A stretch of 64,000 bases of DNA, from assembly GCA_020081605.1 (NCBI GenBank), contig JAHREC010000045.1, positions 558,001 to 622,000 on the forward strand. The letters are read 5' to 3'. Source of the DNA: Albifimbria verrucaria. Taxonomy: Eukaryota > Ascomycota > Sordariomycetes > Hypocreales > Stachybotryaceae. Made by a program: the position numbers and the translations under genes. The notes beneath the pieces were generated by a model, which worked only from the letters and a program-made list of their open reading frames with translations, was not told where the DNA came from and made no database searches. Shown in pieces: positions 1 through 64,000 of the stretch (its first letter is position 1; each line of letters begins with the position of its first letter).

Positions 1-1341
1 GTCAGCCGTACATCTCCTGGAACACAACTCGAACTGTCGTCAGAATATTCAAAGTTGTCGACCTTTTCATACCCCTTCGGTAGCGTCAAATCACAATGGT
101 CGTCATCAATAAGGGAGGATATCCGGCACGAAGGCAAATGTCCTTGTCGAATACATAGCAAAGCCAGAATAGTCTGCGAAGATACTGTCGATTGTGCCAG
201 TTGTCTGCTGTCGCCGATTCTGTAAGTCCGTGGTCTGCTGGGTCCAAGTGTGCGCCAAGCATGAGAATGAAACGACACGCAATAGACAGGAAAGTTGCAG
301 CGCCTGCTATATTTCCCCAGAAGATGTTATACATACACTTAGTATCAGTATTGAGCAATTAGTCTCGTCCCGTTCATACGCATGAGAGGTGGAGGTTTCC
401 TCACCAGAGTTGCGCAGACTTGAATTGATTCGCAACTTGCGTCAGCCAACAGATATGGCATCAGTAGCTCTGCTTGTGTAGCACATTGGTCACCATCTAG
501 ACCTTCATAGCAGTCCAGTTTTCCCGCCATATGAAATTGAAAGGCGGTAAAGGCAAGAACGCAGGCTTTGGCACGAATTGACTGTAAATTCTGCGACCCT
601 TGTTGATTGTATGCTTTAGCAATGACTTCAAGGAACGATGCATCATCAACCAAGGGAACATGCAGCTCATGGTGGAAGAGCAAAATAAGGAAAAATATGC
701 CTCGACTACAGATCTTTGTGGAAGCTGCGAAGCATCTTTGGCCAAGTTCATGACCTGTCGAATCTGCTTTTCTTGCTGCCACGTCTGTGCGGCCAAGTCT
801 GTGCTCTGAAGAGTGGGAGTCGATCCAGCTCGAGCTTGTATCCACTTGACTCCTGCTCAGAGAAGAACGGAGTCCCGTCATGTGAACCAATTCCTCCTAG
901 ATGGAGTCCCTCGAAATAAAAGCCTCCTAAACCCGCACAAAACATAGGGCTGGCTGTTTTAGACGGCTCGGGCATGTTCTGGTCAGGCGTATCTTCATGA
1001 TGTGGAGATACGGGCCTGGAGAGTGCGCTTCTGGCCCCGGCTATCTGTTTATTCTTCCTGTACCATTGTCAGATCCATGATAGCTCAATATGGGTCATTG
1101 AAATAAGGGAAGCATCTACCTTGGACGACTTTGCCGGCCAAAGGGACGATTATATGTACAAACGAGACCACGGTGCTTGCAGTAATTACATTGCAGCGGA
1201 GTGGCATCGCATTGAATCTGCAGGTCTCGGTTAGCTTAGTCTCGCAAGCCTTCAACCATGAGAAAGGGGAGTTGATTGTACTTTTCGACGATAACAAGAA
1301 TCACAGGCCCGCTTATTTCTCTCTTTTCCGGAGATTTCCAT
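1..1341 (-). CDS. Zn(II)2Cys6 transcription factor with fungal-specific TF domain (partial, interrupted)
   Basis: Predicted nuclear regulator of unknown targets; its C-terminus lies beyond the left window edge. I chose the ATG at 1341-1339 because a 20-residue first exon gives KRACDSCYRRK. After a 64-bp intron (1281-1218) it joins IQCDATPLQCNYCKHRGLVC, completing the six-cysteine binuclear zinc cluster. A second intron (1119-1058) precedes the linker. Further on, FYFEGLHLGGIGSH (around 915-875) and RLFWLCYVFDKDICLRAGYP (around 190-125) are hallmarks of the fungal_trans middle homology region. A third intron probably lies near 400-350. The frame changes near 790 and near 655 by what look like single missing bases, as in many other genes of this window. 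DNA-binding class is clear; the pathway regulated is unknown. Confidence 0.85.
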
Positions 1342-2109
1342 TTTCCCACGTTTGAAGTTCAATTCAGTGCTGGGAAGAAATGATTTACCACGATACTGCC
1401 AAAGTCACAGTTTGCTTCAGCAGATATGTGAGCCGTACCAGTCAGCTAACCAACCTAGTTCAAAGACAGACTAGTTAAGCTCCCTGAGTCATGTATCTTG
1501 CGCTGAGTCAGCGGAGATTTCTTGTTCGGGCGCTCAAAGTTACGTCGCTAGTGGGATGATGTATGTCTGCTTCTAATTGTTGGGCGTGTTCAGAACAAGG
1601 TATGAAAATTATGCCGTGCATGGCTTGTTTCTATTTTGTCAGGCTAATGATTAATAGCTTGTGAAATGCTCATAGCATAAGATCTTCGAGAAGAGCTTTT
1701 AATATATTGTGTAGTTAGTGAAAGTTTTCAAGCAGTTTTATGGACTAATATCTTGCTCAAGATATCACTAAATCAATCTCTCAACATGTCCCTTGAACAT
1801 TCAAGGACATTTGACAAAGGAGTAAGAAGTATCGCGAAATTTGTTAGAAAATATATATAAGCAAAGGACCCTCTACTACCAAGGAACGCAGTCTTATTCC
1901 AATAGACCGTGACACCGTCCCGACCTTCAATAATTGATGGAAAGAGAAGGAGTAAAAAAGTAACATGAATAATTTGAGCTATAAACAATCCAGTAGAGGT
2001 AGTAGAAAATATACAGCGGCAACAAAATATACATGATCCATGAAATCTTTATCTAATAGACGTTCGCCATTATGTATAACAAGTCGCTGAACGCTCGAAA
2101 CTTAACCAT
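1342..2109. other. Intergenic, no gene recognised
   Basis: Spacer between the divergent-side 5' end of the zinc-cluster factor and the 3' end of the glycosyltransferase. It is AT-rich from about 1620 to 2050. Only short open frames without recognisable motifs are present. Confidence 0.6.
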
Positions 2110-3219
2110 CTATCGGCAAACCTCTTCTCTCTTCTTCTTGAAATCTATATAAAAACCGTTCCAAATGGATCTTGCTGTACAATCCTCTCCACCACCTGGG
2201 AGAATATGACATTTTGGCTGTAACTCTATCCTCTGACTTTCGGGTATCGGTAACCAAGGTTTTGGTAAGGGCCAGTCGGAAAAGCGTACCAATTTAGCCT
2301 CGCTGTATACGGTGGCAGGATCCCAATTTTCAGTACCAGAGCCTAGATACACGGTATGTGTATCGCTACGAAATTCGCCTGACACTAAAGCATATTTGCG
2401 ATGCGGAAGTAGCAAGGCGCTTGCATGGTAAAGACTGTTGATAATCTCCATATCGTTGTAATATTTTGGAGCCAACTTAATTTGTTTTTGTATCCGAGAG
2501 AATTCGATATTGGAAGGCTCGATAAGCATAAGATGCGATGAGAGGATATTCTGTTTGTGATGTAGCCAATATGCTCGAGGCATGGCGACAGGTGTTGGAG
2601 GAATGAGAAATAGGTCATCCATATGTTGTAGCAGGACGGAATCTGAATCAATCGATAGAACGCGACGGTACTGCGTCTGGTTAAAGGCAAGCAATTTTGT
2701 GTAAGAGCCGGTCCACGTTTCTGAGAATCAATTGTGTAAGTATCTGTAATATCGTAGACTTTTATTGGTATTACACATACCATCTGCATTATCCCTGTGC
2801 TGTATCTCAATGGGTACAAGTTTAACGTTGTATTGATCACGCGCTTTAGCGATGAGGCGAGCATCCAATGAACTGTCATCCTCAGGGTCTATCAAATCAG
2901 CTGGGTGCATCATGACGCGAGCAGCTTTGCTATTCAGTCGCTCCAACGCTTCGAACATCATGACCGAGTTGCAAAGGGATTCGCTGCTTGTTGCATATTG
3001 TGTATAGGCGAACGCCGACCAATCAATATCGTGGATGATCTCGGGATCTGTTGTAGTGAAGTAATCAACTAGCAACGCCTCTGTTCTCCGCGACAGGATG
3101 TAGATTGGAAGTTGTGGAAATCGGGAGAGTAGTAGAACGAAGCTCAAAAGAATAAAGCCACCAACTACAAGTCCACAGCATCTAGACGCTATTGAGCGGG
3201 ACACTCTAGGCTCGGCCAT
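2110..3219 (-). CDS. GT8-like glycosyltransferase (glucose N-acetyltransferase 1-type), type II membrane protein
   Basis: Two exons (3219-2781 and 2720-2110) joined over a 60-bp GT-AG intron in phase 1 give 349 residues with no frame break. A short basic cytosolic tail is followed by a hydrophobic anchor at about residues 14-33 (GLVVGGFILLSFVLLLSRF), then a lumenal catalytic domain. The sequence RRVLSIDSDSVLLQHMDDLF carries a DxD-type metal/nucleotide-sugar motif (DSD), and NDMEIINSLY plus the histidine-rich C-terminal part fit the GT8 fold. Family members act in the Golgi on N- or O-glycans; yeast-type Gnt1 transfers GlcNAc. Donor and acceptor cannot be read from sequence. It is adjacent to a GT61-type gene, but shared function is only a guess. 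Confidence 0.8.
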
Positions 3220-4611
3220 GCTATTGATGCTCCGTCAGTGACTGGATAGCTTGATTTGAGAGAATCACACTGTACAGACACTGACGCACAACAGCTTATT
3301 ATGGCTTGATCTAAGTGTCTTTCAACTCGTCTCATGCCGCGAATTGGTACCACAGATGAAAGACTTGAGGGCTTTTGTCACGGATACTTTTTCGACTACG
3401 CGATGGAATATTTCATTTGAAGAACGGGAAGTGGCCGGCAAGAAATATCATTAACTTGTCTGCAAGGCCAGGGTTGCCCACTAGCCGGTCCACCATCATG
3501 GATCCTTTTGGGAACCCTGCACATATATTGCAGCTTCATTGGGCGAATCTGCCCAAGACATGGACTTCAGACTAGCCTTTGGTCACGGGCGCTAAACGAG
3601 TGGTCAATATTCCCTGGCTATGTCAGAGGCTGGTGTGACGCGTTCTATTATCGGAACTCATGAACACCCCAACCAACAAATACTCCAACCAACAGACACT
3701 TCAATTAACGAGCAAATAACGCAGTATCAAACACATCTACTCGTAGGATTATTAATTTTATTCATTCTCCACTAGTTCGTTATTTATGCCGTCTCTCAAC
3801 CACTTTAGGGTATTTTGTTTATTTTATTTTAGCAACTGCACATTGTCGGCTTTGGATGCCATTGTTCCATCTTCTTGTCTTTCATGATTGATTGTGTTTT
3901 CTCTGTAGAACATATCTCTCTTCGACTTAACGATACTTCCTATCCATTCAATCGTCTTTTTCGTCTTGGCTTCACCTTCCATTTCTACTTACCCTTTAGT
4001 CAATTTTGGGGGTGAGCAAATACTCAGACCAATTGAGATGCTTGGGTATCTTCAAGTCTTCCAAGATTTAGGTTAGGGAGCTGAAAATCGAAGATGGTTA
4101 AGAACTAGACTTATCAAGCTCTAATGAATTAGCAAATAATAAGTAGACCAGAACTTCCCACGTTATATGGTTACATTTGTGGCGATAACAATTGATCCTG
4201 GGCTAAAGAGTCGCTTTGACTGTCAATACAATGACTCAGGCATTACGGCGCTGCTATATTTTTCGGCCCTTGGTGTACTCACAGAGACAAGTAACAATGA
4301 TGACATCGGCCAGTTTTTATAGTGGCAAGTGAGGCTCACAGCCATTGGCCTCGGTCTCCCTACAGCGTAGTTTCAGAGAACAAATAGACAACGTCTGGTT
4401 AAGCCTGGGCATAGAGAAAAGAGGTATAATAGAAAAACATGGGTAAAACCACAGAACGATAAGAGTATCAGGACCATGTGGAAAGCGCTTCAAGAACATT
4501 CACAGCCGGACAACGGTATTTCTGGCTTCCAACGATGTTTCAATGTCCGCTCCGAAGATTGATCACTACGTGGTCGCAACTTGATAACATTGTTTTGACT
4601 GTCGCTCTTTA
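3220..4611. other. Intergenic, no gene recognised
   Basis: About 1.4 kb upstream of the GT8-like gene and downstream of the GT61-like gene. It contains T-rich stretches around 3750-3990. Open frames at 3375-3575 and 4317-4499 show no domain, signal peptide or family resemblance, and I treat them as chance. Confidence 0.6.
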
Positions 4612-6180
4612 CTATTGGTCTGCATCAAAATCCCACATACCGTTGCTAAACAAACTCCTCACAGCTGTATCAACAACCTGTACGAACCGCTCCACCTCAA
4701 TCCTTATGTCTCTTTGGTGCCAATCATTACTCTTGGGCCATGTATCGTTTTCAATGATTGCATCAGCGTGGATTCGAAAATAGCTCAAACCGTTCAAGAG
4801 AGCAACGTTACGCATAGGATGGAAATCCATGCCAGGGGTTGAATCTCAACGACAACACCAGCATTCTCGCGCATAAATAGAGCATGAGTCAATCCCGCAC
4901 CATGAACACCAATGAGTACATCAGTTGCCCGGATTATACGGAGCTGCTCTGGGAATGGTATGGCGGCGAAGTCAACGACTTGAAGCGTTATGTGCGGAAC
5001 TCGTTTCTTAACCTCGGCCAATATAGCATCCTTGTTCAAGAGCCGTCGAGAAGACATGCGATCGATGAAAGTGACGGCAATTGGATCATTTGCGGAACGC
5101 GGGGTCGGATCAAGCACATTATAGAAGCCTAGGACACGGCGAGAGAAAACCGAAATAGTAGGCATAAGACTGCATTGGTCAAACTCCCAGTCATCTTTCC
5201 AGAGTGGGTTACTGCTCCCAGCTAACGGCACAATGATGTTGGCCTTATGAATGGCCTCGGTTAGTTTCGGTTGGCTGGCTAATTCACCGAGACGTAAAGG
5301 TTTGTGTCTGGCGAAGAGCGTCCAGAGATCAAAATAGGGACCATCTGAGCAGTTATCCAAAATTATCACCTGGGTGTCCACAGCTTCATCCGAGTGAAAA
5401 AACGGTTCGCCATTCTTTGCTGGGTTTTGGCTCATCCGTAACACATCAAAGCTCATCCACGCCGAGAATATTTCAAGCATACAATGCCACAGATTCCCCT
5501 CTCCTTCTCTTTTGAGCAACAAAAAGTTTCGCGGGGCTCATACTGACCCTCGAAAGACTTGAGGCCGCCAGCTTTCAAATCAATATTTAGTTCCTGTGCG
5601 CGACCAGTAAGTGATTGAGGCTCGCGGATATCGACAGCCTTGGCGAAGATTCGTGGTGGCCCAGTATCATACCAGTATGACTGGATCTCATGGAAGGGTA
5701 TCAGACCACGATCTTTCTCCTCTTGCGTCAGTTGTCGCATTGAGCACTCTAAACTGAATTTACTCTTCGAAGCGTCAAATGCAACCCCACGTCCGTAGCA
5801 TAGCGAGTGAGTGCGGCCGTCTTGTTGTTTGCGTGAATGGAAGCAAGTGATGTCTGCAGTGGATTGTTGCGAGCAATACGAAATAGCACGCTCGCTAAAC
5901 TCGTTGAGGTATTGACTAGAGAACTTCTACAGACACATAGGTCCGTGGGCTGGGGTTATAGTGTACTCAAAAGGTAATGATATTTTCGGTGCTGGAGGCA
6001 GGAATGCCTGCTTTGCATGTGGAGAATACTGTAAATCGGATGCCACACTCAATTTCGGAGAGGAGTATTGTCTTGGGGGCCGAGTTGGTAGACAAGCATC
6101 AGCACAAGAGTCAAAATGATAAAAACCTGGGTAAACCGGACGGCACGTCTTTGCCTTACCAGCTGGGTAACAGATTTCAT
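4612..6180 (-). CDS. GT61/EOGT-like glycosyltransferase, disrupted (possible pseudogene)
   Basis: Predicted type II membrane protein of about 520 residues if the frame is read through. The ATG at 6180 starts a basic tail and an anchor (FTQVFIILTLVLMLVYQLG). The lumenal part contains CFHS...CYGRGVAFD near 5860-5770, LLLKREGEGNLWHCMLEIFS near 5515-5460 and VLIGVHGAGLTHALFM near 4910-4865; the last two are signatures of the DUF563/GT61 family that includes EGF-domain O-GlcNAc transferase. The coding sequence is broken four times: a C-run at 6075-6079, an in-frame TAG at 5927-5929, a T-run at 5521-5525 and a C-run at 4835-4838. The three frame breaks each fit one missing homopolymer base. The TAG is not explained that way, although it could be the acceptor of an unrecognised intron (CTGTAG). 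Substrate unknown. Confidence 0.75.
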
Positions 6181-7900
6181 GATTTGAAGGAAGAACTGAA
6201 AGACAAATCCAGAGCGCCGTGCTTAGGCGGATAATCGAATAGAATAGAGAGGAAAATGTGAAGGAAGAAGAATGAGCAAGTGTGATATGAGGCTGGATTT
6301 CACCAAAGACGGGGAGACTGCAGGCTTATCTGGACTTCAATCCACAATGGGACTCGCAATCAATTTAAGGATATCGGGATGGCGTTGGTTCCAAGGGTGT
6401 GTCAAAACGGCTATGACCAACCCAAGCCATGTAAGCTGGATGTTGGCACCCAGCTCTGAAGAAAAGACCACTAAGATGCGTAGCACTAAAGACTTATCCC
6501 AATAACTTATGCAGTTGGTTGTCAACATAGTCTCCGTGCTTAGCCATCTTGATATAACGCTTTGGTAGAGCTGACAAAAAGGGACACCTGTGGTTGGTTC
6601 TCAAAAGCTCCTCCCCGCGCAAGACAGAGATTTGGTAAAAGAAGTCACGCCCAAATACCCCAAGCTTCAACTACATTGGGAGGTAAAAAGCTATGTTTAC
6701 CTAGCCTAGATAATTAACGACTGAATAGAAGAAAGAAGAAAGAATGTAATACTTCAGGATGAGTGTACATTAACCTAAACAGATGAGGGCCAATGACCAG
6801 GGAGCACCTAGTGATTGTACCACAAGACGACAAGAATATCGATTGCAATGGAGTTTCCATGGGGAAATTTGAATTAATATGTGCAGAAATATATCATTCA
6901 AGGCTTTAGGAATTGACTTGGTTGGATAAGGCTTCCTAAGAGAGGCTTCACCTTCGATTTCACGTATTGGAGGAAATACATTAACTACCAACGATTGAGT
7001 AATGTTTTTTATTAAGAGTTCACCAGAATTATTTGAGCTTGATGAATAGAAAAAGGAAACATTTAGTTGTCCTTGGCAAGGAAGAGACTGCAGTGTGATG
7101 AGTTTCGAGCTGTGATAAATATTATTTGCCATGTTAAGATCTCATTGAATGTCCGAGGGCACATCTACATAACAGACCCGCAATATATTAGTCGATATGT
7201 CGATACATAAAGAAATTTGACATCGCTCTGTCGATGGTAGATGCTATAGATCTTCGTAAAGTCACTAAATGCTGGGATTTCTATCACCAGCTAATTTGCT
7301 AGCTAGTTAATGTCACTGGTTTTTTCCTGGTTCCAATTGGATCAGTTCCATGTCTATTGTAGATGTGCCCCTAAGACGTTCAACGAGATACGACATTATA
7401 CCATACGCACCTCCTTATTGTAGTAGTCTTTCTCATACATTCATCGTTGCACATCTTTTGAGGAGATATTTAACAAAGCCAAAGAACAAGTGAAGACCAC
7501 GAAATGGTTGCGGGGAGTGGGAAAGACGCCTATGGTGACTTCCACTTGCTTCTTCTATAGGGGAACAATTGGATCTTATCGACGACTGGTCGAGGGTCTA
7601 GCCAGGTGAGACTATTGATAAGAGGTCAATATATCTCTCCATAATATGCTCGTAACGTCCTTAATCTCCTGCATGTCTCGAAACCTGAGCCCTATGATGG
7701 TGTTGCTGACGAGCATAGCGAGGTCGGCTCGATGCAATCGCCGCCGGAGGCATTTGCTTGCAACCGTCGATGTTGTCTTTGATATACCCTACAGCTCACC
7801 CGGCTTTCCGACTTGCTGGGCTCGCGTTCCTGTAACGATAGTTTAGCCACACTTTCGCGAACTAGAAAACAGGATTACTTCCGATATTTACCCGTAATCT
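6181..7900. other. Intergenic, no gene recognised
   Basis: About 1.7 kb between the GT61-like gene and the GCV2 promoter. Open frames at 5977-6234, 6272-6505, 6770-7132 (minus) and 7646-7846 have no recognisable domain. The 7200-7860 part is likely distal promoter of GCV2. Confidence 0.55.
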
Positions 7901-7917
7901 TCTTGAGTTGATTGGCA

Positions 7918-7944
7918 TCACCGAGTCAAGGTGTCACCGAGTCA
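7918..7944 (+). promoter_or_regulatory. Two copies of TCACCGAGTCA in the GCV2 promoter
   Basis: Exact 11-mers at 7918-7928 and 7934-7944, in direct orientation, 16 bp start to start, about 260-330 bp upstream of the possible GCV2 start codons. The reverse complement TGACTCGGTGA is the same element found in the GCV3 and SHMT/GCV1 promoters. It contains TGACTC, the core recognised by yeast Bas1 and Gcn4. Role as a regulator site is inferred from recurrence and position. Confidence 0.75.
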
Positions 7945-8206
7945 GACCCATAATAAAGTGGGTTGCTGCGTCCAAGCCGGATGGATGCAACGGGCTCTGG
8001 GATCGGCTGGAGAGCCAATGGCTCCTCAAATGGCTTCGAGTCGGAGCAGAGTATTGAGTCGTTATCGGCTTGTTACTGGGGTCTTACTTAGACACGGTCC
8101 CTCTCACAAGTCGCAGTCGATCTTCCTTTCTTATTCCATTAGACTCTTTGTTTCCCTTCATTCGTAACTCAATTGAGTGGCTTGATTTGGTTCTTTTCAC
8201 AGCCCT

Positions 8207-9422
8207 TTGTTTTCACATTCCAAGAGGCACGCAACAATCAGTTGCAATGCTTGCTGCTGTGCGCTCAGCCCGCGTCGCCCGGCGACAATGTCGCCAAGCC
8301 GTTCTCAGCACCATCGTAGAACGTGCTCCTGCAGTCTGCAGACTCGCACAGCCTTGTTCACACAGACTCGTCGACTTCAATCTCAAAGTGGCTTCACCAA
8401 CAGCCAATCTTCAGTACAGATCCGTGACCATGAGAGGTTCTCACGCCGTCACAACGGCAGCGAGCCGGAAGAGCATGTAGAAATGCTCAAGGCACTTGTT
8501 CCGCCAGTGTCCTCCATGGAGGAGTTCATCCACCAGACCATTCCATCACAGGTGCGCCGGAAGGACACCGGCTTGCAACTCGTCGAGCAGTGGGACGCGA
8601 CTGGCGAGCCCACGCCTATCCCCGCGGAAGGACACCCTGAGCATGTTATCAAGGAGCGTATGAGCAAACTCGCTGCGCTCAATGTACAGAACGAGTCTTT
8701 CATCGGAAGTGGCTACTACGGAACCTTGGTGCCTGCAGTGATCCAGAGGAATATCCTGGAGAACCCTGCATGGTACACAAGCTACACACCTTACCAGGCG
8801 GAAATTAGCCAGGGCCGCCTGGAATCGCTCCTGAACTTCCAAACGCTCGTCACCGAGCTCACGGGTCTGGATATCGCAAATGCGTCTGTTTTGGACGAAT
8901 CCACTGCCGCGGCAGAGGCCATGACCATGGCATGGGCGAATGCGCCAGCCAAAGCTGCCAAGAAGACTTTCGTTGTGTCAGAGAACTGCCACCCCCAAAC
9001 ATTGGCTGTTCTCGAGTCGCGAGCTCAAGGATTCGGTATCGATATCGTGATTGGCGATGTCTTGAAGGACAACAGTGCGTTGATCCGGGAGAACCAGGGC
9101 ACGCTTATTGGCACGCTCATCCAATATCCTGATACCCATGGTGGTGTGTTTGACTACCAGCAGCTCTCAGATCTCGTGCATGAGAAAAAGGGCCTGGTTT
9201 GCGTTGCCACTGATCTTCTAGCCCTGACGAGACTCAAGGCGCCTGGTGAGTTTGGTGCAGACATTGCTATCGGCAGTGCCCAGCGACTCGGTGTTCCTCT
9301 TGGTTATGGTGGTCCTCATGCAGGCTTCTTTGCTTGTACCGACAAGTACAAGCGAAAGATCCCTGGCCGTATCGTCGGTGTTTCGAAAGATCGTCTGGAT
9401 AACCGGGCGCTACGCCTTGCTC

Positions 9423-9459
<37 letters not shown>

Positions 9460-11401
9460 GACCAGCAACATCTGCACAGCCCAGGCCCTCCTAGCCAACA
9501 TGAGCGCCTTCTACGCCATCTACCATGGTCCCGAGGGCTTGAAAGCCATTGCTGAAGACATCGCAGCAAAGACACGACTGGCTCAACAACTGATCCTGGA
9601 GGAGGGCGTCTTCAAATCCTATACCTCGGGTCTTCGAGAGGATGGCCTTGTCTTGTTCGACACTGTTACTTTGCAGGGCAGCGCAGAGGCGGTGTTCAAG
9701 GCACACGAGAGGGCTGCTGTTGCAAAGATCAACCTGCGTCACATTTCTGACGACAAAGTCGGCTTTTCCCTGCATGAAGGCATCGAGTTGGAGACTCTTG
9801 GCCGTCTTGTGAAATGTTTCGGTGTCTCTGAAGAGAAATTCTCATCTGCCCTCGAGACTGGAAGCCAGTCACTAGAGACCAGCGTCCCTGCCAACCTCCA
9901 GCGTCAGTCGTCTTACCTTCAGCAACCTGTCTTCAACAAGTACCACACCGAGACTGAACTGCTGCGCTACATTTACCACCTCGGTGCCAAGGATCTATCT
10001 CTTGTGCATTCCATGATTCCGCTGGGGTCCTGCACTATGAAGCTCAACGCGACAACTGAGATGGTACCCGTATCGCTGCCCGGCTTTTCTAATATCCATC
10101 CTTTCGCCCCTGTGGAACAAACACCTGGATACCAGACTCTTATTGAAACCGTCAGCGAAAACCTGGCCACTGTTACAGGCATGCATAGCATTAGCTTGCA
10201 GCCCAACTCTGGAGCACAAGGTGAATTTGCTGGCCTCCGTGTCATCCAGCGATACCACGCTGAGAAGGAGGGGAACAACAAGCGGAACATCTGTCTTATC
10301 CCTGTGTCTGCGCACGGAACTAACCCTGCCAGTGCAGCTATGGCAGGCATGAAGGTTGTGTCTATCAAGTGTGATACCAAGACTGGTAACCTCGATATTG
10401 AGGACCTCAAAGCCAAGTGCGCTAAGCATGCGGACGAGTTGGCGGCTATCATGATCACCTATCCTAGCACGTTCGGTGTATTTGAACCTGAGGTCAAGGA
10501 GGTCTGCCGCATTGTGCACGAGCACGGCGGACAGGTTTACATGGACGGCGCCAACTTGAATGCTCAGATTGGCCTTTGCAGCCCTGGAGATATCGGTGCT
10601 GATGTATGCCACTTGAACCTGCACAAGACATTCTGCATTCCTCATGGTGGTGGTGGTCCCGGCGTTGGACCTATTGGTGTGAAGGAGCACTTGACACCCC
10701 ATCTCCCTAGCCACCCGATCGTCGACCCTCAGCACGGAGGCGTAGTACGCCAGAGCACAGCCGTGGCCCCCATCAGTGCTGCCCCTTGGGGAAGCGCTTC
10801 CATCTTGCCCATTACGCATGCTTACATGCAGCTCATGGGTGGTGGTGGTTTGACGAAGCAGACAGGTGTTGCTCTGCTGAACGCCAACTACATCATGTCG
10901 CGCCTACTCCCACACTACAAGGTCGTCTACACCAACTCCAACGGCCGCTGTGCCCACGAGTTCATTCTGGATGCACGTCCCTTCAAGGAGACAGCAGGCA
11001 TCGAAGCTGTCGATATCGCCAAGCGTCTGCAGGATTACGGCTTCCACGCCCCCACAATGAGCTGGCCCGTTTCGGGAACTCTCATGATCGAACCCACAGA
11101 GTCTGAGTCTCGTGCAGAGCTTGATCGATTCTGCGACGCCTTCATCCAGATTCGAAAGGAGATTGCGGATATTGAGTCAGGAAAGGTGCCTAGGACGAAC
11201 AACGTGCTTAAGAACGCGCCTCACCCACAGCAAGATCTGCTCCGAGCAGACTGGGACCGCCCATACACTCGAGAAGAGGCTGCATACCCGTTGGGATGGC
11301 TCAGAGAGAAGAAGTTTTGGCCATCAGTGGCGAGAGTTGATGATGCATTTGGTGACAGCAATCTGTTCTGTACTTGCCCACCTGTGGAGGATAGCGAGTA
11401 G
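8207..11401 (+). CDS. GCV2: Glycine dehydrogenase (decarboxylating), P-protein of the glycine cleavage system
   Basis: PLP enzyme that decarboxylates glycine and passes the aminomethyl group to the lipoyl arm of H-protein in the mitochondrial matrix. The 1064-codon frame is uninterrupted, close to the usual 1000-1060 residues for eukaryotic P-proteins. The PLP lysine is Lys807 in NLHKTFCIPHGGGGPG, followed by the glycine-rich loop; DIANASVLDESTAAAEAM marks the N-terminal half. The N-terminus is uncertain. The ATG at 8207 gives a basic, acid-free leader. The ATG at 8247 in another frame (MLAAVRSARVARRQCRQAVL) is a better mitochondrial presequence and would need a one-base shift before about 8450. 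The gene converges tail to tail on GCV3 (269 bp between stops) and has two TCACCGAGTCA elements upstream. Confidence 0.97.
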
Positions 11402-11670
11402 CGTTGCACACTGGGAACTGGAATTTGGAGATGAGGAAAATAGCATTTCGCGTTTTAGATCATTTTGCTAGCAAAACTTGGAGTTACAGCCTTTATATTC
11501 CCTCGTCACTCAGTTCAACCTGAGCTCGAACCGTGGGCCATCTATTGATTCAACGAATGGGCAAAGCATGGAGTTTGGAAGAAAAAGATGAAATCATTTT
11601 AAGAGATAGACAAATAACATGAAAAATTTGAATAACTTGTGCTGAATTGAAGATCATATGGGAATTACAT

Positions 11671-12308
11671 TTAGTGGTCATTTGCAGCAAACTCGGCATA
11701 TGCCGTCTCGTCCATCAGCCCTTCCATGTTCACCTCGGCCGTTGGTTCTACCTCAATCAACCAGCCTTCTCCTTCGGGGTCGTTGCTCAAATCTGCGGGC
11801 TTCTCGACGATTGACTCGTTGGTCGCAACCACATTTCCTGTAATGGGCGAAACGAGGTCCGAAGCGGACTTGACAGATTCCACTGAGCCAAATGCCTCGC
11901 CAGAGGTGACTTCCTCGCCCACTTCAGGGACCTCAACAAAGACAATGTCGCCAAGAGCTTCCGCGGCGTGATTACTGATGCCTATCTTGTCTGAATGGTC
12001 GTTTAGAAAGGTCTTCAAGTTTAGATCGTAGGGGTTTTCACTTACAGGTCTTGCCATCTGCGCTCACATCAATCCATTCGTGGCTTTCTGTGTATCGCTT
12101 CTCAAGGCCTATGTTGGTAAGATTTAGATCTAAAGAGGAGTGGGTTGGGAGACGAACGCCAGAGTGATTGTGAGAAAGATCTTGACGATGGTGCAGCCCA
12201 TTTTGAGCTGGCTGCGATAGAAGGTCTCACAGCGCGAGCGGTTGTGTTGGAGATTGCCTTGGGGCAGACCCGAGCAACATTCTTGATAAATAACGACGCC
12301 ATTTTCAT
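11671..12308 (-). CDS. GCV3: Glycine cleavage system H-protein (lipoyl carrier), mitochondrial
   Basis: Carries the aminomethyl intermediate between P-, T- and L-proteins on a lipoylated lysine. Three exons (12308-12158, 12108-12046, 11990-11671) separated by 49-bp and 55-bp introns give 177 residues without a frame break. The leader MASLFIKNVARVCPKAIS is typical of matrix import. Then come RYTESHEWIDV, GISNHAAEALGDIVFVEVPE, and the lipoyl-attachment region SVESVKSASDLVSPI with the acceptor lysine in ESVKS. ATG codons at 12308 and 12302 are both usable. The first intron has a weak donor (GTTCGT), but only this join restores the conserved RYTESHEW start of the mature domain. Five GACTC(G/A)GTGA elements lie 170-290 bp upstream. 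Confidence 0.95.
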
Positions 12309-12477
12309 GTCAATAATGCAAGAGGGTAGAGACGTTTAGGTGATTAGATCAAGTTGAGGGACTTGACTGAATATGTCACACACTTTTTCCAGCAAGGTAG
12401 TTCCAACGCACTTTGTCCAGGCAGACAATCGATAGCTAAACGGTTACCCTGATAACCCGGAACCGGCGCGCGCTTCT

Positions 12478-12598
12478 AGACTCGGTGATCGAACGATCCC
12501 CACAGACTCAGTGAACCCCCACATGATAGACTCAGTGAAACCCCACCTGGTCCCTTGAAGACTCGGTGACAATTTTCGTGGACCCACAGACTCGGTGA
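12478..12598 (-). promoter_or_regulatory. Five-copy GACTC(G/A)GTGA array in the GCV3 promoter
   Basis: AGACTCGGTGA occurs at 12478-12488, 12559-12569 and 12588-12598. The variant AGACTCAGTGA occurs at 12504-12514 and 12528-12538. All are in the same orientation, reading TCACCGAGTCT (or TCACTGAGTCT) on the GCV3 sense strand, with 24-31 bp between starts. The conserved repeats sit in otherwise non-repetitive DNA, which suggests selection on the element rather than a simple tandem repeat. The bound factor is not known; the linked Bas1-like Myb is a candidate. Confidence 0.75.
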
Positions 12599-12938
12599 CA
12601 CTGGGGTCCATGCGGAAAGATAAGGCAAGGCAAGGATTGCACTCCAACAGGAACCGGCAAAGGAACAGTCGGGGCCAGGCGTTATGACAAGACGGCCGTT
12701 TGGTTTGCAGACTAGATTCGGGGTTCGTAAATTTATTCTTCAAGGTGGTTGGAGTTGGATCGAGTAGCAGCTAACACTACAAAGTCACTACAATTGCATA
12801 CTATTGTACATGCGAAGACGCTTGACATGATTGAAGATGAATTGAACCTCTACGGTATTGAATCAATGAACTACTAATGGAAAGCTTGCGAAAGAAATAA
12901 TATTATGCCCGCTCTATGTTACGTTACGTTCAATGTGA
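12599..12938. other. Distal GCV3 promoter / SHMT 3' flank
   Basis: Non-coding spacer between the five-copy element array and the serine hydroxymethyltransferase stop codon. No further copy of the GACTCGGTGA element and no gene were seen. Confidence 0.6.
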
Positions 12939-14637
12939 TCAAGATTCAATCCAAGGCTCGTCAAAACCACCAACCCATTCCTCAACTTCCTTCTTTAGCG
13001 CTCCAATCTCGGCGACGGCTGATCCGTCTCCCAGATGCTCTAGGAAAGCCTTTTGTGTAGAAGGGTTCTTGACGCCCTTGGCTGCGGCAGCTTCCTTGGC
13101 TTCATTAGCCACCTTGATCGTGATGTTGACACCGCGATGCACAATATCTGCCACCCGCTTGAAGTCTTCTGCTGTGAAACCCCTTGTAGTCATTGCCGGC
13201 GTGCCCAATCGCAGACCACCAGGTCGGAGGGCAGATTTATCCCCAGGAACTGTGTTCTTGTTGCTGGCAATGCCACAGAGCTCGAGTACTCGCTCAACAC
13301 GGGCGCCGTCTACGCCTTTCGGCTTGAGATCTACAAGGACGAGGTGGTTATCCGTGCCGCCGGAGACCAGCTTGTGGCCGTGTGTATCAGAGAGCTGGCT
13401 AGCAAGAGCCTTTGCATTCTTGAGGACAGTTGCCTGATATTGTTTGAACTGTGGGCTTTGGGCTTGTCGCAAGGCGACGGCAAGCGCTGTGATGGTGTGG
13501 TTGTGAGGGCCGCCTTGGTGTCCAGGGAACACAGAGGCGTTGATAGGACCTTCAAGATCGTACTTGATCTCCTCGCCCTTCTTGTTGACGCTTCTTACAC
13601 CCTTGCGGAAGAAGATCATGGCACCACGAGGGCCACGGAGGGATTTGTGTGTTGTAGTAGTTACGACATCGGCGTACTCGAATGGTGAAGGAATGACGCC
13701 AGCTGCCACGAGACCAGAAATATGGGCCATATCCGCAAGAAGGTAGGCTCCCACCTCATCCGCAATAGAGCGCATGCGAGGGTAGTCAATTAGACGGGAG
13801 TAAGCAGAAGTTCCAGCGATGATGATCTTGGGTCGGTAGAGGAGCGCACTCTCCCTCAGTTTGTCGTAGTCAATGAGACCAGTAGTCTCATCGAGGCGGT
13901 AAGGAAAGTCTCGAAATACTTCGAGACCATAGAAATCTTCTTGGTCGGGAGCTGATATCCGTGAGAGAGATGACCGCCATGGGGAAGGTCAAGACCCATG
14001 ATGCGATCGTGTGGTTGGAGAAGGGCAGAGTAAGCATAGAGGTTGGCAGGAGAGCCAGAGAGAGCTACTGCTTGTGAGCATGCGACCACGTATTCTCAAA
14101 AGTAAAATAACTGACATTGGACATTGACACCCCATCGATCATCGGTAAGGTTGAATGCCTGCAGAGCACGTTGTTGGCAAAGCGTTTCCGCTTCGTCAAT
14201 GTGCTCGTTGCCGCCGTAGTAACGCGCGCCAGGGTAGCCTTCCGAATACTTGTTCTGCATCACACTGCCAAGCGCATTGAGCACGGCTTTCGACGTGAAG
14301 TTTTCTGAAGGAATGAGATTGATGAAGTGGCGTTGCCGTTTCTCCTCCTGTAACCTCTGTTCAGTGGCTAGTTGTATCACTCGGAAGCAGCTTACTTACA
14401 CGTTTGAGGATGTTGTATACTTCAGGGTCATTTTCCGAAAGTGTCGAGCCTAGAAGCTGTTCTGAGGTTATTACACAGCTCACTCAAGAAGCGATTATTA
14501 CTCACATTGGAGTGTTCTTGGGACAGGGATGAGTAGAGTCTCATCAATGGCCGCTGTGGTGCGACAATTGGACGAAAGCCTCTGCAGGCATGGTTGAGCG
14601 ACCGCGACCGGACCATGGCTAGAATGTAATTGCGCAA
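12939..14637 (-). CDS. SHM1: Serine hydroxymethyltransferase, mitochondrial type
   Basis: PLP enzyme interconverting serine plus THF with glycine plus 5,10-methylene-THF; it supplies or uses the products of the glycine cleavage system. Four exons (14637-14506, 14456-14400, 14356-14116, 14064-12939) give about 518 residues. The first exon ([14 protein letters not shown], later RPLMRLYSS) looks like a mitochondrial presequence, so I favour the mitochondrial isozyme. Conserved blocks are [50 protein letters not shown] and the PLP-lysine site [17 protein letters not shown]. The frame slips at 13903-13904: TTTCCTT reads correctly as TTTCCCTT ([14 protein letters not shown]), so one C seems missing. 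It shares a divergent promoter of about 516 bp with GCV1, containing TGACTCGGTGA copies. Confidence 0.95.
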
Positions 14638-14884
14638 AGACGAAGCTCGGAAACCACTGTTCAGTGCTATTGACTTTGCGTCAATGTTTTGGGACAGAAG
14701 TACGTGATGCGCTTATAGAGCCCAGCCCAGCGTAATGGAAATATGTGGAGAGGAGGTCCAACACCAATCTGACCGCCAACGGCGATTGATACTTGTACAA
14801 AAATTGATCAATTAAATAACATTCCCATGCTTGTTGGGGCAAAAAGCCGGTTCCAGTGTCTCGGCTAAGCTGTGCTTATCGCCT

Positions 14885-14978
14885 TGACTCGGTGACTCGG
14901 TGCCGCGTGACTCGGTGACGATCTGCGCATGCAGCCCAGTTTTAGCGATGGAGGGCCGGAGCGTTAGTGCACCGAGTC
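14885..14978. promoter_or_regulatory. TGACTCGGTGA elements in the divergent SHMT-GCV1 promoter
   Basis: TGACTCGGTGA at 14885-14895, an overlapping variant TGACTCGGTGC at 14893-14903, and TGACTCGGTGA at 14908-14918. On the opposite strand, GCACCGAGTC (GACTCGGTGC) is at 14969-14978. The first three read TCACCGAGTCA (or GCACCGAGTCA) on the SHMT sense strand and lie 248-281 bp from its ATG. The fourth has that orientation relative to GCV1 and lies about 175 bp from it. The same element recurs in the GCV2 and GCV3 promoters. Confidence 0.75.
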
Positions 14979-15153
14979 CTCTGGTCCCTTCTCAAGGACT
15001 TGGTTTCGGCCCAGAACCGGGGGTGGTCGCTTCGAGGCCGCTAACACGCTCATATTACTCTCTCATTCCTGTTTGTCTCTCACTCAATTGCATACGTTAC
15101 TCCGGCCTCGCGCAATTCTGTTATAGCTCGCATAGAATTTTGGCACCAGCACA

Positions 15154-16451
15154 ATGAGTCAAACGTCAATTCGGGCATCCCTGCCCTTCAGGCAAGCTGT
15201 TGCTACCCTCAAGGCTCGACCGTCGACGAGCGTCCTGGCAGGTTTCACCCAACAGCGACAAGCGTCCAATGCTGCAGCTGAGGATCTGAAAAAGACACCG
15301 CTCTACGATTTCCACCTCTCCAATGGCGCCAAACTCGTTCCCTTCGCTGGCTACCACATGCCCATCAGCTACTCATCACTCTCTCATGCCCAATCACACC
15401 ACTTCACCCGCGATAATGCTTCTCTGTTTGACGTGAGCCACATGGTTCAACACATTTTCCAAGGTCCCGCGGCGGCTGCGTTTCTGGAAACAATCACTCC
15501 GTCGGGGTTCAAGGATCAGGGTGTCATGCAGGGCAAATTAACGACTTTCCTATGGAGCGGAACTGGTGGGATTGTGGACGATTCCATTGTGACCCGGATC
15601 GGCGAAGACGCGTACCATGTTGTCACGAATGGAGCATGCTTGGAAAAGGACACCAAGTACTTTGATGAGGAGCTCGGCAAATTCGGTGGTAACATTCAAT
15701 GGTCAAAACTAGATGGCTCTGGCCTGCTGGCTCTGCAAGGTCCAAAGAGTGCAGAAATTTTGGCGGAATTGGTCGACGCGGATCTGAAGGCGCTGTATTT
15801 TGGATCGTCAACATTGGCGACGCTCAAGGTCAAGGACGGCAAGACAGTACCCGTGCTGATTAGCCGTGGAGGCTACACTGGCGAGGACGGCTTTGAACTT
15901 TCCTTCAATACTGCCATGGGCTCTGCTGGCGAGAATGCCGCTCTCGCAGCAGATGCACTTCTTACAACCGCAGGCTCAAGCCGTCTTCAGCTCGCCGGCC
16001 TTGGCGCTCGTGATTCTCTACGCTTGGAGGCTGGCATGTGTCTATACGGGCATGATCTGGACGACACCACTACGCCGGTCGAAGCGGCTCTTAGCTGGGT
16101 CATTCCAAAAGAGCGCCGCGAAAAGGCGGGTTCCACGGGGCCGAGGTCATCCTCTCCCAGCTCAAGCCGAAGAGCAAGGGTGGTTCAGGTGTGGAACGTC
16201 GACGAGTTGGAATCATCGTGGACGGTGCCCCAGCGCGTGAGGGTGCGCAAATTGTAAAGGACGGCGAGGTCGTCGGAACAGTGACAAGTGGCTCGCCGAG
16301 TCCAACTCTGGGAAAGAACATCGCCATGGGCTATGTGAAGGATGGTCTACACAAGTCTGGGACTGAACTAGAGGTCGTGGTGCGTGGCAAGAGCCGGACA
16401 GGAACCGTATCGAAGATGCCCTTTGTCCCGACCAAGTACTGGAAGGCATAG
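15154..16451 (+). CDS. GCV1: Aminomethyltransferase, T-protein of the glycine cleavage system (one frame break)
   Basis: Transfers the methylene carbon from aminomethyl-H-protein to THF, releasing ammonia, in the mitochondrial matrix. A basic presequence (MSQTSIRASLPFRQAVATLK) is followed by LYDFHLSNGAKLVPFAGYHM, SLFDVSHM and GGYTGEDGFELS, all characteristic of GcvT. The C-terminal OB-like half continues in the next frame from about 16132 (GAPAREGAQIVKDGEVVG, then NIAMGYVKDGLHKSGTE) to the stop at 16449-16451. The switch occurs in GGGTTCCAC at 16131-16132, where one extra T restores AGFHGAEVILSQ. Corrected length is about 432 residues, near the fungal norm. The initiator is in good context and is the first ATG of the frame. 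It is divergent from SHMT. Confidence 0.95.
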
Positions 16452-16958
16452 ATGCCATAGTATGGAGGCCAGTTGTGTAATTCGTGCATTTTAATCAGCG
16501 TCTATCGAATGAACTCGTTACATCAAGCACATAATGCAGGGAACTGTCAGGCGTGGTGAAGACAAACAAGACTGAATCCGCGGTGTTCCGCGTTGATTCT
16601 ACGGGTGGTCACGGCGGGTTTGTGATCTCGATGGAATTTCTCATCCTTTGAAGTTAACCGCCAGATCAAGCGAGTGGTGGTTGGAAACAGGCATAAGCCA
16701 GGGTAAGATTCAATTTCCAGCAAAACAGCAGAAGTGCAGGAGGCAACTGCGCCTCCTGGATAAACCCCATTTCAACAAAAGGCGGCTTCGTTGAGGAAGC
16801 ATGGTGGCCAAAAACAAACGCAACCTGTCTCGACTAATGTGGAGAATAATGATGGTAGTGATGGTGGTGGTGGTGGTAATGGTGGTGGTAATGGTGGTAG
16901 TGTGTGACATGCCGGAACTCTTGACTGCCGCGCTGATCCGTCAAAAGCTGCTCATCCA
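16452..16958. other. Intergenic between GCV1 and the Myb gene, with a GGT/GTG-rich tract
   Basis: Convergent 3' spacer. A trinucleotide-type run of GGT, GTG and GAT units occupies about 16848-16906. No gene or terminator consensus recognised. Confidence 0.6.
16848..16906. repeat. GGT/GTG/GAT trinucleotide tract
   Basis: Imperfect run of triplets such as GGTGGTGGTGG interspersed with AAT and AGT, in the 3' spacer between GCV1 and the Myb gene. Likely a slippage-prone microsatellite with no assigned function. Confidence 0.7.
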
Positions 16959-18242
16959 CTACATTTGGCGGGAGAGCTGTTGCAGGGGGAAGCTTTGGGT
17001 ATCATGATGGGGTTCTTCAGGTATGTTTGATAACTGTTGCTCAGACCGCGATGTCATCTCCGCAGACAGCTCCAAGGCTCGAAAATCGACCGAGTTTGTG
17101 AAGGAAGGGTCGTGGTGCGGCTGGTTGTGGTCCTCGACTGAAGTTTGCAGTGCTGAAGTCGATGCCTGAGCCGGTAATCGGTTTATGATGGGAATTGGAG
17201 GAACGTTTGGCGCGGAAGAAGTCTGGTCCTCCCAAGATGATTCCATGTCCCAATTGATCAATGGAGGGGCCAGTGGCAGATTTGCGTCTGGCACATTCTC
17301 CATATCCTGGACAGCGTCATAGGGGACAGCATGAGCCGCGTCTATGGTCAGGCCAGCGTTCCAGTCACTATCCAGCGACATGGAATGAGGATAGTCCAGC
17401 TGGCTGGCAACAGTAGTTACATCGGGAATATCGACATTGACGGCAATGGACTCGGGCAAGGCCAAGATTGCACCTGGCTCATCGCTGGGACGGGAGACAG
17501 CAGGGGACATTGAATTCTCGGCCGCATCGTACTCTGAAGCGGACTGCATATTATCGGGCGACGTTTGCTGTTCAGCGGCCGACCTGGAAGCCATGCATTG
17601 CTTAGATAGGTTGCGCCAGCGGTTTCGGCAAGTCAGCGGTGGCCGGCCAGGCAGTCTTGCGGCGACGGCAGACCACCTGTGGCCCAGGTCACTGACACTG
17701 TCGCGCAAGATGCGATCCTCGTCCGGAGTCCATCCGGAGAGGCGATTCTTGGCCAATGGCCCGAGAATGTCAACATAACGCTTGGAGCATTGATCGTCTT
17801 TCCTGCCGGGGATGAGATCGGCGATCTGCTTCCATGCCGGGCCGAGGCGCGCATAGGCCTCGAGCAATATGCGATCCTCATCCTCGGTCCACCGGCCCTT
17901 TCTAAGGGACGGATCCAACGAATGGAACCACCGTTTGCGACAGTCCTAGGATCCCAGTCAGCTTCATTGCATGCCACGTGGGAGTGGCTGTGTGAGGCGC
18001 GTCGGCGAATCGACCTGCTTGACACCCAAATTGGCTCACCTTGGCAGTGCGGCCTGGGATGCCTTGGGCAATCTCAGTCCATCTCCCTCAGATCCTCTGG
18101 CGTGGCCATACTGCGCAACGCGGCTCCTGAGAGACTGGTCCTCCCATGACGTCCAGTTGCGACGGGCCCTCCGAGCAACATTTGCTGTGCCGCCTTCAGT
18201 TGATGCAGGCGGTGTAGCGTTGGGTGAGTGCTCCGTCGACAT
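16959..18242 (-). CDS. Three-repeat Myb DNA-binding protein, Bas1-like (one frame break)
   Basis: Predicted sequence-specific transcription factor. Exon 1 (18242-18040) and exon 2 (17945-16959) flank a 94-bp intron and give about 396 residues. Three tandem Myb repeats are visible: R1 NWTSWEDQSLRSRVAQYG...WTEIAQGIPGRTAKDCRKRW, R2 KGRWTEDEDRILLEAY...WKQIADLIPGRKDDQCSKRY, R3 SGWTPDEDRILRDSV...WSAVAARLPGRPPLTCRNRW. Each has the spaced aromatic residues of the Myb fold. The rest is acidic, Ser/Pro-rich and probably activating or interacting. Within R1 the frame slips at 18085-18087 (CCC on the plus strand); one added base gives a normal repeat. Yeast Bas1 has the same three-repeat layout and controls GCV and SHM genes through TGACTC. 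Orthology is inferred from architecture and linkage, not alignment. Confidence 0.85.
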
Positions 18243-19298
18243 GCCCTGTGTGGAAAAACCCGGCTTCGCAGCTAGCCGGACAGCGGTAGCGGTGCCCGTG
18301 CGCAGACGTGCCTGTCTGGTGAGCGATGCATGAGGTTGGGATCTGGCGATGTTTGGATCAGAAGATTGTGGGGGTGGTTGCGATAGATAGTGGAGGATGG
18401 ATGGTTAATCTGGGGATTTTTGGTACGCTGGCTCGCTAACCCCAACCCTGAAACCACGCAACGCGCAAGCACAGAGAGAGAGGGATCAACCCCTTGCCGC
18501 CGGTCTCGCAAGCCAGGAAAAGACGAAGAATTGACCACTCGTGTCTCAGTTCTATGCTTCTTTTTCTTCATCGACGGCATATCAACAGTTTCCAGACTTT
18601 GTATAACCCTGATTCGTGCCTGAAGCGTCCATCACGTGCAGGAAAATCCTCGGAAATTGGTGGAAGCGTGGTCTAGGGTAGGCGCGAGCAAATTACCATG
18701 ACTTGGCACTGCCTAATAGAGGAGAAACAATGAATCCGTCTGGATGCTCTTATACGAACCGATGAAATGACCAAGCAAGTGATTGATTTACTTGTTGAAA
18801 GAAAGAAGAAGAGAAAGAAAGAAAGAAAGAAAGAAAGAAAAGGTTCGTAAAGATTTTTTCTTCATGGAACTTGAAGCCAGTTTTCTTTCTATCGAAGAGC
18901 TCGATAAAGGAAACCCTAAAATACCAGCTCCTATCTACAAGGTATCATCAATTAAATCTCTGTCTGTGTTCCTTATACACGGAAAAGACTGAAGGAGAGG
19001 GTAAACCAGACAAGGTTCTTGGATCTTTGTGATAGCCTAATTATTGTGCTGAAACAGAAGAAGGAGAGGAAGAAAACCACCATTAGTGTTCTAATCAAAT
19101 TTAGTGGTTCTGTTTATAGCCCCTTGGCAACAACCTCAATTGGTTATTTGCCCCATCCTTTCACCAAAGATGATCCACCAAAAGAACCATCTAAGATTGC
19201 CTTAAAAGGGGTTTCTTCACGCACATTCCCATCTGCTGAAAGAAGCTGCAAAGGCTGATCACGATACGCTCCCTGGCTTTCGCTTCCGAATCATCACC
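18243..19298. other. Intergenic with GAAA microsatellite
   Basis: Promoter side of the Myb gene and of the downstream secreted-protein gene. A purine tract with repeated GAAA units lies at about 18798-18842. I found no TGACTCGGTGA element here, so self-regulation of the Myb gene through that site is not supported. Confidence 0.6.
18798..18842. repeat. GAAA microsatellite
   Basis: Several consecutive GAAA units with minor interruptions, in a purine-rich strand between the Myb gene and the cysteine-rich GPI-type protein gene. Confidence 0.75.
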
Positions 19299-20058
19299 AT
19301 GGTTCGAAATCTTTACTTGGTTGCATTATGCGGCTTGGTGGTCGGCGACCTTGTGGCTGCCAATAGCCACATCAAGGGCCGTGATGAAGAGCTGGATCAG
19401 CATTATCGCGACATAAATTGCAGTGTAAGTTTTCCATTTATACTAAGTTCTCGTTACCTCGAACCTGGTTCAGTCCTTGTGTCCTCAGAGCTGATCTTTC
19501 TGTGTATTTGCTTCAGAACGACTGCTTCTTTGATAGCTGTCCCTCGTGCTCAAGCAGCATCGTAAGCATGTGCAAGGAAGCAAGCTATATGGAAGCCTTC
19601 ATTTGCTGTCTGCGCGAGAATTGTCGGCCCCAAGTAGTATCCGGTATGTCGGATCCCCTTTAGCACTTGTTTCAAGCTAGGAGTTGCTGATTGTGTGATG
19701 TCCGGATGACACAGATGGCATCGAGGATATGGGCACTTGTGCGAAGAACTTTGGTGTCAAATTCAACACGGCAGCCTGCGACGGTTCTGTGGGCCCTATC
19801 GCAACCCCGTCAGTTACACTCGCTACCACCTCCAGCTTGTCATCTCAGTCGTCAACAATAACCTCGTCTACCTCGACGGCACCAACCCAGAGCACTGCAG
19901 AGGTTTCAACGACTTCGTCTCAACCACCGCCGCAGGAAACTCCATCTACCAGTGACGAAAGCCTACCAGCCCCAACAGATAGTAGTGCCTCACAGAACAA
20001 GATCATGCTCAACGGCGCTGCCATCATCATGGCTGTTTGTAGTATTATGCTCTTGTAA
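19299..20058 (+). CDS. Small cysteine-rich secreted protein, probably GPI-anchored
   Basis: Three exons (19299-19424, 19517-19643, 19715-20058) with canonical GT-AG introns give 198 residues without a frame break. The N-terminus (MVRNLYLVALCGLVVGDLVAA) is a signal peptide. The mature region is cysteine-dense (DCFFDSCPSCSSSIVSMC, then FICCLRENC and later GTC...AAC). It is followed by about 80 residues rich in Ser, Thr and Pro, likely O-glycosylated, and a hydrophobic C-terminus (IMLNGAAIIMAVCSIMLL) that fits a GPI-attachment signal. The cysteine pattern is not one I can assign to CFEM or another named domain. Likely cell-wall or plasma-membrane surface protein; function unknown. Confidence 0.8.
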
Positions 20059-20896
20059 ATCGTGCACCAAAGCGTATTGATCCAGCGTCACTAGCTCGAA
20101 TCACTGAAGAATAATTTGGTTGAACGGCTATAATTCGAACTAATCTTTATGGATTCTTTCATTATCCTAGCTCGCATCAAAAAGTAATATCTAGACGAAA
20201 TGCCACAGTTTAATATTGGTAGCAATCCTAACAAACTGCAAAACTAGTGTTTGTAGTCTTAAAGCTGAAAGGGAAGGAGTTTGAATAGACGTTATTAAAG
20301 TGAACATAACTTAGGCATATGCTACTCTGGGCAGCCTGAGGTTGGTTTATTTGTGAGGTCGGAGAACAGAGATGGGGAAGCTGTGTTTAATTTCAGCCAT
20401 CGCATATTAGGTCTTACCTTGCTGTCTCCCTTTGGGTGTCAAGATATCTCTATACCTACCTGACCTTATGGAAGAGGGAGGCCGATACATACTGGCGAGA
20501 AGAATCCGGTTCGGATTGCGGGGAAGAGAAAAGTGCCTTCCTAATTGAGAGAATGATGGTCTCTTATCCGGTTGCTCCCCAAGGCCGGCTTGGATGATCC
20601 ACCGTCAAGTGATGCAGGGTGAGAATGACCTTGATACCACTACCTGAAAATCTGTTACTTCCTACGTGACATAAGATCATATCAACTACAAGATCATCAG
20701 CAAGTATTTAGCAGGACCCACGATTATCAATGCAATGTAACCACCCGCATACGTGGCTGGTAGCCCCTTGCATGCAACATGGATTTATGATAAGTAGGAG
20801 AACGATTCGCCAGAAATCTATGCTTGTTCTCATTTCAGTCACCACTTCCCTTCATCCTTCGATAATCCTGTCCTCTGTGTAAGGATATTCTTCAAA
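20059..20896. other. Intergenic, no gene recognised
   Basis: About 0.8 kb, AT-rich at 20090-20260, then the promoter of the FAD oxidoreductase. No element shared with the glycine cluster was found. Confidence 0.6.
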
Positions 20897-22363
20897 ATGT
20901 GGTCATCTTTGGTCAATATGATTACTTTTAGCTGCCTCACTTCAAAAATAAGGGCAAACGCTATATCTCATGAGTTTCAACAGACCATTAACGATGACCG
21001 TGTCCAAAATACCCTCTTCGGCTTCCCTCACCCTAACCCCACTGTGTCGTATTGGCAAGACCCTCCCCATCGTATCGCTAACCATCGTACTACTCCTGAC
21101 CTGCCTACGTCACAAGTCTTTGACTATATTATTGTTGGTTCTGGGGTGACTGGGGCTTCAGTGGCATTTAAACTCTTATTACGCGAACCCAAGCTGGCTA
21201 TCCTAATGATCGAGGCCCGTACTGCTGCGTCAGGAGCAACAGGGCGCAATGGTGGTCATTGTCGTCCTGGGTCCTGGAAAAGCATCAAAGACTGGATAGC
21301 AGCCCACGGGGAGGATGAAGGGCTCAAGTTAGGCATGATGGAACAGGATAGCATCAACGACATGGCCGAGTTTGTTCGGAGATATAACGTTTCTAGTGAC
21401 TGGAGAGACGTTGAAAGTGCCGATCTATATTGGACCAAAGATGCCTTCGAAAATGCGGCCAAGGTGGTGGAGTTCCAACGCGAATTGGAGCAGCGCAGAC
21501 CAAACGATGTCCCGAGGAACACAAGAACGGTATATGCTGGCCAGGCAGCAAGGGACTATTGGGGATGGCCAGAGATCTTAGGAGCTGTCACCTTCCAATC
21601 GCATACGCATAACCCCTATTTAACGGTTTGCGCGCTGCTCGAGCAGAGCCTTGCAAAGGGGCTTAACTTGCAGACGAATACATTGGCAATGAATCTGAGT
21701 AAAGTTCCACGTAAATCAGCTCATGCAGCCAAGTGGGAAGTTCAGACAAACCGAGGAATTGTGAGGGAAAACAAGTTGTCCTCGCTACGAATGGCTACAC
21801 GAACGCGCTGCACCCTGGTTTTGCAAGGACAAGGTTCCTCGTTCCGTCTAGAAGTCAAGCTTCCGCAGTGCATCCTGAGAAGGACACATCAAACAACCCC
21901 GTGTTTCTCCGAAGCGCTTCGTACCCCGATCTGCACAGCGGTAACAATTATATTGTCGTTCGTGGTCCGGGAGTCCGCAGGAAGGGGACGTTGTTTACGG
22001 AGGGGCACAAAGTTCTCACCGACGAGGGAAAAAACATTACGGATGACTCTGTGGTCAATAAGGACATTGCCTCACACTTGCAAGGTGTTGGACGCGTTGT
22101 CTATGGGCACAAAAACTGGGGCGAGTCAACGAGACTTATCAGGATTGGACCGGCATCACCTGTGAAACGCCTGATGGACTCCCAGTAGTTGGTGGTGTGC
22201 CAGGTGAAGAAGGTCTCTGGGCGTCAGTATGCATGAACGGACACGGCATGGCTTGGGGTATAGGAGTGCAGAAGCGCTTGTTCAGATGATGACACAGGGC
22301 AAAGCACCGGAATGGTTTCCAAAACCATTCAGAGCTGAACGAGCTTGGGCACGTCAACAGTGA
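20897..22363 (+). CDS. FAD-dependent oxidoreductase, DAO family (three frame breaks)
   Basis: The ADP-binding motif VFDYIIVGSGVTGASVA starts near residue 75 and is followed by ARTAASGATGRNGGHCRPG, a layout typical of D-amino-acid oxidase/glycine oxidase/sarcosine oxidase-like flavoproteins. The frame moves three times, near 21765, 22123 and 22265. Each move is repaired by one added base, reading through GKQVVLATNGYTNALHPGF, then VNETYQDWTGITCETPDG and finally MMTQGKAPEWFPKPFRAERA to the stop at 22361-22363, about 489 residues. The WTGI...DGLPVVG block is the conserved C-terminal FAD contact. Substrate is probably a primary or secondary amine. An amine oxidase near a glycine-cleavage cluster is suggestive, but the glycine element is absent from its promoter. 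Confidence 0.85.
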
Positions 22364-22673
22364 GATACAAGTTAAACGTGAACCGAGATACTTCTACTAT
22401 AGCTGTGATAGACACATTGAGGACTTGGGTTCGTGTGGATTATACAGCTGTTAACATTGATCGAGAGGATTAATGCATTCAAATTGATTGTACTAGTTTG
22501 GTATATGCGAATTGAATAGGCGTGCCTTGGAAGGTGCTTATGTTCAAGCTGGTTGCTTTACCTAAATATAACGGCATTACGAGTAAATATTAATCATGAA
22601 CAGGGACTAAGACATTCCGTAGAGATCTTCACGTTTAATTGACTCATATATTTAGCTAAATGCTCGCGATGAG

Positions 22674-23958
<1,285 letters not shown>

Positions 23959-25150
23959 TTTGGTTACAAATGTTGCAATAGTGACAGTGGTTCGATCTAC
24001 TCGCGTTTTTGCGCAGTCAAATGAACTGAGGATCTTAGATCAGGAGCTTCGTTTCTCATACAATATTATTGAAAAATATATATTCATCCGGTTAAAAGAC
24101 CCAATTCCTTTCTCACCTTATGGCAACATTTGACTACCGGCATTGCTAGTGCTTGTCGGTAGATACTCTCAATAGATTGCGGAACCACAAAGATAGTAAA
24201 GATCGGCGTCGCGTTTCCTTGGCCCCGGCAGTTGTCCAGATGACTTGAAGGTATTTATAATAATATAAACGGGGATCAATTTATAAAATTCACTAAGAAA
24301 GTATTCGTTGGTATAAGAATAACTTGTTAGAGCCGAGTGCCTAAATCTGGGGACTCCGCACATCTCTATCGAATGGCCAATCTGGGAAAAGTAAAGCATC
24401 TTCTGTGGAAGGTAAGGCGTATAATTCAGCCAGAAAGATATTTGCCTCTGATATTACCCCTAAGCCACATTGTAGTTGATCCTTGCTGTTCACAGTCTCG
24501 TGTATATTAAAATGAGCCACCTACTCCAAGGCTCAATGCATGTCGGTGCAATCATCATCTCTTATAATAGCCTATTCTCATATATCGCTTGTATCTTTCG
24601 GCTCTTCGGACAGAGCAAAGGAAGGAACCTAATGCCAATGGTAACTACCAACTTTTGCGCTCAAACATATCTTGGCTGTCCACGTCCGGAGAATCCGATG
24701 TTGATCAGTGCGAATAATCGTATATGTTCATTTTGAGCACAAAAGGTGGCGAAGCCCATTTCTTGTGGTTTAAAAGAGTGTCTTCGTTCTCAGAACCCAA
24801 TATCTTCTCGTACCAGCCAAGAGGATCAGTTATAATCATGGCTTATCGAGGTTGAATTTACAGACCAAATCACACCATATCAGGAAGCTCGAGTAGACGT
24901 TGTTAGGATGTCGATACTTGACATCAGTGTAGACGAGAGTCCCTTATATCGGAATGTCAATATTTTGCAGACATGTATAAAAACTTTGCTTCAGGTAAAG
25001 CATATCTTTGCGCGGTGTGAAATAAAGCACGTCAAGTTGTTTTGGGTTGGGGTAACAACAAGCCCTTTATCGTGAAAAACAGCATCAGTCAATATTATTC
25101 CCAAGTAAAATTTGTTATAAACACTCTATTTTACTCCGCTGTTAAAATTC
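23959..25150. other. Intergenic, no gene recognised
   Basis: About 1.2 kb, AT-rich. Short open frames at 23921-24133, 24169-24399 and 24476-24736 lack signal peptides, domains or consistent codon use. Confidence 0.6.
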
Positions 25151-26040
25151 TCACTTCCTAGATACTGATGGAGTGGTAGTCGGAGTTGCGGGAGCGGTGG
25201 ATTGTGGAGGGTCGCTTGAGCCGCCGTCTCCGTCGTCTGAACCACCACCCTTGACAACTTGAGCTTGCACAATTTGGCCTGCTTTGTTGAAAACAATATT
25301 TACAAGCGCACTCAGCTCTGAATACTCATAAGTCTTCTGCAAGAGGCCATTCGGTAATGTCTTTTCTTGTCCCGTGAAAGTCATGTTCTGCTGATAATTC
25401 CCGATGATGGTGCTAACAGCATTTCCACCACCACTAACAACTTCCTGAACAATGTTGCCCAGATTGTCAATCAAGAACTTCAATGTAGTATCGCCCTGGG
25501 TGATTGAGCCGAGAAGACCATCTACCGCACCAATGACGCCTTCAACGATGTCTCCCACAGAGTCAAGAAGGTTGATCAGTGCTGGGTTCAAGTCAAGCGA
25601 AGCCAGTGTTCGGTTAACTATCTCGACAAGGTGGCCTAGCCGAACGACTAATTCGAGTTCTGCCTCCACATCGGCAATGGTGATGTTAACTTTTTCGATA
25701 CCGATCTGGATACCGGCGTTGAGTTGAACAAGCCGCGCAACGTTGGCGTTAAGGTTAATGTCTGCGCGGAGATTGTCAACGTCTAACTCGATGCGCCCGA
25801 CTGAGAGCTCCGGGACTTTGAGATGAACATCTGGAGGGCCTAGTGGTGAGCTGGTTGTCGTGCTAGAACCGCCGCCCCGGATGATGTGGCTGTTGTACCG
25901 CCAGCGTTTCCAGAAGATGATGTTGGAGCTATTGAGACACTCTCTGATATTGAAAGCGGTTCTGTAGAATCAGGTACCTGCGCCGTAACTAGGCTGACAA
26001 GGCGAACGAGCACCAAAGCTCGAAAGAGGTGGATTTGCAT
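25151..26040 (-). CDS. Secreted protein of unknown function, paralog of the gene at 26794 (one frame break)
   Basis: The start at 26040 gives a leader (MQIHLFRALVLVRLVSLVTA) consistent with a signal peptide, then a Ser/Gly/Thr-rich linker. The frame slips at the CCCC of 25875-25878 (one C missing on the plus strand), after which VPELSVGRIELDVDNLRADI continues to the stop at 25151, about 297 residues. The body is built of alternating hydrophobic residues with repeated Leu/Val/Asn patterns (INLNANVARLVQLNAG; LASLDLNPALINLLDSV; VEGVIGAVDGLLG). A QxNMTFTGQEKTL segment has a counterpart in the neighbour. The C-terminus is Gly/Ser/Thr-rich. No enzymatic motif. I know the pattern from other ascomycete secretomes but cannot name a characterised family. 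Confidence 0.7.
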
Positions 26041-26793
26041 TTTGAACGATATATCAATGGCAAAGCAAAGCCAAAGAGGATGTATTGACAAAACAGAAAT
26101 GTTCGTGCGATATATCGGGGCTTCAATCTAAGGCAGACTCTGCAACCTTCGACCCAACCGTGAACAAGATGGGGCACACGGGTTTATGCCGTGGGTCCAA
26201 TTCACCGATCTTGGAATTAGTGCTCCCATCTCGTTTCTAATTACCTGCCGCGTCTAACCTGGGGCTTATCTGGATTGTCTTATACCCCATAACATTCTTC
26301 CACTAGCGCAGTAATGTTACGAAAACCTGATTTCCATGTCACAAAGAAATTGCCCATCTTTTGATAGGGCGATCGAGCAAGATCGGATTGGTGCATGGAC
26401 GCCACGACTGGGGGTCGTCTGAAATTCCTCAGCAACAGCCACTGATATGCTCCACACGGATAAGATGAATATGATCACCCCTGCATGCTACAAGGATGAC
26501 CGTCCTCGGTTAAGGTGGGAACATGGCTTTCTTCCATGTCAACAGCGTAACTGCCTTGGCTAAGACGACAAGTACCTTGCAGCATTGCAACTTGGTTCGT
26601 CGAATGGGCATCATTTATCCATCTCTTTGGAAGTTTTGCTCCGCCGCAGACCATGCATCTTAAACTTGGCTATTCCTTGAATTGGGGAAAGAGCCAGACT
26701 CTTTGATTGCCAGCCACTGTCCACTTCCGAACTTGCGGGCTTGAAATTTTCTGGTGGTATCTCAACCTCTACCCATCAGCGTCACGTTCCATC
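26041..26793. promoter_or_regulatory. Divergent intergenic promoter of the secreted-protein pair
   Basis: About 750 bp separating the divergently transcribed paralogs at 25151-26040 and 26794-27704. It presumably holds both promoters. No motif could be defined by eye. Confidence 0.5.
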
Positions 26794-27704
26794 ATGAAGC
26801 ATTGTCTTGCGCTGAAGGCATTAACTGCCGCCTACCTAACAACTTTGGTCCTTGCAAAAGGAGATGGTTACTATGGCTATCGACTCTCTCGACGAGGAGA
26901 TGATGAGTCGGCTATATACGAAACCGAAGGCACTACCAGCGGAATCGCACCATTAAACGAGGAGCCTGATGTTTATCTCAACGCGTCCGTTTCCGTAGGC
27001 GAGATCTCAATTGAAGTCAAGAACATCACGGCCAAAATCAACCTCGATGCAAAAGTACTCAATCTGCTCAACTTCAACGCTGGGGTCGATGCAAGTATAG
27101 ATCGCGTTAAGCTTGGCATCTACAACGTCACAGCCAGAGTAGAACTCGAAGCCCGCCTTGGAAACATCCTGAGCATGGTTGATGATGTTCTCACAAGCAT
27201 CGATCTGAACCCAATCATCGCCACGTTAGGTGACGGGCTATCAGACATTGTGGATGATGTCGGGGAAGCTGTGGGTGGGGAGCAGCAACGGAAGAAGATG
27301 CAGAGACTTTGAAGAAAAGAGATCTTGCGTTCAGATTAGAGAATAATATTCTCTATTCTATCAACGATTTCTCTGGTTCTGCACACACAAATCGCGTTTT
27401 GGCCCAGAACGGATCTCTTTTCGACGTGTTCCTCAATAATCAAGGTGTTGAGCGGCGGAGGAAAGTTGTCGGTTACTACAGTCGCGATATGGATTTTACA
27501 GGCCATAATAGAACCATATCTGTGGGTGGTAAAGTGACGGAACTTGAGCTGCAGTATTTGTATGAGCCGTACAAAGGTCTGAGTGCTTACTGTAACATTT
27601 ACACAGATACAAGTGGGCGTGTTCTGCGAACAAAAATCGTTGCAGAAGCTGAAGGCGGAGGAGCGGCAACCATCTCAAATGACGAGGAAATAAAGTTAGA
27701 GTAA
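26794..27704 (+). CDS. Secreted protein of unknown function, paralog of the gene at 25151 (one frame break)
   Basis: Signal peptide MKHCLALKALTAAYLTTLVLA, then an acidic linker and a domain clearly related to the divergent neighbour: ISIEVKNITAKINLDAKVL, FNAGVDASIDRVKLGIYNVT, ARVELEARLGNILSMVDDVL and TSIDLNPIIATLGDGLSDIV align block by block with it. One base seems missing at the GGGG of 27277-27280, after which the frame runs through NNILYSINDFSGSAHTNRVL and DMDFTGHNRTISVGGKVTEL to the stop at 27702-27704. Corrected length is about 303 residues. Several NxS/T sites suggest N-glycosylation. Function unknown; likely extracellular. Confidence 0.72.
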
Positions 27705-28787
27705 ATGAGAGTATGGGTTTACATTGCCTGTAACAATGGAGTTAAATGTTGAGCAATAGCTTAATTAATTTAATGCATAGTCTCAAAGCCAGTATTCCTT
27801 GATGCACCCTTTTCCTATTCCACATATCTAATATCAACGCGCTAGTGCTTTGATATCACTCAACCAGAATTAATGGTAATTTATTCATTGATAGATATCT
27901 GTTTTCCACCTAATTTGATCACATAAGTCTCAAATGTCGCTTCGGCCGTATGTTACAGTCCGCAATGTTAAGCAGTCAATCTTAAATGTCCGCGAGGGCA
28001 ATCTAACAGCTGTGACTCAATCTACTGCATCCGATATTAGTACAGCCTCTACAGGATCAGTAATTACTGTTGTAACACAGACGCACACGTATATACGTGT
28101 TGGCAAGTTACCTCAAGAGAGAGTAGACTTCTCACTGGATATGGATGACATGTAAAAGCCAGCAACAAAGTGATATGGCAAGGTGGAGTGCGCTACTGCA
28201 AATATGTAGCCGCAAATTCGGATTGCGCTTTGAAGGACAATGGTTAGTGAAAGCAAAGATTCTCTTGTATATGATAACTCTGTGGCTTATTGATTCTTTG
28301 CAACTTTCTGGGTTGTGAACAGCTAACACACCATAACCAACTAGCGGAAGAAATACCATAGCGTTTTTATCTGACAAGTTACTATGCTTATTCAATTTTG
28401 ATCAGTTTCGTTGCACTGCCATCATTTGCCCAAGCTGAAGCTTGAGATCAGTGTAGTGGTAAAGTAAGATCTCTAGATCGAAAAGTCACATCATCAATAA
28501 ACTCTCCACTCAAGCAATGAATGGATGTCCCAGACTCGGCCAGTTGATTTGAAGAAGAGTCACTGAGCTGGAAGGTTTGTTTTGGAAACGATGTCTTGCT
28601 CATTGTGCCTTATTGTGTCCATATCATACGTTAAATGCCTTATTATTTCAAGAGCATTTCCTCAACAAGCCCAAGGACTCTACATGATTAAAGTCACCCG
28701 CCTTTTAATCATTAGAATATGAGAAATCCTCCCGGCTATAGTATCATATCTTGAACGATAAGAGAAAAGAAATATGCTGTCTGCTCC
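27705..28787. other. Intergenic, no gene recognised
   Basis: About 1.1 kb. A 73-codon open frame at 27934-28155 is Thr/Val-rich but has no signal peptide, domain or intron support. I do not annotate it. Confidence 0.55.
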
Positions 28788-30194
28788 TTAGCTCTTACCA
28801 CCTGTGTCCTTGGAGTTCAGTGCGATATCCTCCTCCTGTACATGAGTAAAGCTTGGAGGTGGGTCACTTTCAGGTGGGGGTTGAATCCATGAGTCAGATC
28901 TCGCATTTAGAGATGGTGCTGCAGTGTACTGTTCGTGCATTCCATATGGATCGATAGAATCAAGTACGCGAACCGGCGACCAACCCCGATCTTGGCAATC
29001 TCCTCGGCAATTTCGATCTTCACTTCCCATTCAAGCATGTATGTATGTCGGAAATTGTATGTCTCGGTAGACGGATAGACGTTAAGTGAAAACGGTGATC
29101 GCTGTCCCACAGGACCATGGTACCCGAACCGTAAGTTGATCAGCTCTCCAACATTAAGGGGCGGTAGGTCTGCTGAACTTGGAATATAAATCGGATCCGC
29201 TGGTGATAGTTTACTGTTCGGTGCTATCATGTCGACCTTCTTCCTAGTGTCGTCCTTGTGAACCCCAGAATTCCCATCGGCACGACCCTCAGTGGTGGAT
29301 TCAAGACTCAATTGTAGACTTGCTAATCTCACTTTCTGGGAATATGTCGAAGTATTTCGCTCGAGGTCTTCCAATTTGGTAGTACTCGCAGCATAACTGC
29401 GATAGGCTTGGTATGATTTTGATGTGTGAGGCCCGGTGGTTCGAGTTGTATAATGGTTGGAAGTCCAATCTCTAGTTGAAACCGAAACGCGGGCACCGAG
29501 GAGGTCTGGAAGAACTTCTTCATTTTATCCTTGACTGACAACTCACTTCCCTCCATACCTGGGACAAGACGCTGGGATGCAACTCCGTACATTCGATGGA
29601 AAGTCTTGAGGCCAACATCGTGAATTGGGGGCCGTCACGATAAGTTCTCAGTGTGAAAGGTAGTGTAGCATTATAGGTTCCTTGTGAGTCCCCATGCCCG
29701 TCAATTTGCAAAGTAGCTTCCAACCAGTACTCGACAAAGGCCTCCAGCCTGGTTCCAAAAGACTCTATAGTCGATGGCAAGATTTGTCGAGCCACGCTTT
29801 CCCGATCTAAAGGCAGGTAGCTTGAATGATTCGTCGATGATAATCTAGGTGGAACGTGAGTAGGTATAGTGATCGCAAATGCCCAAGAAACGGGCTCTCC
29901 ACCCTCAGGAAGATGCACTGGCCCATCGTATAGGGTTTGACTGGATTGGGTCTCATTGATCAGCTGGAAGCATGACCTATACGTGGTTGAGTTATTGCTG
30001 TTATTGAAAGAGTCTATTTTCACTTTTGCCCGCCCACAAAGTTTTAGGGCGACATGAACATGCGGGCTCACGACATGGTGCTTGCGGATAACGTGACCAA
30101 TAAGTGTGTCGCCAGGGCTATAAGACTTTTGCGGTCCTGCACCTTCAAGCTCGATGGCCAAAGTTGCATTGCTCTTAAGCCAGGTGAGAGGCAT
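28788..30194 (-). CDS. Fungal arrestin-like protein (several frame breaks)
   Basis: The N-terminal half (LAIELEGAGPQKSYSPGDTL, IGHVIRKHHVVSPHVHVALK, LCGRAKVKI) and DGPVHLPEGGEPVSWAFAIT match the arrestin_N beta-sandwich found in many filamentous-fungal proteins. Reading on requires frame changes near 29590, 29345 and 28985, each about one base. They join KFFQTSSVPAFRFQLEIGLP, RLASLQLSLES and YMLEWEVKIEIAEEIAKIGV to the tail SPVRVLDSIDPYGMHEQ and the stop at 28788, about 468 residues. No clear PPxY motif is visible, so a Rsp5-adaptor role as for alpha-arrestins cannot be claimed. Probable cytosolic scaffold or trafficking adaptor. Confidence 0.75.
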
Positions 30195-31615
30195 AGTTTC
30201 TGCTTGATTGAAGGTCTACAATTCCAGCGGCACTAATGCAGCCTATTGTATGGAACACGGTAGACGCTCGACTAGTTATCAAGCCATACAAATACCTCAG
30301 GGCCCACCTCCAGAGATCCTGTATGACAGTCTCACAGCCTCACTTACAGCCCCAACCACAGCCTCAATCCTGGTGGCTTAGCGACTGAAACCAGATCCGA
30401 AGCACCGTATAGAGTAGGGAACCCTGTAGTATAAATCTGCACGCTCGCGTGAGGCATATGACGCGCCTTCAATTGATTTTTACCATCCTGATATGCTCCA
30501 ATGGTCAAATCAAGTTTCCAAGCAGAATATAATGACTATAGTGTGTTGGGCGAGGAATGACCAAGATACGGCGTTTTATTTTATTTACCCTAGACTAACT
30601 TATTTTTATTACCCTCCTTATGTATATAAAGACTCCGGATTGCCTAACCAAATAAGTAAGGATAAGCAAGAATCTTTTATCCTTTTTATAAATATAATTC
30701 TTTATTTGTTAACTTATACTTCTATTAAATATTAATTAATCAAATGATATATAATACTTAATTTTACTTATTATCTTCTACAATATTATTGATTTACTCT
30801 TTTACTTATGACTGGGGTGTGGTGTTGTTTCTGTCCTAATAAAGTAGTCTATCCAACCTTGAGGAAGTCAAGAAGAGAACAAATGCATCTTTTATCTTAA
30901 ATTATAAACACAGTTTCTACTTCCTAGGTTATTTTCCTATGGAACATGAGCTAATCGCATGATGCATGATGCAGAATGTCATTTGTCACCTTCCTGGTGT
31001 TGCTGTTGTGTCCTTTAGATGACCAGTCTTGTGATCTGAGGCATGGAGTTGCCTCGTCCCCAATCAATCGTCGGATACAAACCTAAATTTCACTGTAAAA
31101 AGACAAGAATTGTATGATTTAATTGCTCTGGTAATACATATTGGAACAGATAGAAACTCCCACCAGATCAGAAGGCTGGCTTTGTATTATGCCAGCCATA
31201 ACCTCAACTGAAGATGTGGTCATTATCCCAAACGGTAGAACAAGGACATGGGTGAATTGATATTATCATGAATTTATGAGATTCAGAGAAATCATAAGAG
31301 AAGAGAAATATGAGTCCTGGATACCACTTTTACCTACCAATAATTAGTTCTACAACAATCTCCGGCACTCCAAATTTGGTCAAACCCCTAGCATACATTG
31401 AAGGTCTTGTCGTAGAAGTGGAAATCAAGCCCGTACAGGCATACAGTAGGTCATTCTCATCGCCTTGGGTCATTTTTGTTTAAAACTCAGAATATTCATT
31501 TATTTACTAACATGCTAAAATTAATAAATGAAAGTTGAGCTTTGCTGCAACCTCCTCCCCTCCAACTTGAGTAACTGAAGAAAAACACAGAAACTGTCCG
31601 GTGTCAAGTCGAATA
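30195..31615. other. Intergenic with an AT-rich block
   Basis: About 1.4 kb between the arrestin-like gene and the GST 3' end. From about 30570 to 30800 the DNA is strongly AT-rich with repeated TTA/TAA words. This is compatible with a decayed, RIP-mutated element, but no terminal repeats or coding remnant are recognisable. Confidence 0.5.
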
Positions 31616-32391
31616 TCAATCTATCGAAGACATGATCTTAAACATCAGTAGTTTCTTCCCAGGAAGCCATTGAGGGGCCAAAGTTTTTATTGGCTCCGGG
31701 TATTCAACTCGTTCCCGCATGGATTCTCTCTGTCCGAACATTTCATAGAAGCCTTGTAAGGGCGATAGCTCCTGTCCTATGAGCAGGTTCATGCCGTATA
31801 GATCGTAAGCAAATTGCAGTGTAGACATTAGAACGCAATCCGCAATCGATATTTCCCTGTCTTTGCCAGGCTCAGCACCTGCTTCATAATACTTTGCAAG
31901 AAGCTTGAGATTCTTGGTGCAGGATTCGAGGGCTAATTTTGCAGTGACGGGACTCGTTGTCTCCATTCCCACGAACAGCCTCGATCCTTTATGACATGCG
32001 AAGCTGAATTGGCTCGTCATCTCGTCAGCAAGAGATAGTATGTCCCTTGTACGAGCACGCTGCTCTGCGGTTTCACCTCGCATGGTTTTGTTTCGGGCAC
32101 TTTCTCCTAATTTTTCTGCCAATCCTGCTTCGGGTCTGGCTTCTCGCAGATATCTTCAAAATAGTCCAGTATGGCTATTGATTGACGAATGAGGTCTCCA
32201 TTAGGTAGGCGAAGAACGGGAAATGAACCCTTCGGAGTGTTCTCTGGACCTTCTACACCTTTCACAGTAATTTTCACGTTTGTGATCTTGATCAGTGGTG
32301 AAGATAGAAGCCCTTTCTCGGAAAGGTAAATGAGAACCCGGCGAGGGTATAAGCCCCAAGATAAAACAAATAGTTCTAATGGTGACTCCAT
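31616..32391 (-). CDS. Glutathione S-transferase-like protein (one frame break)
   Basis: The ATG at 32391 starts MESPLELFVLSWGLYPRRVL, a thioredoxin-fold N-terminus. NTPKGSFPVLRLPNGDLIRQSIAIL follows, containing the cis-proline (FPV) and the Q-S glutathione-contact pair. The all-alpha C-terminal domain begins in another frame after a one-base slip near 32128 (MRGETAEQRARTRDILSLAD, FACHKGSRLF, ISIADCVLMSTLQFAYDLYG). Corrected size is about 258 residues, normal for fungal GSTs. An upstream in-frame ATG at 32469 would add a polar extension unlike family members. It is adjacent to a P450 in the same orientation, so a detoxification or secondary-metabolism pair is possible but unproven. Confidence 0.85.
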
Positions 32392-32903
32392 ATTGAATGA
32401 GAATTTTTTATCGAATGCAATTGAGATTTGGTTTTTGTTTTTGTAATTGTTTCTTGAATTCCATCTCACGTCTCATCGTTTTATATAACTAGATCGGTAA
32501 CTTGTCGGAGACTTTCGCCCCTGTCACACCTCACTGTCATTGAATTTCTAAGCTAACTGACGCAAGTTCCACCAAATAGACTTAGTCATAATCGCATTTA
32601 AACATCATATCTACCAAGTTTCAGGAATTAGGGACATAATGAATCTGCGATAGTTTAACTACATCATCTTGTATGCCGGTCATATGGGGAATGGGTTGAA
32701 CTGAGTGAGATTGAAAGGCTGAGACCTTTGACGTATTTTTAATTGAATCAGTATGCGCGGGATAAATTTCCAAGGCGGTTGAGCATTGTCATGTTGATTG
32801 TAAAGGAATGTCAACTACATTAGGAGCCAAAACACGCCATCTGAATTAAGAGATAAATGCATGAAAGACTGGCTATTTCCACAGCTGTTGTAGAAATTAG
32901 ACG
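32392..32903. other. Intergenic, GST promoter
   Basis: About 0.5 kb between the P450 stop and the GST start. No gene or distinctive motif seen. Confidence 0.6.
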
Positions 32904-34911
32904 CTAGGCAAGGACAGTAACTTGAACCCCTTTCGAATTGATCGGCGGCTGTCCGAGAACAAAATCATGTACACGCACTACATCATTTATAGTGGTCTTA
33001 AAGAGCTGGAGCTTTGGTCCGTCTGGGCGGAAGAGTACGGCAATAAGGAGGCTGATCTCAGCCATGGCGAGACTTTGTGTCAAAAGCTTGTCAGCAATGT
33101 GGACTTGTCATCACAACCAAAGCGACCCCTTACTGCTTTCCAATGCATGCTCTGGAGCCTCTGCAGAATGGGACCCAGTTTTGTTCAAGGGCTGGATCAA
33201 TGTCGCCGATCCAACGATCTGGGATGAATTCTAAAGGGGATTTGTAAACTTTTGCATCGGTGTGCATCATGTAAGCGGCGATTCCAACAGGGACCTGGGC
33301 ATGTGTTAGCGTGAGACGCCTTCATCAACCCAATTGGCATACACCACGAGGAATCAAGTAGTTCTTGTATCTTATTGGGCCGTCTGGGAATACACGAGAT
33401 ATTGGACGCATTATTCCATAGATCAGACTTTATGATGGCATTAGTAACCCAATGTTAGAAGACAGTATTGTGGAAGATTACCGCAAAGACTCTTTCACAA
33501 TGCCTTGCAAGAGTGGTAATCTTTCCAACTCCGGCCATGACGGCACATGTCTGGGCCATTGAGCCATGGTTTCTTTTAGTTCAGCTTGTAAACGACTCAG
33601 AAGATCTGGGGATGATAAGATGTATACTGCTGCCATAGAAACAGTAGAGGCGGTTAACTCGGTCCCTGCACCAAGAAGGGTCTGCGCTTCCTTTGTAAGA
33701 CGATCTTCTGTCTTTTCGGACTCGGGTAGTTCGCTTCGTATGACTTGATGCATAAGAGACTGAGAGGATAGATCTTTGTTATCTATATTTAGCTTTTCCT
33801 GTCGAATATATTGCCTGGCTCTCTGTAGAATTGGTGTGAGTGAGGATACAACAAGGGTATGACAGATTAAACCTGCCTGAGTAAATGTGTTAAAGACTTG
33901 GCCTTGTGGGAAAGCCCACAGCAACAAGTTCTTGGGCACCAGATTTATGACACTATATGACTTCAGTCATTGCCAATAATGAACGAGCTACGACTGACCG
34001 TATTATCCATGGAAAGGGAGTATATAGCGGTGTCAATTGTGACATCTCGCGCACAATGTTGGACCTAGGGATAGAGTAATGGTTAGTTCGTATTTAAAGA
34101 TGAGGACCAGTATACAGTACCAAGCAGGAGCAAACTCAGGATCTTGAAGTAAATTTCCGTTGCCAAACTCATCACCACTGAAACAGATTGCTTCAATGAT
34201 ATCGCCAGTATAGCACGAAATAGCATGGTCAAGCCGGATACTCTTTCCTGTGCCCTTATATTCAATGATTCGAGATTCTAGCGTCATCGCTAAACTTGCG
34301 AGGACTTGCTGTTGAGATTGGATGCTTTTTCTAGACAGCCCTTTCTCAAACGGTTGCCTGCGAATTTTGTGTAAATTATGACTCCTCGTCAGGAAAAATG
34401 AGTCTATGTCAGTCAGACTTGGTACACGAAATTCGGAATATTTCACATCACCTTCGAAGTCTACGCCAGCGAGGAACGACTTGGGAATATTGGATCGTCT
34501 TTTGCTTCCTGATACGTACAGTTCGTTGTAGAAGGCTGGGTCATAGATGGAAAGCTCATGTGGATTAATTCGGATAATAGGGCCTAAGTATTGTGTTAGG
34601 ATTGACTCAATATGAGCCATTCTTCAACGCTACTGACCATACTTCTTGTGTAGCTGTGCAATGTGGAAAACCCAATTTCCATTGAGCCACCAGTCAAAGT
34701 AAAACTCATACCAACCGGTTGCAGCCGCAAGTTTTGGGCCCGGGAACGAAGCCAACGGTGAGAAAAATAAGCGATAAACAACAAGCCAAAGGTTGTAAAG
34801 GATAAGAAGAGAACCTATATGAACTAGATACATATTCACTCCAAGTTCTCTTAAAGAGAAATCATGAGAAAACATCTCTGTAAAGTCCATGCTGGAACTG
34901 CAAAGCTTCAA
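32904..34911 (-). CDS. Cytochrome P450 monooxygenase
   Basis: Heme-thiolate monooxygenase anchored in the ER. The N-terminal anchor (VHIGSLLILYNLWLVVYRLF) precedes the proline-rich hinge FFSPLASFPGPKLAAATGWY. Several short introns follow; one lies near 34643-34590 and joins KKYG to PIIRINPHELSIYDP. The I-helix motif is AGTELTASTVSM, a variant of AGxxTT. EGIVKESLR supplies the ExxR helix (read as QGIVKESLR). After two more introns, PLEFIPDRWIG and the heme loop PFCRGSRACIGK (around 33125-33090) are seen, with the cysteine ligand present. The last junction after the heme loop, near 33090-33040, does not splice cleanly and may contain a missing base. ATGs at 34911 and 34890 are both possible. 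It resembles secondary-metabolism P450s; substrate unknown. Confidence 0.9.
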
Positions 34912-36565
34912 GAGTCAACGAATACCATATGATACGATTAGATTAGACTGATGAATAATAAGCACAAAGAGGTGGAGAAGGACAAATTTGCAGTTGTTTC
35001 TGTGAAAGACCAGCAGCGCGTTTCTTCTTTTTCTTGTCGGCTGCTACCTAGCACCACATCACAGAACATGGGTAACTGGGGTAGTATAACGTCAGTAATA
35101 AGGAAACTTCATGCAACACTATCTTTTCTACGTCGTCATTGATACTAAGAATTAGGTCTCAACAGTCGAGCAGCATTGGTGCGGCTGTCGCGGTGTGTAT
35201 GTCACTTTGCTCATGATCGGCGAGTAGGTGGCGTTTTGTGACAGGTCACGTAGGAGAATCATGTTAAAACATGGTGTGTATTGACGTGTCAGCTTAATGT
35301 TGACTGAGGTATTTTTATAGCTATTGAAGGAGTAACATGGTCATATGTCAAGTAGGAGAATCTATGAAGTAGTTGTTGCTGTCAGGTTAGATAACATTCC
35401 ACGCGTTCAACAGCCATTGGCTCTTTAGCTAGGACTCGATGAGTCCAACCTCTGAAGTTTTACTTCCGTCATGCCAGCCATCCTGTATCACTTTCAGCTT
35501 TTGCCGGAAATACCCTGTCTCAAGGCACATATGCCAAATGAGTTAGTGCGAGATCATGTAGACTCAGGCCCTGGCTCTCCTCAGCTCCATGAATTGCTTG
35601 AAAAATATAGAGCTTACGTGATATGAGACAGTTGTGCAAAGAGTCTGTAATAATAAATATGATCATGATGGCTGTCAATGAAGCCACTACTGCGTGCCCC
35701 AGTGGTCCTCGAGTTGGATCATTGGTCGGCCAATTCATAGTATAACCCGAGTCCGCAAGGCCTCCTGTCCAACGTTAATGACAGCGTTAAGAAGCTTGTG
35801 CCATTGCCTGAGGACAGCAATTCATCAATTCAATTTGTTGTCCTTATCGAGGCTTCTAGAACTAGTCAGCAGCGTTGTGTCGATCAAAGTTGCGTGGTGA
35901 CCCTCGAGACAGAACCCCTGGTCTTTGGGGCCTTGACTTTTATTTATAAACAATTAAATCAAACTCTCATATGCGAACTCTTGTATCCACGACCATCATT
36001 GCTCTTTGATTCATCTCAACACAAATATAATGATGTCGCTCCCTCAACTCAAGCAATGCTGCGGTCTCAATTACAAATCACTCTTATGGGAGTTTTGGAT
36101 GAGGCCTTTAAATACAGACCAGGTCATAATATCCCAGGTATGTTCTATGACAGCGGCTTATGATCGAAACACTTCCCGCATGAGCAGATTTGCAAGGTTC
36201 ATAGCCATAACTACCGTATTGATACATGCAATACAAGTCTGTTGGAGAAAACCTTTGTTTTTAGAAATCATGATGCAAGAGCGTCCCCAGGTAGAAGCGT
36301 ATCAGTACTTTCTTGAAGACTGATATCTTTCAGCATCAAAATGTCTTAGATGAACTTTTTGTTGGTCAATTTCATGGTTCTGATAACCACTGCTGGGTCT
36401 TCTCTATTCCTTGAACATCTATATAAAATTCCAGTCGCATATTCTCTCGTCTAGTAGATTGTACAGTAATTTTGGCAAAGTTTGAGTCCATGATTTTCTA
36501 ATCGCCTGCACACCCTTCATCCATCTCAACTCTCCATTATATAAACCAGGAAATCCATCTCAGTA
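34912..36565. other. Intergenic, no gene assigned
   Basis: About 1.65 kb. Overlapping open frames around 35690-36320 on the plus strand and 35520-35738 on the minus strand show no conserved motif, signal or convincing splice structure. A degraded gene is possible, but I cannot support one. Confidence 0.5.
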
Positions 36566-37599
36566 TTAACCACGTTCGTGGGAACGTGTTGGCATTTCTT
36601 GAGGGTCATGAATAGGTACGGCACCGGGTAACTCCGAGGGTTCTGTGTACAAGCTTTTGTTTTCCCAGGTTGTCGACCCCGTGGCTTCAAAAACTCCACT
36701 AGGATTCGCAGCCACGAAGCCGTCTTGTTTTCGAAAATGATGATAATAATTTGCAGGTTCAGCGTCTCCAGTTGATGCTTCTAGTCTTTTGTTTCGTCTC
36801 CTCCGTACGAACCAGAAGATTAGACCCCGATGATGATCACAACTGCAGACCCAGCAATTGCACCAGCAATGACTCCAGAACTATTGTTTTTAGTGCTGTC
36901 ATCACTCTGAGTCTCGTTGGTTTCAGAAGCTCCGCTCGTCGAAGATGCTGGCGGAGCCTCTGATTGTGACACTGGCGCTGTTGTTGCAGAGCTGGTGGTG
37001 CTGCTAGGACTAGTTGATATCGATGCTGAGGTAGTTGTCGCTATAGGTGCCACTCCAATTGTGGTTATCGCGGATGGAGTTCCTAAGACATTGAAGTTAG
37101 AATAAAATCCCAAAGGTCGATCTGATGCATCAAATCATGTTATGAGAAGTCAACCCTTGGTGGCCTTACCTGCAAAGAACTGTACACCCTTTTTGTTCTT
37201 ACAATCAACTCGGTCTTTCACCTTGTTTATACACCAATACAAATCCTCATCAGTATCTTCACATTTTTCGAGGCCCGACCCGCCAGACATGTTATCGACG
37301 TCCGGGTTATTGCAAAACGTCGGGCAGCTCGAGCTCCGCCAGGTCTTATCGGTACACGATCCACGCGCATATTTGGCTGCCCCAGCATATTTAATCTCCA
37401 ATCCCGTAGTCTGGCAAATTCCATTCGACATGCAGGCGTATCCTTGGGCACAGCAAGCTGATTCAACAGTGTCGTCGCCACATGGTTTGTCGTTGCGGGC
37501 TAAGGTCCCGTCGGGGTAGTAACATGCCGCAGATGCCGATATGATGAGCCAAGAGGCTATAATCCAAAGAACTACTGTTGCATGAATATTAGAAAACAT
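36566..37599 (-). CDS. Cysteine-rich single-pass membrane protein (one frame break)
   Basis: Exon 1 (37599-37170) and exon 2 (37082-36566), joined in phase 1, give about 315 residues. A signal peptide ending near ISASA is followed by a cysteine-rich ectodomain beginning CYYPDGTLARNDKPC, with CC...G..C and later paired cysteines. This arrangement is shared by many uncharacterised ascomycete surface proteins. Next come a Ser/Thr-rich stalk, a transmembrane helix (GVIAGAIAGSAVVIIIG...LIFWF), a basic stop-transfer RRRRNKR and a cytosolic tail. The frame slips at the GGGG just before the end of the helix (about 36827-36830); one more G restores the reading. Architecture suggests a surface sensor or adhesin; the ligand is unknown. 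Confidence 0.78.
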
Positions 37600-39824
37600 G
37601 TTGAAGAACGGTGTGTCTTTGGACACAGGTGTCCAAAGAAAATGACAAAGAGATGAGGAAAGGGAGCAGAGCCCAAGCCAAAGGGGCGGGCGTAGAAGCC
37701 CAAGATGAATTATAAAACGCGACGCCTTCAGCCAGACCCGCGATGTGCGCTTTTCACACAATAGTGGGAAGGTACAATCCTGAACGAGCTAGCACTACAG
37801 TCTATTGTTGGATTTTAACTGTGTGTTGGTTGTTGTCCAAGCTGCACAACCCTGCTCTGGCTTACGAAGTCCGCGTCATTAGCTCCCTGTGCGGGTCAGA
37901 TCAGGGGCAGAGCGGCTATGTCGAGTCAAGGGGTTTGCCCCATGCTTACATCCGCAGACATGAGTAGTACAAGCTAAATGCAGGCGTTCTCCTCTCTTCC
38001 CCTGCCATGTCAAGCCATCTCATCCTCCCAGTGCGCATTGGGATCTAAACTTGAGCCACGACCGGTCGCAGAAAATCTCAGCTCCCTCAACCAACGGCTG
38101 TTCTAGGTGGCTGTAGGCAAGACCTGGCAAGAACGAGAAACAGAGACGCTCGCTTAAGGGAGAGGATAGGTAACGTATCATGGCTGCTTTATATCGGTGG
38201 CGTTGGCCTCTACGCGATATGTATTATGAAGCAAACGGCCCTCCAGTAGCTGTTTGCACCGCCTCTGTACGGGTTTATGGCGCTAGTCTAAATTTTCTTA
38301 ACCCCATGTCGTTCAACTCGAGAGGAGACGTATCAGTTCTGATGCATGTTCCTCACTGGTAATCGATGCGACTCATGCAGATGAAGAGGTGAGCGAATGG
38401 CCTTACATTTGTTGACATTCTCACGGCTTTTTGCATCTCGATTGGCGTGAATACATAAGAAATTTCAACGTGTAACTGGATGAGCAATTTGTTTCTTCAT
38501 AATCTTATAGGCATTTTCTCTGGGATGAAATACTAACCCATCTCTATTTCTACATAAGAAAGAATAATAATAAGTAAAACCCATGTTGAAATACGCTCTT
38601 CTACATCACGTCTGCCTTCAAATTATTGGTTCAATATCGATAAATTGAGTTAGAGCATCAAATCTCTCAAAAGTTTCAACCACCCACCCTAGGTATGGCT
38701 GTGGTAAGATGGCCCAGGCGGTGGTGGCTCTTGGAGCATCCAAAGCTCCAAGTAAAATCTATCAGACTGAATTGACAAAATATAAACTGATAGGCCCCAG
38801 CATATTGAGGTTGTAGACAACTGGCCCAGTGGAGATGCACCACCATTGTGCTTATTACACTATGGCTACACCGCCTATCCCCATTCAACCCATAGATTTT
38901 GAGTTACAACATTTAAGACATTCCAGGGCGGCTACATTCTTTGGGGTTTCAGGCGTTCGAGATACAGTGGAAACTGAAATGAGAGGCAGGTGCTCGCTCG
39001 ACAATGTTCGAGCTGCAAAAGAAGCTCCTTCATGGCAATCCATCCTGCAAAAATGCAAAGTTCGTCATGGAGAGAATATATCATGAGGAGATTAATCTAC
39101 ACTATCTAATGTCACTCTAAGTGATACCTTGCTAAATAACCTTGCCACAGGACACTATGATATCATGCCCCTGTTTGATGGGCTTCCTGTCCTCGTAGTA
39201 GCCCGTTGGTAGCTCCTGAGACCGGCATTGGCAAGGCTGCGGGTATTACCTTCAATTGGAAAGTACTCAAAGAACGTTGAGGAAGTCCCCGGTTTTCACC
39301 ATCATTACCGCTGTTTCGTTTGCAGTCGTTGCGACCGGACGGCCCCCGAGCGAATGGAAGTATCATACCATGGAAGTTCGGAACTTAGGCGGCAACGACA
39401 CTTATTGATTAACTAAGGACCTATTACAGAGTTGCCACTCTCCTACCTGTAATGGGGAAACCGCAACAAAGTAGAAACAACACCTGACTTGTGCGTTGCC
39501 GATCTAGGGCGTGGAGAATACGAATGAAATGGGTTTCGTATTGACCCTGCCTTGGGAATGGATTCAGGTGGAACTTTTTCGTCATCGGCCTCGGCATTGC
39601 TGTATCGTGGAGAAGGGCACTTCGTATTCAAAAGATGGGGCCGCTGTGGACCCCTGCTATCGACATTGCCGAGTCAATGCAACGCTGATCATATATGACG
39701 TTGGGCCAATGGAACGCTTGGGCAAATGAGTATTAAAAGATGTGCTTCCCTCCGATTGAGTGAATCCTCAGCCTGCAATCACACCTAGATCCTTTTCCCA
39801 TCATAAATCCAGACTATCATCACG
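37600..39824. other. Long intergenic region, no gene recognised
   Basis: About 2.2 kb upstream of the AA1-like gene and of the membrane-protein gene. Open frames of 60-85 codons occur on both strands, without motifs or splice support. Nothing else can be supported. Confidence 0.55.
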
Positions 39825-40456
39825 ATGCGTGCCTTCACCGTCGCTACCAGCCTTTTCGCCGCTCTCGCCGCTGCGGCCCCGGCTAGCAATGTTGCCCGGC
39901 AAGACTCCGATCCCTCTGAGAACATTGAGATCAAGGACTTCCTCGTGCGCAAGTACAATGAGGATAGCGGCTCGGTAACTATCAACGTTGTCGACTTCAA
40001 GCTCAGTGGTGACAACGCTACCGACCTAAGCTGCACCGCCCAGAACCCTCCGTGGCCCGAGCCTACCGAGGTTTTTACCTGTGGCGATAGCAAGTACAGG
40101 TTCAGCCTGCAGCCTGGCCAGGAGGGAGGCGAAGAATTCGGCCTCCGTGTTTACCACGAACTTGGCACTGCGTAAGTCGTTCAGATTTTACCCGGGATAA
40201 GTGCGACAAGACTCGAAACTAACTCTTTGGTAACAGTTTCGGATACTGGGGACAGGGAGAGGTTCCCACTTACTGCCGGGCTGGCGGAAACGGTGCTGGC
40301 GATTTCGTCTGCACTCAGGTTGCAGATACCACCATCGTGATCAGCAGCAACCCTCCCCATCAACCCTTAAGTACAGGTCGAACATACCGGTCTATGGTTT
40401 GGACAACATATTTAGATTTTGTAAAATTTACCACAAAGGATAATGATTATGATTAA
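39825..40456 (+). CDS. Secreted AA1-like domain protein (Alt a 1 family)
   Basis: Two exons (39825-40171, 40237-40456) with a 65-bp intron give about 188 residues without a frame break. The signal peptide is MRAFTVATSLFAALAAAAPA. The mature protein has VRKYN...SVTINVVDFKLSGDNATDLS, FTCGDSKYRFSLQPGQEGG, FGLRVYHELGTA, FGYWGQGEVPTYCRAGG and DFVCTQVADTTIVIS, matching the four-cysteine beta-barrel AA1-like family. These proteins are abundant secreted products of plant-associated fungi, and some relatives are allergens or trigger plant responses. The last 30 residues after ISSNPPHQP look atypical; the natural stop may lie near 40370 if a base is missing there. Confidence 0.85.
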
Positions 40457-40709
40457 GAACAAATTGCATTCTAACACTGGTGATTTCCCACGATGCTGCT
40501 TGTCGAGATTGGGTAAACTTGTTCATGACAGCTCCGGATGCAATCGTGAGCATTTGTGCGAAGGGCTCATAAGTTTCAGCATTATAGTGTGCTTGTCAAA
40601 GGTAAATATCTTCTGGCTTCTGAATACAAGGAATAAAACATAGCCTGATCATATGTGGCGTATAAATCCAATTATATCCAACACCAGAACATAGTTTCCA
40701 TAACATGAA
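40457..40709. other. Intergenic, convergent 3' spacer
   Basis: Short non-coding stretch between the AA1-like gene and the ankyrin gene. Nothing notable. Confidence 0.6.
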
Positions 40710-43634
40710 CTAGTAGGACTTCCTGGCGTCAAGGTGAGACATATTGATAATAGGACGGTGTGGGTTGTGGTTTGTTGAGTTATCACTGACTCTTCGTCCT
40801 ATTCCGAAATTGAGGCCTTGGTTGGGTGGTTGGGGTGAAGCTTCGTGAACGAACACAGCATTGTCTTGTCTGCTGTCATTGATGTCTTGACTCGTCTGCA
40901 GTGAATGATCAGTCTCTTCGTGTTTAGAACTCGTGTCAAATGTGCCGTCGTCCTCTCTGCTTTCATAGAGTCTGTCCAGGAAGCATAAGTTGCTATTTAG
41001 ATACCCTCCTTGACATTCATCGAGGAGCGAAGTTTTTAGCCGGGCGAAGGACACTTCGCAGAACTCTCTTAACGATTCAATGGCTGGTTCAATCATTCCT
41101 CTTGTAACCTGTAGACAGATCACTCTGAAAGTCTCCGCTTCACCGAAGATTCCAGCTTGTTGCTTTTGAACCATGACTGTTGCTAGAATTTCTTTGGCCG
41201 TAGAGAAGTAGCCAAGTTCAAGAAATTCTACAATTCTTTCCAGCTCCATTGCCTCTTCTCTGATATTTTGATCTCTGACAGCACGTAAAAGATTTTCAAA
41301 GATGCCGTCCGCCCCTCTTCCAACCTAAATTCTCCGTAGCCAGTGTTGATGTTTCGTACATTTCTGCTCCGCCAACGCAATGCGCTCAATGGCGTTGATC
41401 CATCACCCGATGTGCTTCGTATGTCAACACCCTTGATACATGTTGAAGATAAGACCTCCATCACTTCTCTGGTCCCGTAAGCTGCAGCATAATGCAAGAT
41501 ATTACGCCCGTTGCTTATCATATCTGTACGAGCGTCTGCATCAAGGTAGACTTTGAGAACCGCAGCGTTATGCCAAAATATTGCTGAAACGATTGGTGTT
41601 GCTCCAGTGGTATCTGACACATTGAGTAATCTCTGAGCCCCATAGTTTTCTAGTAATTGGTATCTCTCTTTGGCTGTTTTCAAGTCGATGTTGGACTGCG
41701 TGAGGCAATGTAACACTGTCCAACCATCTTTGTCAACCGCGTTTATAGAAGCACCATTCCGAAGCAACATGTCTATAATCCTATGAGCATCACAACTTTC
41801 AGATCTGACTGCCCACATTAATGGGGTGCATGCCCATAGATTGGTTGCATCCACTTCGCAGTCGTGGTCAAGAAGCAACTTTGCACAATCTCCTGCACCA
41901 AACCGACTGGCAACATGTAATGGTGTCTCTCCTCGCCGAGACTTTAAATCCAGTGAAGCGCCAAGCCAAAGCAATTGCCGCGCTGCAGCAATATTGTTGC
42001 ACCGGCAGGCGGTATGAAGAAATGATTCTCCTAATGGATTTCGAAAGCTGATCAGATCCTCCCTTGACCAAAGCTGAAACTTGGTGAGATCGTCTCCTTC
42101 TCTAATTGCGGCGTATACTTCCCATTGTTCGTCTTCTGTAACTTCGTCATCAAGAATAACAGAAAATTGTCTTAGGCGGTCGCAGTCATCCTTGGACAGC
42201 TGTGTCAGATTCTCTGAAGCCCAATAGCACAACCATCCAGCAGATCTGCCATGAATTAGAGACCAGGTTTAATCTACCAACATTCTGGAAAAATGGAAAT
42301 ACCTTTTCGCATCTTCGTTACTTGCCTCTCTCACGAGATGCATGAACGCTGGCAACTTCTGCGACACAAAGGCGAAGTCGTTGAATAAGATCAACTATGA
42401 TATTTAGTGGATTCACATATCTCACACAGAATGGACGTTCTACCTCTAGTATGCTTAAACCCCAGGCCCCTCGTCCATGATTGAGATTTCGTATTGGGCC
42501 ATGGTGGCTCGTAGAATGGTCATATCTAGTTGGTACATCGAGGTCCAGAGCTGGTGGTTGTTCGGAATACTTGCGATGGGTTTGATGGAAACAGATACAC
42601 GTGATGAAAACCCCAATGTAAAATTGCAGAAATGTCACCTCTCTGGCGCAACAAAGGGTATCGAAAGCGCAGCTCGGCGTGACCCGCGCGCGGGAGGCAG
42701 TAACATTTGTGACAATTTGAACCTCTCTGATCTCCTTTTGTCACGGAGATATTGAGAATCCCCAACCAACATGCTTTGTAGGGAAACCTTTGCCGAGGCG
42801 ATCGTTGTCTATGACACTGACAACTACAGGGAGCTAGCAAAGGGACAAGTGGCGAAGTCGGATCTGTATTTTGATTACCCACCATAACCTGAAAAGACTT
42901 ATTCTTCTCAGATTGTGATGTGCTGGTTATTATGTTTTCATTTGTGGTATGCTCGTTGTGTGGGTGGTCTTTATTTCTTTTGGAATATTCCACAATACTG
43001 CCAGCACTCTCCTTCAGAGTTACTGATTGTTCTTTAAGTAATTCGAGCATGGTTAATGCTATTTCGACGGTTGACCTATGGCAGTTTAGCGTGAATAGCA
43101 ACAGGCTTTAGGGAGTGTCGTACCCTTGGACGAGTAAGGCGTATGGTCCCATCGCAGCCTCCAACTGTCGACGAAGACGACGACATCGATCGCAGAGTTC
43201 TCTTATTTCGTGTCTATCTGACAACCATCTCATCCTTGATATGCGCCTCTGCTTTGAAGCCTTGTCCATTGAAGCACAATCCTCAAAGCGGCTGTGCAAT
43301 TGGCTGCTGAATTGTTCCATATCTAGTCTCAATTGCTTTAAATATGGGGGTTCCAAAAGCTTAGTTACCGTAGCTGCTCTACTGCGTCCATTCGAGTTAA
43401 TATCGATGGCATCGGAAACATGCTGGTAATAGTTTCTCATATACTGTAGCTATATCGGGGTCAGCATCACTGCAGGTGGGCTGTCAGTTGCTTTGGCACA
43501 CACACCTCCTCAGCAAGCAGATTAACCTCCTTGCAAGGGTTTTTGAGCCCTTGTAAAAAGGCTATAACTCTAGGATAAGATTCTATTGCTTGTCCGATAG
43601 CGATAAAACTTGCAATAGCACCTATGACCTCCAT
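40710..43634 (-). CDS. STAND-type N-terminal domain protein with ankyrin repeats (interrupted)
   Basis: The ATG at 43634 begins MEVIGAIASFIAIGQAIESY, typical of the fungal N-terminal domain that precedes STAND/NACHT modules. After an intron, a helical segment continues (MRNYYQHVSDAIDI, then LRRQLEAAMGPYALLVQG). A middle part carries the CSCQCH signature common in this ankyrin family. The C-terminal half has consecutive ankyrin repeats: ESFLHTACRCNNIAAARQLL, GETPLHVASRFGAGDCAKLL, CTPLMWAVRSESCDAHRIID and NILHYAAAYGTREVMEVL. No P-loop or NTPase domain is visible between them. Frame breaks occur near 42600 and 41240. Such proteins are candidates for self/non-self or stress signalling, but no function is established. 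Exon boundaries in 42200-43100 are approximate. Confidence 0.7.
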
Positions 43635-44973
43635 ATTAGCGGTTGCAAGGCTTATCTCCAGAGGGTTTTTGGTGATGTAAGGATAATGTAAGGGAAGGTC
43701 TGAGTCTCAGCTCTAAGCCACAATTTTGAGGCACTGCTGCAGCTGAACTGCATAGTTGCATAGGAAGAAAGCCTGTGCTTTTGAATCATGTTCAAATCAG
43801 CCGTGCAGATCAATAACAGTGGCAGAATGTTTAACCAATCAACTGTTGGCAATTGGCGCAGGACTTTAGGTGTGAGGGTGTATATGACAAATTAAATAAT
43901 TTTCTAGCTATTGAGTCGCATGGTTCTTAATAATTCGGGTAGGAACCTGAAATCAGAATAAGAACACGATATATTTTGAGTCCTCTCAAGCCCTGCAATT
44001 GGTAGCCTGGCTACGTTGAGGTGCATCTTTGTTGCTGTATATTCGGTATATCCTAACCGTTAACTTTCACCCAATGGAGTGGCCATATCTCCTAAGCTAA
44101 AGTGAAGGGTCCAAACAAGCAGGCATGCTTCTCTTTTTCTTAGTGATAACTGAAGAAAGGGTCCGCTGTCAGTTTGACACAACCCATATCAACTGCTATC
44201 GTCTTATGAGGAAAGTATTGATACACTACGACTCCGCATTGTGTATTTTGAAATAGCATAATTTGTCAACAATAACGCGCTACATGGTCAGGATGCTCTA
44301 TATTCTCAGACCTGAAGAACTTACAGCGAAGCCTGCTGTCGCCGAACAACTGCGACCTGTAGATAGGCTGATGGACACTGTAAGACTTGAAATAATAAGC
44401 TCATATGGGCGGACGGTTAGTACGCAGCAACTTCGTGACGACTTTTGGCCCACGCCTTATTTCTCAGGAGTATGAGTCGTTTATTGCATCTAGTAACAAA
44501 TTTGCCTGTAAACGATGTGAAGTACCAGACTTAAAGAAATATGCCGTTCAATGTCACGCTTCGGTTCTTTCGCACAGGTTTGGTAGTTTCGCCATTCAGC
44601 TACAAGGACGCCTAATATTTATTTAGGTCCATATATCTAGTTAACTCGTGCAAAAGGCTAACTTATCAGGCTTCCCATATGTGCGTTTAAGCTGTCGCCT
44701 GTTTGTTTATGGTGACTGCACAAAGGCCTTTCTGCCGGTTTGTTTTTTCCCCAATGGCGTGCTTTCATATTCAAATTGATACACAGTCTTAAGGGCTTGA
44801 CGATTGGTCTCTTTCGATTAGTCAGGGTAGCGCTCGCTGCTAGTGAACTTTCCGTACCTTTCAAATGGTGCGTTGAATCCAAGCCGTGAATTGGCTTTCT
44901 ACTTTGCAATTCAGACTATCAAGCAAATCGTGTCTCTCAGCTTTGACCTCAGCACTCCTTCTCAAACAGCTAC
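43635..44973. other. Intergenic, no gene recognised
   Basis: About 1.3 kb containing the divergent promoters of the ankyrin gene and the glyoxalase-like gene. Open frames at 43652-43852 and 44263-44626 have no recognisable features. Confidence 0.55.
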
Positions 44974-45842
44974 CATGGCAACCCCGGCTATAGACCACGT
45001 TGTCATCCTTGTGCCACAGTCGTTCCTGGATGCCCCTCCCTCATGGCTTTCAGAAGCGTTCACGCTCTATCCTGGCGGAAAACATGTCGATGGCGCCACC
45101 CAGAACACACTCGTACTATTGCCTGACGGAAGCTATCTGGAGTTTATCGCATTTGTCCCAGGAGCTGATCCCGTCCTAAGGCAGAAGCACAGGTGGGGTG
45201 ACAAACATGAAGGCACTGTGATAGACTGGGCTTTGACGCTAGGCTCTACCGATGAAGGCAAAGATGGTACTGGCTTGATAAGTGATGTTACAGGAGAGGC
45301 CGCCTTTCGCGACATTCAGCGGAAGGTCAGTGAGACTCATACAGGAATCAGTTACCGCAACTTGGCCAAGGGCGGACGGAGAAGACTTGACGGCGTTGAA
45401 TTGAGATGGGCTGTATCCAGCCCCGAATGGGACGAGGAAGGAAAACGGTTTGACCCAGGCCAAGCTCCATTCTGGTGTTTGGATGATACCCCAAGACATC
45501 TCAGAGTACCTTTTGAGGACCCCGGAGTGGCTGTTCATGCAAGTGGCATCACGGGCATAGCAAGCATCGAAGTGCTACAAGTAGAGGACAACAGTCTAGC
45601 AGCTGTGTATAAGGCTGTGTTAGGGAGCCAAAACACGGGGTTGGATTCTCAATCCTCCATCCAGCAACACACTCCACCCCAGTGGCAAGGTCATACTAAC
45701 CAAAGGACCTCGTACAGGAATAGTGATTACCTTTCACACCGACAATAACAATTGGGCTGGTAAAACTATTGGTGGAAAGGTTGGCGAGTATGAGCTTCAC
45801 TTCGAGCTAGTTGGGTCAACCTCACAGGCTGAAGAAAATTAA
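44974..45842 (+). CDS. Glyoxalase-like domain protein (one frame break)
   Basis: The ATG at 44974 opens MATPAIDHVVILVP, with the metal-ligand-type histidine of VOC/glyoxalase-like folds. The pattern G.KHVDGATQNTLVLLPDGSYLEFIAF is typical of the fungal Glyoxalase_3 group. APFWCLDDTPRHLRVPF and HASGITGIASIEVLQ belong to the second half of the fold. The frame slips near 45640. Reading on in the next frame gives PSGKVILTKGPRTGIVITFH to the stop at 45840-45842, about 290 residues. Unlike most breaks here it needs one base fewer (or two more). Members of this group lack proven substrates, so no reaction is assigned. An upstream in-frame ATG at 44843 is less likely. Confidence 0.75.
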
Positions 45843-46232
45843 AGTATTCTTGGCCAATATGAATCCAGACTGTCAAAGTTGGCTTCTCGGTGATTTCTTG
45901 GCAGGAGTCGTTTTAGAGGATAAACTGTCTTGTAAATATAGTCATCATCTATAGGGCTTGCTATGTTTGAAACATCATGGCAGGTCTGCGAGGCTGCAGC
46001 ATAAACGGAAACCCCAGAGTCAATAAAAGCCTCCTGTTGATAGTTGGTATATTTGGTCTGTTTGACTCTTTTCAAATCCCTTATTTCGTCGCCCCAAAAA
46101 TAATGGGCAGCTACCTTGTGGTATGCGCTCTGCAGCAGCAGCTCCACGCTCTAACCGTCGTCTAGGCTCATGATTGAGAAAAATCGCTTTTATCAAGACA
46201 TCCCAGCCACAATCTCCCGTAAGGTTTCAGGT

Positions 46233-47914
46233 TTAGTTGGCCCAAAGTCGGACAGCCTTGTCTTTTCCACCACTGGCAACCCGTTGTCCGTCCACGCTCC
46301 AATCGACAGCATAGACCTCATCCTCGTGCCCTATCAAATCCCTCGCCATCTGGAAAGTCCGCAAATTCCATACCTTAAGTGTGGTATCCTTGGATGCTGT
46401 TACAAGAAGACGTGAATCAGCTGAGAAGGCGCACAAGTAGATGGGCGCGACATGGCCTCGGAGTGTTGTGATGAAAGAACCATCCCTAGGCTTTGGTTAG
46501 CGTATGAGACGATGCACATTCAATGGCCAGAGCTTACTTTGCGTTCCAGAGCTTGGTGTGGTTGTCCCAGCCCACGCTAGCAATAAGTCGGCCGTCAGGT
46601 GAGAAGGCTACGTGATTAACCATCTTCTGGTGCCCGACCATGCGAGTGACTGGCTTGTTCTTTGACTGGGTCGGGTCCCATAGATACATGGTGAAGTCGT
46701 CGCTTGCCGAGACCATGGTTTCGATGAGGTCTCCCTTGACCTTGGCAGCCTTTTCGAAGCGCTCCTTAGCCCTCGCCCTCTTGTCTTCAAGCGTCACGGG
46801 GATCTGGGTTCCAGGCTCAAAGAAGCCCGTTCGAAGTGCGTAGTCGGTCGACAACGCCAGGCTGTTGACCCAATGGGCGTGGCCTGTGAGGGTGCGTAGC
46901 AGCACGCCCTTGACCGGATCCCACATGCGCAGGGTCTTGTCGTGGCTGGCAGTGATGATGGTGCCACTCTCGCCGCCTGTGCCTCCCCACTTGACACAAC
47001 TGATGGCACTGGTGTGGCCGCTGAAGACATGCTCGGTCAGACCAGTGTTGACGTTCCACATCCTGCACGTGGTGTCCTTTCCAGCGGTGGCAAGACGAGG
47101 AGGCATCGCGCCACAGGTGATAGGGCTGCCATGCCATGGCTCTGATGTCCTTTACATGGCCCCTGAGAACCTTGTTGAGGGGTTCGCCTGTGCGAGGGTT
47201 CCATATCCGGGCAGTTTTGTCTACAAAAGAATTAGTTTTAGTTTTTGCTACGGAGATGCCGAAGCGAGCAGCCAGGACGACATACCCATGCTACATGTTG
47301 CAAGGAGTTCACCGTCAGGACTCCACGAGACACCAATAACGGGACCAGTGTGTCCCTTCAAAGTGAATTTGGGGTGCCCGTGTTCGCATCCCAAATACGA
47401 GCGGTGCAGTCTCCGCTGCCGGTGGCAAGTAAGCCACTCGTCGCAGGGGAGAATTGGGCGGCGAGGATGGCCTCGCCGTGTCCCGGTATCCTGTGAGACA
47501 ATCTTGACACCGCGTTCACCTTGAAAATGGCCTGGGGCTCAGCGACGAGACTCAGGACAGCCTCTGAAGGGCTCGTCACGCCGTGGGCTTTCAGGAGCTC
47601 AGGCAGCTCGGCTGGGCTGGCGGGAAGCTGGTTGATGACCTTGTCGGAGCCAGTGATGAGAATCTTGAAGCGGTAGGGCACAGCCTCCTCCTTGTCGTGC
47701 TGCAACAGCGTGTTCAACAACTGCGACATGTTCTTCTCCGTCGCATCTGCAAAGTTGACCTCGACTACATTAGCTAGCTGGGCGCCATCGCCATCCACGA
47801 AGCGAGCCCTGAAGGAGCCCTGGACTTGGGAGCTGGGGTCGTCATATTGTTGGACCTGCGTGCGCTCGAGCACCTCTCTTCGCTGCCTTTTCGAGGGGGC
47901 ACCACGGTCGCCAT
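46233..47914 (-). CDS. RSA4: Ribosome assembly protein Rsa4/NLE1 (Notchless), WD40 (three frame breaks)
   Basis: Nucle(ol)ar 60S assembly factor whose N-terminal NLE/UBL domain contacts the Rea1 AAA ATPase; essential in yeast. Exons 47914-47286, 47220-46538 and 46485-46233 are separated by short introns. The NLE domain (ARFVDGDGAQLANVVEVNFA; MSQLLNTLLQ) is followed by a WD40 propeller with repeats such as GHGEAILAAQFSP, GHVKDIRAMAWQP, HVFSGHTSAISCVKWGG, RTLTGHAHWVNSLALS, MVGHQKMVNHVAFSPDGRLI and LRGHVAPIYLCAFSADSRLL. Frame slips occur at 47895-47899 (G5), at 47371-47374 (G4) and near 47100. The first two are cured by one added base. Because the protein is expected to be indispensable, these are probably sequence errors. 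Confidence 0.95.
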
Positions 47915-48587
47915 GGTCAAAAGCCCAGAGGTTGTGAAGTGAATGAAAACTCTACCCTCTTGGTAGCATCTCACAGCATTTGCTTGATGGAGTAGAAATC
48001 TGAAATATTATGTAAGCAGGCCGGCCGGAGGAGAGATGAGTTGAGCAGAGCGAAAGTGGATATTCATTAAACTACTGCCTAAGGCATCCATTTAAGCACC
48101 GTTTGCTCTAAGGCACAATTCATTGCCCATTCCGTAGCGCCCATTGCCCAAACACCAAAACTCATGCCCTACACAGTCAACAATTCAGGCAAATGACCCG
48201 TCTCTTGGCGACGAAACACTTCACAAGGAGAGTATGGTTCACCACACGGAGAGCCCTTTACGGTGCAAGAACCAGGCCAGATCAACACGATACCTGCTAT
48301 GGTGGGTGGGTCACGCCTGTTGTTCATCACATCTTCGTCATAACAAAGAACACATGGAAGAGTTGATATGAATTTGTAGCTATATATCAAGAAAGAAGCA
48401 TATGTACGGAATCGTGATGCCAAATCTGCCATCGGTTTCCCAAAGAACGCAACATGGTTGTTCTGTGAAACTGGCTTTCTTCCCTTCCCGTCGTTTATCT
48501 CTGCTTTTACATGGTTCGGCATTCATCAGACGAAGAACAACTCAAGGAGACAAGCCAAAAACAGAACCGAACTTCTCTCTCTCTCAC
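47915..48587. other. Intergenic, no gene recognised
   Basis: About 0.7 kb between RSA4 (5' side) and the 3' end of the GH7 gene. Open frames at 48144-48371 and 48169-48522 are unsupported. Confidence 0.6.
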
Positions 48588-50260
48588 TTAAGAATGCTCA
48601 GTAGTGCTGCCAATGGGGCCGAAGCGAATGTTGGACCAGTTGACGTATCTGAAACTAAGTCAGCATCCATTGATTGACACACGACAGGAAGATACAACTT
48701 ACGCGTCTGCGTGCTCGTTGACAACATCGGACGGGTTTCCAGAGTCAGCGGGGCAGTCACCACGAGTGACACCAGGCTCAGAAGGATCGGCATCGCGGGG
48801 CCAGGCACCGTCGAGCCAGAGCATGTTGGCGTAGTGCTGCAGGTTCAAGCCGCATCAGCATTTGCGACGAGCGAGGAAAACAGGAGGAGACTTACATCAG
48901 CCCAGATGGACATGACGAGCACATGGGGCACGCTCAGGGCATCAACCATGGCGGGCCATCCACCGACCTCGGTGTATCGGTCGTGCTCGGTAAACACGTT
49001 GAAAATGTTGTCACAGAACTCCTGTGTGATTTGCGACGAGTTGGGAACGCCATCGTACTTGGGAGTGGGGATGTCGAATCGCTGGCCATCCTGAATGAAG
49101 AACTGGGTGAGGGATGTCGCCGTAAACTGGGTCACAACGCTATGGTACCATCTCAGCTTCTTGCAAGGGGGTATCTTTGAGTCAACGGGAAACTCACGTG
49201 AACACTCGGCTGGTGTCGACTGTCTTGCCAGCGCCGTAGAAGTCAAGGTTGCCCAGGCGGTAAGGGTTGTAATCGCAGCCATTGGCGTCGCAGAGACCAG
49301 CGTATCTCTCCTCGGAGTATGTTCCACCGCAGCCGGCACCAACGCCATCCTCGCAAATGTGGTAGTCGTTGTTCTCGCAAGCGTGGGGCGTGAGAGCAAA
49401 CGAGTGTGCGTTTGACTCCCAGACATCAATCTCAGCGCAGCACGCGCCCCTGGCACCAACACCCGCCTGGTCATCGGTGTCTGATGGCTCCCATCCCTCG
49501 TAGTTGGCCTATCTCAAGTCATTACAATGCTCTACCGCAATAGGTGAAAGAATTCAATCGGCGAATAGGGGTTAGGAATGTCATTCTTACCGAACCACCA
49601 AGGAACTTCAAGTCACGGGCACACTGTGCGTCACAGTAGCCGGTTCCATACCTGGCTCCAGCGGTGTTCTCTGGCTGGGTTGAGCGACCACCATCCGCTG
49701 GCATGGCGACAAAGTAGAGGGCACTGTTGAGACCGCAGGCAACCGTGGACAGATCAACATCAAATGCAAGTTCGTTGCCGATGAGGTTGAAGTGCTGGTA
49801 AGTGTTCGTGTCCTTCATGAGATACATACGGGACCCGATGTTCTTTCCATATCTGTGCTCGGTCACAAAGTTGAGCTTGAGAGAGTTACCACTGGTAGAC
49901 ACGCCATAGGTCTCTCCATATCGAGCGCCCTCAGCGTGGCAAATGCGAGCACATTCTTCGTTGCTGGAGCAGATGCCGGTCCACGCGTTGCCGTCATAGC
50001 AGTTCTGGTAGTTTCCTGGTGTTCAAACTCATTAGCTCAGGCTCTTCCAAGACTCCGAAATAATAGCAGCTCGGCTCAAATCCCTTACCGTTGTGGAACC
50101 ATCTCCAGTTGGCGTCGATGACAACTTCTCCGTTGACATTGGAGCAACCAGAACTCGTGCACTGCTGCCAGTTCAATCGCGGATGCGTCTCGGCAGTGTC
50201 TCGGCCAACTTTCTGGGCCGCTGCCACAGAAATAAGAGAGAGGGCTGCAAGAGTCAACAT
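48588..50260 (-). CDS. GH7 cellulase, cellobiohydrolase type (exoglucanase), secreted
   Basis: Retaining glycosidase acting on crystalline cellulose from chain ends. The ATG at 50260 gives the short signal peptide MLTLAALSLISVAAA, then QKVGRDTAETHPRLNWQQC. Six exons with five introns (near 50090-50017, 49587-49512, 49198-49143, 48894-48843, 48702-48655) read through without a frame break. The catalytic motif E-I-D-V-W-E in GACCAEIDVWESNAHSFALT supplies nucleophile and acid/base. GCGGTYSEERYAGLCDANGC and DYNPYRLGNLDFYGAGKTVD are GH7 signatures, and WADHYANMLWLDGAWP is the conserved C-terminal block. There is no CBM1: the protein ends just after VNWSNIRFGPIGSTT. Cellobiohydrolase rather than endoglucanase is inferred from the intact tunnel-loop cysteines and overall length. 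Confidence 0.94.
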
Positions 50261-52200
50261 TGTTGATGCCGTCAATCGTAATGATCTCCAAAGAATCCTT
50301 TGTCTGTGTCTTGGATGTAACTGCAATGCTAGCCTAGAGTAATCTGTCTGGAACTGCCACAGACATGGCCGTTCTTATAGAAAATCACAGGCAGATGGTA
50401 TCAATGATCCAAAGTGCCTAAACAGCAATGATGAGCACATCATGCCCAAGTGAAGGAACGGACGATGAGCAAGTAATTCCAATCCAGAAGTTGGTCGTTA
50501 ACGGACATGCATTTTCCGCCTTGGCTACTCAGACAGACAGTCAGCCGGCGCGAGGCCTTATAGCCGGTTTCCAAATTACGTTCAATGGCAAAGTATCAGC
50601 TGCTTCTCATATTAAGACTACCACCACAACCACCAGTCATCGTCGTCCTGGCGTTGCCAAGACTACCAACAATGCCGACGGCGCCATGGTTGTAATGGTT
50701 GCCAAGGACGCTAGCGGACTTAACAATAGCATAATAGGGAGCGGGCAGGACAAGGCAATCATCTTTTCTATTGTCATAGCTGGCATGCTGTGTCCACTAA
50801 TGCCCAGTTGTTCGTACAGACACATCTGTAACACGACCAATCTACAGGTGAGACTCAAGATGTTCACACAGGCGTATACAATGGCCTGCGAAGGTTGTAT
50901 ATAGCGCTAGCTTCGGAAACTGCACTGAATAATGCGGCTGTTAATACGTCTTTAGGGTGAAAATAAATTGAAAGTGCTACCTGCCAAGTTTAAGCATAAT
51001 TTGATCTTCAGGATCCTATAGGAAACTCTGGGTTTCGCTCCAATTCCGGAACCTCGGGCTTCTCCGTCATATGCGGGGTGATCACCCTCCTACAGATGGT
51101 GCTGCAACAATGATCGCGAGCGGAGTGCAGATCCTTCCTGTATGCGTTTTCATGACGCAGATCTTTCTGTCTTCGACCCGGCTGCTCATGCGCCGTGGCT
51201 AAGCCAGGCCCCACCTCGGGTGAAAGCACGGCGTCTCCATGGATGGGCTTGAATTGAGGACTCCCTACTCTGTAGAATGACTACCAGACGTGTACGTCGA
51301 TTTGACTTCAATCAATTTCTCACTGTACCACGGTTTCCCATCACCAGGCAATGCTAAGTTGGGAATATCGCTCGCTGCGTACTGTACTGCCAATTCTCAT
51401 ATAGCCAAGTACTTGAGAGTAAAGAAGTTGAACTAATAAAACAAAGCCCCAAGTGAGGGACAATCCTTAGCACTATATTCCTGTGGATTTTACTCTATTT
51501 TTGGGTAAAACACTTGCACGTTGAATTAGCCCTTGCGTTCACACTTCAACCTCCTCGACTCCTCGTCTGAGAACGATGATGAAAGGCTCGACTTGGTCAT
51601 TGTCAGTTCCGAAGACGATTGCCTCGCCGAGGGGCCACACAGAGTGCATCGGAGCTATTGTGAGTCTTCGGGAGTATGCCCATGGCGAAACAGATGCTCA
51701 GTTTTTGCGTATGATGTAGCTCCTGGAGGATGCACTCAGAATGGATGGCAAGCATGACGAATCAGACAAGATTCATCAAGAATTTCATCGCCGGTTACAA
51801 GATTATGTACAAGACCTGAGCTAGAATAATAACTTGGCAGTCACATCTTCATCCTGGATTTATTCTCGGCTACTTGATTTTGTGTTCACTACGACAGAAG
51901 CTTAACATTGATCCGTCGCTCTGTATACAACTCTGTACGGATGAGTAAGAGTATATACCCGTACCGAAGAAATAGAAATGGAGTCAAAAAGAGGTCTGCT
52001 AGGGAGTTCAACTTGGTATGAACAGTTTTTAGGACATCACAATCTTCATCTGATATGGATACAAATCATGATTACCCCTATGTCATGACATTGAAGAATG
52101 GATCTTGCAAAGAAGGTCGAGCTAATACTCTGCAAGCCTCTTTTGTTACTCAGAGAAGGAATAAGATAAGTAATGAGAATTTTGAATAGATTGTCAAATT
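50261..52200. other. Long intergenic region, no gene recognised
   Basis: About 1.9 kb. A 158-codon open frame at 50428-50904 has Thr-rich and hydrophobic parts but starts without a signal peptide and overlaps the GH7 promoter. I do not accept it. The rest shows only short frames. Confidence 0.5.
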
Positions 52201-53218
52201 TTATGAAGTAGTAGATTGAAACACTGCTTCCTCCCACTGTGTGAGGATCTCCATAATCTCCAAAGAATCCTCCCATGTTGGAGAGGGGCGGGAGCTTCCT
52301 TGAGACCAGCTGCCAAACAGTCTTCAACTCGCCGCACCTGATGCCCGAAAGCATCCCACTCAGAAGATACAACTATCTCTTCGACTTTACCCCCACTGTA
52401 AGTTTTGATTTCCATGATACTGTCTCCTGCTAGTGGCAGCCATGGATTGGTTTTGAACCTTAGAACGGCCTTTTGGCCTTGTATGGCAAATGAGTAGTCA
52501 TTGCCAAAACTATCCGTGCTCTGGATTGAGCCAATCACGCCGTTCTTGAATTGTATACTCAAAGAAGCATCTCGCACATGACTATTATCACTGGCCAGGT
52601 TCCCCAGGCCGCTTATCTTGCGATCCTTGACAGCATCCCTGCCATACGCTACCTGCAACACCCAGTGCATGAGCGACACAGGATAACATCCAAGGTTATA
52701 AATGGTACCCATTCCTAGAGGGTTGGCTTTGTCCCAAATCTGAGCTGCGTAATAGCCCGATACACCACGTACAGGTCCCAGAGCATCCGAGCGTATGATG
52801 TCGGCCACTTTAGCCATAAGGGGTGGCTCAGATACATGATGCCCTCAAGGAAAAATACACCATTACTTCGAACAGCTTCAATAAGTTCATATGCATCTTT
52901 CATAGTCGTCGTCAAGGACTTTTCCGAGAGGATAGCCTTGCCCTTCTTTGCTGCCGCGATGGCTGCTTGGGCGTGAAGGTGGCTAGGCAGGCCGATGTAA
53001 ACAACATCAATGTTCACATCGTCTATTATTTCTTCGAGCGTTCCGTAGCGGTGAGGGATAGAAAATTTGTCGGCAAACGCTGTAAGGCGCCCAGAATCCC
53101 GGCCGAAAACTGCTGTAATGGTGGATTTGGCGCTGCCTTGAATGGATGCTGCCACAGTATGAGAGATGAAACTTGTTCCGAGAATGCCCCAACGAAGCGT
53201 GTTCTTGTTGCTTTCCAT
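52201..53218 (-). CDS. Gfo/Idh/MocA-family NAD(P)-dependent dehydrogenase (two frame breaks)
   Basis: The Rossmann N-terminus LRWGILGTSFISHTVAASIQ has a G-x-G-x-x-type dinucleotide loop. VYIGLPSHLHAQAAIAAAKK and the catalytic-type E-K-S/P motif in AILSEKSLTT (usually EKP) follow, as in dihydrodiol or glucose-fructose oxidoreductase-like enzymes. The C-terminal substrate domain continues in another frame after a slip near 52818 (MAKVADIIRSDALGPVRGVS; WDKANPLGMGTIYNLGCYPV). A second slip near 52290 leads to EDSLEIMEILTQWEEAVF and the stop at 52201. Corrected length is about 339 residues. The EKS instead of EKP may affect cofactor geometry. Substrate unknown; probably cytosolic sugar or diol oxidation. 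Confidence 0.85.
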
Positions 53219-55148
53219 TGTTTCTGTTTCTTCTTTTATTCTTTTCCTGTTTCTGGCTTCTTTTCAGGGTGAGATGAAATACGTGAAGATGAACTGTATA
53301 ATGCAAGCAATGGCTTGTGCACTCAATGGCTTGATAGAGGACAAGTTTCTCCTCACTTATTAGTAATTCATAATTCCACTTTTCGGCTATGACCGGTAAT
53401 ACTACTAGTTCTAGACAAATGCGGCCCAGTACTGTACCCTAATCACTTAGCACCACGCCAATATTTGACGATGGTTGTATAACAAGAAGAGTTATTATGA
53501 GAAATACAAAAATACGCCCTAATGCTCACGGGAGATATTAAAGCATACGAGTTAGTGTATCGTTTGCTCAAGTCATTTTACAAGGAAAATGTCCAAATTG
53601 CCCTGAGTTGTCTTTTGATTGAATACACCGATGAGGGTGTAGGCTCTATGTATTACCCATGAAAAATCCAGAAACTCACAGGCTCCTCATATGATGTGGA
53701 TTGTAACCATTGCATTGCACTTTCCTATTATCAGACGATGCTTGCACTAGATAACAGATACTCAATTGTATGATATTATATCAGGTACATGGTTTTCCGT
53801 ATTTATAGAAGCTCTCACGAGAAATTGCATTATCACTTTTAAAACTAATGGAATGGCTATTGAGCCAAGACAATGTCTACCTCAACATCTCTCTAGATAC
53901 GTGGTGGCCGTGTTCAGGTTTCGAAACGGAGCGCAGACTTATGCAATATAGGCAATTGAGTCTTCTGCATCAAGTTTGGGGTAAATTATGCTCAAAAAGC
54001 GAGAAGGAATGGAAGGCGAATGTTAGTCTAGTTCCGAGTTCGCTCACAACATAGCAGAGACCAGCACTAAAACGTGAACTTATCAATGTAAGATTTCTCT
54101 CTATATTACGGTCTGCTCAGCGGTCTGCGTCGCTAAGACCTCTCCAATCCTTGGTGAAATATACGCTACTGATGACAACTTTCCAATTCGTCTAGCCCAG
54201 TCACACTAACAGGTTCTGAAGCTGTTCCTGACCAAGTGTTGTCTTATTTTTACCGTTTGCTGCTCAGGAATCAGAATGGAAACGCCTATTATCAACAGTA
54301 ATGCGATCTTTCCAACCGTGGCAGTCTTTCAGGTCTCAGGCTCCATGATGGAGAAGCGTGACTTGATAATACGCCATAGCATAGGCGCTGAGGTCTTGTC
54401 CAAGTGAGAGGGGAGATGTATGTGTCTGAAATCGTCAAGTAATAGCATTGTGATGATAATATGTTCTTTCAGATATTTATTCACACACTCAAGGCCTTTT
54501 ATTCTCAACCCATGCATTAAACTCCATCCTCCAGGAAAATTGGGCTTTCAAGTCGGGGTGAGCAGAATGGCTTGCGCTGATGACAAAGTTGTAAGGCATG
54601 TTTGATTGGATACTGCTAGCATTTAATAATAGCATCTAAGCATCAAACTTCACATACCGTCCTATACGGAATGTCATTGTCCCAATAGTTCAGCTTTTGG
54701 CTGTAGTTAGTATGTAATGAAGCAGATCGAACCCAGATTTTCCCTCTATAAATTAGAGCATTTTAAACTCGGGAGAATAAGGAATTTTGTCCAGAGAGCC
54801 TCATAGTTGTTATTATATAGGGCAAATAAGGTCGTTCACACTATCTTGTACCTATAATAGTTTGCACACGTACTTTGCTTGCGATCGGAAGAGTGTCCCA
54901 AGGCCATGTAAAGCTTGACTTACAGATAATGAGCTATATTTACCATGCAGCCCACTTTCCTAGCACTTCTCTTGCACAGGGTATGAGTCATGAAGTATAT
55001 ATTTCATGACACGAATACACATAGATACATTGATTGCATAAACATAAATTTCCTCAAGAAACCCCTTATCATAAATCTCTGCATAAACCACTCATACCTG
55101 GCTTCGAAATTATCATGATCCTTATTCACTCATATGATCCCTCCAAGA
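53219..55148. other. Long intergenic region, no gene recognised
   Basis: About 1.9 kb, mostly AT-rich. No open frame with domain, signal peptide or splice support was found. Confidence 0.55.
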
Positions 55149-56340
55149 TTACCTCCATGTCGAGCTAAGTGTATAGTCCTTGGAACAGTCCGTTGGCACC
55201 GTGTATGACCGGTTGGGGTCACTCTCCCAGGTCACTGCTCCAGAGGAAGAAACCTTGATGAATTTGTAACTGAATTGCGTGCCGGGGGCGAATTCAGCAG
55301 TCAATGTCCAGAGGGGGTTGGATGCCGTATACTTTGATGCCGACAGTACCAGAGCCTTGCCGGCATCCCAGCTACCAAGCTGAGCAATAGAGCCAACGAC
55401 CTTGATAGTCTCTCCGTAGACGGTCTTTATCTGGTGGTTGAAGTTAACCTTGACCTTGGCTCCTGCTGCACAAGTAGACGGTGGGTTAGTCGGGTTGGTT
55501 GGGTTGGTTGGGTTACCCCGTTGCCGCTATCCGAGATGGCAATATCAGCGCAGGTGAGATAGACCTGGCCCGTCTGAAACGAGTTCCACCGCAACGAGAT
55601 CAATGTATGGTTTGACACATATTCTGGAATCTTGACCTTCTTGGTCACTGTGTATCCACCTGCAATAGATGTGTAACACGATCCCAGAGATGCACCATCG
55701 ACGCCTTGGCAAGCGCGTCTATCGCCAGCTTGGAATGCATTGCAAGTAAACCAGTCGTTGCGGTAGCAAGGCTGACCAGCAGAGCAATCAGGGTTGTATC
55801 CACAAGATTGACCAGACACGTCAGTGCATTTGAGAAGGCCTTTCTCGAAACAGTCCTCAGCTGCTTGTTTCTCAGCATCTGTGGGGGTATAGTTGGGGTT
55901 TAAGAGCTTGTCGACAATAGTTTGGTCTTGGCAGATACGCCAGCTGAACATTCCTCCGTGGTCACCGTTGTTGTCCACACACCACTGGACATCAACAACT
56001 TGCCCAGGAGTGTAAGTGGCCACGGGTTTCTGTCCCCATGTGTTGGAAGGCCGGTTGTAGTCAATGTTGACACGAGCGTTGAAACCACAAGGGCCACTCC
56101 GACCAACTTGTGCTACGTCCAGATCCGGCCAAGCTGACACTGGCTCAAGGATTGTGCACTCAGGGCACGAGTCCAGTTTCGCCTGGGCATGACATGTTAA
56201 TTGATGGCCAAACTTGAGCAAATGGTTCCAATTCTTACCTCTGTTCCTAGGCGGGTGCGACTTGCGGGCACAACCATGTAGCCATGACCAAAGGCCCCAG
56301 TGGCGAAGCCCAAGAGGGCGACAGTGAGAGTGGACTTCAT
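55149..56340 (-). CDS. AA13 starch-active lytic polysaccharide monooxygenase with CBM20
   Basis: Copper enzyme that oxidatively cleaves starch outside the cell. Exon 1 (56340-56239) encodes the signal peptide [18 protein letters not shown] and then [14 protein letters not shown]. The first mature residue is the histidine of the copper brace. Exon 2 starts at 56181 with the family blocks [57 protein letters not shown] and [12 protein letters not shown] short Asn-Pro-Thr repeat linker follows. The C-terminal starch-binding CBM20 is clear: [31 protein letters not shown] and [12 protein letters not shown]. One base is missing in the linker at 55516-55519 (CCCC on the plus strand); without correction the CBM20 would be lost. 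About 370 residues. Confidence 0.94.
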
Positions 56341-58101
56341 GGTGAATATTGTTAGGTTGTGCTTGGCTGATGAGATATCGTCGAAGGAACTGCTTCCACC
56401 TCATGGCTTTATAGACAACATGTTGGGCATTTTTCATTTCGGCCACTTCTCGGTCACACATGGTGTCTGCTCCTTGTCTTCTTGTCGAGAAGTCCAGCTC
56501 GCATGTGTTCTTGTGGGGTTATCATGTAGCATTATGTCACTTGCTGGCGCACTCGAATCACCATGATGGGGTGGAGAGAGGTCATCTCGAATCGCTCGTT
56601 GCAGACCGCGACGCTATATTGTCCCCAGGCGTGTCTCATCGGGCCGATTCCGTCTGAAGTCAACAAGAGCTCATGGCCAACTGTCAGCGGGAGCTGTGGC
56701 AATAATCCACCAATGAATCCCAGGTTTTAACCCTCTATTTCAAGCATGAAAACCCTTCAGGGTGGTTCCTGAATGTCAAAACTGGTTTGAATCGCCGAAC
56801 TTGGGGTTTTCGGCCGAGGCTAAGGGTCTGAACCAGCTCCACAGCTACCGCCACTACCCGCTCCGTCTTTGGCGGTTAATGAATGGTGAGGGTAGTTAAC
56901 GGGTGCAAACGAGGGATAAAACTGGCCTGGATCTTGGGTTACGTAGTGCACAACTCAGGGTTTGTCTTAAAACTCCCATCATTCTACTATCAATCTTCAA
57001 TGCTTGTCTCGACGAGAGGAGAGTGATTTCGTCTTGTGGTGTCACCTATCAGAAAGAAATTGCATAGGCCCGATGTCAAAAAACGGAGGAGGCATTTCTT
57101 GCCTCTTTAGGAAGTTGACCATGCAGCCCTCAGCCATTTCCCGCAGTGATTTGCCAAGTAGCCGAGTTCTGTACTCACATGCTCCGATCCGGGGCAGCCG
57201 GGGTCAAGCAACCTAGTCTCCATACGTTCTGGCCATGTTGGGCTGGGCTGCTCCACGAGGGAAGAGGGTGACAGTCATGACAGAAGAGGCTTGATAGACA
57301 ATGATGGATGGAGCCTCATGGACTATCAGTTGCGCGAAATTGCAAAGGTTGCAGTCAGCTCCAAGAAGGATTAAAGACATTGGTGACGTTGTTCACTAAT
57401 TGAAAGCTGCTCGAAAGTACCTGCTAAGCAATGCGAGCTTGCAATGCCTTCTAACAATCCGTATCAAATGTTCCCAGTTCAGCACGTCTGACGTCAAATC
57501 CGTTCGAGTCATATAACACGCATACAGGAGCATTTCCGCCGATCTTAGTGCAAGTACAGTTATCTCATGCGTAAAATGTTCAGTCTGGTATCTCGCTTTA
57601 AATCCTGTCTAGTTTGCTATTGCCCTGTTTGGGGCTCGCCCCAATGAATAAACATGAGCATGCCGTGATAAGTTCTGTGCTACTACTACATAATTTCAAC
57701 ATGTGTAACGACGTAGTTGAGGGCTATATGTGTGCCCTACCTCACTCATTACTGGGAATATTACACATTGTGCAAGCTTGAGAAACTTGTTATGCAAATA
57801 AATTCTACACCATACATGCCTTTGCTATAGAATATGACATTCATAAGTCATTGTGAAACAAAACCCTTCACATTTCCTTACCAGAAAATACTAGGTTTAA
57901 GAAGGGATTATAACCATGTGTATATTTTAAACCGGGTAATCAATGCAATTGGCAATGATGTTAAGTCTCAAGCCACAAAGAATCCACCACTGCAAGTATC
58001 ACATCAATCACACGATACGTATTTGCGGTCCCTACTTAAACTCAAGACTTGCAATGAACACATTTCGATAATTAGCACACCTCAACATCTCTCACTTCTC
58101 A
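56341..58101. other. Long intergenic region, no gene recognised
   Basis: About 1.75 kb upstream of the AA13 gene and downstream of the esterase. A palindrome-like FAD or regulatory element could not be identified. Open frames at 57004-57216 and 57834-58151 are unsupported. Confidence 0.55.
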
Positions 58102-59254
58102 TTATTTTATGTAGGTGGCCCACTTGCTCTTGCCCGTCACTACGTCGATAAACTCTTTCGCAACAACTCGGTCGGTTTGCTCCGAGGGTGCAACTCATCG
58201 TACCACATGAAACTGTCCCGTACACCGGGTACATTGCAGGATGGACCACATTGCACAATGGAGCCCGTAACGTTGGGAGCTGCTGTTCCATTGAGATAGA
58301 CGGATGGATTGTGCCATATATCAGACATCTAGCATCATGGTCAGTCTTGTTTCTCCGTCGAAAATATATGGAAATGAACATACAAAAGAATTGGTATCGA
58401 AGATTGCAAATGTACTTCCTCGGTATCTTTTAGCAACTACTATTTCGTGCGGTGTTTTGTAGTCAAATATTTCATTGACCAAGTTGATGTACTGGCGCAT
58501 CTTCTCGCTTGATTGCGTGATGTTCGCATTATATTTGGGCTTGTCTAGCCAGAATCTGGAGACATTCACCCCGTCGTTCTCAGGCAATGCATATTGAGGG
58601 ATCAAGTCCAGGGGTCCCACATTCATTAGAACAAACTTCCGCGCACCGGATTCATACAAGCGATCCAACTGGGCAAATACGCAGTTCGTGTAGGCAGTCA
58701 GGGGCAGTCCTTTTGGTTGTTCTTCCGTCAGGAAAACAGTGGCACCCAGGTCATTTGTGCCGATCCAGATAGCATATACAGTCTCGGCCTGGGGATCTTC
58801 AAGATGCCTTTGCCAGTGGTTGAGTTGACATATTCCTTGTTCGCCAGAAAGGTTGGTATTTGGTTTTGTAGGATGCCATTGCGGCGGCCGGGTTGGTACG
58901 AGTTATCACAGACGGCGCCAGAAACTGCGTAGTCATATGATTTGACGCCAACATATTGTTCGACGTATTGTGGCCAGACCCTGCCACCAGTTGATGCGTT
59001 GTTTGACTTGGAAAGTTTAGCATATTTGGAACCTTGCAAGCAATGAGGAAAGGAGCAGCTGCACTAACTGGTTTTCCAATATTTCCATTAGCATCAGGGG
59101 CATAGTTTCTAAGTCCTGAATCGGTCCAACTGTCGCCGAAAACGACAAGACTTGAGAACCTACGCAGACTTAGGCCTGGGTTAGTCGTTGCACCGAGGGT
59201 GGAGGAGATAAAGCACGCATTTAATGCTAGCAGTAATGCATTTCTTAACTCCAT
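58102..59254 (-). CDS. SGNH/GDSL esterase, CE16-like acetylesterase, secreted (frame breaks)
   Basis: The ATG at 59254 gives the signal peptide MELRNALLLALNACFISSTLG. Block I is VVFGDSWTDSG with the nucleophilic serine. Block III is WIGTNDLG, read after a slip near 58797. Block V is WYDELHPS with the Asp-x-x-His pair. An intron at about 59057-58993 joins GNIGKP to SNNASTGGRVWP. A second intron probably lies around 58430-58325, before DIWHNPSVYLNG. A further slip near 58185 leads to EQTDRVVAKEFIDVVTGKSK and the stop at 58102. CE16 enzymes remove acetyl groups from the ends of xylo-oligosaccharides and other hemicelluloses, which would complement the GH10 xylanase at 22.7 kb. Assignment to CE16 is by motif resemblance. 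Confidence 0.85.
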
Positions 59255-60179
59255 TGCGAACACTTCCCTAACAAGGTATTTCGCGAATACTTCTTAAGAT
59301 TTTCAGATGGGAATGAGCCTGGCACGGCATCAATATGTTTTGATTTAGGGCTCAGTAGGCATATTTATCCCTCTTTATCACCCAGAATCTTAGCAAATCT
59401 CGGAAAAATGGAAGTCTGGATAAATATGCATTAAGCTGCATACAACAGCAGCATCAACAACAGCTTCGGGACTCGCGTCAAATCTGAGCGGAATGCGGAG
59501 AAGCATGAAGAGTATCGCGCTAACTGGCCAGCATTTGGCTGGCCGGTTTAGAAAGTGTTCTCTTTGTAAGAAACAGCATGGTCACAGAATCGTGAGGGAG
59601 AATGATAGGAAACACTGCACATGATTCTGACAGACACTCTCATGGTGTCTGACAGAAGTTTAGTGGCCACAGGGAAGCGCCCGATGGGTAAAGTGGCGCC
59701 TTTCACCACCCACTAGAGGTCAGTCTATGCCGGGATAAAAGCAACCGATCTCAGCATCGTCTGGGGACAGTCACCCCGCTCTTGGTTGTGGAGTAAGGGG
59801 AGACTGGCCGGTTATAAACCCCAATAATCCTAGCAAACACCTGCATCTAAAGGTCAGGGCCACAGTTGGTTCTGGTACAGCACCGTCCCCATGTCTGGGA
59901 ACTGCCTTTCATCTCCACAAATTATGAAGATAGGTGGCCCTTCTCTTTATGGACCCATTTGTAGCTACAAAAGATAGCGCGAAGGATGTTTTGATTCTGG
60001 TTTGCTGTGGGCTGGTAGGGGTGGTGCGCTTTCAAAGTATATTGACAGACCAGTTCAATAATACCCCGGTAAAGTAGCTTACACTGGGCTAACTACTTGA
60101 GCGTTGCAACACCTACAATTACAGAAATACACTTGATGAGGGCATGCTGTAGCTAGAGCGTGAGCGCCAATTGATTATT
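59255..60179. other. Intergenic, esterase promoter
   Basis: About 0.9 kb. No coding potential recognised. Confidence 0.6.
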
Positions 60180-61697
60180 CTATCGCGCATCTTCTATCCT
60201 CCGTAACTCTTCCATGGGTATCTCCGTCTCGACTCTCGTATACTCCTTCAGTTTACGCCGCCGTCTTGCGTATCTAATGCCCAGAGCTAGCAGTATCAAG
60301 CTTCCCACAACTATCGATGCAGCAGCCCACTTCCTTGGTCCACGTATGCAACATGGGTACCAGGCCATGAAAACTCCAACCGCCCATTCTATCCAGGTCC
60401 TTTGACGGGCATGGTCAGGAGCAAGGCCTTTCCTCAAAAGTTGCTTAGCAGCAGGCCCTGTAGGGCCTGAGACGAAACGCTTTAGCCCGAAGTGAGGCAC
60501 GGTTTTTTGAAGAGGATGGTCGTCTGGATACTGCGCATCACCCCAAATTCCAGTAAAGTAGAAGAATGAGGTTTGGTTGACTGTCATCGACTCGTTTGAG
60601 TTCGGCTCAGATAGCCGGGTCAAGTGAAACGTTGAAGGCTCAAGGTGATAAAAGTAAGCCGAGAGAACAGGATCCCAGACTTTTCCGGAATCACAGTAGT
60701 CCACTAATACGATATCGTGAACATGTTCACTGGATTTTTGGGATTAGCAATGCAACGAGGTAGTAATTCGGGAATCTAACCCTTCAGATGGGTAATTTGC
60801 ATGCGATCCGTATGCACTAAAGACAAGCGGCTGAGGAGTAACGAGTCAAATCAGCTCAGCAACATCTTCATTTCGACGACTTACTCTTTCATTTGTTTTA
60901 GATATTGCGTCATTATCCCAGTCATAAGCCGCTCCGTCTCTGTGCTGGCTGTAGTAGATGCCAGTCGGCTTTCCGTCATGGAACCGCACCATGTTATGCT
61001 CCCTAGTCGTGCTCTTCAGCTGGCGTTTCAGTAATGTGGCACAGATCAGATAATTACCAATCACCAATATGGTCTCCAAACGAATATCCAGGCACATCGT
61101 CGCCAAAGAGACGATTCAATGGTTCCAAAACTTGCGTTATGTTCGGACCGCGGTCGTAAGAGTAGAAGTAGAAGTAGAATGCATCCACATCAAGAGCGCC
61201 TTTCTCGATAAGAATCACAACACATGCTGTAGCATTGGTGATTTTACCCGACTCGTCGGGAGTCTGTCCAAGAAGCCAGCTGGGTAGGGTAGTAACATCA
61301 TCCTTGGATGTCAGAGCAACTGGTTGACTGCGCACGTCGTTGAGTATTGCCAAGTTGTCCAGGTTAAGATCTGTCAGGTTAGAAACAGCCTCTTGGCCCG
61401 TCATTGGCGTTGTATGGTGCACATGTTGGAGTAGATCTGCAGGGCGGAAAGGGTCTTGCGAGTGCAGCCAAACAAGGGTGCTGTCAACTCGTCAGTTATG
61501 TCGGCCTCGATGTAGAAATTCCGGGCTCTTGAGATACCATATTTCTTCACATAATCGGGGATTTCAAAGTCCCCTCCTCGTGCCGTGGATGCGACTCCAT
61601 GCCCAGTGACCGTTCCGATAAGTTGCACAAGCAGTAAGGCCGCCAACGGAAGGCTGAGGCTTGCAAGTGACCCGACGACAAGCGGTCGACGGGCCAT
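60180..61697 (-). CDS. Vps62-domain membrane protein (one frame break)
   Basis: The N-terminal hydrophobic segment (LVVGSLASLSLPLAALLLVQLIG) acts as signal or anchor. The Vps62 domain covers most of the protein: FYSYDRGPNITQVLEPLN, HNMVRFHDGKPTGIYYSQHR, DGAAYDWDND, LVFSAYGSHANYPSEG, SAYFYHLEPSTFHLTRLSEP and YPDDHPLQKTVPHFGLKRFV. After a second hydrophobic stretch (ASIVVGSLILLALGIRYA) a basic, charged tail follows. Introns include 61057-61003 and one near 60880. One frame slip occurs near 61410. Yeast Vps62 was named for vacuolar sorting, but the biochemical role of the domain is unknown. About 460 residues after correction. Confidence 0.85.
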
Positions 61698-63380
61698 AGA
61701 TAGTAGCTAGATGTGCAATCTGAACCTGGACCTTTCGAGCCACACTCGGTAGGATCCCGTTAAGTGCAAGGTGAGAATTGCTGTGGTCGCATCCGGAGTC
61801 CCGAGCATCCGACACGCATCGAGATTTCCAAGAACAAGTCAGATGAGATTAGTAATGCAGACCGCCTTGAAGCGAAATGGAGCCTCAGTTTCTGTGAGGT
61901 GGGAAACTGAGACAAGCGCATGTTTTAGACTGATCTGGTGCTAATAATAATTCCCGAGCTTGCCGTGGGTGCGCGTTTTCTGATTTGCTGTTCCGGCACA
62001 TCTTTTAACACGGAGCATAACTTGGAATGCTAATTGAAGATCAATCTACTGCCTGAGCAAAGTCAGCTTGTTTGCTTGCTTGAAATTGGCCGGCCATGGT
62101 CAAGCCGGGTTGACCGAGCTATCGACAACTGATTCTAATCCGTTGCGCTCGAAGCTCGCCGAGGTGTGCGTAGCCGCCAAGACAAGAACGATGTCCGGAT
62201 TCAATGCACCTGCGTCATTTTTCTCCCTTTTACCGCCCTTCTTATACGGATGGCTGGTGCTCTCTCTCGACCTTGGGATTCTCATATCGAATCAGCAAAG
62301 GATTTGGCTCTACACGGGCAATTTTCCATGGTCCATATCATGTAATCACAGCGAGAGCAACAGCAACACCAGAATTTGTGCTTTATTTTTGTTTTGTTCT
62401 TTTTTCATTTTCTATTGACCTTGTTTGACGATTGAATCGATGATGTCAAACGACCAAATCACAAGCTAGTCTCCACAGTCAGCCCGTCCGGCTTAGAAGC
62501 CCCCTGACATGCAAGGGTCGGTCCGTACGATTGCTACCTTGACTGACTGGGCGAGCCGGATTGCCAAGGAGCTAGGTATACGCCGGAATGGCGGGAGAGA
62601 GCTCCTCCCATGCTTTGCTGAAGGCAACAACGGTCATACCCATCGCGATCGATCCCAAACACTGGCTTTTGCAAATAGACGGTGATTGCAATCAGCAGCT
62701 GGTTGTCCCTCGCATATAATAGCTGAGGCAGTGGAGCGTTCCATAATCTGGTGGTATGCAACGCTACTTAGCAATAGAAACATTTTTTATGACCTTCAAG
62801 CCTAGTCATGCAGTCATATGAGAGTTACACTTCCATATCTGGGAGTCGAATCTGTTTTCTTTATTTCAGCCATAAGAGTACGGAAATTAAAAGACAGTAC
62901 CAGGGTTAACCATTCATCTTTATGCAACAAGACGCAGAGGACAGTCCCTCCTACCTGTACGCCTTCGTTGCATTCATCCTACATAACGCCTCTTTAGGGT
63001 AGCTTGATTATGACTAACACGTTACCCTACACGCATTGGCTAGTTGGTCACGTTGGACGGAGTGTCGCTTCACCCTCTTCACTCTACAAATTATGCCTCA
63101 GAAGGAGAGCCAGTGTCTATCTTCCTCCTTGTTGCGTAATTCTTGTGTCCCTTATAGCTGTCAAACCTATTAGACCTGGTTGACCATAGGTCGCTTCTCT
63201 TCGAGTAGCCCATTCTTGACATGAAAGACTTGAACCTGGCTGTGGTTACTGTTAGTGGGGCTTTCAGGGGTCGAAATTATGTCAACATCAAGGGATCTTC
63301 AATTCAACACATCTTCTTGAAATCGTAATATTGTTGATTTGGATCCGCTTAACTCTAGCCCCATCAATAGCGTGAAGCAA
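61698..63380. other. Intergenic, no gene recognised
   Basis: About 1.7 kb between divergent genes. Open frames at 62068-62428 and 62534-62761 lack supporting features. Confidence 0.55.
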
Positions 63381-64000
63381 TGGCAGATACCTCATCCTCG
63401 ACGGCCGTCGAGGCAGATGAAGCGGACACGGCTGCTAGTAGATGAAAGCCCTGCGCCCCCGACGCGTGAGGCCAGATGGCAGACGAGGCCATCTGAGGAG
63501 AGTAATAGAGTCCGAACTCAAGTTATTGTACTTCTGTTCGTGGGCGCCCTCTACTTCAACTTATATGTCTCTCTTGCACCAGAGACCAGCATTCGAGAAG
63601 CCATCATCTGCAAGAATTACTACGACAGTATCGACTACACCAATACCTCGGCAACCCATGCACTTGAGCGTGACTGCACAGTGGATAACGTGCAGAGAGA
63701 ACTTGTTCTGCTAAGCCAAGTTTATATCACTGCCGCACAGTTACCTGGTAAGTGAAAGCGTCCATTTTACCTAGTCATGACGTTGTGCTAGGCCTGCCTG
63801 AGCCCTGCATTATGTGATAACGCGTCTCTGTTTCCAGAGGTAATTGTCCAGCCGTCTGTCGCTAACGCTTCTCTTTCTTAGGCCTCTTTCTCGCTCTGCC
63901 TTTCGGTAGCCTAGGTAGGCCAAAGGCAAGATCATGACCACGCGTTGCCATTGCTTATATAGTGTCGTAGCGGATCGGATCGGTCGTAAAAAGTTCTCCT
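63381..64000 (+). CDS. MFS transporter, N-terminal part (truncated by window end)
   Basis: A soluble N-terminal tail leads to the first membrane helix VIVLLFVGALYFNLYVSLAP, an extracellular loop with ICKNYYDSIDY, and a second helix starting LLSQVYITAAQLPG. Two short introns (about 63749-63881 and 63913-63968) join this to LFLALPFGSL and ADRIGRKKFS, the loop 2-3 motif G/D-R-x-G-R-K of the major facilitator superfamily. The best start is the ATG at 63380-63382 (MADTSSSTAVEADEADTA), which requires a one-base shift near 63440 to join SPAPPTREARWQT. The ATG at 63417 is in frame without a shift. The transported substrate is unknown. Confidence 0.82.

Follow-up and report, generated by a model that had tools for sequence, protein, structure and literature searches.

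Which protein reads the short element that recurs in the promoters of this glycine-cleavage gene cluster, and does that element serve the whole pathway or only the genes gathered here? In the stretch of DNA analyzed (the window, 64 kb in full), GCV2, GCV3, a serine hydroxymethyltransferase (SHMT) gene, GCV1, and a Myb gene all lie within about 10 kb, counted to the start of the Myb gene at about 18242 (Table 1). We put at roughly two in three the probability that the resident BAS1-type Myb reads a 9-bp core, GACTCRGTG, and so co-regulates the cluster, a binding event that we infer from sequence comparison.

Table 1. Genes and candidate sites of the glycine cluster, with positions in the window
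Feature	Position	Strand	Distance to likely start codon	Remarks
Two GACTCGGTG sites	7919..7943	-	304-328 bases 5' of GCV2 start (-304 to -328; start 8247)	Start-to-start spacing 16 bases
GCV2, glycine decarboxylase P-protein	8247..11401	+		Pfam GDC-P 1.2e-169; start via P0001 alignment
GCV3, H-protein, at least 2 exons	11671..12308	-		Pfam GCV_H; 5' exon read
Five GACTCRGTG sites (12479, 12505, 12529, 12560, 12589)	12479..12597	+	171-289 bases 5' of GCV3 start (-171 to -289; start 12308)	
SHMT, several exons	12939..14616	-		Pfam SHMT
Three GACTCGGTG sites (14886, 14894, 14909)	14886..14917	+	With the fourth site: SHMT -270 to -362 (start 14616); GCV1 -176 to -268 (start 15154)	Divergent SHMT/GCV1 promoter
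Fourth GACTCGGTG site, inverted	14970..14978	-	As above	SHMT/GCV1 promoter
GCV1, T-protein	15154..16451	+		Pfam GCV_T; relative P0241
BAS1-type Myb transcription factor gene	16959..18242	-		Intron about 17946-18039; Pfam Myb_DNA-binding 2.7e-28; BAS1-named relatives

The GCV2 P-protein shares 89% identity with its counterparts in Stachybotrys elegans and Paramyrothecium foliicola, which makes the organism a probable member of the Stachybotryaceae. Judged by eye, the N-terminus of GCV3 is likely a mitochondrial presequence, and that of the cluster SHMT likewise marks a likely mitochondrial enzyme. Several frames are interrupted as assembled: GCV2 shifts frame near 8330 when compared with a relative of 99% identity, GCV1 has an apparent break near 16120-16140 where an intact relative exists at 98-99% identity, and the Myb has apparent breaks in its first repeat and near its C-terminus. 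These breaks are probably assembly errors, since close relatives (P0001, P0121, and P0241; 94-100% identity across the pieces that matched) have predicted proteins that run without interruption through the GCV2, GCV1, and Myb C-terminal breaks; at the break in Myb repeat 1, S. elegans P0123 is continuous. Decay of the cluster into pseudogenes is possible but less likely.

An earlier note on this DNA had described a 10-11 bp element, present as seven exact copies of GACTCGGTGA and four one-base variants that occurred only upstream of the glycine genes. All eleven were found in place, and the accompanying estimate of 0.12 exact 10-mers per 64 kb on both strands is correct for equal base composition. 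The restriction to upstream regions holds for these eleven promoter sites and fails for four more one-mismatch matches elsewhere (5284, 9285, 16293, and 35433); with up to one mismatch allowed, the window contains 15 matches to GACTCGGTGA against 3.39 expected (largest value 8 in 100 shuffles). In the site listing for the 64-kb window, what the eleven copies have in common across the three promoter regions (two at GCV2, five at GCV3, and four at SHMT/GCV1) is GACTCRGTG, and TGACTCGGTGA overstates this core because the preceding base varies (T in five, A in five, and G in one). The base following it is A at nine sites and C at two (both tallies cover the promoter sites and exclude a coding site at 9285). 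Therefore, the common core of the described element stands, and its leading T does not belong to it. Compared with the Bas1 cis-element, all 11 sites contain GACTC and only 5 of 11 the complete TGACTC, the six sites lacking the T including all five of GCV3. TGACTCG likewise occurs in 5 of 11, and RGTG is kept in every site.

Against the eleven sites in 2,279 promoter bases, 1,000 dinucleotide shuffles gave 0.031 on average and never more than 1. The other 61,721 bases of the window hold a single GACTCRGTG, the exact 9-mer at 9285 inside the GCV2 coding sequence. In the GCV3 and SHMT/GCV1 regions, the two shorter ones, each GACTC belongs to a full site (5/5 and 4/4); in the GCV2 region this is true of two of the five. 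The sites are real and almost certainly regulatory, a shared transcription-factor site being by far the best reading of the element. It could be argued that a tandem or mobile sequence has spread passively among the promoters without any function, as some of the five GCV3 copies carry common flanking letters (CCCACAGACTC) and two SHMT/GCV1 copies, those at 14886 and 14894, overlap by one base. However, the flanks are unlike among the three promoters, both strands are used, spacing within promoters varies irregularly, with 8 to 61 bases between successive starts, and the sole other set of close direct pairs found is a coding repeat, so that such passive spread is scarcely credible. In yeast, a glycine regulatory region with the core CTTCTT controls the GCV genes; here, CTTCTT occurs twice upstream of GCV2 and not at all in the GCV3 and SHMT/GCV1 promoters, and it is therefore ruled out as an element common to the three.

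Across the 48.4-Mb assembly, of which the window is C33:558001-622000, the exact 10-mer was found 94 times. Equal bases would give about 92 and the reversed control gave 130, and single copies are therefore background. Grouping tells a different story: close direct pairs (GACTCRGTG-N0-30-GACTCRGTG) number 11 genome-wide, against about 0.17 expected by arithmetic for equal bases and 0 in the reversed control, with seven of them in the cluster and four at C15:5512615-5512986. The latter set is a tandem array with nine exact sites in 4.5 kb, very probably coding, because it lies inside a 799-codon open frame rich in serine and threonine. Equally close packing was found in no other promoter of the genome. 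Close inverted pairs, for one of the two inverted arrangements, were absent genome-wide. Outside the window there are 87 exact 10-mers; among the 48 checked with about 250 bases on each side, one (locus L008) has a second 9-mer at a distance of 99 bases. The genes near it were assigned by eye as LEA-like and GPR1/FUN34-like.

The genome also carries a second, dispersed set of glycine genes, with GCV2 at C10:2810824 (49-65% identical to the cluster GCV2, depending on the stretch), GCV1 at C10:2124679 (66% identity over the main stretch), GCV3 at C41:4059213, and other SHMT genes at C6:1549375 and C8:2792474. Together with MTHFD, an MTD-like gene, two LPD-like genes, and one GCV_T-like gene, these made up ten comparison genes. 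None of the ten has an exact GACTCRGTG in the 1.2 kb that precede its conserved match or in-frame start, a stretch that may include exon or intron in genes without a defined first exon. One-mismatch sites were found upstream of three (two at one SHMT, one at the second GCV3, and one at an LPD-like gene). The ten entire loci, of 6.0-8.5 kb each, contain one exact site in all (L059:478), about 1.5 kb past the 3' end of the C8 SHMT match. Around the purine genes ADE4 and ADE17, no exact site occurs in seven loci, and the two 5'-most loci of this set have one one-mismatch site each; the exon matches that identify the LPD and ADE4 genes fall short of the family cut-off. The earlier note had proposed a genome-wide scan for hits at folate, serine, or purine genes; among the genes compared here, no exact site was found upstream of the ten or around ADE4 and ADE17. 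Its description of a pathway-specific site survives as far as a shared factor site is concerned and does not extend to the pathway: a pathway-wide element is rejected because exact sites are missing upstream of the second gene set (with MTHFD and the MTD-like and LPD-like genes) and around the two purine genes. The site is specific to the physical cluster rather than to the whole pathway.

As to the protein that binds it, the sites containing TGACTCG would suit a Gcn4/CpcA-like or BIP1-like bZIP factor, with TGACTC as its half-site. In Magnaporthe, another Sordariomycete, BIP1 is described as binding TGACTC with a possible CATGACTCG extension, and mutating two BIP1 sites is reported to have abolished appressorium-specific promoter activity (PMC10833574). 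Magnaporthe oryzae BIP1 resembles the present case in having, according to the same account, a TGACTCG pair in the divergent promoter of a gene cluster, and differs from it as a bZIP factor of infection genes with a TGACTC core. For the glycine cluster, a bZIP reader is nonetheless improbable: (i) the T of the half-site is missing from six of the eleven sites, every GCV3 site included, (ii) TGACTCA is absent from the three promoters, and (iii) RGTG, superfluous for a bZIP half-site, is present in all eleven. The Gcn4-type palindrome TGASTCA is excluded by the same count, TGAGTCA being the same site on the opposite strand.

The Myb adjoins GCV1 at the end of the cluster. Its relatives number 173 at E <= 0.001, and at least 16 of 120 among the matches listed bear the BAS1 name. 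Other Myb-like matches in the genome are far weaker (next best E, 1.3e-8), and by sequence it appears to be the only close BAS1 relative found there. Repeats 2 and 3 are homologous to BAS1, both by the Pfam match and by the named relatives; five yeast relatives, among them P0184 and P0223, which are named Bas1, match at 50-58% identity over 125 residues. Among 17 relatives compared with the cluster Myb, the third-helix stretch LTCRNRWR is identical in 14 and DDQCSKRY in 8, and both are identical in the yeast Bas1 proteins P0184 and P0223 and in P0186. Repeat 1 is present, divided between two frames; P0122, P0123, and P0125 are continuous there. Among solved structures, the c-Myb protein in entry 1h88 is nearest in sequence. 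The Myb query gave no locus in viral_contigs or genome_contigs. Upstream of the Myb gene, 958 bases contain no GACTCRGTG, either exact or with one mismatch.

In Saccharomyces cerevisiae, GCV1-3 are direct Bas1 targets. The yeast Bas1 motif is given as TGACTC and that of Gcn4 as TGASTCA (PMC3866871), AICAR is reported to stimulate Bas1-Pho2 in yeast (PMC3901205), and in Candida albicans one-carbon and purine genes are described as under the control of Bas1 and Grf10 (PMC5541157). As far as these accounts go, S. cerevisiae Bas1 (with Bas2/Pho2) and C. albicans Bas1/Grf10 share with the present locus the Myb family, the GACTC core, and one-carbon targets. In contrast to these systems, the cluster site is extended to GACTCRGTG, close groups of it occur only at the cluster that encodes the factor, and the two purine genes considered have no exact site. 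Further comparisons are the BAS1-type Mybs of filamentous fungi, BasR (AN7174) and AN8377 of Aspergillus nidulans. BasR is described as a putative Bas1 ortholog that has no Bas2-interaction (BIRD) domain and activates the secondary-metabolite ors cluster, and the role of the two Mybs in filamentous fungi was called "completely unknown" before that work (PMC6234034). Unlike the candidate factor of the glycine cluster, BasR is an ors-cluster activator, and the accessible text gives it neither a glycine-cleavage role nor a binding site (PMC6234034).

A factor other than the Myb might also bind the sites, the Myb being a neighbor for other reasons or an indirect regulator; the 9-bp core, longer than the known Bas1 core, and the absence of a site upstream of the Myb gene would agree with this. 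Such a reading is doubtful, given that no other close BAS1 relative was found in the genome, that in Lomentospora prolificans and S. elegans the Myb is likewise linked to GCV genes (see below), and that all 11 sites contain GACTC, the known core of the BAS1 family. The resident Myb is favored as the reader by (i) eleven sites against 0.031 expected, together with 7 of 11 close direct pairs falling in the cluster, (ii) its adjacent gene, BAS1-named relatives, Bas1-identical third helices, and linkage to GCV genes elsewhere, and (iii) the TGACTC motif of Bas1 and the control of one-carbon genes by Bas1 in C. albicans. The absence of exact sites upstream of ten paralogous or related genes also favors it. 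Several observations speak against the Myb: TGACTC is complete in just 5 of 11 sites and RGTG lies outside the published Bas1 core; ADE4 and ADE17, of the classical Bas1 target pathway, have no exact site; the Myb gene has no site upstream and its frame is broken in the assembly; and three of the ten comparison genes have one-mismatch sites upstream.

The repeats of c-Myb are arranged along DNA with repeat 3 on the 5' part of the core, which it reads, and repeat 1 closer to the 3' side. By this analogy, the Myb from the cluster end would bind GACTCRGTG with repeats 2 and 3 on GACTC, the yeast Bas1 core, and repeat 1 would face RGTG because that is the side on which c-Myb repeat 1 lies, either reading this extension or sitting on it. 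Multiple copies per promoter may allow cooperative activation, and the Myb would switch GCV1, GCV2, GCV3, and SHMT together as one glycine-to-one-carbon module, with glycine, one-carbon, or purine status as the presumed input signal. With somewhat better than even confidence, we go further and picture a self-contained glycine-to-one-carbon cluster of moulds, with its own BAS1-type Myb and GACTCRGTG as a private 9-bp operator, in which an ancient global regulator would have turned local and cluster-specific, its repeat 1 reading RGTG, and the dispersed housekeeping set would be left untouched.

The locus offers a matched pair of one factor and eleven candidate sites, with the second gene set, which has no exact sites, as internal control. 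This pairing makes DNA recognition by a three-repeat fungal Myb directly testable, as well as how one-carbon control has been rewired between yeast and moulds. A glycine module with a resident regulator would also extend the list of fungal primary-metabolism clusters; among the open-access papers listed, no report was found of a fungal glycine-cleavage gene cluster or of a Bas1 link to one, and the exact 10-mer appears, by the titles listed, in connection with other subjects.

The genes form a linked block here, as in other fungal primary-metabolism gene clusters, and linkage in other species covers GCV2, GCV1, and the Myb. In Lomentospora prolificans, GCV2 (jhhlp_006966), GCV1 (006968), and the Myb (006969) are linked by locus tag. 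Identical contig size is strong but indirect evidence of a shared contig, and it unites GCV2, GCV1, and the Myb in S. elegans (1493002), GCV2 and GCV1 in P. foliicola (2184222; a second GCV1 is on a contig of different size), and, in further relatives, GCV2 and GCV1 (94663) or GCV2 and the Myb (28289). GCV2 and GCV1 lie on contigs of different size in Fusarium floridanum, Dactylonectria, Mariannaea, and Cosmosporella, as do GCV2 and the Myb in F. zealandicum. The cluster may have been transferred horizontally between Stachybotryaceae and Microascales. A tree of GCV2 was built from 29 of the 120 proteins listed, the window GCV2, and part of the second GCV2 copy in this genome. In it, one clade of 11 rows (100/99) unites Lomentospora and Cephalotrichum with the Stachybotryaceae and five other proteins, joining Stachybotryaceae with Microascales. 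However, GCV1 identities do not point in the same direction as this tree, being 71% to Lomentospora and, among the matches listed, 64-73% to Trichoderma and Fusarium.

A second word, GGAACCGGC, is shared by two promoters of the glycine cluster: the scan of the window places two copies upstream of GCV3 and one in the promoter between SHMT and GCV1, with a single further copy (at 49639) elsewhere in the window, and the same scan finds none in the GCV2 promoter. On the far side of the Myb gene lies a gene for a DAO-type FAD oxidoreductase, which has no exact GACTCRGTG close by.

In the same genome assembly, GACTCRGTG is also present in a tandem array on contig C15, within an open frame of 799 codons that is rich in serine and threonine. 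We read this as a chance occurrence, and the array can usefully serve as a negative control when copies of the motif are counted.

Coordinates of features in and around the cluster and of the C15 array
Feature	Location	Position
GGAACCGGC, two copies	GCV3 promoter	window 12459, 12650
GGAACCGGC, one copy	SHMT/GCV1 promoter	window 14846
Frame change	GCV2	window 8330
Frame change	GCV1	window 16120-16140
Frame change	BAS1-type Myb gene	within window 16959-18242
DAO-type FAD oxidoreductase gene	on the far side of the Myb gene	window 20798-22165
Tandem array with GACTCRGTG	locus L065	G000:C15:5512615-5512986

GCV2, GCV1 and the Myb gene show frame changes that are absent from close relatives or S. 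elegans and are probably assembly errors.

Among the relatives of the encoded Myb, the BAS1-type Mybs P0121, P0125, P0126, P0127 and P0131 share a run rich in histidine (HHYHHYHHH...), located at the C-terminus or close to it. The database entry for P0126 is assigned to a Bathyarchaeota archaeon, most likely reflecting a fungal contaminant in a metagenome bin.
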